Assembly (NCBI GenBank): GCA_905250025.1
Contig: CAJNOJ010000144.1
Span: forward strand, 62,001 to 126,000
Reading direction: 5' to 3'
Source of the DNA: Adineta ricciae
Taxonomy: Eukaryota; Rotifera; Eurotatoria; Adinetida; Adinetidae
DNA length: 64,000 bases
Shown: one piece after another, positions 1 to 64,000 of the stretch
Position numbering within the stretch: position 1 is the stretch's first letter
Layout of the letters: every line of letters begins with the position of its first letter
Notes under the pieces: model-generated
Database searches by the model: none
What the model was told of the DNA's origin: nothing
What the model saw: only the letters and a program-made list of their open reading frames with translations
Position numbers and translations under genes: made by a program

Positions 1-57
1 TGGTTACGTCTTCATTTCTGATTGTTTATTAAACAAAAACAAATAACAATGAATCTA

Positions 58-1854
58 TTATTGAATTAAATACTTTTGTACACGATTATTATTACAATCG
101 ACAACATAAAGATGTTCATATCGATCAAAAGATAAACTACGTGGTCCATCTAACATATCATTTTGCCATCCTTCACCTTTTCCACCCACCACAAGTTTTC
201 CTTTAGTTGCTCCTTGTTTCCAACGCATGACTCGATCATTTTGATAATCTGACACATAAACCGTATTTAATGAATCAACAAATATTTCATTTGGATATCG
301 TAAAAGTCTCACAAGACTTCCTGCTATACCATTTCCTGCGACTTGTCTCTTTTTTCCATTGCATTATGCGATGATTCTCAGTGTCCGAAATAAAAACATT
401 TTGCTGTCGATCCACAAAAATAAAAGTTGGACTATTTAGTTCATGTAATCCTGCACCTGGATTTCCATTGCCAGCCACAACAATTTCATTTGTTCCATCA
501 ATATCATATCTTTTGACTTGATGATTCTTATTATCAGAAACATAAAGATATCTTTGATGATCGATGGCTAATCCTCCACAGCGAATATTTTCTATGAGAA
601 TTTCTCCAGTTTTGCTTGAACTATTTCTAAACCAGCGAAGAACTCTTCGATTGGATTGATCACAAATGATGAGAAAATTGGATATTCTATCGACTAATAC
701 ATCAACTGGCTTAGATAATTGATCTAATGCAGCTCCATTCCCTCGATCACCAAATATGACCTGTCCTTCATCATCTCCTTGTTTCCATTAAACAATTCGA
801 TGATTGTCACGATCAGCAATGATAAAATTTTGATCATCATCAATGAAAATACCATGTGGATGATAAACTCGATAAGTCGCATTATCTTTCTGTCGACCTC
901 CGATGATAGTTGTACCATTCTGTTGCCAATACGCTTTGCCTGGTATATGGGGAATCACTACAAATTAAAGAGAATGTATCATAATTACAATATCATATCA
1001 ACGTACTTTTATCGTTAATGAAAAACGACTTTTTACTTGAGAGTGGAATTGGGGTTGATGTCGATGTTGTAGTTTCTTCTAGTTTAGACAAAATACTTTT
1101 TCCATTGATTTGTTTCATTAATTGTCTATTTTCCGTTTGATTTACTTTTGTCTGTTCTAGCATGGCGATAATAGTCGTTAAATTAATCTTCAAACGATGA
1201 ATTTCATACTGATTCGAAAGCACAAAATAGATCAAAACAACAAATATTGCAAAAGACAAAAGAGCAAATAATAATAAACATCCCTTATATAACATTTTTC
1301 TCTTCAATTTAGCACGTGAAATTTCCTTGTTACGATGAATAACAGGTATTTGACTATTTGAATTTGGCGAATGAATATGATCTAAATTCGTATTAAAATC
1401 GAACGAAATGATCATTTTAAGTACCTTACTCGATGAAAAAGTGATTCCATCTACTTCCTCTTGATCTGCAGTCAATGCTTCGAACAGAGGTGGCATGATA
1501 ACTGATAAACTTTGTGCAGATTGATTCAACCGATTTCGATTTAAATGTTCTGAAGTTACAAAAGAAGTATTTTGATGTCAAATAAACGAAAATCAATTGA
1601 CCTTTCAATAGTTTTGCAGCATCAAAACAACGGATTTGATCGAAAGCTTCGATGAGATAAGTAAAATCTTCTTCATTAATTTTATCTTGATCAAATAGTG
1701 AATCCATTAAATTGAGAGTTCCGCCAAGTGTTGGATCATCTCGAATTCGTCGTGGAACATCGTTACCAAGATAGAAATGAAGTCGTTTCCGATCATCATT
1801 CGAAAGACGATCTTGTAAATTCAAAATTATCGCACGCAAACGAACATTATCCAT
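58..1854 (-). pseudogene. DED - transmembrane - NHL propeller receptor-like gene, broken
   Basis: Four exons can be read on the minus strand: 1854-1602, 1549-1430, 1381-1037 and 957-58, with GT-AG introns of 52, 48 and 79 bp, all phase 1. Exon 1 encodes about 84 residues resembling a death-effector domain (helical pattern with LSNDDRKRLHFYLG and DSLFDQDKI). Exon 3 carries a basic stretch (KLKRKM), one hydrophobic span (CLLLFALLSFAIFVVLIYFV) and a Ser/Thr-rich stalk. Exon 4 encodes about five NHL blades, recognised by repeated DxxNHRIVxW, NRRVLRW and NDRVMRW. Topology should be type II: DED inside, propeller outside. Two lesions are visible: an in-frame TAA at 788-790 where sister blades have Gln (CAA to TAA), and a frameshift between about 342 and 358. 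The exon plan matches the intact gene at 36534-37898. DED assignment is by pattern only; the NHL call is strong. Confidence 0.72.
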
Positions 1855-2412
1855 CGTCTACGAACGCTAATAGATAAATCGAATTTCTATCGATTTTTAC
1901 TTTAATATTGTCTCGATAAAGTTTTCCCATTTCTATTCCCATACATAAGCAAATAAATCAAAATCTTTATATTTAGACTTATGGAACAGAAACATCAATC
2001 TTGTCTCTATTTTCTCCATTATATCGTAAGTCAATTATTACAAATGATCTTATCTTTTCTGTCATTGTTTTTGAAGAAGTTATTCATATATCCAAACGTT
2101 TTTGAGGATGAGAATTTGTAATCGGATGTATTTTTTGATCGAGAAGGAAATTTTTATATGTGTTAGAGTTCAAATGATTGATTTCGGATGTTTCTGATTG
2201 GTAAAAAATTTTTCTTCTTCGACATTTCATATGAATAGAATTTGAATATAAAAATAAATGTTATTCATACCATCAACTTCGTTTTATAACGATTTAACCT
2301 TTATTTTCGATATATTTGTATTTATTTTGATTAATCATATGTCAATGATTTGAATTATAAATGAATTTATTACGAGAAAAATTCGAATATCAAATCTTGA
2401 TAATCGTGTCTT
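1855..2412. other. Intergenic, no gene seen
   Basis: AT-rich sequence upstream of the DED/NHL gene. I see no coding exon, repeat or RNA gene. It should hold the promoter of the minus-strand gene that starts at 1854. Confidence 0.5.
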
Positions 2413-2739
2413 TTATATGTAAATGATTAATCTAACGATGACAATTCCTACTAATATAATCATATTAAACGTTGTTAATTTTGTCGCATCACACGTTGAA
2501 TCGACATCACCAGCAGCACCAACAATTGGACAATTTCCAAGAAAATTTGTTGAACATGAAACTCGATTACACGTAACATCATTGCAAAGAAGACTTAAAT
2601 CAAACGATTGACTTGTCGATCCAACGGATGTTGAAGCATCACAACCACTTGATGTACAACATTTACAAACACATCGAGTGGTTGAAATCAATTCAACACA
2701 AAATATTAAAAAGATACAAAATGTATAGAAAGATTTCAT
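2413..2739 (-). CDS. Small secreted Cys-rich protein with C-terminal hydrophobic anchor
   Basis: A single-exon reading frame of 108 residues. It begins with a clear signal peptide (SFYTFCIFLIFCVELIS), then a mature region of about 65 residues with ten cysteines, including a tight RCVCKCC cluster, and ends in a hydrophobic tail (MIILVGIVIVRLIIYI). That layout fits a small disulfide-rich protein held by a C-terminal membrane span or a GPI signal. I do not recognise the family. Plus-strand frames over the same bases look like shadows, because only the minus frame gives a signal peptide and ordered cysteines. It could be a 5' fragment of a longer gene, but no splice donor is needed to explain it. 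Confidence 0.55.
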   Translation of the reverse strand: MKSFYTFCIFLIFCVELISTTRCVCKCCTSSGCDASTSVGSTSQSFDLSLLCNDVTCNRVSCSTNFLGNCPIVGAAGDVDSTCDATKLTTFNMIILVGIVIVRLIIYI

Positions 2740-2799
2740 CGGTTTGCGATCGAAGAAAAAGTAATAAGAAAAATATGTATGTAAATGACAATTGAATAG

Positions 2800-3672
2800 A
2801 AATTATATATCCTCGATGGAAAGAAAGAAAAGAAAAAGAACGATTATGAGTAATATATGTGAAGCAATTAATGGATATAAAGTTTGTTCGATAACGAGAT
2901 TTGAATCGATTTCTCGTTATATATTGTGTGTGAAAAATGATTTATTATCGAAAAAGAATAAGTTTAAATATTCATCCAAGATGGATTTGAAAGAGACGAT
3001 TAAACTGGAGAGATTCAATATTGACCTTTTTCAAATTGCTTTGAAGACATTATAGTGAAATTATTTGCAAAGTATTATATATCAATGAAATATATTGACG
3101 TAAATCAAATGAATCTTTTTTTATTTGTTACACTTTACTGATTCACCGAGAAAAGCGATATGTATTCGTAACATCAACATTGGTTATCACTAATCTCACC
3201 AAAAAATCTTCGACTACTGTCATAATAATAACCATTATTTATAGAATTAATAATTGTCATATTATTGATGGTTTGCTATTCGAGAATAGGAAATATTGTA
3301 ATACCTAAGAATAATACATCTTATTTTCAGTATTAGTTTACTCAAAATTTTGTTTCAAGTAAACATTTTAAACAATTTCCAATAATCACTGAGTTTCATA
3401 ACATGTCAGCGGAAGATCAGGAGTGTTATAAGATATGAATTCTATTCCGTTCAAATTCTATATTGTTTCTTCAAAACATCATCATCATACACAATATGTC
3501 TCTAATTGTTTTATACTACGCATAGATACCATGGTGGTTAAATCAACTATAAAACAAAGAATTATTATAATTCTTGACTTGTATATCACATCCTCACCCA
3601 CACTCAAAAAACAATGAAAAATAAGGTCATTAACGATACAAGATGCATCTCTTATTTTTATTTATTTATATT
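2800..3672. other. Intergenic, no gene seen
   Basis: AT-rich DNA with short plus-strand frames (for example 2792-3055) whose composition and residues look random. No domain, signal peptide or splice pattern supports a gene. Confidence 0.45.
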
Positions 3673-4741
3673 TTACTCAATTTTCTTTTGATACACTCGT
3701 ATCCAATCAGTCACCATTAACTGTGGCCAAACAGTAGTGTTATCAGGTGGTCCAGGCCATTCTCCACCAATTCCGATGTTAATTATCATATAAAATGGCC
3801 ATTTTCCACTAAACGCCCAGACGGGATTGATAGATTCAGGCAGATTGGTCGTATTAATTCGCGAATAAATAAATTCATTAACACCAATTGTAATTTGTTC
3901 TGATGTCCATTCAGTCCAATACACCAGACTATGATTGTGAAGCATTGAATCATCAGGTGTTTTCCATTGTTGATGAATTTGTTTGTTAAAAACAGGTTTC
4001 ATCATATTAGATTGATTATTCCAATGAACGGTTCCATGTGCATATTGATCAGTAAGATTTACACTTACATTATTTCCTCCTACCATTTCTAAAATATCAT
4101 TTTCACCACATGTTGGCCATCCTAATTTATATTTATCTGCATTGCCCAATAACCATCATGCTGGCCAGATTCCTTTACCATAGGGTAATTGAATTTATGC
4201 AGCCCATATTCCAAAAGTGAATTCCTGTAGGTTTTTTACTTGCATANCCTACCATTTCTAAAATATCATTTTCACCGCATGTTGGCCATTTTAATTTATA
4301 TTTATCTGCATTGCCCAATAACCACCATGCTGGCCAAATTCCTTTACCATAGGGTAATTGAATTTTTGCAGCCCATATTCCAAAAGTGAATTCCTGTAGG
4401 TTTTTACTTGCATACATACCTGATGTTAATCCTTCTTTTAATGCGACAAGAGTGAATTTACCGTCTTGCACATATGCATTAAAGATTGAATTAGTGAAAT
4501 TTTGTAAACCTCCATCAATGTGCATGCCAACAATTGGAGCCCAGTTTTTGGGATTCGGTGCATAAGCAGGTTTCCCATTGATAAAAGCTTTCACTGGACC
4601 AACATTTTCGAAATCATCTTGAAAAACGAGTTCGTAATCTTGACCAGGATTGAAAGTAAAATTGGATGGATCCCAACCAACGACAAAATAGACATTGTTA
4701 AAAATAACAATGAATAGAAAGAAAACAATGAAATGTAACAT
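3673..4741 (-). CDS. Secreted glycoside hydrolase family 16 (laminarinase-like), crossed by an assembly join
   Basis: The N-terminal half (4741 to about 4250) starts with a signal peptide (LHFIVFFLFIVIFNNVYFVV) and continues with GH16 features: YELVFQDDFEN, FGIWAAKIQLPYGKGIWPAWWLLG and the catalytic GENDILEMV (E-x-D-x-x-E). The C-terminal half (4149-3673) repeats the catalytic motif and continues through HGTVHW, HNHSLVYWTEW, INIGIGGEWPGPP and VTDWIRVYQK to a stop. Known members hydrolyse beta-1,3-glucans. The two halves meet at a single N at 4247. About 164 bases on its left repeat those on its right with about ten differences, and the left copy carries two in-frame stops (TGA in place of a Trp, TAA in place of a Lys) plus an extra T in a T-run. 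Without the repeat the protein would be about 305 residues, normal for GH16. No intron is seen. Such genes in rotifers are often viewed as horizontally acquired; that is inference here. Confidence 0.8.
4083..4413. repeat. Direct duplication of GH16 catalytic segment around a single N
   Basis: Bases 4083-4246 and about 4250-4413 are near-identical with roughly ten differences, separated by N at 4247. The divergence suggests two alleles or paralogues placed end to end during scaffolding, not a recent tandem duplication. Confidence 0.75.
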
Positions 4742-4841
4742 GAGAATGATTGAAGAGAAATTACTTTTCTACTGTTTTTATATGGATCAAATGGGAGTAA
4801 AGAAGAAGAAGAAGCCATTACAAATAATAAAAGAAGCAATT

Positions 4842-6186
4842 AGAGTCAAGATAGGAGGAGTCGCTGTCTAATTCAACTTATAATATAAGTGCTGAATTGC
4901 TGATACACGCAAATATTGACATAGATATGGATATGAATAGATTTAGTTATAATTATACCTTCAGATTCTTACGTGATATCATCTAAATTGTGCTTTCATT
5001 CTTTTACATAACCGATAAACAAGAGGAAACATGTATTGATAAGACTTTTTGAACGTAGATCAATGAAAGCATAATAATTATCGAATCTGTGAACAACTGT
5101 TCATGAAAAACTATTTGCGGAAGAACAGGTGTGAGTTTCCTTATCTCTAAACGCTTTTGTAAAAGCGCTTTATGTTGATATATGTGTATGATGTCCATGT
5201 ATCGTGTATAAAGATTCTAAATTAGAATTCCAATTCTACCTAGAAATAAATGCGCAAACTACAGGTTTTATCCGAGAGTTAGGCGTACTGAAAAATGTGT
5301 ATCAGATAGAAAACCTCACGAATCAGAGAAAAATATCAACTTCTTTCTTTAGTAATCCACAATTCCTTCGTCCAATCGATCTTATTTTTGAGCTCTAGCG
5401 AGATTTTTCTGTTATCATACATTGTCATCAATTTCATCTCAATCATACTAGTCTCTCTTGAGTTATCGTATAAACGGATGAAGAACACTGCCTATTTCTA
5501 GTAATTCGTTCATACTTTCAGTCTGCTATTGCGGTAAGATGCTTCAAATCTGTTCTCTGCAGCGTGTTGTTGACACTCGAACTGTGTTCGATTGAAGCCC
5601 ATATTTAATTAAAATAGGAGCTGCTATTGAATGGATTTCTGCATTTCACAGCAACTAGCACGTTGAGGATGATCCATTTAACGCCAGCGACAATAACGAT
5701 GATTTGGGTGACTTTCACCCAAGCCTATTAATTGACATACACACACACACACACGCACACACATTGTCATGGTCTTCTATCATTTTGATCTTTCGCTAAA
5801 TCCAGGTCCATCTTGCAAAATTTTATGACGATAACCTTAACAGAGAGTTATGAGTAACAGACTCATCCATCAAATCCCCTCATATGATTGAATACTTTGT
5901 GGCGTTCTCTATGATAGATTTTGCTGACAGAACTTTCGCCGAAGCTGTCTTCACCCACTGTTGTAGCGATTGGTCAACACGTTTTCCCGGGCTTAACAAT
6001 GCTTCACAGAAATTTGTGTGCGTTTTCTTTCACAAAGACACTTGAGTGAGATTTCACCCAGTTCACGTATATCTGGCCTCGCAGTGGCCACTAGACACCC
6101 TCATTCACATACGAATTTACGAGATTTTAAGAAAATTCTCTAAAATCTCTCTATTCTTTCTAGATTACAATAGTCGAAACTTTGAA
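4842..6186. other. Intergenic with (AC)n microsatellite
   Basis: No gene recognised. An AC-rich microsatellite occupies 5737-5763. Short frames such as 5204-5398 have no signal peptide, domain or splice context. The stretch includes the promoter of the plus-strand gene starting at 6187. Confidence 0.45.
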
Positions 6187-9100
6187 ATGGCAGAATCTAT
6201 TTCTCGTGTTCGAATCAATCGATTTAAACGATTATTTGATATGCTAAGTAAAATCAATCTGTTTGAAAAAGAAGACACGATGTCCGTCAATGATCAATTA
6301 CTTTCTACAAGATTTTTTATTTTTCTGTTAACCTTGGCTCTGATCATAGTTTTTACTGTTACAACATTCTATGACCGAACCGAATCTGTTACTATCGATT
6401 TTCCCTCAGAGGACAAATTTAGAACATTGTCCATCCATTATCTCAGCACACTTACATGTCCGTGTACACAAATATCCACCCAAGAAGATCAAGTTCTTTC
6501 ATTTAATCCGCAATACCATCCAATCTGCACGAGTTACTTTGTTAACGATTCATTTATCTTATCTTTGTCTAATCTCAATATCAGTCGTTACTTTACCGGC
6601 GATTATCGCGTGATGTTAACATCCCATTTTCAAACTCTTGCCTTACTTTGCCGAACAGTCAAAAAGTTGACGTTCGATGCAATAAATGAGTTTGGTTCTG
6701 AACAGCTCATCACTACTCATGCTTTATCTTCCAACATTTTCAACGCAACAGTTAAGGAACTTGCCGATCAATTAAAATCAAAGACTATGGCAAATCTGAA
6801 ACAAACAAGTGATTTTGTTTGGTTGAATATTCTTCAAAATGGCATCTATTCTGGATTGCGTACAAATTATAAAGATCGACTTTCACCTCCGACGAACTTA
6901 TTGATTAGTTCCGCAAATACTTTAAGTACGTCAACAAAAACATGCTATTGTGAGAGAGGCGTGACCTGTGTGGACCAAGCTGAATTATTCAATTTCACCG
7001 GATGGAAAGAAGGCTTTAATCCATTCACTAATAAATCGGTTTTTGTTCTTGATGTATCAACACTTACTTCTATACCCGGTCTGATGATGGGTTGTTTACC
7101 ATACGATTCATTGCTTCATTCAACACTTGAATGTTTTTCTGATCAACCTTGTATTGATACCCTTCGATACTTCACTCCAGAATTTCCATTCGTTTCAGCA
7201 ATCTCATCTTCATCTCGTTATTTGATAAATTCAACCGTCAAAATACTACTAGATGAATTGTTCATTGAATCATGGTATGAACAGAGCAATTTCAGTGCTC
7301 ATTATCGCAGTTGTTCTCCATCTTCATGCACATACTTCTACAATCGACGAATTAATCTCGTTCACGCTATCACCACAATTATTAGTCTCTTCGGTGGTTT
7401 CAATACAGTTATAAAGTTCTGTGTACCATTCATCATCAGAATCTTTCGACGATTACAACGATGCAGACAACATCTTGACACAACTATCGAGACAGTAGTC
7501 GAAACGAAACCGGTTTTGAATCTTAGTAAGTCTTTACTCGTTAAAATATTCTCATGTTGAAATCTTATGATTCGTTTTATAGGTTTGAAAAATCGTCTTT
7601 TGGTTCTTATAAATCAAGTAAAGGCGAAAATAGTAACACTAAACATCTTTCCGCCATCATCTGATATTATCGACGATCTGTATTCCACACGTGTTTACCT
7701 CGTATCGATGGCTGTTGGATTAAGTGTTCTTATTTTTTATACTTCAATTTCGATCCAAACTCGAAGTATTACTGTTGATAAACCATCATTAGGTATTTAT
7801 GAACAATTGTATAGACGATATCCAGCAACACTCATATGCCCATGTACATATCTTTCGATTCCGTATTCATTGATTATACATCTGCAGCCTCATTATCATC
7901 AAGTGTGTTCGAGTGATTTTGTTCGAGATGATAAGTGGTTTCTGTATTTTGTAAAATCTCCCGTCTTGCTATTCGCATCTGATTTCCGCAATACTGGCTT
8001 GAGACTCTTCACTCTACTCCAAACATTTTGTGTGATGTCGAATGAAACTATATCAAATGAACTAACTGGATTTAATTACACACGTTTGGTCAGTGGTAAT
8101 GTATTGCCAAGAAATGTATTTGATGAGCAAACATCTACAATTATTCGGCAATTTCAACAACAGGTACATAATTTATTTGACAGCGACACTTGTTGATGAA
8201 AGATTCGAACTCTACTAAACTTAGACTTCTTATTCTTGTAGACTGTCAATTCTTTTCTCAACTTATTTACACTTGTTCGCACGTTAATTCAAACCAATCA
8301 GTTTATGATATATGGAAACACCAATGCTAACAAATTCTTTTTTAAAATTAATGGCACAAAAGTATGGCGTTTGATACCAACTGATACATATCACCGGAGA
8401 GTGATTTTGAAGGAAGCGTTCTCGCACAATAAAATTTTATTGTGCGAGAACGCTTCCTTCAAAATCACTCTCCGGTGATATGCATTCGATAACAACTGTT
8501 CCTGTGGTAAAAACGTTTCCTGCACGCGTCCGGAAGGAATTTATTGTACATCAACAGGTTGTAAAGTGCATGATGCTCAACCAAATTATACGATTCCTGG
8601 TCTCGTATCGAGTTGTCTCTTTGTTGATTCTCTTCTAGCATCTTCGCTAGAATGTTTTTACAGTAGATCGTGTCTTCAAATGTTAATAGAATTACACTCA
8701 TTTGAAAATCCTGGTGTGACACTCGATCCAAATGCTGCTAATGTTACTCCTCTTCGTTCACAGATAGACAGTCGTTTTCCACCTCATACTCTCTTAAAGG
8801 ATATTGCCTCACAGTTATTCATTGAATATTGGACAAATACAACGAATTTCACTTCATATTATAGTCAATGTGCACCAGATCAATGTACTTACACTTACGA
8901 GACGCGATTCAATCGAGTTTATATGTTAACAACTGTAGCTGGAATTGTCGGTGGTTTGTCTGTTGCACTGAAAATATTCGTCCCGACTATTGTCAAACTA
9001 CTTCGACGAGTATATCGATATTGTCGACGACGTGAAACTGATGTCACACAAACAGATATTGTACAAACAAGTAAATCGTTAAAGTTCGTTTGTGTTGATC

Positions 9101-10505
9101 ATTTTTTTTTGCATTCATAGGTATTTGTCAAAAGTTTTCGAGACTAGTTCTGCATGTTCAACTTCATATTGGAATATTGAACTTCTACAAATATGAGACA
9201 ACAACTGCCGGTTCTTCATCAGAGCATCTGAATAGAACAGAAGAAACAAACGTGATCAAACAACAACGAATAGCCACTCGTCTTTACATTGCGATGTTTG
9301 CTTTATGTCTCGTTCTGATAACTATTTTCAATGTCTTTCAATCACAAACTCGTGCAGTAAAAGTTTCATTACCTACTCAATCGACGTTCGAATCTCTAGA
9401 AAATCAATATGCCTCGACGCTTTCATGTCCATGTTCACAAATTGCCATTCCCTATTCGACATTTGTTTCGATTCAACCAAATGCATATCATCAAGTGTGT
9501 TCGAGCATTTTTGTTTCATCGAATTTCACTGATTTTCTTTGAGGATTGGATTCTCCATATGTGTATTCAATGCAGACCGATGCAAAAATCTTAAGTACAC
9601 AATTTCGTCTTTTATCAATGCTGTGTTCTCTTGTCATGGATATTATTCAACAAAAAATTACTCTATTTAACTCGCAAAATCTCATTGGTCTCGAAGCATT
9701 AACAGCATATTCGTTTCATAAACAAGTAGATGCTCTGATCAAAATATTTGTGAGTGAAACACCTGTAAACTTTCGAAGAACACATCAATATATTATCGAT
9801 ATGTTTCATACGAATCATCTCATTAATATATTTCTCACTAATTGGAATATTCATGAAACGAATGCCAAGAACGCATACTTCATGATCAACAGTCCCATCT
9901 TGTATCATGAAGGTAATCAATCATGTTCATGCGCTGTGTCTCCAACATGTTCACGATCTTTATTAATGAATGGTAAAGAAAAAGAGACTTTTTTAGGTAA
10001 AGTTTGTTTAGAGTATTCATCATCAATGTGTACATAACATAGACATTTTATTCACTTAACAGGTCTTGTGGTTAGTTGTTTACCTGTCACTGGTCTTCGT
10101 CAATCAACTTTGGAATGTTTCTACAATTCTTCATGTTTAAAAAAATTAGCTCATTTTGTCAACAGTTCATTTGAATTAAATCCGTTGAATGCATCCATAA
10201 ACTCACGTTTTACACCAATCTCATCTGTCCCCATTAGTATATTGATTGATGAATTATTTATTGAAACATGGACAAATTCAAGTAATTATTCTGAATATTA
10301 TTTATTCTGTGCACCACTCGCATGTCGTTTTACTTATGTGACAAGAACTAATGGTTTATACATATTAACAACTTTCCTTGGCTTATATGGTGGATTAAGT
10401 GTTGGATTGAAACTTGTTGTTTGGTATGGGTTAGATGTTTATTTGAAAATATATCAACTGATCTGTCATCGTCGAACACATGTTCAACCTATGAACATTC
10501 ACTAA
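6187..10505 (+). pseudogene. Three-unit tandem membrane protein of unknown family (TM - Cys-rich ectodomain - TM, x3), broken
   Basis: Exons 6187-7525, 7583-8163, 8242-9070, 9121-9996 and 10063-10505 with introns of 57, 78, 50 and 66 bp. The encoded protein has three repeats of about 450 residues. Each repeat has an N-terminal span (such as RFFIFLLTLALIIVFTVTTF), a TLTCPC or TLSCPC motif, YHxxCSS, a C-x-C pair, GC/SCLPxxSLLxSTLECF, LFIExW, YYxxCAPxxCTY and a C-terminal span following GGLSVxLK. That gives six spans. The start at 6187 is the first in-frame ATG; upstream in-frame sequence lacks one. Lesions: an 88-bp palindromic insertion in unit 2 that brings a TGA (8476-8478), and an in-frame TGA at 9540-9542 in unit 3. 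AATAAA lies at 10581. Each unit resembles a DEG/ENaC subunit in topology only; I do not assign it. Decayed relatives lie at 45645-48376 and 50751-53538. Confidence 0.7.
8391..8478. mobile_element. 88-bp perfectly palindromic insertion flanked by TA
   Basis: Two 44-base arms with no spacer pair perfectly around a centre at 8434/8435. TA dinucleotides flank both ends (8389-8390 and 8479-8480). Removing the 88 bases plus one TA restores an uninterrupted reading frame through the exon at a CATATG site. TA duplication and a fully inverted structure fit a miniature Tc1/mariner-type element. The identical arms suggest a very recent event, or an artefact of sequencing or assembly. Confidence 0.7.
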
Positions 10506-10580
10506 AATGTAGCTATTGTGCTAATTTTATGGACTTGAAAAAGTTTTTTCTGCATTGGTAACTATGATTTATTTGAAACT

Positions 10581-10586
10581 AATAAA
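10581..10586 (+). terminator. Polyadenylation signal AATAAA
   Basis: A canonical AATAAA lies 76 bases after the stop codon of the tandem membrane-protein gene (10505) and probably directs its 3' end. Confidence 0.5.
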
Positions 10587-10720
10587 ACACTTCAGCCAAA
10601 CTTAGAACAAGTTTTTTTATCTTTCATTTGAATTGTATATATGACGCAATGTAGTTGTAAGTTTTTCTAAATCGAATGCAAACAAAGAATTGATGAATAA
10701 ATTCTAAAATGCATCACATA

Positions 10721-12903
10721 CTAATTGTTCTCCGATTGTGAAATATATTCTGTTTCAATTAATCGTTTTATTTCTCGTTCAATTGACTGTGAATTTAGTG
10801 TAAAACGACATGTCAATGCTTCAATGACCTATGGCAAACAAAGTTACTGTAATTGTAACGAAATCAATTGTTTACTTGAGTGATAAGTTGATTGTGTGTC
10901 ATAGTAACAGATGATTTCATAATTCGTACAATAGCAGTACGGATTTCGATCTCGTGCTCATGATCGAGTTTGTCTCGAACACTTTTACGTCTTAATTTGT
11001 TCTTCAGTTTGATATTTCATGGATGGATTTTAATGAGATTATGTTTCGATGTAAACAAATCGTTAACAAAAACTTAATCATCCGATAAAATTGCTTCATT
11101 TTGTGGTTGTTTTACCAAAATATTTCCATTATTTTTATTAATAATTAATGGCATCAATGCCTCTTCGATGTAATCTTTATTTATATCTATTTTATGATGA
11201 ATTTCCTGCTATGAAAATAAGACTTGAGACTTCCTCTCTTTTCTTTAAACTAACCTCAGTTGTCCATTTATTATTAATTTCAAATCAGTTATACCTATTT
11301 GTGGTAGTAACATTAACCGACGACCAGAATGTTTTTTCAAATAAAAATCTTGAAAACATTTATAAACATTGTGTACTATTGATGGTATAGAGTGCATCTA
11401 TTATTTAAACGAGAAATTGGCCAAACATCTGTTTTCAAAACTTTTAAAATCAAATCAATGCTGTGAAAATCAAGTCTGTTTTCAACGATATGAGTATGAA
11501 AATCTTCGTTCAATGATTTTGATAAAAATACAATATCAATCAGCATAGATTCGATCGAATTTGGATACGAAAAGTTACCGAAATTATTCTTTAATAACGA
11601 TAACGTATAGTTTTCTAAATCTATTGAAGCAGATTGAGCGGATAAAAGACGCTCTGCTAGATGTTATTGATAATATTCTCGAAAAGTATTTTCGTCTTTT
11701 AAATAACCAACACGTTGAATGACTTTGTCGATTGTTAGTTCAGCAATCTCAATGTTGTTGGTTTTCATTTGATCATTACGAAATAATGAAGCATATTTTG
11801 GAAAAGATTCATTAGAATTTATAAGATAGTTCCAATCAAAATCATTTTGTTTGACAAATTCATTATCAGAACGAAAAGAATTCGTACGAAACTCATCGAA
11901 TATGCACTTTAAATCAACAAGATCTTTTATGAACGAAGTCATCTTCTTGATCATGAATGATTGTTGAGCTCGTCGGTGTAAATTATGACTCATTGGTTCC
12001 ATCAACATAGAACGAATATTTGACATTTTGTTCACTATTTTTATAAACCATTGAAAGAATTTCATATTGATTTGAGTGAAACAGCTGATCAAAAATTGAT
12101 TTTTCCTTCAAACGACGAAAATACTGCTCAAAAACATCTTCATTTTTTAGAAAACATAACAAAAGAATTGCATTTATCAATGTAATCACGTTTTCAATCG
12201 AATTATTTTGTTCGTCATTCAAACGTTCATCGATAAATAATACCAGATATTCTTGACTATTCGAATTCAAATTCATGAAATACTCAAAGTCACAATCAAT
12301 ATTTCGGATGATAATTCGATCAAAATTAAAAGCTTTCTTCAAAAATCTATCGAATTTGTCTTTCAAATCGATAAAATTTTCGACAAAAGAATGGAAACTT
12401 TTGTTTTGCAGATCGTTCTTACGTATATATTCGCTAATACAACCGATGATAATAGATAAACCCTCTGGTACAAGTTGAAAAGTTTTGTAGATATTCTCCA
12501 ATTGTTCATATTGATTCGTGTCCAGCGTTTCGTAAATGTGCTTCTTTTTCAGAGATATTTTATTGATTGATTCAAATATAAATTAACATGCTCCATTTCG
12601 TCGTTGAATTAGATTTGAACTTTTTCAATTAATAATCGTGTGCTTTCAGATCGATAGAATTCAGTCGAACGCTGCAAATACATTGATTGAGATTCTATAC
12701 GATCAATGTAATCTTTGTTGAGATTAATTTTTGTTAACAATTCAACAATGTCTTTTATAATTGCTCTTGAGAAGTTATTTCCAGCCATTCATTTATATAA
12801 CATTCATGTATACACAACGTATAGATTGTTCCAAGCTCTTCTATGGCGACTTAATGTGTCAATCTGTGAAGCTAAAAGGTTTAGAAATGAATCACATACT
12901 TTT
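10721..12903 (-). pseudogene. Cullin-3-like scaffold gene, decayed, with internal duplication
   Basis: Cullins are ubiquitin-ligase scaffolds. The N-terminal part is clear: FYRSEST, DLKDKFDRFL, CDFEYFMNLNSNSQEYL, LFIDERL and NEDVFEQYF match cullin-3 helices. A second, shifted copy of the same segment follows (DLKCIFDEF, NDFDWNYLINSNESFP, ENTFREYY), so about 120 residues are duplicated inside the gene. Then come HLAERLL, VLKTDVWPI and FYLKKHSGRRL, and a C-terminal winged-helix end with IVRIMKSS, whose Lys corresponds to the neddylation site, split by a short intron. Lesions include an in-frame TAA between YYQ and HLAERLL (about 11662), frameshifts near 12000-12100 and 11300-11400, and TAA and TGA stops near 11000-11080. 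The 5' end is cut by the N at 12904. Partial copies lie at 39111-40089 and 48904-50282. Confidence 0.78.
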
Positions 12904-12904
12904 N

Positions 12905-14922
12905 ACTAAATTCTTACGAAGATCAGATTCAATATATGTCATTCGACGCGCCTTGATTTACTCTACGCAATGGTATATTTAATTTTTTAATTTCGAATAA
13001 CTCTTCTTATCCGACTCGGTCTTTTAATTGGGCTCAGAACTTGTGGTACACTCTAAGTATATCCAATAACCGTGGTTTTCTCATGAAACGTCTCTTAAAA
13101 GTAATCATAGACCATTATATAAAATTGTACATTTTAAACTTTTCTACTGAGTTATCCTCAGTTTATATTCAAAAATGCCATTTCAGGAGCATTTCTGACC
13201 GTAACAGACAGGATTCTTTGAATTGTTTGTCCTTAATCAATAATTGAAGACACGTTAAAATATCATCAAAGTGAATTTATAGCGACTCTAAACGATATTA
13301 AAATCTTGCAAAAATGAAACGTTCTCAAGATGATACTTCATTTCAGTTGTCAGAATGGATAAATTTTAAATTACATTCAATAATTTCAATAATGGCATAT
13401 ACATATTGAGAGTATAGAATCCCTATTTATGTAATTAATTACTCTTTAATTGTACAACGAACTTCGAAACAAAATTGAAGTTTTATCACGAATTGAAAAA
13501 ATACATTTTCGAAAGTAAAATCATTATAAGATAGTAGTTTTTTAAAAGAACTATTATTTTACATATGAGGAGAATAACAACACAAAATAAAAGAATAATA
13601 ACGGAGAAGAAAGAAAAGTAAATATCTGAATAAGAGAATAAATCGATATATGATTTATGAGTACCTGTGACTTTACACCTTCTTTGACAATGATTTCAAT
13701 TAGAAAATGCAATTTAAAAGAAAGTTTATAGTTTCTGATTTTTACAGAAATTTCTTGTTTACTTTCATGACTTTGGAATACATATCGCTACAATCCTTGT
13801 TATTAGTATTTTAGTATTCTAGAGAATGAAAGAAAAAAAGAAACTTTCTTTTTCTTGTTTGTTTTTTCGTTAATTATAACGCTACTTTACTTTTCTAACT
13901 TATAAGAATACGTTTTACGACTATAATGATAAAAATTCAAGAAAGAGGATAAAGATCTATCATTTCATTCATTTATGAAAATCGATTAGAGTAAAATGAA
14001 AATAAAAATATTTCGCCATATTCTATATTTTAACTCATATTTTTTCGAATATACAAAAAAGTTGATAATTCAGAATTGCATTTAATTCGCAATTATCTTT
14101 TCTCAATGTCATATTATCTTCTATTGTTTACACAAACTTGTCATTAGCAATTCTAAGTAAATTATATGAAGTAAAATGATGACAGGTGGCAATGAAATAG
14201 AAGTTTCCAGGGATATTTGCATAAAATGTATAGAATTTAAATAAATAAATTCGAATATATGAATTAATGAAACAACCATTTTCATTACTGAAAGATAAAG
14301 AAACAATTCGAAAGTAGATCAATAATTAGCAGATCTTTTACTTTATAATTGCACGAATATCAATACTATGTTTCAAAATAATCTTAGTAACATAGAATTG
14401 ACGAAAAGATGAAAATAAAAAATTTAACAAGACATTGACAACCAAATTATTATCAGCACTTAACATAGTTCTCTTTGTGCATTTGACAGATAAAATACTC
14501 ATTTTGTAATAAGAGATAATGTTTTGTATTTATCTGTTTAGTTTGAGTATTTCTTTTTTGTTCAAACAATTAACAATACCAAGACATATAACTTCACTCA
14601 CATTGTTCATTAGTGGAGGAAAAGTAACCTATTTTCATAGTTGGATTGCTTCAGAATATTTAAAAAATGGTAGAACATTTTTCACATAACATATTGTTAT
14701 TTGATAGAGGATAGCATCAAGAAAAGCATGACTTCTATTGTTTCATTTCATTGATGAAGCGAGTAAAAGACTAGATATTAAGTGAATTAGAGAGAGAGAG
14801 AGAGAGAGGGGGGGGGGGAAAGAAATAAATAAAAGAACTTTCATCGCCAATAGATGCTTTTATTTTCATTTTAAAGCACGTACTATTGATTTACTCAATC
14901 AATTTAAAGTGTGACCAAAACT
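12905..14922. other. Intergenic, AT-rich
   Basis: Right of the single N the cullin homology stops abruptly. No exon, domain or RNA gene is visible over about 2 kb. A GA microsatellite running into a G-run occupies 14789-14818, just upstream of the PAN/VCBS gene. Confidence 0.5.
14789..14818 (+). repeat. (GA)n followed by poly-G
   Basis: A GA microsatellite runs directly into about eleven G. It lies about 105 bases upstream of the probable start codon at 14923. Confidence 0.9.
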
Positions 14923-17900
14923 ATGATTTGGACGAGAATATTTGCATTATTTTCGGCAGTTATTTTTGATCTAGTCTTTACGCAAAATACCAATTCAATT
15001 TTGATGAATATTATGGATGGATGGCAATTTCAATGTGCTACAACAACTTGTTTACCATATGCTACGGTTACTGCATACAGTATTTTTCAGTGTCAAAGTA
15101 GTTGTTTACGACAAAGTCAATGCATGGCTATTACTTTTCGTCAATCGATTTCTGAATGTCAATTGTTTACTAATTATACAGAACAAAACAGCAGTTTGGA
15201 AACAGCTGTAAATACGGTTACCATGAGAGTTATTCCTGGCACACGGATACCCTCCGGTAAACATCGATTCAATATCACATAAAATGCATGAGCTAGAAAA
15301 TTTTTTCACTAACCTCCATTTTTAATTTGTGAAGATCCCAAACAATCCTATATGTATCCATGGGTAATTTTGTTGCGTCCTCAGAACTGAAAACATAATA
15401 ATGAAAATGAATGATTCTACTAAGGCTACGCATGAATTGAGATAAGGATGGGGATGAGATTGCGAGCAAAGATAATATATTGATTTGCTCTCTCCTATGG
15501 ACATCATCTTCCCAAGATTCAAATATTTCTAATATTCTTGACTAGGAGTCAAGCATATCTCAAATAAATTGAATGAATACGTTTGAGACATACTTCGTCA
15601 TTTGGTTTCTCTCGTTTAATTAATTTATTTTTCACAAAATAGTATCCATCACCACATCAACTTCAACAACAACAACAACATCATCATCATCGACCTCAGC
15701 AACAACATCAACGTCATCATCGACCTCAACAACAACATCATCATCGTCATCATCGACCTCAACAACAACAACAACATCATCATCAACGTCATCATCGACC
15801 TCAGCAACAACATCAACGTCATCTTTGACTTCAACAACAACAACAACCACGTCATCAACGTCATCATCGACCTCAGCAACAACACTATCTACCGGTATGT
15901 AACTGAATAAATTAAGTGTTGTTTGCTACACATCGCAAAGAATATGAAAGCACTTTATACAAAAAGTAGTTATTTAACAGCTAATGAGAAGAAATTAGTT
16001 CGCCGTTTTTGCAATGAATTCGATGTTAAAGATCAAGTTTTCAGAAAATCTCCGAAATACATCAGTCAAAAATCTTATCAGACACGCAACTTTTTTTAAG
16101 CTGCTTAGAAGAAAAACGTTTAAACTTGTTGATCATTTATCGCCTCGAATTCATCACATTGAACAGACTATTCATAGACATAAAAACTTCCAAAGACAGT
16201 TAGTATTCATCAGTTCTTTAATTTGTAGTTATAGATATTCTTCTCACATATTTGCACTACACTGCTCTATACATTCGAAAATGAACTGATCGGATATTAG
16301 AAAAATTAATCTAATTTAGTAATATTTTTAATCCTCATCGAAATATCATGTGAGTTTTGAAGGCTAAAGCTAAGTTGAAAATAATACTCATTACAAACGT
16401 TCGACGTTAAAAATCGTTCCAGCTTTAAAAAACAAAAACAATTGATTAGACTATTTTATTTCCAATTTTTTTCCATACAAATCTCTATATATATATGTCG
16501 TAGGCCAATCCAAGATTGGCCTGATCTAAATTAGGATTGACTCGAAATCTTGGATCAAAACTCATTTTTTTACCTGAAGTCAGTGGCAGATTACACCTCA
16601 AATAGTTTTAAGGTTTCATAATATACTATCATTACCTATATCAGCGAGTTTCATATCACTATGAGGTGTGCATGGAAGATGTTATAAACGTTGACCTCTG
16701 AATGTACAAGTTCTGCAGAAAACTGCCGATAACTTTTTAACTAAACAATGCTGTGTCGAAATCAATAATATACATCGAAAATATACCCGTTTAACTACAG
16801 CTTTCGAATAGTCAAAAGAAAATCAGAAAATACCATAGGGTTCAAAAACGAACTTTGATCCAAGATCCTGAGTTAATCCTACTTTAGACTAGGCCAACCT
16901 TGGATTGGTATACGACATGTACATATAGACGTATATAGATAAACTCGAATCAATAGTACTGACAACGGGACATCAGTACAGAACTCTAAAAATATGTAAT
17001 AATACATTCAAGAAAATGAGTGATTATACTTAAGATAAATAATCATTACAATCACAAATAAGAGATCACTTTTTTCTCTTAAGAAATAAAGATACGTTTT
17101 CTAGGTCGTAAAAACCAGCCAGTTGTCGCGCACAGATGGAGAAAGCTTTGTGACGAGAAAAATTAATAAAATATTATCAAAAAATAGAAAGTATAATACG
17201 GACAAGTCGTAAAAATGCGCAAGTGCTGACGTTTTTTGTTTGCGATGGATTTGAATTGTATTTCTCGTTTATAATACATCAAGAAAGACAAATTACATGT
17301 GAACTACGAGAAGAAATCCTTCTTGAATGTTCCTCACCACGAAACGTCGACTTTATAGCCAGCAAAGCGTTCTCCTTTGAAACGCTAAAAAAACATGAAA
17401 TTTCGTAACAGATAGTATTTAGAATTGTTTTCTTCTTGTGTAATTATATTTGTCAAAAACTAAGCTTTTATTTAAAAAGTTTATGAAAATCTGAATAATT
17501 TGTACGCTAAAGTACTTATTTACATATGACTTCATTCAGACTATGCGGAAACCGAAATTTCATCATGCTTGTAATGATTAGATGTGGCTAATTTGTGGAA
17601 ATACTTATATTTCCGATCGATAAATAATACAGAAGGATTTTGTTCATTTTTATGTAATATCAAAGAAAAATGTTTGTACTTACATCTGTGTTAAGGTATA
17701 TCATCGGACAATCATTTATACTCTAGAGATTTCTAAATATCCTTATTAGACCATTTAGGAACGAGTGTTATACTGAGTTGAATTATTTCATACATACTCG
17801 AAAAGCAGCATGACTATATGACTATACTTGTTCTAAACATAATGAACCAATATCCGGTCATTCGTCGATCTATTTCTTATCGACTATTTACGGCTAGTTG

Positions 17901-20900
17901 CTGGTTCATTTAATCAAAGTGTACAGGCAGTAGTCGTCAAAATCGTAATCTACGGTACTATAATCAGCTTTTTATTTACACAAGTTGCAAAAGCTCAGCA
18001 CAGACCAGTATTTTTCGGCTCCGATTACCCTTTGATCATTGTTTATAAAATATGTTTTCTTTTATTAAAAATGGTCGTTTGTCTTCAAAGATATAACGCA
18101 AATTTTTTTGCAGAAAAGCTGATCTCAGATTCGAGTTCCTCGGTTTCGATTACTTCTTAGTTAAACTTTATACCATACCCACAGTCAGTACACAATAATT
18201 GAAGAAGGTAACGAAAGAACTTACGAACAGATATCAGCTCAATGCATTCCCTTCGTTTGAGTGAAAGGAAGAAAGAAAGTTCAACTAACGTATATTCTCC
18301 GTAGTTATTTAGCTTTGTTTTTAAAAAGAAAATCAATACATAAATTTGATCAGTTATAAGTCTATTATTATTTGTCCTGTATTAATTGTAATGTGATATT
18401 AACCGGTAGTTAACTTCGAACAACTAAGAGAGTGATAAGAACAGTCGTTATCTATTTCAAAAATATATCTGTGAATGTATGCGTACGTAATTTTCTTTCA
18501 ACTCTTTTTCTTCAATAGAAGTTAACTTATTATCTTATTTGGAAGTAAACTTAGAAAGTACAGTCTAAATATTTTTTTTCATCATTCTCCTTTTCCCATA
18601 CTCTCAACTTGTTGTCTGAATAAAATTTCAGCGTTGTAGTCTTCATATTTCATTTTCCATAGCAATGGAGAAAAATTCACTTGAATCACTGATAATAATG
18701 GCCCTTCTCAATGACACCATGGTGTTATACACTCTTTTTCAGCGTTGGTTTCAATATTATAAAGCTTTGTTTTTAGTGTACACTAATTTTTAATAGCTTC
18801 ATAAGTCACAATCTACTAGATTGTATAACCGCAGAGAATCAAATGAAGACTGAATCGTCAACAATCGAACAAGCACTGCATTCTTCCGTTTAAAAAATGT
18901 CGGCGCATGTTTTCTTCTGAGATTATATCACTCACAAATGGATTTCGAGTCTGCCAAGACTTTTAAGCGATCCTACATAGCTCCTCGAAATGTAATGTTT
19001 CCCCTCGAATTGATGAACAAGGAGTCGACTAATTTTGAGAAGCTATATCCTTGATTCCCTGGAAATCACGCATCTTTTAAGCTAACTTCATCAACCATCA
19101 CTGTTATAATGAATTCAGAACTTTAGTCCAAATCCGTTCATTGCACAATCCAGTCCTACATTGTGAAAGACTTTTCTCTATGAATCCCAGGTAAGAAGTT
19201 AAACGCACTCCTCATTGCAGAATATATTTGACTCTAACTCCTTTCTTGAAATGAATCAACATCCTTAAAAAAGAACTCCTGTCACTCCACATGATTTCAA
19301 AATGAGGGCAACTAGGTCCCACGGCATTTTGTTCTTTATCAACATACGTACCAAATCATGACACTGAAAGCTCGAGATTAGCAAGTACACCTAGAAATTA
19401 TACCAAAAACCATTACATTTCTAAGTTCTTCCGCAAATTTCACATTAACATCGATTCCCATTATATTTGTGCACTTTTCAACTTTTCACAGCATACACCA
19501 GCACCTACTTCGTTGCGCTCACTTTTCCAGTCGGCAATGGCACACAATCAGTTACGATCGTTGACGTTAACAATGACACGAAACCAGATATAATTACGGC
19601 AAATTATGGTGAGAAGACCGTTAGTGTTCTTCTCAATGCAGGTAATGGCATATTTTCTAATCAAACTACCTATGCAACTGCCGCTGCCCCAGCTGCAGTT
19701 GCCGTCGCTGATATTAATAACGATGGAAAACCTGATATAGTTACGGCGAATCCTGTTGGAAGCACAGCTACTGTTCTTCTCAATGTAGGTAATGGCATAT
19801 TTTCTTCACAAGCTGCCTATGCAACTGGCTCGTATCCATACTCAGTTGCTGTCGTTGATGTTAACAACGATGCAAAACCTGATATAATTACCGCAAATTA
19901 TAATGGAAACACAGCTAGTGTTCTTCTCAATACAGGTACCGGTACATTTTCTCCTCAAACTTCGTACGCAACTGGTCAGTATCCATCCTCAGTTGCTGTT
20001 GCTGACGTCAACAACGACGCAAAACCTGATATAGTTACAGCAAATAGTGGTCCCAGTACAGTTAGTGTTCTTCTCAATACAGGTACCGGTACATTTTCTC
20101 CTCAAACTTCTTATGCAACTGACACTAACCCCGTATCAGTTGCGATCGCCNATACAGGTACCGGTACATTTTCTCCTCAAACTTCGTACGCAACTGGTCA
20201 GTATCCATCCTCAGTTGCTGTTGCTGACGTCAACAACGACGCAAAACCTGATATAGTTACAGCAAATAGTGGTCCCAGTACAGTTAGTGTTCTTCTCAAT
20301 ACAGGTACCGGTACATTTTCTCCTCAAACTTCTTATGCAACTGACACTAACCCCGTATCAGTTGCGATCGCCGATATTAACAATGATGCAAAACCTGATA
20401 TAATTACCGCAAATTATTATGGAAGCACAGTTAGTGTTCTTCTCAATACAGGTACCGGTGCATTTTCTCCTCAAAATATTTATGCAAGTGGTACAGCTCC
20501 ATACTCGATTGCCGTCGTCGATGTCAACAATGACACGAAACCTGATATAATTACGGCAAATCGTGATGAAAATACGGTTTGGGTTCTTCTCAATACAGGC
20601 AATGGTACATTTCCTTCTCAAAATATTTATTTAACTGGCTCATATCCATACTCAGTTGCTGTCCTTGATGTTAACAACGATGCAGAACCCGATATAATTA
20701 CAGCAAATAATATTGACAATACAGTTAGTGTTCTTCTCAATATAGATACTGGCAAGTTTTCTTCTCAAAATATTTATGTAATTGGCTCATATCCATACTC
20801 AGTTGCTGTCGTTGATGTTAACAACGATGGCAAACCTGACATAATTGGAACGAATACTCGTGACAATACAGTTAGTGTTCTTCTTAATACAGGTGCCGGT

Positions 20901-21776
20901 ACATTTTCTAATCAAACTTCCTATACAACTGGCTGGTATCCATACTCAGTCGCTGTTGCTGATGTTAACAACGACACGAAACCAGATATAATTACGGCAA
21001 ATTATGGTGAACAGACCCTTAGTGTTCTTCTCAATGCAGGTAATGGCATATTTCCTAATCAAACTTCCTATACAACTGGCTGGTCTTCATACTCAATCGC
21101 TGTTGCTGATGTCAACAACGATGCAAAACCTGATATAATTACCGCAAATTATAATGCAAACACAGTTAGTGTTCTTCTCAATACAGGTACCGGTACATTT
21201 TCTAATCAAACATCCTATGCAACTGGCGTTCGTCCATACTCAGTTGTTGTCGTTGATGTTAACAATGATGCGGAACCTGATATAATCACGACAAATAGTG
21301 GTGCCGGTACAGTTAGTGTTCTTGTCAATGCAGGTAATGGCACATTTTCTAATCAAACTATTTATGTAACTGAAAACAATCCATATGGACTTGCGGTTGT
21401 TGATGTCAATAATGATGCAAAACCAGATATTGTTACGGGTAATAGTGGTGCAAATACAGTTAATATTCTTCTCAATACGGGTACCGGCACATTTTCTTCT
21501 GCTATCTCCTATGCAAGTGGTTTATCTCCATACTCAGTTGCTGTCGTTGATGTCAACAATGATGCAAAACCAGATATCGTTGTCGGTAATACTGGTACAA
21601 AAACAGTTAGTATTCTTCTCAATACGGGTAACGGCACATTTTCTTCTCAAACTACCTATGCAACTGGTTACAAACCAAGGTCAGTTGCGATCGCCGATGT
21701 TAACAATGACGGGAAACCTGATATAATAACGGCAAATTCTGGTGCTAACACTGTTGGAGTTTTGTTTCATTGCTAA
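14923..21776 (+). CDS. Secreted PAN-like - Ser/Thr linker - FG-GAP/VCBS repeat protein
   Basis: Three exons fit one frame: 14923-15256, 15643-15894 and 19492-21776, all joined in phase 1 with good GT-AG signals. Exon 1 starts with a signal peptide (WTRIFALFSAVIFDLVF) and a small Cys-patterned PAN/apple-like domain (QFQCATTTC, CQSSCLRQSQC, ECQLF). Exon 2 is an almost pure Ser/Thr linker. Exon 3 encodes 15 FG-GAP/VCBS-type repeats of about 48 residues, each with a calcium-loop motif like DVNNDxKPDIITAN followed by VSVLLNxGxGTF; one of the 15 lies in the duplicated block around the N at 20151, so about 14 are real. Such repeats form beta-propeller or beta-strand surfaces in adhesion proteins. 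The 3.6-kb second intron is far longer than others here and holds a MITE, so the exons could instead belong to two genes. The stop is shared with the duplicate copy at 25053. Confidence 0.65.
15643..15894 (+). repeat. Ser/Thr-coding trinucleotide-rich exon
   Basis: Imperfect arrays of (ACA), (TCA) and (ACG TCA) triplets encode the Ser/Thr linker. Long minus-strand frames here, full of Val, Asp, Met or Leu, are products of the repeat and not genes. Confidence 0.8.
16495..16918. mobile_element. MITE-like element with about 68-bp terminal inverted repeats
   Basis: The left end (16495-16562) and the reverse complement of the right end (16851-16918) both begin ATGTCGTA, then read CCAATCCAAG, TTGGCCT, TAGGATT and ATCTTGGATCAAA, about 80% identical by eye. 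Total length is 424 bp with no coding capacity. It lies inside the long second intron of the PAN/VCBS gene. I could not define a target-site duplication. Confidence 0.75.
16919..19491. other. Rest of long intron or intergenic stretch
   Basis: About 2.6 kb of AT-rich DNA between the MITE and the FG-GAP exon. No exon, repeat or RNA gene was recognised. The stretch ends in a usable 3' splice site (AG at 19490-19491). Confidence 0.4.
19930..20372 (+). repeat. 221-bp exact direct duplication around a single N
   Basis: Bases 19930-20150 and 20152-20372 appear identical and flank the N at 20151. The added 222 bases are 74 codons, so the frame stays open. An exact copy beside an N is best read as an unmerged contig overlap. 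Confidence 0.8.
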
Positions 21777-22621
21777 GATGCGACAACTAATCATGCGTTG
21801 CTTCGTGAGAGAAACTTTATTCTCGTTTAATACACTTATATCGTACCTTCTTTATACTATCGTGCCCATTCTTCTGTTTCTCTTTTGAATTATTAACCGT
21901 ATATTAAAATTTTGATCTGAATAAAATGTTGAAAGTAACAATGATATCAGTGGGTTTTTAAAGAAATAATGATGATAGGTAGTGGATCACTTGTTGTGAA
22001 GAGAAAGTGCAGATGTCGTGGGGAAATGTGAGAGATGGTTGATGCTATTAATAGGAATTTCGTATACAGTCGTTTTATCGATGTGAAGCTAGCTCAAAAT
22101 GACGATCTATCACAAAAAAAAGAAAATTTCTATTGGTCAAAAATCAACCAACGATAAAATTCATTTCATGAAAAATCCATCAAAGAGTACAAGATTTTGG
22201 ACATAGCGGCCATAGTAACAAAAAGCTAGCACAAAATTTTGATGACGAAAGACATAGTCTATATCTGACGGAGAAATAAAACGATATTGATCAGTTGATG
22301 AACTATATTCATTTTCCATCATATTTTCGCAAAATATAGATGCAATGATGAAAGAGAACAACATATTTGTGTCAAGTTTTCATTTACAATCAATATAATA
22401 TAAAGACCTAAATAACGATATGCAGAAGGTTTAATAAGAAGAGAAATCTGAAAAGTATTGCCAAGAATTGATAATTCTCGTCACTCGTTATATACTGTCT
22501 GTTCATGTATACATTTTTGCTAGTCTATATGACGTGATGTTGATCGATTCGTCCGCCGTATAGGTAACTAACAGAGAGCGCTCGGTCATGTGCTAAATTC
22601 AAGTTCATTTCCTATTTGACG
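20674..22621 (+). repeat. Segmental duplication, copy 1
   Basis: From the eighth FG-GAP repeat through the 3' flank to 22621 this sequence matches 23951-25953 at roughly 95%. Copy 2 has about 44 extra bases near 25272-25315. The match ends at the same point in both flanks, after a shared AAACACTT. Confidence 0.85.
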
Positions 22622-23190
22622 TAAACACTTAGAAAAGAAAGCACATCATAGAACTATGTGCCTAATTCAATCACATATTAAGTTAAAAGAACAACCCATG
22701 TCGAAAAATCCGCTCCGGAACCGACCGGTGCCGGTTTTTTCCGAACATTTTATGGAAGCAAGATTCCAGATCGGATTCAACCGGTTAAAATCCGTTCGGT
22801 TCCAGCACTACCCAAACGGAAAAGTCAGGAATCCCATCAACAACTTCCGAAAAATCCCAACGAACCGTGACCTTTCGCAACCTACCAAAACCGAACCAAT
22901 CCGACAAAATCCTACAATACGCCTATCGAAAACCCATAAAACGCATCTTCCCATACTACCGAAACCCCACAACACAATGCTGTCCATACCCATTCTCCTA
23001 AGACCAACCAGAGCAACTTCAAACAGCCTTCACCGCATTTCAAACAATCCCAGCCCCAATAGCTAAAACACAAACGCTCCTGTTCATTGGACTACACTCC
23101 GATCCCACGCTTACAAGTGGGTTACACCGAGGATTACAGGATTACATACTGCACTGCAATCGGATTTGCAATCCATTCAAATGACTTATA
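22622..23190. other. Strand-biased C/A-rich spacer
   Basis: Between the duplication end and a transposon copy, the plus strand becomes rich in C and A and poor in G (most clearly about 22860-23080), unlike the AT-rich surroundings. It contains CCGG-rich palindromic words near 22710-22735. Both strands have frames of 60-140 residues but neither looks like a protein. Confidence 0.4.
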
Positions 23191-23949
23191 CTCGGTTGCC
23201 AAAAATGTTTTTCCAGGGGGTACAGCCCTAACAACTAGTGATAGACACAATGAATTTTATACTAAAAGAAAGCCCGTCAAAAACGGGATCTAGGGGTATA
23301 TTTTACTGTTCTGTAAAAGATGGGCAAGCTACAGAACTGTAGAGCTTCAGAAAATTTGAAGAATTTACTATTACTGAGACGTTTTTTCCAAGATAAATTC
23401 TGAGTGAAAACTGTTAAAGAATCACAAATACAACGAACTAATGTTTATTTTTTTATAAACCTGGTACAATAATCAAAGAAAATAATCAATAATCTGTATG
23501 CCGACCGTTAGCTTTTCTCATAGCTTGTAATCGAGATGGATACGAGCATAACAGATTTTGAAAAAGCTCGGTATTTGCTTCCATATTTTCTATGACATTG
23601 CATATGTGGTTTTTCAATGTTTCTTGACGATGACGATCATCTCTGGCCTCAGATAACATTCTTGTCTCGACTTCGTCCTTCAGTATTGATCCGATGCGCT
23701 CAGCTGCATTGAGATCAGGTGAATTTCCTGGCCACATATTATTACCCCAAAAATTGATATTGTTGTCCTGGATCAACTGCTGAGTCATATTTGCTTTCAT
23801 GCATGGGGCTTTATCGTGAACAAACGTCACTTCATCCACATCAATGACATGTTTTCTTCATTTTTGAGAAAAGGAAAGACGTGCTGAACCAAAATTGTAT
23901 CACGAAAGTATTCACCTGTCCAGGATTCTCCTTATTATCTTTGACTACC
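23191..23949 (-). mobile_element. Tc1/mariner-type transposon, truncated copy with transposase C-terminus
   Basis: The end begins CTCGGTTGCCAAAAATG after a TA, matching the full copy at 28382. The minus frame 23839-23486 encodes 117 residues with the last two catalytic regions of a DDE transposase: FVHDKAPC, then NMWPGNSPDLNAAERIG. I count 37 residues between the second Asp and the Glu. The copy is cut at the N at 23950, where FG-GAP sequence starts. Confidence 0.8.
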
Positions 23950-23950
23950 N

Positions 23951-25053
23951 ACAACGATGCACACCCCGATATAATTACAGCAAATAATATTGACAATACA
24001 GTTAGTGTTCTTCTCAATATAGATACTGGCAAGTTTTCTTCTCAAAATATTTATGTAATTGGCTCAAATCCATACTCAGTTACTGTCGTTGATGTGAACA
24101 ACGATGACAAACCTGACATAATTGCAACGAATAGTCGTGACAATACAGTTAGTGTTCTTCTTAATACAGGCACCGGTAAATTTTCTAATCAAATTTCCTA
24201 TACAACTGGCTGGAATCCATACTCAGTCGCTGTTGCTGATGTTAACAACGACACGAAACCAGATATAATTACGGCAAATTATGGTGAGCAGACCCTTAGT
24301 GTTCTTCTCAATGCAGGTAATGGCATATTTTCTAATCAAACTTCCTATACAACTGGCTGGTCTTCATACTCAATCGCTGTTGCTGATGTCAACAACGATG
24401 CAAAACCTGATATAATTACCGCAAATTATGATGCAAACACAGTTAGTGTTCTTCTCAATACAGGTACCGGTACATTTTCTAATCAAACATCCTATGCAAC
24501 TGGCGTTCGTCCATACGCAGTTGCTGTCGTTGATATCAACAACGATGCAAAACCTGATATAATCACGACAAACAGTGGTGGCGGTACAGTTAGTGTTCTT
24601 GTCAATGCAGGTAATGGCACATTTTCTAATCAAACTAGCTATGTAACTGAAAGCAATGCATACGGACTTGCGGTTGTTGATGTCAATAATGATGCAAAAC
24701 CTGATATAATCACGGCAAATAGTGGTGAAAATGCAGTTAGAGTTCTTCTCAATACGGGTACCGGTACATTTTCTTCTGCTATCTTCTATGCAAGTGGTTT
24801 ATCTCCATACGCAGTTGCTGTCGTTGATGTCAACAATGATGCAAAACCAGATATCGTTACCGGTAATACTGGTACAAAAACAGTTAGTATTCTTCTCAAT
24901 ACGGGCAACGGCACATTTTCTTCTCAAACTACGTATGCAACTGGTTACAGGCCAAGGTCAGTTGCGATCGCCGATGTTAACAATGACGGGAAACCTGATA
25001 TAATAACGGCAAATTCAGGTGCTAACACTGTTGGAGTTTTGTTTCATTGCTAA
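23951..25053 (+). pseudogene. FG-GAP/VCBS repeat gene fragment (duplicate copy)
   Basis: Eight FG-GAP/VCBS repeats of about 48 residues in one open frame, closely matching the last eight repeats of 19492-21776, with the same C-terminus (NSGANTVGVLFHC). The PAN and Ser/Thr exons are absent: the 5' side is the N at 23950 followed by transposon sequence. Changes between copies include synonymous and replacement sites, and the calcium-loop Asp residues are kept. It may be the end of a real paralogue whose front was lost in scaffolding. Confidence 0.65.
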
Positions 25054-25953
25054 GATGCGACAACTAATCATGCGTTGCGTCGTGAGAGAAACTTTATTCT
25101 CGTTTAATACACTTATATCGTACCTTATTTATATTGTCGTGCCCATTCTTCTGTTTCTCTTTTGAATTATTAACCGTATATTAAAATTTTGATCTGAATA
25201 AAATGTTGAAAGTAACAATGATATCAGTAGGTTTTTAAAGAAATAATGTTGATGGGTAGTGTATCACTTGTTGATAGGACTCTCTACTTCAGTTTTGTTT
25301 TGGGTTTGGATTAGGTGAAGAGAAAGTGCAGATGTCGTGGGGAAATGTGAGAGATGGTTGATGCTATTAATAGGAATTTCGTATACAGTCATTTTATCGA
25401 TGTGAAGCTAGCTCAAAATCTATTGATCTATCACAAAAAAAAAATAAAATTTCTATTGGTCACAAATCAACCAACGATAAGATTCATTTCATGAAAAATC
25501 CATCAAAGAGTACAAGATTTTGGACATGGCGGCCATAGTAACGAAAAGCTAGCACAAAATTTTGAGGACGAAAGACATAGTCTATATCTGACGGAGAAAT
25601 AAAACGATATTGATCAGTTGATGAACTATATTCATTCTCCAACATATTTTCGCAAAATATAGATGCAATGATGAAACAGAACAACATATTTGTGTCAAGT
25701 TTTCATTTACAATCAATATAATATAAAGACCTATATAACGATATGCAGAAAGTTTAATATGAAGAGAAATCTGAAAAGTATTGCCAAGAATTGATAATTC
25801 TCAACACTCGTTATATACTGTCTGTTCATGTATACATTTTTGCTAGTCTATATGACGTGATGTTGATCGATTCGTCCGCCGTATAGGTAACTAACAGGGA
25901 GCACTCGATCATGTGCTAAATTCAAGTTCATTTCCTATTTGACGTAAACACTT
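23951..25953 (+). repeat. Segmental duplication, copy 2
   Basis: Matches 20674-22621, including FG-GAP repeats and about 0.85 kb of 3' flank. After the shared AAACACTT it changes to a stretch beginning TGTTACATAG. Confidence 0.85.
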
Positions 25954-26230
25954 TGTTACATAGTATCATCAGCGACATCTCTCGCTGATATATGTTCTTC
26001 TTTTTGTCTTGTTCTCTCTATATCTTCTGTTCTCTCTTACATATGTTCAGTATCATCCAGGCATCTAGGCACATATGTTTCTCTGTGACCTGGATCCTGG
26101 ACATTTCCTTTCAATGTGCGCAGGGGAAAAGTCCCGATGACGTCTCCTTTGTTGAGGAGTTGTATAAAAGCTCAGATGTTTTAAATAAAAGGAGGGGAGA
26201 AACCTGCTTCATCCAACCCAACGTGTTTCT
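25954..26230 (+). mobile_element. Possible LTR-like sequence
   Basis: The sequence starts TGTTACATAG exactly where the segmental duplication ends and contains TATAAAAG at 26163-26170 and AATAAA at 26184-26189. These resemble the promoter and poly(A) parts of an LTR. I see no matching CA end, primer site or second copy in the window, so this is weak. Confidence 0.25.
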
Positions 26231-26239
26231 TAACTAGTA

Positions 26240-27240
26240 CGGTCATCCTAAACTCTAATCTTTCTATAAAATATAAGATATATCAAAATTATTCTCCTTT
26301 CCGTTCATACTAAATATAGGACATATCTAAAGCACTTTAACTATTTTTCAACGTTTCAGCCTATTACACCGTGTTACCTCGATAGATGATATCATATCGA
26401 TATCACACGAAGGTATCATGTCTTTGTTCTACGACCTCAACCCACGCTTTATTTTCTGACATATAAGAGGACGCATGTGTTTTCCAAACACAGATACATA
26501 GCCGAGCACGTCAGAAACAACGTCTCTCACTGTAAAACACTGAATGTCCTTATGAACACTTAACCGACAGGCATATCATTTAATAATATTCATTGATCAA
26601 TCGCTTTTCTTTTACTTTCCAAAAAAATGCAATTAAAAATTTCTACTATATAATGTATTCCTTCGATTCATCACATCGTAACACATCTTACAACTTTAAG
26701 CTGTTTTTTCCGATTCTTACTATAGAGTACAAAGCATTACGTTTTCGAAACCGACGCAATGCAAATATCCTGGTTATTTCTCAAAAAACAAACTAATTTT
26801 AACTTTAAGCTCCAAGAAAACTTTGAAACTCAATTTTCACAAAGCTTTTCAAATAAAGTTTTATTGCAACATTTATTTTCATCCTTTTTGTCCAACAGGA
26901 AAAATCGACCAATGAAAGAAGCTGTAGAGTATGACTATCAGGTGAGAACAATGGTTGATTGTTTCAGAACCGACCAAACAAAGGCATGTACAGATTTTTA
27001 CTCGAATTATGTAAAATAATTCAGACAAGAATATTCTATCATTAATGATAGTTCTTATGAATTTATCACGATAAATTTTGTGGCATAATATCGTATTTTT
27101 CATAGCTCTATTTCCATTGGCCCACAAGAATGAACCAATAAGTGATAGAGAAGGGGTTGTATGTGTGTGATCTACTGCTAATTAGCATTGTTCTTGGTGA
27201 CAGTATCTCAAAAATTAATAAATCAGATGCATCTTACATC
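26240..27240. other. Intergenic, no gene seen
   Basis: AT-rich sequence with short frames (26593-26796, 26759-27019) that show no domain or splice support. Nothing further recognised. Confidence 0.4.
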
Positions 27241-27596
27241 ATTCGATGCAGAATGACGAGATCTATCCATCCCAGGAGTTTCACACTCATCCCAAGTACT
27301 GCAGCGAATATCAGCAGGATATACTGGTAAAATCTACTATTTTACCACTATTTACTGGTAAAACTGGTGTAGTGGGTCGGTGACCCCACTTGTCTTACAC
27401 CATTCGATGCAGAATGGCGAGATCTATATATCCCAGAGGTTTCAGAGATATCCCAAGTAGTGGGACGAATATCAGCAGGATATACTGGTAAAATCTACTC
27501 TTTTACCACTATTTACTGGTAAAACTGGTGTAGTCGGTCGGTGACCCCACTTGTCTTACACCATTCGATGCAGAATGACGAGATCTATATATCCCA
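27241..27596 (+). repeat. 161-bp tandem satellite running into the gap
   Basis: ATTCGATGCAGAATG recurs at 27241, 27402 and 27563, giving two full 161-bp periods plus a partial third. Each unit contains the palindromic words TACTGGTAAAA and TTTTACCA, and GGTCGGTGACCCC. The array is cut by the run of N, so its true length is unknown. Confidence 0.85.
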
Positions 27597-27638
27597 NNNN
27601 NNNNNNNNNNNNNNNNNNNNNNNNNNNNNNNNNNNNNN
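27597..27638. other. Assembly gap (42 N)
   Basis: A run of 42 N interrupts the satellite array. The sequence beyond it does not resume the satellite. Confidence 0.99.
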
Positions 27639-27876
27639 CTCCTTTATATTATACATGACTACTTCTGGTGTAATTATAAATAATTCTAAACGCACCTGAC
27701 GATGAAACGATTACGCCCCTTTCGAAACGCGTCGTATGACTGCTTTGAATTATTTTCTTATCTGTAAACTAAAACAATTCGCCACAATCATTTAAATGAT
27801 TTGTTGCGTTATAGCGTTTTCCGGGAAACCCAAATTTCGTCTCATAGTGGCGCAAAATGTAAGCAAGTTAATGTAT

Positions 27877-28119
27877 GGCTATCATAATTTACACAATCAA
27901 GAATTTCTCGATTTCCAGCATGGAAACTAGATTCAGGGGGACCTTTGATTATAGCTGACTTAATGAACATAATGGACATAATCGAGAGTTTTCCTATTTT
28001 CGGCCTGGAAATTGAGAAATTTTCGATTATGTCCATTATGTCAGCCATAATCAAAGATCCTCCCTAAACCCAGTTTCCAGGCTGGAAATTAGGGAAATCT
28101 TGATTATACACATTATGCC
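27877..28119. mobile_element. Long imperfect hairpin, MITE-like
   Basis: Two arms of about 110 bases pair around a short loop near 28000. Shared words include TTTCCAG, CCTTTGATTATAGCTGAC against its CATAATCAAAG partner, and ATGGACATAATCGA against TCGATTATGTCCAT. Identity is about 80% with small indels. No coding capacity. It looks like a foldback or MITE remnant. Confidence 0.65.
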
Positions 28120-28381
28120 TTATACGTTCGTTACAAATGTACAGCGGAAATAGAAATCCTCACAACTTTACCCTTCGAGGCACCCTCACTCAGACAAAAT
28201 CCTACATCACGCTTCAGCGCACCCTCACCCCCATGAAAACCTACATCGCCCTTCGAGATACCCTCAGTCAAGGGAACTTTCTTTACAAACAGTAAGGACT
28301 ACGAAAATTGTACGTAATGTTGATAATGGAAATTATTTCTATGATGGAAATGGTGGATTTTCTTACAGTTTATTATAAGTA

Positions 28382-30341
28382 CTCGGTTGCCAAAAATGTT
28401 TTTCCAGGGGGGAACAGCCCTAACGACTAGTGATAGACACAATGAATTTTATACCAAAAGAAAGCCCGTCAAAAACGGGATCTAGGGGTATATTTTACTG
28501 TTCTGTAAAGGAGGGGCAAGCTACAGAACTGTAGAGCTTCAGAAAATTTGAAGAATTTACTATTACTGAGACGTTTTTTCCAAGAGAAATTCTGAGTGAA
28601 AACTGTTAAAGAATCACAAATACATCGAACTAATGTTTATTTTTTTATAAACCTGGTACAATAATGAATGAAAATAATCAATAATCTGTATGCCGACCGT
28701 TAGCTTTTCTGATAGCCTGTAATCGAGATGGATACGAGCATAACAGATTTTCAAAAAGCTCGGTATTTGTTTCCATATTTTCTAAGACATCGCATATATG
28801 GTTTTTCAATGTTTCTTCACGATGACGATCATCTCTGGCCTCAGATAACATTCTTGTCTCGACTTCATCCTTCAGTATTGATCCGATGCGCTCAGCTGCA
28901 TTGAGATCAGGTGAATTTCCTGGCCACATATTATTACCTCAAAAATTGATATTGTTGTCCAGGATCAACTGCTGAGTCATATTTGCTTTCATGCATGGGG
29001 CTTTATCGTGAACAAACGTCACTTCATCCAGATCAATGACACGTTTTCTTCATTTTTGAGAAAAGGAAAGACGTGCTGAATCAAAATTGTATGACGAAAG
29101 TATTCACCTGTCCAGGATTCTCCTCATTATCTTTGACTACCCAAAGCAATTTTTTTGCGGTAAAAATAATGAAAATACCGATGCATGCTTGATTTTGTAC
29201 CACTTCACGATATCTTTCGTCCTCTTCAATATCTTCGATAGATTTAGCCCAGATTCTGTCATTCTGGTAATTTGGCTTCCGAATACTCCACACAAAAAAA
29301 TTCATCAGCTGGTGCAAGGTGTAAGAAGTCTTCCTGCGTCTAGTTCTTTAGCCAGTCACATAGTCAAAGACGATCGGAAATCTGAGTTTCTGATTTCAAT
29401 GGTTTCCGAATAACATGAAAAGGCTTCAATCCGATCCGGTGTCGGTAGTTATCGATCGTGCTTCGCGTAACATACTCTTTTTGTCTCGCTGCAATTTCCC
29501 TTGCCACTCGCATTGAGGATGATATTTTGACTGTCCTGTGATCATTTCAGCTTATGCGATCACATTCAGAATAATCAGCAAAGCATTCGTCGTATTCTTT
29601 CTCCCACCATTCATAGTAACAAACCGAGTCGAACGATGGATTCTATCTGCGATCCATTGTCTAGTGATGAATGCTGCACCAGCATCACACGCTTCACGAA
29701 AAGCGACGCACTTTATTCGGTCGGCAATTCTTTGTTGTTCATTGTCATAAGTCCCAGCTAAATTAAAAATCTATCATGATCATCATTGAAAGATACGAAT
29801 AAAAGACGCGAAGTTTACTCACATTCCCAGCAAAATCACTTCGTTCATCAAAGAGAAATCACGGTTTCTTTATAGCTATGATGTCGTATGCGAGCAAAGA
29901 AAATGAAAAGAAGAGGATGAAAAGCAATTCGAGTTGATACGATCGTGACTAACGACTATTTCTTCCTTCTTTTTATGATTAGAATGCTGTGCGCACGTCC
30001 TTACGGAGGAGAACGAAAAACAATGATAAAGAAATGAAGAGAATCATTGTCTTGCACATTCAAGCAATGCGTTTGAAGTTATTAGATAAATTCCTTATCA
30101 GTTTTACGATAATGTACATTTTCTTAATGGCTGTATTACTTTTTATTGGAAAGTCGGTGGAATCATAACTGTCAAAATTCTGTAACTTATCTTAGCTCTG
30201 TATATGCCTTTCTCTATAGAACACTTAAATATATCCCTAGATCCCGTTTTTGACGGGCTTTCCTTTGGTATAAAATTCATTCTGTCTATCACTAGTCATT
30301 AGGGCTGTACCCCCCCTGGAAAAATATTTTTGGCAACCGAG
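28382..30341 (-). mobile_element. Tc1/mariner-type transposon with both ends
   Basis: A 1,960-bp element flanked by TA (28380-28381 and 30342-30343). Its terminal inverted repeats are about 115 bp, start CTCGGTTGCC and include a nested short palindrome AAAGCCCGTC / GACGGG. The transposase lies on the minus strand, roughly 29760 to 28678. Readable pieces are an N-terminal DNA-binding region, NYQNDRIWAKSIEDIEED, VVQNQACIGIF, then FVHDKAPC and SPDLNAAERIG near the C-terminus. Several stops and frameshifts break the frame, so the copy is not autonomous, but its ends are complete. A shorter copy lies at 23191-23949. Confidence 0.85.
28678..29760 (-). pseudogene. Tc1/mariner-type transposase, inactivated
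   Basis: DDE transposases cut and rejoin element ends. Pieces in order on the minus strand: RIADRIKCVAFREAC (N-terminal region), NYQNDRIWAKS (before the first catalytic region), VVQNQACIGIF, FVHDKAPCMKANM and WPGNSPDLNAAERIGSILKD. The spacing from the second Asp to the Glu is 37 by my count, longer than the usual 34. Frame changes lie near 29720-29280, 29080 and 28940. Antisense plus-strand frames here (29087-29413, 29538-29750) are shadows. Confidence 0.75.
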
Positions 30342-30343
30342 TA

Positions 30344-31822
30344 TTGCATAACCCAATAAAAAAAACGAACAAACCATATACTAATATTTGGATCAGCCGG
30401 TTTTGTCGTTACCAATGATCCTTGTGTGTACACTACTTTTTCCTTGCGAAATCATATTACTACAACACATTTTCTACTAGAACGAACCTTTACAGAAACA
30501 ACAATAAAACGACTATACCCTGGTTTATCGAAACATATGATGAGAATTATATTTGTGAAATAGAAGATTGCAGCAACCATATTCTCTCATGCAGATTATG
30601 AGAGACAAAGAATTTGCTGTCATCGCAGACATCTGCTGGTGAAGACCGCAGGTCCGTATCTCATTTAGCTCTCTAGATATTTAAACAGACTTTTTGGACA
30701 GACACTATCAAAAAATATAAGTCTCATCTAAGTCCTTTTTCGGAAAACTGTGACAGAGAAATGGTCACCGTCAAGCAGAGTTATGTAAAGTTCAATGAAT
30801 TTGATCAAAATTCATGAAATAACAATCTTTTCAATCCGAAACAAACACTAGATCATGCGTATACGCATGTGGAGAAATGAAAAGTATTCTTTCAACTTTT
30901 TTCGTAAAGAAAATTGTGGAATGCATATCAATTAATAGAGCTTCGTCGAGCTGAATCGAATGGACCAATATTTATTGATGGCACAATTACCGAGATGAAT
31001 TATTCTAAAAAATGCTGCTAAAAATGCTTATTTTTGAGGTTTTCAATGTATTTGAAGCACTTTAGTTGGGCTGATAGTGTTGGTAATGATATAAAGTGAT
31101 AGAACTTGTCGAGTTACATAAGTGAAATGAATTGAAAGTGTGGCACAGATAATAAACCGAATATTTTAATGAAATACAGGATTTGCTGATTTGTCTCCAT
31201 GGGAGAAATCAATAGTTTACTTTTTATTGGTTTGATTGTGACTTGGGAATAAAATCCAAGTATGCCATTGGATAGAGCTCGTTGAGTCCTATCTGGCACA
31301 CACAATCTCAGATTTGACACAGATAGAAATGCGAATATATTTAGGAAATTATCGAATCTGGCGCCCACTTCTCTTACGTCGCTTTCATTCAAATTTCCGT
31401 AAGAGATAATTTCTATATCTTACTTGTTTACTCATATATTTATAATCTGATAATTATAAGTTATTGAAGGTAAATATCGACTAGATCAGTATTCATATCT
31501 GTTTAAATAACAGCGATTATACTCAATCATTTATCTAAAGAAACTATGTATTTATAATTTATTTTCACTTTGAAATGATCCATTCTATTTCTATCGATTA
31601 TTCTCTATCCAAATAAACAGATTATGAACAGCAATGATATTATTCGCCATAAAGTATAATTAAAATGGAATTAAAATCCAAATCATCTTCTTCTATCAAC
31701 AAAAAAACCATATCTATTGAACATTTATTAATTAGATTGTTTTTTTTCATAGTTATACATCTTTATTAAAGAATTTCAATGGGAACAGGAGAAAAATCTT
31801 TATTGAAATGAATATACGTATA
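30344..31822. other. Intergenic, no gene seen
   Basis: About 1.5 kb without a supportable exon. The minus frame 31392-31114 has no domain. The stretch precedes the 3' end of the GPCR. Confidence 0.4.
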
Positions 31823-32803
31823 TTATTTACGGAAAATATTGATTAATGCTTTTCGAAATACTTTTCCACCAGTTAGTGTATAAATATAAAATGGTAATCC
31901 AGAAGGAACATTAGAAAAAAGAAGCAATAAATTAAAAATAAAGTTTTCAATCGTACTTTGTAACGTTGATCTTGATAGATCTCTTGTAAATGTTGAATAT
32001 AATTTCGATAAAGCAAATGGAAACATACATAGAAAAATAATGAGAATTTGAACAGAAAGCATAAGCAATAATTGTCGGTTAGTTTTTCTTTCATTTTTGA
32101 CATATCTACGACCGATAGATATTGAATTTGGAATTCTATGACTATCTACTTCACTTCTAGCTGCTATTGGACGTATAAGTGTTTGTGTTTGACGTATATT
32201 TGAAATAATCATTAAACCAAAGATAAGCATCAATGTCAATGGAACAAGAACAGTAATCAATGCAAATGATAAATCTGATAGAATTCCACATAGTATTGAT
32301 TGGTTGTAACATTTTAATGGAGTATCGGTACGATTGGCTTCGTAACAATAACTATGTTGAATTTGAAGAATACTTGAAATAATTATAATAAGAATAACAT
32401 TACGTTGTGCATTTTTCAATGTACTTCGACGACGATAACTAGCATTTATACTAGAAGAACACCATCGATCAACAGTAGCTAATGTAATAAGCCAAAGAGA
32501 AATAGTTAATGTATTGAAATAAATAAAGATACGAAGTTTACAAAGTATTTGATTGGTACCTGTCATATCAGCATTCCAAGTTGATAATATTCGAGAAATA
32601 ACACCAGAACATAAACTGATTAGATAAGAAATTGATGAAGTGAGAAATAAAAATGAACAAGGATTTGAACGAAGTGGATGTTGTAAAAGAACAAGCGTAT
32701 TAAGAATATTTCCTATAAATCCAAATAGAAAAATCGTAGATGCAAAATAACGATTGAGTTGAAAAGAAATATTATTTAACAATGAAATGATATCGGCATC
32801 CAT
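31823..32803 (-). CDS. Rhodopsin-like (class A) GPCR, orphan
   Basis: An intact, intronless frame of 326 residues with seven hydrophobic segments. TM1 holds GNILNTLVLL. A Cys before TM3 (ILCKLRIF) can pair with a Cys in loop 2 (LKCYNQSILC). TM3 ends in VDRW, a variant of DRY. TM6 follows a basic loop (KNERKTNRQLLLMLSVQILI) and reads FPFAL. TM7 has NVPSGLPFYIYTL, a weak NPxxY-like end, then a short tail. Two N-glycosylation sites lie in extracellular parts (LLNNIS near the N-terminus, YNQS in loop 2). The ligand cannot be told; family members usually bind peptides or small molecules and signal through G proteins. Bdelloids carry large sets of such receptors. Confidence 0.88.
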   Translation of the reverse strand: MDADIISLLNNISFQLNRYFASTIFLFGFIGNILNTLVLLQHPLRSNPCSFLFLTSSISYLISLCSGVISRILSTWNADMTGTNQILCKLRIFIYFNTLTISLWLITLATVDRWCSSSINASYRRRSTLKNAQRNVILIIIISSILQIQHSYCYEANRTDTPLKCYNQSILCGILSDLSFALITVLVPLTLMLIFGLMIISNIRQTQTLIRPIAARSEVDSHRIPNSISIGRRYVKNERKTNRQLLLMLSVQILIIFLCMFPFALSKLYSTFTRDLSRSTLQSTIENFIFNLLLLFSNVPSGLPFYIYTLTGGKVFRKALINIFRK

Positions 32804-35027
32804 AGTTGATGATGATATATACGAACTAAACCAAAATAAACTTCTTTCTTATAAAATTTAATTTCATTAAAAGAATTTCTTATATTTTTTAGTTAATATT
32901 CAGTGCAATGTTTATAAATAGAACAATTGACTCAATGAAAAATACACATGATATTTACCATTAAATATCTATTCTATCTCACATTTTAATCTTGAAAATC
33001 TCATCTAGTATAAAAAAAAACGAACTGTTTTTATAAATTGCTTCAATACAAACAATTCTTATTGGATTCAACTGAAGTTGAAAAAGTGTCTTAGTACTTA
33101 GAATAGGAAAACATTTCTTTACTTTATATAGAAAAATCATGCAAATAATAAATATATTTCATAATGAAAAATTAATTAAAAAGAAGAAGAAAAAAATTCT
33201 TAATTAATTTCAAGTTATTTTCAATATTTCCGGTTTGTAATTCTTAATACAATGAAAAACTAATTTTTCTCTTCGATCTTAATCTAATATCTTAGATTTC
33301 AAACATCTATCTGTTTTTACACTAACAAAAAATATACTTCAATTATCAAAAGATCAAGTATGAGCTGATACTATTTTGTAAATTTTAATTATTTATATAA
33401 ATTAAAAGTATAAGTGTTGACAAGAGGAAAAAAGCAATTTAAAGATCATGTAGATCAAAGATGATAAATGATTTTACACGAATGTAGGATTATTTTTACT
33501 TTACAGACATTTACGAATTGTATAGGTATTAATACTTGATTTCTATGTAATTGGTCTATCAAATCATTGCTGCAATTATCAATCACTTCACTTCAGAAAA
33601 TATAAGAATTCATAGATTTATATGTTCTTGTTTCTCTACTGGAACATATAATATAAATATAGAATGAAATATTTAACTCAAAGTAGTTCCCTATTGCTTG
33701 AATAGTAAATCAACTAAATGTCTGTACTATGAGAACAAGAGTTAGATATCAGTTGATTATATCAGATGATTAGATAGAAAACGACAAAGATCATTTTTTG
33801 TCAATCATATTCATCAAATAATTCTTTCGGCAAAGGTGAGTAATCGCTACTTTGTACATAATAACAGTAATCTGAAATATAAAGATCAAATAAAATATGT
33901 ATAATATGTTTTGGGTTTAAATCTTGAAATTCTTTTAAGAGAATTTGTTTTGTTTTGTTTGAACTGAAAGAAAAAGAATGTTCCGCTGTATTAGACGAAA
34001 GTTGTCAGGAGATAATCTGGACAAATGAATATCTTGATATTTTATTTGAATTTCTCAGACAAATAAAAGACGACTAAGTAAAATGAGGATCAAGATGAAA
34101 ATGATTAGATGACAACGAGTCGAAAAAAAAGGAATCATTTTTCTTTTACTATATCTTTCTCTTACATTGATCAAATAAATCGAAGGAAAATCTTTCTCCT
34201 TTCATGCTGTTCTATTATAAATATCTGAATAGAACGAAGTTCTATGAGAACATTTTGTTCTCAATAGAGATTTTATTTAATAAAGAATATGATGTAGAAC
34301 CAAAAACAAATATACCTCATTTTGGAAGTTTTAAATCTTCTATCAATTGGTTTCAACAATTATTATCCCACATGCTCAATGATAATCGGAGTACAATCAT
34401 ATGAAAAACAAGATAAGCGATACAAATAGGTATAAACACATTATATTCAATAAAGATATCATCATAAGTAACACATGGTACGGACAAGCTCAACATTTGT
34501 TTATCTATTTTCTAGCATTCATTGAATTAATCATGGAAAATCGTATAATTTAGTTTTGTTTTTGTCGTGGATACATTTCCTTTCAAAATGTCAATTTAAT
34601 CTCATGGTGTATGAGAGAAAAATATATGAGCAAAGAAAAAAGTTAGAAAATTAATCAAGATAAACTGGAAGCACAGGAAAAGCCAGATATCCTAAAATGA
34701 TTGTCCACATTTTGGTTGTGCCAATATTTTTCATAGACGAATGGTATAATATCAATTTCTTTTCAAAAAATGCCGGAAAAGAGCTCTATTAATATTCTCT
34801 AATCATTGTTTCCAAGTTAAAAATAACAAAAATCTACGGTGAACTTTTATAGTTTGTAATAAAATTTTTGTTTATACAGTTTTTGTAGAACTTTCGATAA
34901 CGCATCTTTTGGTAATAAATTCGTATTATACAATTTGCCTCTGAAAAATGTCAACAGGATCAAAATGTATGCAATCATTTTTAGGATACCTCGTATGTGA
35001 GTTTCACAAAATCATTTATATAAATTA
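32804..35027. other. Intergenic, no gene seen
   Basis: 2.2 kb of very AT-rich DNA with runs of A and T. One frame (34204-34404) has no domain or signal peptide. It should include the GPCR promoter close to 32803. Confidence 0.45.
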
Positions 35028-35242
35028 AACTAGCGGGCGTACCCGCTGCAAAATAAGAAATATCTATGTCGAATGCCTGACGTGTTGAAAAGCTGCAGCA
35101 AATAGAAAAATCAATAGACTCCAAGATTGTATGCTGGCGGTCCTAATTTTTCCCGCCGTGCATCGCACAAAACGACAACTTCAATTATAGCTCTTTATGC
35201 AAAAGAGTTACCGAAGCTGATTTCTGCCTCAGAACTTATTCA

Positions 35243-35274
<32 letters not shown>

Positions 35275-35959
35275 AATATTCATTCTACACTCCAGCTATT
35301 CATTCATCGACCTCTTTCTCACTATCACGTCACTTCATACCTTATATCCTTCGAATTCGCCCACCCTCGACATTTATCTTCATTTTTTGAGATCCTGTAA
35401 CGCTATTGGTGAGTTTCGCAGATTATCTGTAGCATTCACCGAACTATTATAGGCGTAGAGATCACGTGGATTGTTGTCTTTGAGCACTCAGACGGTCTTC
35501 GCTACCGACCCGCTGCAATTTTTCACATCTCGCAATCCAATTGGTTAGCGTCCAAGGTTGCTTGTAGCATGCACAGGCAGAACACGTGGATTGATGTCTA
35601 TGTGCGCTCAGACGGCCTTCGGCCGCCTTCGCTACCGACCCGCTGCAATTTTTCACATCTCGCAATCCTATTGGTCAGCTTCGCAGGTTGCTTGTAGCAT
35701 GTATAGGACTCCCATGCGCACGTAGAACACGTGGATTGTTGTCTATGAGCGCTCAGACGGCCTTCGGCCGCCTTCGCTATTAATTTCCTCAATTTGGGAA
35801 ATCTCGCAATCCTATTGGTCCGTTTCATATATTGCCTGCAGCAAACGGCTGGCTCCTTTGTTCTCGGGGAAAAGTAGATGTCGACCTTCCTCTGGGTCTC
35901 AGGAAGCTTTGTGGAAAGTTTCACGCCGATAGCTACTACAGGGACTGAATGCATAGCGA

Positions 35960-36005
<46 letters not shown>

Positions 36006-36027
36006 TTTCTTCTTTATATATATAGAT
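35028..36027. mobile_element. Unclassified repeat element with internal tandem units and (CAGA)n tail
   Basis: The element is more GC-rich than its surroundings. It starts near AAACTAGCGGGCGTACCCGC and ends with a (CAGA)n run (about 35965-36001), then CTTCTTTATATATATAGATT. A CT microsatellite lies at 35249-35274. Inside, a unit beginning ACGTGGATTGTTGTCT recurs at 35464, 35584 and 35729 and includes CGCTCAGACGGCCTTCGG and TCTCGCAATCC. No protein is encoded; minus-strand frames of 67 and 121 residues come from the repeats. The layout resembles non-autonomous elements with microsatellite tails, but I cannot name the class. Confidence 0.55.
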
Positions 36028-36533
36028 TGATCACTTTCTGTATTTCATTTAACAGTATATGGAAATAAATATATATCGCAAGAGAAAAAATATCTTCAAA
36101 ATGGACGTTTTCTTCATCCAATGCTAGAGTTTGTTTAAGTAACAACGAAAAGATCAAGAATATGAAGCGAATAGTTGCAATGATCGATAAAAAAGAAAAT
36201 TACAAAGTAATTATTGAAAACTTTATCTTTATATGCGTGTGTTTAATGTTGTTTTTTTTTCGTAGATGCGAGATTCTTTCTTATTTTTTCATTACCATTG
36301 TTATTGTTGCGCGAAGAGAAGCAACTGAATACTTCTCATTTTTATTAACTATTTTCGTGTTAGTACGATTGTTATCTATTAAATTAACGAATTTGATCTG
36401 ATGGCATGGTAAAGAAAAGAAGCAGCAAAAAAATTGCTTCAATAGTGTGGTTGTATAGATAGTAACGGTAGTTTTTCTTCTTTCTTCGAAAGTATATCTT
36501 ATAGGTCAACATATTTTCAACTATTGGACGTTA

Positions 36534-37898
36534 ATGGGTGAGCAACTGAACTTTCGAGCGTTGTTGCTGAAACTTCAAGATGCTTTATCGAGGAGTGATC
36601 GAGAACGCTTTCATTTTATTCTTGGTGATATTATTCCTGCTGATGTACGTGATGATTTAAGTATGGGAAGTACATTGAAGCTTCTGGAAACATTGATCAA
36701 GCAAGGAAACATTGATCAACAAGATGTCGGTTTTCTAATCAAGGTATTTAGCAAAATTCATTGTCAGAGTATTGTAAACATGTTGAAACGTACGGCAAAT
36801 GTCAGTTATAAATAAATAAAAATCAAATTTATATTCTTTCCTAGAACATGAACGTTTTCAACAGCTGGAAGATGAAGAAGATTCAATCGTCACAACTAAG
36901 TGTAGTTCAAATCAAATGATCGAGAGTGAGAATATCAACTCAACATGTTCGTAGCACGAACAAATGATCATCGAAGCAAACTAACTAGTTTTTCTCTTCT
37001 TTTAGATGTTTCAAAAGAGATCACTCCAAATCTTTACTATCATTCTGAGTCTACTCCTCTACTTTCGAATGGGTTACACCCAATAGTAACATCGCAAAGT
37101 TTGGTTGAGTCAACTTTAGTCGAACTGAATGAATCGAATCAAAATAAAGAATCTTGTTCTAATCGATGCTATCAAATATTAAAGAAAAAAACATCGAAAT
37201 GGTCAGTTCTATTATTTATCTTCAACATAATTTTCCTCTCCTTTGCCATTGTTCTATTTCCTCTTCGCTGGCAATTACCTATTGCACATGTACGATGTCT
37301 AGATGGTAAATGATACTTTCTGTCCATTAGAGCAAGGATATTCAATCTATACACTTCTTTTGTGATTTTATTTCTAGATGTCTATGCTATCAAAGAAGGT
37401 GACATAAATGGAGGAAATGGTGGTGAATCATTTGATGATGCCAAAGGTTATGGACTTACCTATGGTGATCGATGCACGGCGGTTGAAGTTCACTGGTCAT
37501 CAAACTTAATTAACTCAGTTCGATTTACATATAGGATGTCGTCGACACAAGACAAGACTGTACATTATGGATCACATGGTGAAGATGCAGGATTCCATGA
37601 AGAATTTCAACTTCTTCCAGACGAAGAGATTAATAAAGTCACGGTCAATGCCCGTAACATAACGATGGTGACAAATACCTCCTATTTTCTCATTACTGGT
37701 ATTCGATTTCATACAACTCAAGGACGCATGAGTCAACATTATGGTGCAAGTAATGATCCAAGCTTGACAGAATCATATGATGGCTATACACTTTTCTATG
37801 TCAAAGGAAGATCAGGAAGATTTCTCGACGGTCTGAGATTTGTCTGGTCTAAAACATGTGCACGAGTTAGTTCCAAAGAATGCATGCCTTCCTCTTAA
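36534..37898 (+). CDS. DED - transmembrane - jacalin lectin receptor-like protein
   Basis: Four exons give an open frame of 385 residues: 36534-36789, 36845-36925, 37006-37305 and 37378-37898, with introns of 55, 80 and 72 bp, all phase 1. Exon 1 is a death-effector-like domain (LSRSDRERFHFILG, LLETLIKQGNIDQQDVGFLI). Exon 2 is a short acidic linker. Exon 3 ends with basic residues (LKKKTSKW), one membrane span (SVLLFIFNIIFLSFAIVLF) and a short stalk. Exon 4 encodes a jacalin-type lectin: NGGNGGESFDDA, VRFTYRM, GFHEEFQLLPDEEINKV, ITGIRFHTTQGR and FLDGLRFVWS. Topology should be type II, with DED in the cytosol and lectin outside. DEDs recruit caspase-8/FADD-type partners in other animals; jacalin domains bind sugars. 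No lesion seen. The exon plan equals the broken gene at 58-1854. Confidence 0.75.
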
Positions 37899-38055
37899 TA
37901 GATTTCAATGTATTTTTCACCATTACAAATAAACACGAGCATAAAGTGTATGTACAATTCGATATGTTCTTTTTGGAAAATAGAAATGTCATGAAAATAA
38001 CCGTACTTTTTTCCAAAATCATTCATGTAGCAGGTTGTAAGGGTGTGATTCGTTA

Positions 38056-39110
38056 CAAGGGGGAAACGGCGGACTTTTAGACTTCATAATACTTGCTAGT
38101 ACTTGAAATGTACTTTGAGCTATTTCATTGATACTTTATCGATACTTATAAAATACTTGAAGTCGCTTTAGTTTCTCGTATTATACAAATTTAAATCGAT
38201 ATATCGAGTTTTTAGCAATCGGGTTCGTCACATATTTTGTAAACTACAACATAACGATAAAATTTTCTTTGAACTGAGAAAAGATTATGTAAAGACAAGT
38301 TTAGTGTAGTTTTTGAACATATTTATCGAAACAATGGAATAAAATAAAACACGAATGGTTCTCTACGTCTCTACCAGAAAAATAAAAAACAGAGAATGTT
38401 ATCTGCGGCTTTGTTTTGCCGAAGCGCAGTGTTGTGAATCAAATAATGAAGATAATGATAGAGAAGATGAGCTTTATGATCAGTTATTAGCTTTTGTAGA
38501 CAATGATGACAATAAAGAAACAGAGATATTAAACTCAACAAGATCAAATTTCGATGGAAATAAACTTGTTGATTGTATTAATCCTGTTATGAAACACTCG
38601 TATGTTAGGGCCAAGCTGAAGGATAAAACGAAATACCTTCACAAACAATCAGCATGTTGGCTGTTACTCAACATAAAAACAGTTATCTAGTGATCGTCTA
38701 TCTCGAGTAATGCAACAAACGAGCAGTATTAACTGATAAAATTCGTGATTTTATTTTTCATTATTGATATTTCTCCTATAACTTATAGATAAGAACATTG
38801 ACTTTTTTTAATTTCTTTATTGGAATTCAATTTCATTTGATCAATCGATAACTTTTCACGACTATCATTCCACTTTGTGGCACTTGTATGTACTTCGAAA
38901 GACTTTGATGATACTTTCAGCGACTTTGGAGATATTTAAAGTACTTAGTTTTATTTTTGACGATACTTTGTAGGTACTTGATCGTACTTAAGAGCTACTT
39001 TATCATACTTCGAAGACACTTGAAGCTACTTTCGTCGTACTTTGAGCTACTTGAAGTTACTTTTGGATTTTGATCTACTTTCATACTTGAAGTCCGCCGT
39101 TTCCCCTTTG
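38056..39110. mobile_element. 1.06-kb element with 20-bp terminal inverted repeats and TACTT-rich ends
   Basis: The ends read CAAGGGGGAAACGGCGGACT and, on the other strand, CAAAGGGGAAACGGCGGACT (one mismatch). Next to each end lie many copies of TACTT / AAGTA words (38085-38165 and 38880-39090), like transposase-binding arrays in some DNA transposons. A plus frame (38355-38690) encodes 111 residues ending KQSACWLLLNI; a shifted frame continues LSSDRLSRVMQQ, which suggests a decayed protein I cannot name. The right end abuts the truncated cullin copy. Confidence 0.7.
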
Positions 39111-40089
39111 TCGCTAATACAACCAATGATAATCGATCAATTCTCTGGTACAACTTGAAAAAATTTTGTAGATATTCTCCAATAGTTCATATTGATTTGT
39201 GTCCAGCATTTCGTAAATGTGCTTATTTTTCAAAGATATTTTATTGATTGATTCAAATATAAATTAACATGTTCCATTTCGTCGTTAAATTAGATTTGAA
39301 CTTTTTCAATTAATAATCGTGTGCTTTCAGATCGATAGAATTTAGTCGAACGCTGCAAATACGTTGATTGAGATTCTATGCGATCAATGTAATCTTTGTT
39401 GAGATTAATTTTTGTTAACAATTCAACAATGTCTTTTATAATTGCTCTTGAGAAGTTATTTCCAGCCATGCATTTATATAACATTCTTGTATACACAACG
39501 TATGGATTGTTCCAAGCTCTTCTATGGCGACTTAATGTGTCAATCTGTGAAGCTAAAAGGTTTAGAAATGAATCACATACTTTTGTCATGCTCCTCTAAT
39601 GATGATTTGTGTGTAACGAAAAATTCTGATAAAGATGATTTAGTAAACCTTGGTTTAACCTGTACAAAACGAAAGGACAATATATGAAAATATCAGTTGT
39701 GACATACCTCTTTAACAAGGTATTCATGAATTAATTCACATATGTTTTCATATAATCTTTCTCTATATTCACGAAGTACTATTTTGTAAACATCGCTAAA
39801 ACAGGAGCTGAAATTTTCTAGTAAAATTTCTACGCCATGTTTCACTTAGGTAGACCACGTCTGTTCAATGGGATGAATCATCCATGATTCCCTAAAAACA
39901 AAATAAATATCATATGTTTATTTACAAAAATAAAATGTAGGCAGAATCTCATATACTTAGAATTCATTGTAGCAAGACTGAGTTTCTCGGAATACGCTAG
40001 AACGTATCAAATCGAGTGAGATTACTTACAAAAAGTCGATCTATTATTCCCGTGCTTCTTACTTCACGAACGTTCGACGTTGAACTCAT
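39111..40089 (-). pseudogene. Cullin-3-like gene, N-terminal remnant
   Basis: The first exon starts at 40089 (MSSTSNVR). The next exon has IVLREYRERLYENICELIHEYLVKE, like the cullin-3 N-terminal repeat (compare [25 protein letters not shown]). The last exon (39589-39290) has FRSESTRLLIE-like and SFLNLLASQIDTL segments. An in-frame TAA follows WST in exon 2 (about 39848). A one-base frame change near 39588 could instead hide a 28-base intron, which I think too short. The 3' part is missing where the TIR element ends at 39110. Upstream sequence to about 40553 is shared with the copy at 48904-50749. Confidence 0.7.
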
Positions 40090-41046
40090 TGTTCGTACCA
40101 GCAGTGATAAATATGTTAGTTTAAATTCACTCATACTGTAATGCAGCTTTGAAATAAGCGGAGAGAAAATACATAATACTTGCAAATATCCCTCGAATAC
40201 GAGTCATACTCACAGAAATCGTATGTGATTTTTTTCTTTACTTTTTTTATTTGTTTAGTCATATGATACGTAAGAAAACAAAATGCATTTATCGTAGAGA
40301 ACGAAAATTTCGTTATTATTATGACGTGGAATAGTGGTAAATTTACTCTAAAATGGCATTGCTTTTATATCATCTATTGATTCTGTTACATTTTTATTAC
40401 ACTGGTATGCTTTTGGATTAGGAGCATCAGGTTTTTACATGTATTGTTCCAACATCTTCACCTACAAAACAACCCGCTTTTCTCATTATTGAAACAGTTA
40501 TTTATCAAAAAGTTGATTTCATAGGAAGTGCATCATTCTGCCGTTATTTCACAGCTGCTGCTCTCTGCTGATAATATTTATAATTAAAATACGTTTCTTG
40601 TGCAGTTGTAATTTAAAGGATAAGTTTTTCCAGAAGTGATATTCTTTTCTTCATTGCCACCCTCAATGGCTAAGAAGTGCACAAAAGAAGCACATTTTCA
40701 CTCTCTAACAACATATCACTGTGTGTGTGTGTGTATGTAATAATCACAATGTCAATAAATAAACTTTAGTCATATCTTTACTTGTTTTTTTTTCTTCTTC
40801 TTTGTAGATCAAAAAAGAATCTTTATCTATGTATATGATGACAAATATCTTGAGATGATATTTATATTTGTCATCATTGATCTTTTGTTTCTCTTTCAAC
40901 TTTGAGAACATTTTTTAAATTCTATTCCTTTTCTTTCGTACAACAGAACCGTTAAATCGATTGATCGGTGGTATAAACATTACTAATTATTATGTATGAA
41001 TCACATGAATATCAGATATATTTCATATTCTATCGATTTTATATAG
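40090..41046. other. Upstream region shared between two cullin copies, then intergenic
   Basis: Bases to about 40553 match the upstream flank at 50283-50749 at over 90%. Beyond that point the sequence is unique here, with a GT microsatellite near 40719-40735. A first exon of the esterase gene may hide just before 41047, but I could not find it. Confidence 0.45.
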
Positions 41047-42429
41047 GGATCCTCGATTTAGTGATGAAGGTCTTGCTTTCATCAATCTGATAATGCAATC
41101 ACCTCCACCAGAGAACAGAACTGATGTTAAAGCAAGTCGTGAGCTATCCGAATCTTTGCATGCGAATGTTAATCGAAAACTTATTGGCAGTTTTACGGGA
41201 ACTGAAAAAGAAGAGTTGGTCAAAGCCAATTCGACAGGTGAAAAGAACATTTAACATTGAGAGATATTTTTCAAATTCATCTGTGATTGAAATAGAGATT
41301 CCAATAACTACTTATACGCCCGTAAATGCTGACAAAACGAAACTTGTCATCTTTTTTCATGGTGGAGGTAATACAAATGATTTTTCATTTGCAATGTCGA
41401 ATGAATTTCATCGTGAAAATAGGTTGGACTGTAAATAGTCGACGTACACATCAGACAATGCTGAATATGATTGCAGAGTAACACAAAGATTTGAAGTTTA
41501 TCCGATCGATTGCATCTTGTTGAATTTTAGTGCAACAAAATCCGTGTGGATTAATGTCGAATATCGTCTGGGACCAGAATATAAGTTTCCTATTTGGTGG
41601 AACGATGTTCTTGAAGTCACGAAATATATTATAGAAAATAAACAATCTTATGGTTGTATTTATCATCGATCCTTCACGTTTATGAACTTTGATTTTCAAT
41701 TCTTAGGTGTCGATGTATCAGCTAAAGTAGGCGTTGCTGGTGAAAGTTGTGGCGCTTCAATGAGTGCTGCACTATGTCACACAATAAAAGATCTTGATTT
41801 TCAGGTAGATTTTCTTCGTTTTCCTAAGAACACTATGAAAATAAACATTTTGCTTTTCAATCGCGTACAGATCTTAATCTATGGTATTTTTGATCTACAT
41901 CGAACTACGCCATCGTTCAAAGAATTTGTTCAGCCAATGTATTTCCTCACACCTGAAACATTGGATTGGTAAGTGAAACAACAGTTACGTGATATGTATT
42001 ATCCTTTGTATCATAGGTTGGAATCGTCTGCGTTTCGTGATAAGAATGATTTGAATGATTCTCGTGTTTCCGTAATGTTAAGTCATTCGTTTGATGGTTT
42101 ACCACCTTGTTTGTTCATCGTTGCGGAATTAGATCCATTACGCGACGATAGTTACGGTACAAAATATTAATAGAAATCATCATCATTTGAGAAATTCGTC
42201 TTTTGATCTGATTTTTCAGCGTACCAAAAACTTCTTGATAAAGCCGGGGTGAAAACCAACTTGGTATTGGTCAAAGGTGTTCTTCATGGATTCTTCTCTG
42301 TACCAGGTAAGAGAAAACCGAGTGCTAATCGTTCTTTGCTGAATCTCATTCTGTATCAATGTAGGTATTTATTCCAAAGCATGTACTGAAGTGATCAACA
42401 GCATAGAGAAATTCCTGAACTCATTATGA
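41047..42429 (+). pseudogene. HSL-type alpha/beta hydrolase (arylacetamide deacetylase-like), broken
   Basis: Several short exons encode a hormone-sensitive-lipase family esterase. Motifs in order: VIFFHGGG (oxyanion hole), VWINVEYRLGPEYKFP, GVAGESCGAS (nucleophile elbow G-x-S-x-G), AELDPLRDD (catalytic Asp) and GVLHGFFS (catalytic His). Introns at about 41422-41531, 41651-41706, 41804-41870, 42159-42220 and 42307-42363 restore the family sequence. Two lesions: a frameshift near 41235-41260 and an in-frame TAA after TLDW (41971-41973), where relatives continue with an aromatic residue. The N-terminus is missing; the first visible exon follows a splice acceptor at 41046. It would hydrolyse small esters or lipids. 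The catalytic residues are all kept, so decay is probably recent. Confidence 0.75.
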
Positions 42430-43277
42430 GAATATGGATAATAGACTAAAAATAAACTTTATTTTTTTTGTAATAGATGGTTATCAATAAAAGAAGTTTT
42501 AGATTATCTTTCTTTGTGTCAATGATGATAAGTTAAAATGTAAAATGAACATGAGGATGAAGATAATGGGAATCTGTCTTCTGAACCATCTATAGAGAAT
42601 CTTTAGCTTTGATTCTCTTAATGAGTTTTGTAAATGTTGACCATATCAGAAATTCAGATAAATTCGAACATTTTCTCGCGCTAACTCTCTTTGCCATGAA
42701 ATTAACGTTAAAACAACATTCATACCTGAATCAGCACGGTCTGTAAAATAATAAAGATATCCATCCGTCACATGATCGATTGTAAATGTATTGGAATATG
42801 ATCAGAGTGAGTATTTTCACAATTTAACTATCCGGTTTCTGTTTCCACGACACTCAAATCAGTTTCGAGGCTTCAACTGTTACAGATAAGAAATGCAACT
42901 AATCACATTCATTTTTGCTTAGTCATTTTCCTCGATGAAATCTATGGTTTTTAACCTTGACTCACCTAATCCTTCAGGTAAAACACATGCGATATTTACA
43001 AATAAAATGTCCTATATTTTTAAAATTGATCTTCTATTAATGTCAATGATTCATTTAACAGAAATTGGCATGACTGTGCAGTTTTTCGAGTACATCCAGA
43101 AAACTATATAAATGATTTCAATTAGGTCATTTTTCCAAACTATTTCATAATGAATTTCTATATAGTTTATATCGTGGCGTTTCACGCCATAGTTTCGGGT
43201 CATTTTCAACAGCGTGTAAGTGACTTTTCTCTTCATAATTGAACGAAAAGAACTATCTGTTATTGATTTAGATCGAT
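42430..43277. other. Intergenic, no gene seen
   Basis: AATAAA occurs near 42450, just after the esterase stop. No other feature recognised. It should hold the promoter of the amine oxidase. Confidence 0.4.
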
Positions 43278-44639
43278 ATGTCGAGAAATTCCAAACCAGT
43301 AGTTAATAATCTAACTCGAGTGTTGATTATTGGTGCTGGTCTGTCTGGTCTCGAAGCTGCTCGAATCTTAGAACAGAAACGGATTCCATATGTCTTATTA
43401 GAAGCACGAAATCGTTCCGGTGGTCGTGTTTGGTCTTATCGTTCTCGGTCAGGTCATATGCTCGATATGGGTGCGACTTGGATTCATGGTATTCACGGGT
43501 CAATTCCAAGTGGCTTATTAACAAATCCTTTGTGGGATCTTGCACGAGAAGCTAAACTTCCAACGCGAGCAACACAACTTGATGATGTTCTGCAAATATT
43601 TCCTGCCAATGACAATGTATCCGATGTTCATCAATGGTTTAATGATTATATTGATTTTGTACGAGAACAAACACGAGGGAATTCAACAAATCGTTCGCTT
43701 GGTCATTACGCAAATGTATTTGTTAAGAAAATGAATTTGAATAGGAAAGAACAATATGCTTTTTATAGTTATTTGAATCATGTTGTTGAAAATACGGAAG
43801 GAGCAGAACTGAATGAAATTGGTGCCAAAAGTTTTCTCGATCTCACATCGGTTTATTACGGCGATGAACTGATTTTTCGCGATAATGGTTTTATGTCTTT
43901 GACAAATTATCTATTGAAGAAGATTTCAAATATTCGATTTAATCAAATCGTTTCAAAAGTCATCTTTCATGATCAATCAGTCGAAGTCAGAACAAACACT
44001 GGACAAATTTATCACGCTGAATATGTTCTTCTCACGGTTCCATTAGGAGTTTTAAAGAGAAAACTGATTGAATTCTCTCCACCATTACCAAAATGGAAAA
44101 CTGATGCAATTGATCGAATAGGATTTAACATTTTTGAAAAAGTTTTTCTCGTCTGGAACTCTGCTTGGTGGAATTCAAGTCAATTCTATTTCACACGTAT
44201 TTCATCAACTCCAACACGAATGAATTATTGGGTTAATGAAAACAAATGGAATGATAAACCTGCTCTCATCTGTTTTTTCTCGGGAAATACAACACCACAA
44301 TACTTATCAGTGCAAAATCGAAGCATCTTAGTCAAAGAACTTTTAGAAACTTTACAAGGGATGTTTCCAGGTTCAACAATTCCTCAACCCACCGAAGTTC
44401 ATGTCACAAATTGGTATAATGATCCATTTACTTATGGTTCATATTCATATATTTCAACACAACAAACTTATGATGATCCAATTTCTTTGTCGGAACCAGT
44501 TCACAATCGACTTCTGTTTGCAGGAGAAGCAACAAATATTGACACGTATGGTTATGCACATGGAGCATTGTCAAGTGCACGAAGAGAAGTTGCGCGTCTT
44601 TTATATATTTATAATCTATTTTCAATGAGAAATCAATAA
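43278..44639 (+). CDS. Flavin-containing amine oxidase (polyamine oxidase-like)
   Basis: An intact, intronless frame of 453 residues. The N-terminus has the FAD-binding dinucleotide fold VLIIGAGLSGLEAARIL, the acidic strand end LLEARNRSGGRV and GATWIHG. Middle signatures are VLLTVPLGVLK and FEKVFLVW. The C-terminal FAD motif reads LLFAGEATN followed by YGYAHGALSSARREVARLL. This order is typical of polyamine or monoamine oxidases, which oxidise amines with release of hydrogen peroxide. Length is normal for the family. There is no obvious signal peptide, so it is probably cytosolic or peroxisomal. Lack of introns among intron-bearing neighbours is compatible with horizontal gain or retrocopying. 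AATAAA overlaps the stop codon. Confidence 0.88.
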   Translation: MSRNSKPVVNNLTRVLIIGAGLSGLEAARILEQKRIPYVLLEARNRSGGRVWSYRSRSGHMLDMGATWIHGIHGSIPSGLLTNPLWDLAREAKLPTRATQLDDVLQIFPANDNVSDVHQWFNDYIDFVREQTRGNSTNRSLGHYANVFVKKMNLNRKEQYAFYSYLNHVVENTEGAELNEIGAKSFLDLTSVYYGDELIFRDNGFMSLTNYLLKKISNIRFNQIVSKVIFHDQSVEVRTNTGQIYHAEYVLLTVPLGVLKRKLIEFSPPLPKWKTDAIDRIGFNIFEKVFLVWNSAWWNSSQFYFTRISSTPTRMNYWVNENKWNDKPALICFFSGNTTPQYLSVQNRSILVKELLETLQGMFPGSTIPQPTEVHVTNWYNDPFTYGSYSYISTQQTYDDPISLSEPVHNRLLFAGEATNIDTYGYAHGALSSARREVARLLYIYNLFSMRNQ

Positions 44640-45091
44640 AAGCAACAATAAGATACACTGATTTTCCTCTTTTTACTGATTGTTTCGTGTCTAAAATAGC
44701 TTTACATAGATGAAAATTCTCAATGTATGCCCTTGTTAGATTTCATGACGCCATTACATTTTTTTCCCTTAATTAATGTCTCTAGTTGATATTCTTCAAA
44801 AGTTAATTTTGCAATATCATACAACACGGAAAATGTTCTTTTTTTAAACAAAACAAAATCAGCTCGTTTTAGCGTGATAAAATGATTTCTCGCTTCAAGA
44901 ATGTTATTTTCTTTATTCTGACGAGTAAATCTTTACACAACATTCTTTCTTGTCTATTTCAATATTACGTGATATTCATCATGATTGATAATAAAATACA
45001 GGTTTCGGAAATGATTTTTATCAAAAAGACACGTATCTTCATTCTTTTCTATTATTTAAGCCACATACTGCAATCGTTATACAGATTTCAA

Positions 45092-45560
45092 ATGAAACAT
45101 AAAATCATTCCGAGCAAAAGCAAAAGTGTTTTCGCATAAAATACATATCTGTTTTAGTTACTTCACTGGTATTACTTCTCATTGCACTAATCATTTTCTT
45201 TAAAAAACAGGAAAATTCATCCACTACAACTTTATTAACAACTGAAAGAATGATATCAACAACATCAAAACTAACAACAACAACAGGTAGAACCGAATTT
45301 GTCCATTTTTAAAAAAGAAACAGAATGAAAAATGCAAATTTCTTGTTAGATGCTTGTTCGATTTTTATTCGAAAAAGTCAATGGGATTATATGTTCAATG
45401 ACATTGAAGATGCTATTATAAGTACAAATACTGCAGATGAATGTTGTTTATATTGTGTAACTATAAATAATTGTCAAGCTTTTACTTTCAATGTAGTTTA
45501 TGTATTCCAAAAACAAGTAATGATGGACAAGGAGAGACTGGTTATCGACCAATTCTAAGT
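45092..45560 (+). CDS. Membrane-anchored PAN/apple-like protein, short or partial
   Basis: Possible exons 45092-45125, 45158-45286 and 45350 to about 45513, all phase 1. They give a short basic cytosolic tail (MKHKIIPSKSK), one membrane span (TSLVLLLIALIIFF), a Ser/Thr-rich stalk and a PAN-like module with TADECCLYCVTINNCQAFTFN. The first intron would be only 32 bases, so the first exon is doubtful. A further small exon may end at 45576. The layout (span, Thr stalk, PAN) resembles the PAN/VCBS gene and the DED receptors in exon phase. It may be a truncated copy. Confidence 0.45.
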
Positions 45561-45644
45561 ACAACGATGCAAAGTTAAATTATAATTATAACTATTTTAT
45601 TGAAAATTCAAACATATCGAATCGAGATGAGTTTCTTTTAAAGA

Positions 45645-48376
45645 TTAGTTTGTGATTCTTGATGGTGTACAGAGATTATAATTCACAATAAAAATGGCAA
45701 TTAGTCGACAGATAATAACTAATCCACCATAACGACCAATGAGTGTTGTGATTCCTTCAATGATATGATTATCATCAACATACGAATAAATACATGATGT
45801 TGGTGCACATTCATTGAAATACAATTCATACGAAACATTACTTGTTAGTTGTTCAATCATTAATTCATTGAGAATTGATTCAAATGTCGTATTCAATGAA
45901 AAATGACATGAATTTATTGGAGAAATCTGAATTCCTCTGTAATAATCCAATTGATCGAGACAATCTTTGCTGTAAAAAACAGGCAAAAGTTGATTGAAGA
46001 ATCGATTCTAATGGAAAACAACCAGTTAACATTCCTCCTCGAGATGACGAGACACATTTTGGTGACAATGCACAACTACATCCATCGAGAGTTTTAGACG
46101 GAACTTTCATCGCCCAATTACTTGAAAATAAATTTGTCAACACATTCGCTCCTGTTGTTTCTCGAATCAACGAAAGTGTATTGACAAATCGTTTCGGTAT
46201 TGATATTTGAAAATCATCGATAATTCTTTGGATTTGTTCATTAAGTAAAGTGGATGATAAAAGTTGAACATTGATGAAATCATTTCCGGCTAATTGATCC
46301 AATGAATTATGAACTGTTTCTTTCGATAAACGACAAAACGATGCGAGAAGTTGGAATTGTGCAGCAGCTGAAGAGAGAAAATTTGCCGACCGAACACGAC
46401 CAAGAAAAATATAAGTATAATAAAAATAAGCGATAGTTTCCTTCGAAAGCAAATCACTTGAACAAACTTCATGGAAAGAAGGTGTTAATTTGAGAAATGT
46501 TTTGTATTTTGTGGAGATTTTTGAATAAGGACATTCGAGGGAATGTGAAGATTGTCTTAGCAATTCGTCGTACATCGTTAATGAAGGTTTGAGAATCTCA
46601 ACAGTTCGAATTGATGAATTAAAAGCAAAATTCACATAAAGAATAGTTAAAGTTGTGATAACCAACACGACATGTAAACAATGAATCGTTTGTTGTTCAG
46701 TACCACAAATAAATATCTGTTTTATCGATTGGAAATCTCTTTGAAGTATTCGATCAATCAAATAAAGTCCAATGAAAATGAGAAGTTTCAATGCGAGTGA
46801 CAATCCACCGTAAATCAACGAAATACTCGCGAGAAGAAAGTAGAAATTATTGTGACCTTCATATTGAAATGTAGAAGATATTGGTGCACATTGATGATAA
46901 TATGAAGAATAGGAGATATTTGATATCCATTGATCGACCATTAAACGATTTATAATCATTTCGATTGTTTCATTTGGATTATTGAGATTGATATCGAGAG
47001 GAGAATAAGTGAAAGATACAGAAGATTGTAAACAACGATGAATATTTAATAAACATGACATGCCATAGAAACATTGTAACATTGATGAAAATAATGATTC
47101 AATTGGATAACGACCAACAAAGAAATTTGGAAGGGAATAACATTGAATCTTCATAGTGTACAAACTCATGTTCATACGAGATGATGGTGTAAGAACACAA
47201 GGAGATTGAGAATATGAGACTGATTGTTTTGTTACTTCGGAGATACTGTTTACTGAAAAATAAGAATTAAAATGATTGGATAATTGATTTTCATTTGTAG
47301 TTGCACGAAATAATTGAATTGTTTGAAGAAATGTATTCATTGTTGTTAATTTCCAGTCTTCGATCGATGAATTCATTTGGATTTGAAATAATTGAGGAGA
47401 AATAACTTGTGAACTGATGAATTTCGTTTGAAGAAAGATTTCAATTGCTTCAGGAATTGTTTGCTTAGCTTGTTGACAAAACATCCCTAATGAACTGAAT
47501 TGACCAGGAGCGTGTATTCGGAAATCTGTGGGCTCTAAAGAAACTACTTCGAATGCACTTGCTCGGATATATTCAATCCAGTTCATTAAGATCCATAAAC
47601 TGGAACATATTTGATGATATTCAGCGCGGATTTGAGTAAATGTTAAGTGAGGCATTGAAAGTGAAGAACATGGACATGAAAGTGTATGAGAGTATTGCTG
47701 TTCTAGTTCAATGTATTGTGATTCAGTTGGATTGAGGAGAACTTTCGATTGAATCGGTGTTTCGATGATATGATAGAAAATCATGATAATCATTGAAATG
47801 AAAATTAAAATGAGATAAAGCCGAGTTGCATAACATTGATTTCGTATTTGTCGATCAGTACTCGAATTCCGTTGGAACATGTTGAATTTACTTAATAGTC
47901 TGTGACATAACACTTCCAATCGAAATAGATGACCACATACTGAAAAATATGCTGAATAAGAAAAATCTTTCGACTCACAAGATAGTTTTAGTCGTGGTGT
48001 TGTATTCGGTGATCGCCGAATTAATCGAATTAGAAATGAAAATATCAAACGAAGAATAAGTAACAAAGTCGCCAATAAACTAATCAATTTAATCAGAACA
48101 TCCAGAAAAGCTCGTCGAGATATAACGAAAAAAGTACACAACGAGGGTGAACATTTCGAATAATATTTCTCATAAGAAATCTTGCTAATCTAATCTTCGA
48201 TCATTGTTTGAACTGTCGTATTCGGTGTGTTTAATGTTGAATTGAGAACTCGAAATGTTTCGTTCGTACGGAAAAAAGTAATGAGTCGATTTAGACAAGT
48301 TTCATTGTAGAAACATTCAAGTGTCGAAACAAGAATCGAATCGACTGGAAAGCAACCAGCTGATATTCCGAGTGAT
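45645..48376 (-). pseudogene. Tandem membrane-protein gene, second copy, broken and lacking its 5' end
   Basis: Same unit structure as 6187-10505: the end of unit 1, all of unit 2 and unit 3. Motifs include SAGCFPVDSILVSTLECFY, TLSCPCSSLSMPYLTF, YHQICSS, YYHQCAP, GGLSLALK and CSCALSPKC. A 39-base intron with GTGAGT...CAG near 47945-47990 keeps the frame. Lesions: an in-frame TAG at 48190-48192 (Trp in the copy at 52.4 kb), and a six-base A-run at 45974-45979 that shifts the frame inside the CFYSKDC motif. Homology to the other copy ends near 48370. Unit spans number about five. Function unknown. Confidence 0.7.
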
Positions 48377-48448
48377 GTCATAATCCCGTTACACCCGGTA
48401 TTCACTCAAAACCAAACAACTCACTACGCTACCATATGCAGTGCATTC

Positions 48449-48902
48449 GGTGTATCCAGCTCAATACCCATGTCTGTGTGTCGTGGAGAGTGGAGGAATA
48501 TGAGTGGATTTGGTGTATCCAGTTCGATACCCATGTCTGTGTGTCGTGGAAAGTGGAGGAATATGAGTGGATTTGGTGTATCCAGCTTGATACCCATGTC
48601 TGTGTGTCGTGGGGAGTGGAGGAATATGAGTGGATTTGGTGTATCCAGTTCGATACCCATGTCTGTGTGTCGTGGGGAGTGGAGGAATATGAGTGGATTT
48701 GGTGTATCCAGTTCGATACCCATGTCTGTGTGTCGTGGAAAGTGGAGGAATATGAGTGGATTTGGTGTATCCAGCTCGATACCCATGTCTGTGTGTCGTG
48801 GGGAGTGGAGGAATATGAGTGGATTTGGTGTATCCAGTTCGATACCCATGTCTGTGTGTCGTGGAAAGTGGAGGAATATGAGTGGATTTGGTGTATCCAG
48901 CT
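48449..48902. repeat. 63-bp minisatellite, about 7.2 copies
   Basis: GGTGTATCCAG recurs every 63 bases from 48449 (48512, 48575, 48638, 48701, 48764, 48827, 48890). Units differ at a few sites only (GGAGAG, GGAAAG or GGGGAG; CTCG, TTCG or TTGA). Since 63 is a multiple of three and the unit has few stops, five of six frames stay open; these frames are repeat artefacts. The array is cut by the N at 48903. Confidence 0.95.
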
Positions 48903-48903
48903 N

Positions 48904-50282
48904 TTATAAACCATTGAAAGAATTTCATATTGATTTGATTGAAACAGCTGATCAAAAATTGATTTTTCCTTCAAACGACGAAAATACTGCTCAAAAAGAT
49001 CTTCATTTTTTAGAAAACATAACAGAAGAATTTCTTTTATCAATGTAATCACGTTTTCAATGGAATTATTTTGTTCGTCATTCAAACGTTCATCGATAAA
49101 TAATACCAGATATTCTTGACTATTTGAATTCAAATTCATCAAATACTCAAAGTCACAATCAATATTTCGGATGATAATTCGATCAAAATTATAAAAGCTT
49201 TCTTCAAAAATCTATCGAGTTTATCTTTCAAATCAATAAAATTTTCGACAAAAGAATGGAGATTTTTGTTTTGCTGATCGTTCTTACGTATCTATTCGCT
49301 AATACAACCGATGATAATCGATAAATTCTCTGGTACAAGTTGAAAAATTTTATAGATATTCTCCAATTGTTCGTATTGATTTGTGTCCAGTATTTCGTAA
49401 ATGTGCTTCTTTTTCAAAGATATTTTATTGATTGATTCAAATATAAATTAACATGTTCCATTTCGTCGTTGAATTATATTTGAACTTTTTCAATTAATAA
49501 TCGTGTACTTTCAGATCGATAGAATTCAGTCGAACGCTGCAAATACATTGATTGAGATTAAATTTTGTTAACAATTCAACAATGTCTTTTATTATTGCTC
49601 TTGAGAAATCATTTCCATCCATACATTTATATAACATTCTTGTATATCAGCAGAGAGAGAGAATGATATTTTCCCGAAACAATTGTATACACAACGTATG
49701 GATTGTTCCAAACTCTTCTGGCGATTTAATGTGTCAATCTGTGAAGTTAAAAGGTTTAGAAATGAATGACATACTCTTGTCATGTTCCTCTAATGATGAT
49801 TTGAATGTAATGAAAAATTCTGATGAAGATGATTTAGTAAGCCTTGGTTTAACTTGTACAAAACGAAAGGACAATATATGAAAAATCAGTTGTGACATAC
49901 CTCTTTAATAAGGTATTCATGAATTAATTCACATATGTTTTCATACAATCTTTCTCTATATTCACCAAGTACTATGTTATAAACATCGTTAAAACAGGAG
50001 CTGGAATTTTCTAGTAAAATTTCTACGCCAGGTTTCACTGAGGTAGACCACATCTGTTCAATGGGATAAATCATCCATGATCCCCTAAAAACAAAATAAA
50101 TATCATATGTTTATTTACAAAAATAAAATGTAGGCAGAATATCATATACTTAGAATTCATTGTAGCAAGACTGAGTTTCTCGGAATACACTAGAACGTAT
50201 CAAATCGAGTGAGATTACTTACAAAAAGTCGATCTATTATTCCCGTACTTCTTGCTCCACGAACGTTCGACGTTGAACTCAT
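48904..50282 (-). pseudogene. Cullin-3-like gene, third copy (N-terminal two thirds)
   Basis: First exon 50282-50223 (MSSTSNVRGARSTGIIDRLF), then an exon near 50084-49903 with IEQMWSTSVKPGVEILLE and VLGEYRERLYENICELIHEYLIKE, then LEEHDKSM and the segment ending NSQEYLVLFIDERLNDEQ and NEDLFEQYFRRL. In the third exon the frame meets a TGA after NFTD, and one base appears missing at the start of exon 2 compared with the copy at 39-40 kb. An insertion of about 45 bases near 49650-49690 also differs from other copies. The 3' end is the N at 48903. Confidence 0.72.
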
Positions 50283-50749
50283 TGTTTGTACCAGCAGTGA
50301 TAAATATGTCAGTTTAAATTCACTCACACTGTGATGCAGCTTTGAAATAAACGGAGAGAAAATACATAATACTTGGAAATATCCCTCGGATACGAGTCAT
50401 ACTCACAGAAATCGTATGGGATTTTTTTCTTTACTTTTTTTATTTGTTTAGTCATATGATACGTAAGAAAAGAAAATGCATTTATCGTAGGGAATGAAAA
50501 TTTTGTTATTATTGTGACGTGGAATAGTGTTAAATTTACTCTAAAATGGCATTGCTTTTATATCATCTATTGATTCTGTTACATTTTTATTACACTGGTA
50601 TGCTTTTGGATTAGGAGCATCAGGTTTTTATATGTATTGTTCTAACTTCTTCACCTACAAAACAATTCGCTTTTCTCATTATTGAAACAGTTATTTATCA
50701 AAAAGTTGACTTCATAGGAAGTGCATCATTGTGCCGTTATTTCACAGCT
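50283..50749. other. Upstream flank of cullin copy
   Basis: Matches 40090-40553 at over 90% and ends at the N at 50750. No separate gene seen. Confidence 0.6.
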
Positions 50750-50750
50750 N

Positions 50751-53538
50751 AACTTCATGGAAAGAAGGTGTTAATTTGAGAAATGTTTTGTATTTTGTGG
50801 AGATTTTTGAACAAGGACATTCGAGGGAATGTGAAGATTGTCTTAGCAATTTGTCGTACATCGTTAATGAAGGTTTGACAATCTCAACAGTTCGAATTGA
50901 TGAATTAAAAGCAAAATTCATATAAAGAATAGTTAAAGTTGTAATAACCAACACGAAATGTAAACAATGAATCGTTTGTTGTTCAGTACCACAAGTAAAT
51001 ATCTGTTTTATCGATTGAAAATCTCTTTGAGATATTCGATCAATCAAATAAAGTCCAATGAAAATGAGAAGTTTCAATGCGAGTGACAATTCACCGTAAA
51101 TCAACGAAATACTCGCGAGAAGAAAGTAGAAATTATCGTGACCTTCATATTGAAATGTACAAAATACTGGTGCACATTGATGATAATATGAAGAATAGGA
51201 GATATTTGATATCCATTAAACGATTTATAATCATTTCGATTGTTTCATTTGAATTATTGAAATTGATATCGAGAGGAGAATAAGTGAAAGATACAGAAGA
51301 TTGTAAACAACGATGAATATTTAATATACATGACATATCATAGAAACATTGTAATATTGATGAAAATAATGATTCAATTGGATAACAACCAACAAAGAAA
51401 TTTGGAAGGGAATAACATTAAATCTTCATACTATACAAACTCATGTTTATACGAGATGATGGTGTAAGAACACAAGGAGATTGAGAATATGAGAATGATT
51501 GCTTTGTTACTTCGGAGATACTATTTACTGAAAAATAAGAATTAAAATGATTGGATAATTGATTTCCATTTGTAGTTACACGAAATAATTGAATTGTTTG
51601 AAGAAATGTATTCATTGTTGTTAATTTCCAGTCTTCGATCGATGAATTCATTTGGATTTGAAATAATTGAGGAGAAATAACTTGTGAACTGATGAATTTC
51701 GTTTGAAGAAAGATTTCAATTGCTTCAGAAATTGTTTGTTTACCTTGTTGACAAAACATTCCTAATTAACTGAATTGACCAGGAGCGTGTATTCGGAAAT
51801 CTGTAGGGTGTAAAAAAACTACTTCGAATGCACTTGCTCGGATATATTGAATCCAGTCCATTGAGATCCATAAACTGGAACATATTTGATGATATTCAGC
51901 GTGAATTTGAGTAAATATTAAGTAAGGCATTGAAAGTGTATGAGAGTATTGCTGTTCAAGTTCAATGTATTGTGATTCAGTTGGATTGAGGAGAACTTTC
52001 GATTGAATCGATGTTTCGATAATATGATAGAAAATCATGATAATCATTGAAATGAAAATTAAAATGAGATAAATCTGAGTTGCATAACATTGATTTCGTA
52101 TTTGTCGATCAGTACTCGAATTTCGTTGGAACATATTGAATTTACTTAATAGTCTGTGACATGACGCTTCCAATCAAAGTAGATGACCACATACTGAAAA
52201 AATATGCTGAATAAGAAAAATCTTTAAAGAAAATTCTTTCGACTCACAAGATAGTTTTTGTCATGGTGTTGCATTCGGTGATCGTCGAATTAATCGAATT
52301 AGAAATGAAAATATCAAACGAAGAGCAAGTAGTAAAGTCGCCAATAAACTAATCAATTTAATCAGAACATCCAGAAAAGTTCGTCGAGATATTACAAAAA
52401 AAGTACACAACGAGGGTGAACATTTCGAATAATATTTCTCATAAGAAACTTTGCTAATCCAATCTTCAATCATCAAATTATCGATCATTGTTTGAACTGT
52501 TGTATTCGGTGTGTTTAATGTTGAATTGAGAACTCGAAATGTTTCGTTCGTACGAAAAAAAGTAATGAGTCGATTTAGACAAGTTTCATTGTAGAAACAT
52601 TCGAGTGTCGAAACAAGAATTGAATCGACTGGAAAGCAACCAGCTGATATTCTGGGTATATATAAACATTGTTCGCCAATATCTTCGGCAGTTGCTTTAT
52701 CGAATGCATCGTAAATACCAGAGGAAATTATTTGACAAGTAGTAACATCACACGCACATGGTAAACCATCGATTTGAAAATATGGAATTGATGTCAACCA
52801 AATTTCCACGTCATTTTCAGTGATATTATAGTAATAGTATGTATTCATTTGTAATGCAGAGAATATTTTATTTCCATTGGTCATTTGATTGACTATTCGT
52901 AGTTGAGAATTGAAAGTGTTTGGTGTTCGAGAGCGAAATTGATCAATTAATGCTTGAGTTTGCGATTGAAAAGCATTTTCTGATAAAACTTTGGGAGTTA
53001 CCAGTGTATTTGAATAAAACGATGAAATACTTTGTTCAACGTTTGATTTCGACAAACGACAAAAAGTAGCTAAGGCTTGAAACTACGCACTACCAAAGGT
53101 ACGAAAGTCGAGAGTGTAGAAATAAGTGGAATTTGCACCAGAATTGATTGTTCGTATCCAACGATCGGTGACAAAGTCACTTGAGCAAAATTGATGGAAA
53201 GTGACATCGAGTGTGACGAATTTTTCATATGGAATCGGAATTTGAGAACACGAACATTTAGCATCGAGAGAAAAATCTTGAAATTGTTCTTTCGTTGGAT
53301 TTTAAATAACAATTTGTGTTGTTCGAGTCATTAATGAGAGAATAAGGCCAATACCAAAGAGTATTGTGATGATTGATAAAATATAAATTCGTGTACAGAT
53401 GATATTCAATCGACATGGTTGATCATTTGGATGAGGGGAGGATGAGAGAAGATTTAAATTTAGAAGATCGCTTTTCAAAGAAGACATTTTCGATATCAGA
53501 TATTTTTTCAAGAAGAAAAGTCTTTTCTTTGCATTCAC
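50751..53538 (-). pseudogene. Tandem membrane-protein gene, third copy, broken and lacking its 3' end
   Basis: Contains the full first unit (53538 to about 52250), a second unit (about 52190-51080) and the start of a third, cut by the N at 50750. Unit 1 begins before IYILSIITILFGIGLILSLM and holds CSCSQIPIPY, CACDVTTC, SAGCFPVDSILVSTLECFY and YYSKCSPSLCTF. Lesions: TAA at 53302-53304, TAG at 53083-53085, TAA at 51766-51768, loss of the CPCSS segment in unit 2 and a small deletion near 51215 that shifts the frame. It overlaps the copy at 45645-48376 by about 1.9 kb of homologous sequence. Translation may start at 53538 or at the internal ATG at 53487. Confidence 0.7.
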
Positions 53539-54352
53539 GCTCGATAAAAATATGAAGTATTCTTTGTGAAATGACTTTCTATTCTCAGATAAAACCTGTT
53601 AAAGTCAGAAGTTTTTAAGGGTTTTACAGGAGAAGAGAAATAATTGAGAAAATGATATGATCTTCTCTTTCATATAGAAATTTATTTCAAGTGATGCTTT
53701 TCCGTCAATACGAAAAGTTAAATCAACGGTGAATTCAACCACAGAAACGTCCGAATGTTTCTTGGAACGTTTTTCTGTACATTCAGAAGAAATGACAAAG
53801 ACAAAGAAAATGAGTATCGATACATCGGATAAAATTGCACAACTGATGCTGAACGGAACGATGAGATGACAAAAATCAAATCAAGGTATTGTAATTTTGA
53901 ACAGCACGAAGATAACGAGTTATACGCCAAGTATATGTAATTGTCTTGTCCAATCTTTTGGACATTTTCCTTTTCTGTGATGTAAACGAAATATCATGAT
54001 AATCGTAAGAAGAAATATTCCACAGTTAATGTTGCGTAATTTCTTACTGTGACATTTTATTAAATTGTGACAACTCATATGTATGTGGAATTGGTTTGTA
54101 GTTCATAATTGAATTCAAAATGACCTTTAATGCGATAGCATCATCATTTTCTGCAAGAAGATTCTCATAGGGATTCGACTCTGTTGATATCGATTGGAAT
54201 AGTTTCGTAATAATAGTTTAATAAACGATAATTTCGAGAATATGTTTCATTTCGGATAACGTTTCTATTCGGTCCAGGGAAAAAACTTCCTCCACCAACT
54301 GGAAGTGATAAAATATGTTGGAAGAAAAATGAGAGAAGTCGTGATGAAAATA
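53539..54352. other. Intergenic, partly in the LRR segmental duplication
   Basis: From 53749 the sequence matches 56895 onward. The minus frame 53930-53718 is not kept in the duplicate, so I treat it as noncoding. Confidence 0.45.
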
Positions 54353-54595
54353 TCATTGTACGATGTTTGACAATAAGAACGAAACCTTAGATCTAAAACT
54401 TCGTGTTAATCGTACTTTCAATTGAAGAAGTCTCATCTGGTAGCAGATGATCAGAATTTCTCGTATAAGAAGTGTTTCAATGAATTCTTTTCGTTCGATT
54501 AAGTCGATTTTCTCGTGTTGAGGAAGTAATATAAAAGATCTGATTTTTTCTTGTAGTTTATTGATAATCGATGAAAATGAGAGAGAAATAATCAA
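54353..54595 (-). CDS. Hypothetical 80-residue frame kept in both duplicates
   Basis: Highly charged helical sequence (INKLQEKIRSFILLPQHEK, LIREILIICYQMRLLQLK). The duplicate at 57431-57685 keeps the frame open although it has a 12-base in-frame insertion. It lies just downstream of the LRR gene and could be a 3' exon or a separate small gene. Support is only frame conservation. Confidence 0.3.
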   Translation of the reverse strand: MIISLSFSSIINKLQEKIRSFILLPQHEKIDLIERKEFIETLLIREILIICYQMRLLQLKVRLTRSFRSKVSFLLSNIVQ

Positions 54596-54632
54596 TGTAT
54601 GTCGATGTTCACTCCCAATTTTTTGCGAATTG

Positions 54633-55418
54633 TCACACCATTAACCAGAAATTGTCGAGCTTCTTTTGCGTTTTCATAAGTTTATCTTTGCCATTTGGAG
54701 ACATATTACAATTAAATAAAAATAATCTCTTTAATGTTTGACTATGTTTAATTAACTGAATAAGACAATCAACAACTTCATCATCAATCGAACGATTTGT
54801 ACAAAAATCCAACTCTTCCAAAGTTTTATTGTGATATTGTATTGCATTGATTAATATTTGAATACCTTGATTACCAATTTCATTTCCAGCGATACGAAGA
54901 ACAGTTAATCTTTCATTAGTTTGAATCATTTCAGCAAGATATTTTACACCAACATTTGAAATTCTATTTTGAGTTAGATCTAATACTTTTAAATTATTCT
55001 CATTTGTGGAAAGTGCTTTGACTAAATGAAGAACACCCTCATCACCAACTCGATTATCCAATAACAAAAGTTCTTCTAAAATATTCTCAGTATTGTTCAA
55101 TGTATTCGCTAAGATGAAGGCACCGATAGATGTCACTTTGCATCTTGTTAATTGAAGAACTCGGCATTGTTTTTTTATCACAGCTTCTTCGACAACATAT
55201 TCAATATCTCGTTCGTTTAAATCTTGGGATAAATATACCGTTGAATACATTGGAGAACGAGCGATTTCTTGTCGTAAGTAAAGATTCTCTGAGCGATCAA
55301 CAAAAAAGAATTGTCAATTGTTTATCAATCTGAAAAACATACCTGATTCGGAATTATTATCTGTAGATTCGTTCATAACTTCATGTGGAACTTTTTTTGA
55401 TTTCTTTTTTGATGCCAT
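54633..55418 (-). CDS. NLR/RNI-type leucine-rich repeat protein, copy 1
   Basis: Exon 1 is 55418-55343 (MASKKKSKKVPHEV, basic), then a 54-base intron, then exon 2 at 55288-54633, phase 1, giving 243 residues. Exon 2 holds about five repeats of the ribonuclease-inhibitor type: ILEELLLLDNRVGDEGVLHL, LKVLDLTQNRISNVGVKYL, LTVLRIAGNEIGNQGIQIL, LEELDFCTNRSIDDEVVDCL and LKRLFLFNCNMSPNGKDKL. Such repeats form a curved protein-binding surface. No NACHT, F-box or membrane span is seen. The frame is intact. Its close twin is at 57722-58509. A short exon on the opposite strand starts about 0.9 kb upstream (56354). Confidence 0.85.
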
Positions 55419-56353
55419 GTCTATAGTGACGAACAAAAACTAATGTCAAACGTTAACTTTATCTCATCATATTTATATTCAATCCATTATTTACCTGAGA
55501 TGTATTTGTTGGATTCAACAAATCAATTTCAACGATAAACTATATTGTACCGGTATCACCAATCTTTTTATATGAAGTTGTTTTTCTGATGCAATGAAAC
55601 AACAAATTTGTATACACGTGCTCTTTTATCATTTATTGCGTAATTACAGTTGTATTGAAATATTTATTATAAAATTTGATTATTCATATAAAAGAATTTA
55701 TCGCATTTCATTAATTATTTCAAATAGAAAAGACCATCTTTCTATTAATTCACACTATGTGAGATGGATCAGCATATTTGTTATTGCGGATGATTCTTCC
55801 ATGACCAAGTTTTTAGATTAAAAACATATGCTTGTACCGAGGATATCGTAATGGTTTGTGTATATCACAATATGATGGGAACCATTCACATACAATCACT
55901 GAAAAATGCCATCTATCGAACCTTTGAAAAAGGTATTTTTTCATAAATAAGACCAAAGATTGTACTACAACAAACAACAATTCGTTTTGTAAGCTGAGTC
56001 ATGATCGAATTCTGGAGATTCATTGGAACTGTTTCCTAATATGAAATTGATTCTCCAATATACAATAACAAAAAGCAGAAAATATTCTCTTTGGGACGAT
56101 CTGTCGAGAAGTGAAAAATAATAAATAAGTACCAAATTCGCCTCTTATTTTGTCAATTGTTTCACTACAGTGGTCTGGATGACCATAGATTCTGTTCATA
56201 TATGACGTTATTATCATGATAAAACGATATGTTCATTTATATAATTGTTATGAAATCAATTGTTCTTTTTTTTCAGATAACAATTTTCATAAATATCTTC
56301 TTATCTTACTATCAAAGACGAATCTTTATTGAACAATCATCAAGCAAATTTCG
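55419..56353. other. Spacer between divergent LRR and plus-strand first exon
   Basis: Contains the presumed bidirectional promoter region. An extra block of about 390 bases (55730-56110) is absent from the duplicate. No other feature. Confidence 0.4.
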
Positions 56354-56389
56354 ATGTCTGACGAGAATTATTCATCACATAACAACAAA
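56354..56389 (+). pseudogene. Orphan first exon (duplicate of the coiled-coil gene's exon 1)
   Basis: Encodes MSDENYSSHNNK followed by GTAAGT. It matches the first exon at 59072-59107 with a few substitutions, but the duplicated block ends at 56654, before any second exon. So it looks like a duplicated 5' end without its gene. Confidence 0.5.
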
Positions 56390-56695
56390 GTAAGTCTTTC
56401 TAATGCTACAAAAACTAAGATACGATTCACATCTTTTCATTCGCATCAATAATATGTATAGAAGAAAAGAACAGAATTAATCATCGATGATTGACTCACT
56501 CTTTAACAGATAAATTAAGTTTATCACAATGTATTTGTTTCCCTAAAACAAAAACATCTTTTTTTTACGTATAATAAATAATGAATTTGTCCGAACATAT
56601 AGTGCACGATGTTTATTGATTTATTGCATCACTTATTCTATTGATTATCTAAGTTTCTTTTCCAGGCCTGCCATCCGTACCCCATTTGGGGGTAC

Positions 56696-56893
56696 TGTAA
56701 TGACAAACTGGTTGAGTAGTTGACCGCTTCTCACGGTATAGATGTTTATTGACTACTCTACATGACCAGAATGTATCTCTTTCACAATAAGACACGCGCT
56801 TATATAGAGAAGAGGAAAGAGAGATATGACCCGAAGATAGTATGATATAGAGGTGAGAGGATAAAGAACAGAAAGAGATGAACGATATCATTA
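56696..56893 (-). mobile_element. LTR-like fragment
   Basis: Read on the minus strand it has TATATAAG (near 56795), AATAAA (near 56748) and an end in TTACA at 56696, followed by GTACCCCC. That order fits the promoter, poly(A) and 3' end of an LTR. It is cut by the N at 56894. No retroviral-type coding region is nearby. Confidence 0.35.
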
Positions 56894-57430
56894 NGTCCGA
56901 ATGTTTCTTGGAACGTTTTTCTGTACATTCAGAAGAAATGACAAAGACAAAGAAAATGAGTATCGATACATTCGGATAAAATTGTACAACTGATGCCGAA
57001 CGGAGCGATGAGATGAAAAAAAAATCAAATCACGGTATTATAATTTTGAACAGCACGAGGATAACGAGTTATACACCAAGTATATGTAATTGTCTTGTCC
57101 AATCTCCTGGACATTTTCTTTTTCTGTAATGTAAACGAAATCATGATAATCGTAAGAAGATATATTCCACAGTTAATGTTGCGTAATTTCTTACTTTGAC
57201 ATGTTATTAAATTATGACAACTAATATGTATGTGGTATTGGCTTGTAGCTCATAATTGAATTCAAAATGACCTTTAATACGATAAGCATCATCATTTTCT
57301 TCAAGAAGATTCTCATAGGGATTCGACTCTGTTGATATCGATTGGAATAGTTTCGTAATAATAGTTTAATAAACGAATGTAAGTGATAAAATATGTTGGA
57401 AGAAAAATGAGAAAAGTCGCGATGAAAATA

Positions 57431-57685
57431 TCATTGTACGATGTTTGTCAATAAGAACGAAACCTTAGATCTAAAACTTCGTGTTAATCGTACTTTCATT
57501 TCTATTTTCAATTGAAGAAGTCTCATCTGGTAGTAGATTATCAGTATTTCTCTTATAAGAAGTGTTTCAATGAATTCTTTTCGTTCGATTAACTCGATTT
57601 TCTCGTGTTGAGGAAGCAATATAAAAGATTTGATTTTTTCTTGTAGTTTATTGATAATCGATGAAAATGAGAGAGAAATAATCAA
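57431..57685 (-). CDS. Hypothetical 84-residue frame, duplicate of 54353-54595
   Basis: Same sequence as the frame at 54353-54595 with few substitutions and four extra residues (IEMK, a 12-base in-frame insertion). Function unknown; may be noncoding. Confidence 0.3.
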   Translation of the reverse strand: MIISLSFSSIINKLQEKIKSFILLPQHEKIELIERKEFIETLLIREILIIYYQMRLLQLKIEMKVRLTRSFRSKVSFLLTNIVQ

Positions 57686-57721
57686 TGTGCGTCGATGTTC
57701 ACTCCCAATTTTTGCGAATTG

Positions 57722-58509
57722 TCACACCATTAACCAGAAATTGTCAATTTTCTTTTGCATTTTCATAAGTTTGTCTTTGCCATTTTGAGAGAAATTACAA
57801 TTAAATAAAAATAATCTCTTTAATGTTTGATTATGTTTCATTAACTGAATAAAACAATCAACAACTTCATCATCAATCAAATGATTTGTACAAAAATCCA
57901 ACTCTTCCAAAGTTTTATTGTGATATTGTATTGCATTGATTAATATTTGAATACCTTGATTACCAATTTCATTTCCAGCGATACGAAGAACAGTTAATCT
58001 TTCATTAGTTTGAATCATTTCAGCAAGATATTTTACACCAACATTTGAAATTCTATTTTGAGTGAGATCTAATACTTTTAAATTGTTCTCATTTGTGGAA
58101 AGTGCCTTGGCTAAGTGAAGAACACCCTCATCACCAACTCGATTATCCAATAATAAAAGTTCGTCTAAAATATTCTCAGTATTGTTCAATGTATTAGCTA
58201 AGATGGAGGCACCGATAGATGTCACTTTGCACCTTGTTAATTGAAGAACTCGGCATTGTTTTTTTATCACAGCCTCTTCGACAACATATTCAATATCTCG
58301 TTCGTTTAAATCTTGGGATAAATATACCGTGGAATACATCGGAGAACGAGCGATTTCTCGTCTTAAGTAAAGATTCTCTGGATGATCAACAACAAAAAAA
58401 TAGTCAATTGTTTATCAATCCGAAAAAACATACCTGATTCTGAATTATTATCTGTAGATTCGTTTGTATCTTCACGTGGAACTTTTTTTGATTTCTTTTT
58501 CGATGCCAT
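57722..58509 (-). CDS. NLR/RNI-type leucine-rich repeat protein, copy 2
   Basis: Exon 1 is 58509-58434 (MASKKKSKKVPRED) and exon 2 is 58377-57722, phase 1, 243 residues. It has the same repeats as 54633-55418 with about a dozen replacements, clustered in the last repeat (NHLIDDEVVDCFIQLMKHNQ, LFNCNFSQNGKDKL). Both frames are intact, so both copies may be expressed. The opposite-strand gene at 59072 begins about 0.56 kb upstream, which suggests a shared promoter region. Confidence 0.85.
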
Positions 58510-59071
58510 GTCTATAGTGATGAATAGAAGATAATGTCAAACGTTAACTTTATCTCATCATATTTATATTCAATCCATTATTTACCTGAGATGTAATTGT
58601 TGGATTCAACAAATCAATTTCAACGATAAACTATATCGTAACGATATCACCAATCTTTTTATATGAAGTTGTTTTCTGATGCAATGAAACAACAAATCTG
58701 TATACGCGTGCACTTACCATTTGTTGTGTAATTACAGTTGTATCGAAATGTTTATTATAACATTCGTTTATTCATATAAAAGAATTTATCGCATTTCATT
58801 AATTATTCTGAATAGAAAAGAAAACGTTGACAAATGGAAAATAATGAGTAAGTATCAAATGCGCCTCATATTTTGTCAATTGTTTCACTACAGTGGTCTG
58901 GATAACCATAAATTCTGTTCACATATGACGTTATTATCCTGATAGAACGATGTGTTCGTTTATACAATTATGATGAAATGAATTGTTCTGTTTTTTCAGA
59001 TAAAAATTTTCATAAATATCTTCTTACTATCAAAGACGAATCTTTGTTGAACAATCATCTAGCAAAGTTCG

Positions 59072-60645
59072 ATGTCTGACGAGAATTGTTCGTCACCTAA
59101 CAATGAAGTAAGTCTTTCTAATGCTACAAAAATTAAGATAGATTCACAGCTTCTCACTCATGTTAGTATATGTACAGAAAAAAAGAAAAGAATTAATCAT
59201 CGATGATTGACTCACTCTTTAATTGATAGATTAAGTTTATCACAATGTATTAATGATTTCCTAAAACAGAAATATCTTTTTTTTACGTATAATAGATGAT
59301 GAATTTGTTCGAACATAGTGCACGATGTTTATTTATCCAGATATGTTAGATTTCATTGATTTATTGCATCACGTATTCTATTGATTATCTAAGATTCTTT
59401 CGTACAATTTTGATAATTAAAGAAAAGATAATTTACATTGATCGAGAAGGAGAATGAAAAACATTGAGCCGTCTTGAAAAATCCTGACAAATTATCAACA
59501 TATTTCTAAAAGCGAACTTTGTTCATTTCTTTTCAAATATCGTCATTTCGTTTACCTATCGTGAAAGTAGCGAAGTCAAAAATCAGAAAGAGACGGAAAA
59601 TCTATCAAAAGAGAAATGAAGTTCAACTCTATAAAACAGCGAAGGAAAAGAAGAAATAAGAAGCTTCAGTCATAGTCAACAGAAAGAGAAATACAAGCAT
59701 GAAATTCGACCATCGAGAGGATAAATAGTAAAAGAAATCCACGAGCGACGATAATGTATCGTAGTTCCATCTATGAAGTATTTATTCACCCTTTTGTTCA
59801 GCGTGTTAAAGAAAAATGATAATTTTATAAACTTACATAGTGTTAATGATAACCGTAACTGATAAGACGTTATTTGGTTAAAAGTGATATTACCTGTTGG
59901 TATCACCGTAGGTAGATTTAGATCTTGAATATTTGATTCGCTAAACTTAGAATATACAAGAAAACGTTCTTTTTTCCTTATCTTGTTCTACTCATGGTTA
60001 TTCTTTCCCATCGTGTTCACATTTTCATCTTTTCTTTTACAGGAAAAATCATATGTGACATTCGCCAATGCACTTAAGAGCATAATCAGTGATTATGGTA
60101 CACAGAAAATCAACAAAAAGCGTTTACGTAAAGATTACAATGATAAAATGAAAGAATTACGAAATCCTGACCACAAAACTCAACCAGTTCTTGCTATGGA
60201 AGGATATGGTGGTCGAGGACGCCCTGGTTTACATCCGGAAATGGAAGCTTGTGAAGTTCTCCGAGAACTTCTTAAAAGCGGAAAATATGATGTTAAAGAC
60301 ACTGATCAGGAAAAGCTAGAAGGCTATCAAAAACTTCGAGCACACTGCCAACATCTGATAGCTGAATTGGAAGTATTAAAGCGTGCTCATGGCGACCTTC
60401 AAGAAAAATATCGTCAATTAGAGCAGCAAAATGATGATTTAAAAGAAGAAAACTTGAAACTGAAGGACGCTAAAATATACGAAAACTTCGTGAAGAAGCT
60501 CAAAGATGATTTAAACAATCTTTTACCGAACAGTCAGCAAGTAAACGATGCATCAGAACACATTACACCAAAACCCGAACCGAAGGAGGAAAGCAATATG
60601 AATGCTTCACAATCGAACATTAAAATTTATCTGAAGAAAGAATAA
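59072..60645 (+). CDS. Coiled-coil protein of unknown function
   Basis: Exon 1 (59072-59107) encodes MSDENCSSPNNE with a GTAAGT donor; exon 2 (60043-60645) follows a strong TTTCTTTTACAG acceptor in phase 0, giving 212 residues. The intron would be 935 bases, long for this region, so the exon 1 link is tentative. Exon 2 has a basic segment (KKRLRKDYNDKMKELRN), a Gly-rich turn (EGYGGRGRPGLHP), an acidic helix (EACEVLRELLKSGKYDV) and a long heptad coiled coil (LIAELEVLKRAHGDLQEKYR, LEQQNDDLKEENLKL), then a Pro/Lys tail. No known domain recognised. It is probably a cytosolic or nuclear structural or adaptor protein. Confidence 0.65.
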
Positions 60646-61866
60646 TGTATATTAACTCACTTACAGATAATAATTAAAGTAAGAGAATTCTATTGAACAC
60701 CTACTGATATGGTTTATTAGATGAATTTCTAGGTTTTATTCTACTAAAAAGCATTTTAAAAATAATTTTTAACTTGATGTCTTTTACGAACGACTTATTA
60801 CGAGGACAAATGTAAATGGTCTGTCGCTATTTCATCGTATACGCTTCACAAATCTTAATTTAAAAATTTGGTTCCAAAGACATTATGCTACATATCTTCA
60901 CATTATATGAAAACAGAAGTCGAAGAAGCGTCATCTTGATAATCTGAAGTGTTATTCACACGAGCAGTGTGAATATTCGAGTATTTGCGCCATGTAAACG
61001 AACCGACCTAATTATAATCACATTTAGTCTTAAAGAAATAACAAAATTCATGTGAATTTTCAGACAATAGATCAATAGCCAAAAATATATTTACATTTCT
61101 TTCTATAAGCAAATTTCAATTCGTATAATCAACAGAAAAACGCCTATTATCAATCAATCGAACTTTAATCTTGTGAATCAAGTCGGCGATGAATTAATTT
61201 TTTGTTTTATTACGATTACTATCGTAGTTTTGATAGAAGGAAGGTGAAGGTAAATCTCAGAACTCTTGAACAGAAAATGATGTTAATCTGCAATTTTCAT
61301 CTCTCAATAAAGAACTATTAGGGTAAGTGTGTATTAACGAGCTCTTTTTATTATCATAGGAAGAATTTTTACTTCTCGCAAAATGATGAAAAAATGCTGA
61401 TATATTTGAAGTATAAGATTTTATAAGTCAGTCTAGGTAAAAATAATTTAATTTGGTGAGAAAAATTGTTTGTGTATGTGAGTATTTTCAATTATTGCTC
61501 ACAAAATCCAGCAGCCGTGATATTCCACCTGAAAAACGATGAATGATAATATTCAAGTGTTTTAGAAAAGCTGATTTTCTTGTTTATAACAGTGATCAAC
61601 GATATTATCATTTATTGCTGAAATATGCGAATTCTAATATAACGAAAACTTTAATCTACAGACGTATAATCTTACTCTTCAACAATCATCGCATTGATAA
61701 GAAAGAAATGAATAATCATCATGTTTCTGACGTCAATAATGGTGAAAGAACATGACGTCGTGATACAACTATCTCATGTTCCGTACTTAAAATAAACTAT
61801 AAACATACACAAACGATAAAACTTTCGTATCTTTCTCAAAGATTATTTGAAATCGAACATCAAAGA
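60646..61866. other. Intergenic, no gene seen
   Basis: 1.2 kb of AT-rich DNA. A frame at 61543-61755 has no domain. It includes the promoter of the F-box gene. Confidence 0.4.
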
Positions 61867-62961
61867 ATGATATTCGAAATTTTACCTGTTGAAATAATTC
61901 GAGAATTCTTTGAATATCTCAATGGTTTCGACATCTATCAATCATTTTATGGATTGAACAGACGTTTGACAGCTATTGTTCTCTCGACTATGGAATCACA
62001 TATCGATCTGCGCGAAGTTATGTCAAACGAATACATTCAAGTGAGTTAATCATCGAAGTAATTCACGTATCATCAAAGATAATCACTTAAAGCGTAGATG
62101 TTACATTTGGTTAATCCATCACACGTTATTTCTCTCAAATTGGCAAATAGATGGGAGAGAAATCAAATTAATTCAGTCATTCGTATTTATTCAATAGACA
62201 CCTTCACGCAGGTTCGATCTTTAACATTTGATCTACTAAGTATAACTAATCTCGAAGAAATCGTAGATATTTTACCATCGTTAACTTCTCTTGTATCTTT
62301 GACAATCACTTCCAACGAAAATCCACCATCGAAAATCTATTCAAAGTTGTTCTATCGTCTTCGTCACATTAAACGACTTCGTTTAATGTCTCTCAAGGGA
62401 AAATTGGCTTGTTGGGGTAATATTGATATTCGTCAATGGCATCTCGATACATCGTACAATTTTCGACATTTGCAAATCAATCCATTAAACTTTTCTCACT
62501 TTAGTCTTTTATTTCCTTATCTTCCACATCTTCGTTCGATTGAAACGAGTCTCTGTTTTGGCAATGCTCCAATTCCGTATTTGCCCAGATTGCGTTCGTG
62601 TATTCTCTATTTCGGTTTTTACGGCTTTCCCGAACTTAGTGATTTCTTTCGACAATGTCCTAATCTGAAAATACTCAAACTTGAAACAACAGGTATCGAT
62701 GTCGTGGATGGTCAGCAATGGGAAAATATTCTCACACGCGCATTGTCTCGTCTTCAACATTTTAATCTTCTCGTGGAGTTTATGGGAGATTACGACGTTG
62801 AAAGTTGTCGAGCTTCTTTTCAAACACAATTTTGGATTCAACGTGCTACACAAGTGAATTTAGTTGAAAGTCATATGCACATTGCACCAGATGACATTCG
62901 TACAGTTTATCAAATGACAATCGATTTCAATTATCAAAATCAACATCAATCTTACAACTAA
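61867..62961 (+). CDS. F-box protein with LRR-like C-terminal region
   Basis: Exon 1 (61867-62040) encodes an N-terminal F-box (LPVEIIREFFEYLNGFDIYQ, FYGLNRRL); exon 2 (62098-62961) follows a 57-base phase-0 intron. The product has 345 residues. The rest shows irregular leucine-rich segments (LTSLVSLTITSNE, IKRLRLMSLKG, LPHLRSIETSLCF, CPNLKILKLETTGI, LQHFNLLVEFMG). F-box proteins recruit substrates to SCF ubiquitin ligases through SKP1 and a CUL1-type cullin. The decayed cullins in this window resemble cullin-3, which normally uses BTB adaptors, so no direct partnership is implied. AATAAA follows near 62983. Large F-box families of this form are common in bdelloids. Confidence 0.85.
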
Positions 62962-63266
62962 AATAGCTTCGATGTTTTTTTCTTTAATAAACTCTCTATT
63001 TTGTGCTGTTCGTTGGATCATCTTAGAAAAGAATATCGACTATGTGTGATTTCCTGCCGATAGCCTGATGGCAAACATCGCGAGTATTAATATTCTGTTG
63101 TACATACCGATTCTTCAGAACGACAGAGAATCAACTGTTAAGTACTCGTGAAAATTCGTACACATTAGACAGTAAGATATTCTGACGAGAGGAAAAGCAT
63201 TTGCAATGCGACGATGCAAACAGAAAGATAACATCCTCACCTACGTTTTATATTTATTGAATCAAA

Positions 63267-64000
63267 TCATAAGACAGTCCGACTTGTTTGAACTGCCTTC
63301 TCGTAATATTCCAGTGCTTTGGAATATTCACTCAGTCTGGTGAATGTTAAGCCTATCTTAAAATAAATCTTGGCTAGACTAGGATGAGTCGGTGGCAGAG
63401 TTAGTTTCTGAATAGCAAGTGTCTGGTTATAGTTTTCAAGAGCTTTTGAGTGTTCACCCATGTTTAAATACACATCTGCGATGTTATTGTAACAGGTAGC
63501 TATGTTAGGATGAGTCGATGGAAGAGTTCTCTGCAGAATTTCGAGTGCTTTGTTATAGTTCTCCAGAGCTCGTGAGTGTTCACGCATATAGGAATATATA
63601 GAACCTATGTTGTTGTAAGTTTTGGCTAAATCTGGATGAGTTGGTGGCAACATTTTCTGTTGAATTTCAAGTGTCTTGTTGTTGTTCTCAAGAGCTCTCG
63701 CATATTCGCCCATTTGATAATACACTAAACCTATGTTGCTGTACAAGCTAGCTAGGTTAGGATGGGTTGGCGGAAGGGTTCTTTGTAGAATATCCAGCGC
63801 TTTATGATAGTTTTCTAGAGCTCTTGAATGATGACCCATATCAGAATACACTAACGCAATATTGTTGTAAGCGGTGGCGAGCTTTGGATGAATTCCCGGC
63901 AAAGCTTTTTGTAGAATTTCAAGCACTTTGTCATAGTTTTCAAGAGACCTCGGACGATCGCCCATGGCAAAATAAACCAAAGCCATATTGTTGTAAGTCG
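63267..64000 (-). CDS. Kinesin-light-chain-like TPR protein, C-terminal part
   Basis: The frame is open from the window edge to a stop at 63267. It encodes about six 42-residue tetratricopeptide repeats with the signature THPxLAxxYxNIGxVYxxMGE, SRALENYNKALEIxQ. The repeats are very alike at both protein and DNA level (126-bp period). TPR arrays bind peptides of partner proteins. The N-terminal domain lies outside the window, so the full architecture (kinesin light chain, NPHP3-like or other TPR fusion) cannot be told. The last repeat ends KALEYYEKAVQTSRTVL, followed by the stop codon. Confidence 0.85.
   Translation of the reverse strand, partial: TYNNMALVYFAMGDRPRSLENYDKVLEILQKALPGIHPKLATAYNNIALVYSDMGHHSRALENYHKALDILQRTLPPTHPNLASLYSNIGLVYYQMGEYARALENNNKTLEIQQKMLPPTHPDLAKTYNNIGSIYSYMREHSRALENYNKALEILQRTLPSTHPNIATCYNNIADVYLNMGEHSKALENYNQTLAIQKLTLPPTHPSLAKIYFKIGLTFTRLSEYSKALEYYEKAVQTSRTVL

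Follow-up and report, generated by a model that had tools for sequence, protein, structure and literature searches.

Within the 64,000-nucleotide stretch of Adineta ricciae DNA analysed here (contig CAJNOJ010000144.1, positions 62,001 to 126,000; hereafter, the window), we identified a four-exon gene (Table 1) that, when the window DNA is spliced, encodes a stop-free protein of 385 amino acids; its three introns are all GT..AG introns in phase 1. From N- to C-terminus, the protein consists of a death effector domain (DED), a linker, a single membrane span (TM), and a jacalin lectin. A splice-site scan that was given only the start with a DED motif, a TM motif, and a jacalin motif, and that is independent of the first exon model, produced a best model with the same four exons. 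This anchored scan covered 10 loci including the window and gave models for eight (C2b gave none); seven of the eight form alignment A1, from which C100a was omitted as a near-copy of C216a. Extra 3′ exons suggested for the window gene by a cruder, unassisted scan were judged false. The NCBI protein P0001 (392 aa) represents the same gene and differs solely in having SENINSTY in place of one N, which results from a later exon 2 donor, also in phase 1. An intact four-exon frame, as claimed in a preliminary description made from the letters of this DNA, was thus confirmed. Since exon 3 is symmetric, its skipping would preserve the frame. A segment of about 1 kb immediately 3′ of the gene (38048–39118) is bounded by inverted repeats of 29 bases (86% complementary) and is possibly a small transposable element. 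Elsewhere on the forward strand, two frames with FG-GAP/VCBS-like repeats (19449–21776 and 23848–25053, by eye) represent an apparent duplication. A sibling gene at the left end of the window corresponds to NCBI protein P0060, which maps to it with five phase-1 introns and no junction mismatch.

Table 1. Coding features of the DED-jacalin gene and its sibling, in window positions.
Feature	Position	Strand	Basis and remarks
Sibling gene, DED-TM-NHL propeller, cut off by the left window boundary	1..1845	-	Locus L061; DED exon ~1579-1845; NCBI P0060
Complete coding region of 385 aa in four exons	36534..37898	+	Splicing, anchored scan, NCBI protein P0001
Exon 1, death effector domain	36534..36789	+	Pfam match residues 7-88, extends into exon 2
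Exon 2, cytosolic linker (predicted)	36845..36925	+	Alternative in-frame donor in NCBI model (end 36946); low confidence in structure model
Exon 3, linker and membrane span	37006..37305	+	300 nt, symmetric 1-1
Membrane span, residues 179-197	37203..37259	+	Hydropathy 2.75; helix 184-208 of P0001 in model; basic KKKTSK just before
Exon 4, jacalin-type lectin ectodomain (predicted) and stop	37378..37898	+	Pfam, structure model
Jacalin domain, residues 224-365	37410..37835	+	GG loop GGNGG 224-228; GxxxD loop GRFLD 359-363
AATAAA, candidate polyadenylation signal	37928..37933	+	30 bases beyond stop

The preliminary description had proposed a DED-like N-terminal domain, to be abandoned if exon 1 failed to model as a six-helix death fold. 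The Pfam DED profile (PF01335) matched the window protein with 39.4 bits (curated cut-off, 35.9) and the exon with 41.9 bits, and the predicted structure of exon 1 has six helices (pLDDT 89.4). In a structural comparison, the first 22 entries retrieved with this model all carry a DED, as do the first 23 retrieved with Foldseek, where E-values were weak (best, 0.16); the modelled exon 1 is thus a six-helix DED, nearer to DEDs than to PYD, CARD, or DD folds. In canonical DEDs of the FADD/caspase-8 type, an RxDL motif in helix 6 forms part of a charge triad. The window DED, which is 15% identical to the DEDs of FADD, caspase-8/cFLIP, and PEA-15, lacks this motif and presents C77-x-S79 in helix 6, while 34 aligned relatives present CxDA (C in 33 and D in 31 of the 34); moreover, FADD, caspase-8/cFLIP, and PEA-15 are soluble proteins, whereas the window DED is tethered to a membrane. 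None of 61 DED exons listed in the A. ricciae genome lies within 8 kb of any of 81 caspase-fold (C14) or 23 death-domain (DD) exons, a count from which divergent exons could be missing, and at the exon level this genome yielded no FADD- or caspase-8-like partner; a FADD/caspase-8 route is therefore unsupported at that level.

The membrane span is the one strong hydrophobic stretch of the window protein (the best score elsewhere is 1.05), in agreement with the single span described previously. In P0001, this span is flanked by five K/R and no acidic residue on the N side and by two K/R and one acidic residue on the C side; among 47 related proteins with a span, the N (DED) side is the more positive in 37, equal in three, and less positive in seven. 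With one internal span and no earlier hydrophobic signal, the window protein is predicted to be a type II signal-anchor protein, a call made by sequence rules (hydropathy and flank charge). The charge bias, together with the glycosidase-type and Cys-rich heads found C-terminally in sibling proteins (see below), supports the type II orientation put forward in the preliminary description. Span-less versions are annotated next to proteins of this type in Rotaria sordida (P0009 beside P0003) and A. steineri (P0066 beside P0067), and these, known here from annotation, are possibly soluble isoforms of DED-jacalin proteins.

The C-terminal jacalin-type lectin was also borne out, by a Pfam Jacalin (PF01419) match of 54.7 bits (cut-off, 22) and by a structure model that has the beta-prism fold of jacalin lectins and is ZG16-like. 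The GG loop and GxxxD are the sugar-binding loops of jacalin-related lectins; the window protein retains both (Table 1), while GxxxD positions vary among the paralogs in alignment A1. Sugar binding by the window domain is putative. Two candidate N-glycosylation sites lie in the ectodomain. ZG16 and the plant mannose-binding jacalin-related lectins are secreted or soluble, whereas the lectin described here is the head of a membrane protein.

The same arrangement recurs in the A. ricciae genome, in which 46 Pfam DED matches were identified and the window protein matches 84 stretches. A DED exon is located 782–1303 bases upstream, on the same strand, of 13 of the 26 listed jacalin exons (10/18 Pfam jacalin matches and 3/8 further jacalin exons), with about 0.0006 expected per exon. 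The 61 pooled DED exons comprise 13 followed by a jacalin head (one, on C755, assigned by position only), eight by an NHL head, two by GH18, three by TPR, and two by a Cys-rich head (EGF-like by eye), in addition to eight with no head recognised within the sequence examined, five without a receptor span, two second partial exons, and 18 that were not read. DED and head are separated by a hydrophobic span (score ≥1.9) at each of the 11 jacalin paralog loci that were read, both GH18, all three TPR, and both Cys-rich loci, and seven of the eight NHL loci (C294 being the exception); a clear span is also present at six of the eight DED loci without a recognised head. One open frame runs across DED and span in C822, and across span and jacalin domain in C36, C100, and C216, although the NCBI model of C100a (P0004) removes part of this frame as an intron. 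C238, initially taken from equal open-frame lengths to be a single-exon DED-TM-jacalin gene, was shown not to be one and was dropped.

The five DED arrangements without a receptor span are found on C210 (three), C173, and C128. On C210 (L039, 18500–28499), DED exons, including one tandem pair, are followed by frames that by eye resemble a RIG-I-type helicase; these DED-helicase genes are probably DED-type RLRs, a class described in Lingula (in the accessible text of PMC8998645). On C173 and C128 (L003/L040 and L004/L041), DED exons lie directly 5′ of frames that resemble MFS transporters by eye.

Related proteins were also found in other bdelloids. A profile search yielded 26 proteins, among them combinations of DED and Jacalin from A. 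ricciae and A. vaga as well as from Rotaria sordida and two further Rotaria. Fusions of a DED to a membrane span, which the preliminary description had suggested looking for in rotifer proteins, occur in Adineta and Rotaria, DED-jacalin proteins among them. In ten of these relatives, the Pfam DED match fell below the curated cut-off in nine, at E-values of 2.9e-5 or better. A search with an A. steineri DED yielded 47 proteins, 44 of which are from named Adineta or Rotaria; their heads are NHL (28), GH16 (six, two by name and alignment only), jacalin (four, three of them just below the Pfam cut-off), DM9 (two), TPR (one), and a Cys-rich head that is EGF-like by eye without a Pfam match (one), and five proteins have no head or only a weak match. 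A. ricciae P0022 adds the arrangement DED-TM-GH18-CBM5/12.

The possibility that the window gene represents a separate DED gene and a separate jacalin gene, joined by gene prediction, was rejected and has a negligible probability, given the recurrence of the arrangement at half of the listed jacalin exons, the open frames that cross both joins in paralogs, the conservation of the phase-1 junctions, and the independent annotation of such proteins in several bdelloid species.

The half that comprises DED, linker, and span is joined to jacalin, NHL, DM9, TPR, Cys-rich, GH18, and GH16 heads. For example, A. steineri P0016 (NHL) and P0029 (GH16) are 79% identical over their first 250 residues, from the DED through the stalk, and present no significant similarity beyond. 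On a tree of DEDs, the jacalin label requires seven changes, at least five of which are forced by well-supported branches; this tree is based on 87 columns and 46 hand-chosen rows (33 from annotated proteins and 13 translated from exons of the A. ricciae genome, with near-copies and rows without a recognised head omitted), 17 of its 43 inner branches are unsupported, and the window row is a long branch (0.67). The three junctions between DED, linker, span, and head are in phase 1 in those jacalin, GH18, and NHL members that were mapped to DNA, and this symmetric arrangement permits exon exchange. The earlier reading of the window gene as one joined DED-TM-jacalin receptor stands as to the DED, the span, the lectin, and the frame; it had missed a large family with exchangeable ectodomains.

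Some of the exchanged heads are glycosidase folds with altered active sites. The GH18 head of P0022 has DGIDLNWR where solved chitinases have DGIDLDWE, a change seen in the DNA of both loci, across an intron, and GAIYLMA replaces the GEIDIxE of solved GH16 enzymes in each of the six A. steineri GH16 heads. The altered positions include catalytic residues, and both kinds of head look catalytically dead and sensor-like. Two adjoining GH16-like frames in the window (3673–4768, reverse strand) retain, by eye, an ENDILE motif, which sets them apart from the family's dead GH16 heads. DM9 and jacalin are lectin folds. Insect GNBP/beta-GRP and chitinase-like lectins serve recognition with glycosidase folds that lack catalytic residues, a pattern matched by the sibling GH16 and GH18 heads, but no DED is attached to the insect proteins.

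In four recent duplicate pairs, the DED is strongly constrained and the heads change much faster. The DED exons of these pairs differ by 28 synonymous and one nonsynonymous change, as compared to 52 and 79 in heads or head parts (pooled Fisher test, p = 7.6e-9). A membrane exon is included in one of the four head sets, and the sets for GH18 and TPR cover partial heads (104 and 251 codons, respectively); two DED comparisons for which no head was counted (C98/C94, 8:1; C98 pair, 0:1) and one TM exon, which is not ectodomain (7:7), were excluded from the test. Omega ranges from 0 to 0.05 in the DEDs and from 0.17 to 1.46 in the heads, the highest value representing one jacalin pair only and not a test against 1. 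The residues that differ in the jacalin pair (nine in strands, nine in loops, and two helical) are not concentrated in loops, and selection on the binding face is therefore not claimed. These figures cover other members of the family, the window gene having no close copy.

The strong constraint on the DED exons of these pairs speaks against the membrane DED being a scaffold or inhibitor (PEA-15- or FLIP-like), with the divergent window copy as a decoy. Such a function would be consistent with the loss of both the R and the D of RxDL in the window DED, with its long end branch, and with no DED-caspase having been found at the exon level in the A. ricciae genome; we regard it as unlikely. A role of these proteins in adhesion, feeding, or self-recognition, unrelated to defence, is quite improbable in our view: lectins also serve in adhesion and recognition, but a death-fold domain, dead chitinase and beta-glucanase heads, and fast-changing heads on a frozen DED form the pattern expected of immune receptors.

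Jacalin and NHL heads are also found next to caspase-like domains. One locus (L062, C314:2000–4600) contains an uninterrupted frame of 630 aa with a caspase-like (C14) and a jacalin part, its N-terminal part being ADP-ribosyltransferase-like by eye. NHL exons are located less than 3 kb downstream of caspase-like exons, on the same strand, in at least 16 pairs at about 13 places (contigs C409, C252, C73, C453, C561, C364, C329, C99, C263, and C114); as the 23 NHL positions used were picked by eye among 150 listed of 2777 candidates, the number of pairs is a minimum rather than a sample. These exon pairs likely represent a family of caspase-NHL proteins. The three caspase-type loci examined showed no clear span, suggesting that NHL and jacalin heads may also act inside cells; the C314 frame suggests in particular that bdelloids use jacalin intracellularly too. 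This frame would be in line with placing the window protein, with the same topology, in an internal membrane (ER, endosome, or phagosome), where it would sample the glycans of ingested or damaged compartments and its DED would recruit repair or degradation machinery rather than signal death or defence. The glycosidase-type and Cys-rich heads suit the cell surface equally well, however, and favour neither place; we give the internal alternative little weight.

Several known systems share parts of this architecture. Vertebrate type II C-type-lectin receptors of the Dectin-1 kind have a cytosolic signalling N-terminus, one span, and a C-terminal lectin. The window protein shares this layout, but combines jacalin with a DED where the Dectin-1 kind combines a C-type lectin with an ITAM-like tail; a C-type lectin domain (PF00059) is not among its Pfam matches up to E 1. 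Death receptors of the TNF-receptor type signal with FADD and caspase-8. They too carry a death-fold domain on a membrane receptor, but the window protein has the opposite topology and the DED within the receptor itself, and neither TNFR Cys-rich repeats nor a death domain are among its Pfam matches up to E 1. Of the systems found, the closest precedent is an expansion of Cys-rich ectodomain-TM-DED-TRADD-N proteins in the oyster Crassostrea virginica (Kaur et al., eLife 2021, PMC8195603). As far as the accessible text of that report describes it, the oyster family resembles the rotifer family in being a lineage-specific lophotrochozoan expansion of single-pass proteins whose DED is cytosolic, but has a constant N-terminal ectodomain and a variable cytosolic C-terminus (PMC8195603). 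The rotifer family has a constant N-terminal DED and a variable C-terminal ectodomain. In the window protein, the DED precedes the span, unlike the oyster order of Cys-rich ectodomain, span, and DED, and TRADD-N is not among its Pfam matches up to E 1, although Pfam may lack the NCOA6-type TRADD-N. Secretory lectins of rotifers were surveyed in 2022 on condition that candidates have no membrane regions; the accessible text of that survey lists a single jacalin protein, from Didymodactylos carnosus (PMC8878817). We found no description of DED-TM-lectin proteins of rotifers in open-licence PubMed Central. Membrane receptors with death-fold signalling are already known; for a DED receptor family of type II topology whose heads are exchangeable and partly lectin-like, we found no published account.

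Taken together, these proteins are best read as type II single-pass pattern-recognition receptors of bdelloids with interchangeable heads, a reading to which we assign a probability of about 0.6. The N-terminal DED would lie in the cytosol, a signal-anchor helix would cross the membrane, and the jacalin lectin would face either the exterior of the cell or a phagosome-like lumen. The DED-linker-span half would stay near constant while the ectodomain is exchanged, be it jacalin, NHL propeller, DM9, TPR, a Cys-rich EGF-like head, dead GH18 plus CBM5/12, or dead GH16. Binding of microbial or fungal glycans to the ectodomains would cluster the receptors, and clustered DEDs may then nucleate a cytosolic assembly that leads to a defence or death response. 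A wider proposal, which we hold at roughly even odds, is that bdelloids have a receptor class of their own in which a frozen DED half takes up interchangeable heads through phase-1 exon exchange, several of these heads being lectins or dead glycosidases for fungal or bacterial glycans; this class would signal without FADD or caspase-8 and would have NHL and jacalin heads in common with caspase-like proteins. If so, cytosolic executioners and membrane receptors would draw on a common currency of sensor heads.

Bdelloids, an ancient asexual group of animals, are subject to attack by specialised fungi, and little is known of their means of recognising microbes. The family described here supplies named genes in a culturable species, A. 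ricciae. Measurements exist for this species of its response to a fungal pathogen and of the ensuing mortality (in the accessible text of PMC11258130). RNA-seq of A. ricciae after exposure to Rotiferophthora has been published. If the proposed reading holds, a constant signalling half with swappable, faster-changing heads would be a candidate pattern-recognition system of bdelloids, in which death-effector signalling would be wired directly to glycan recognition.
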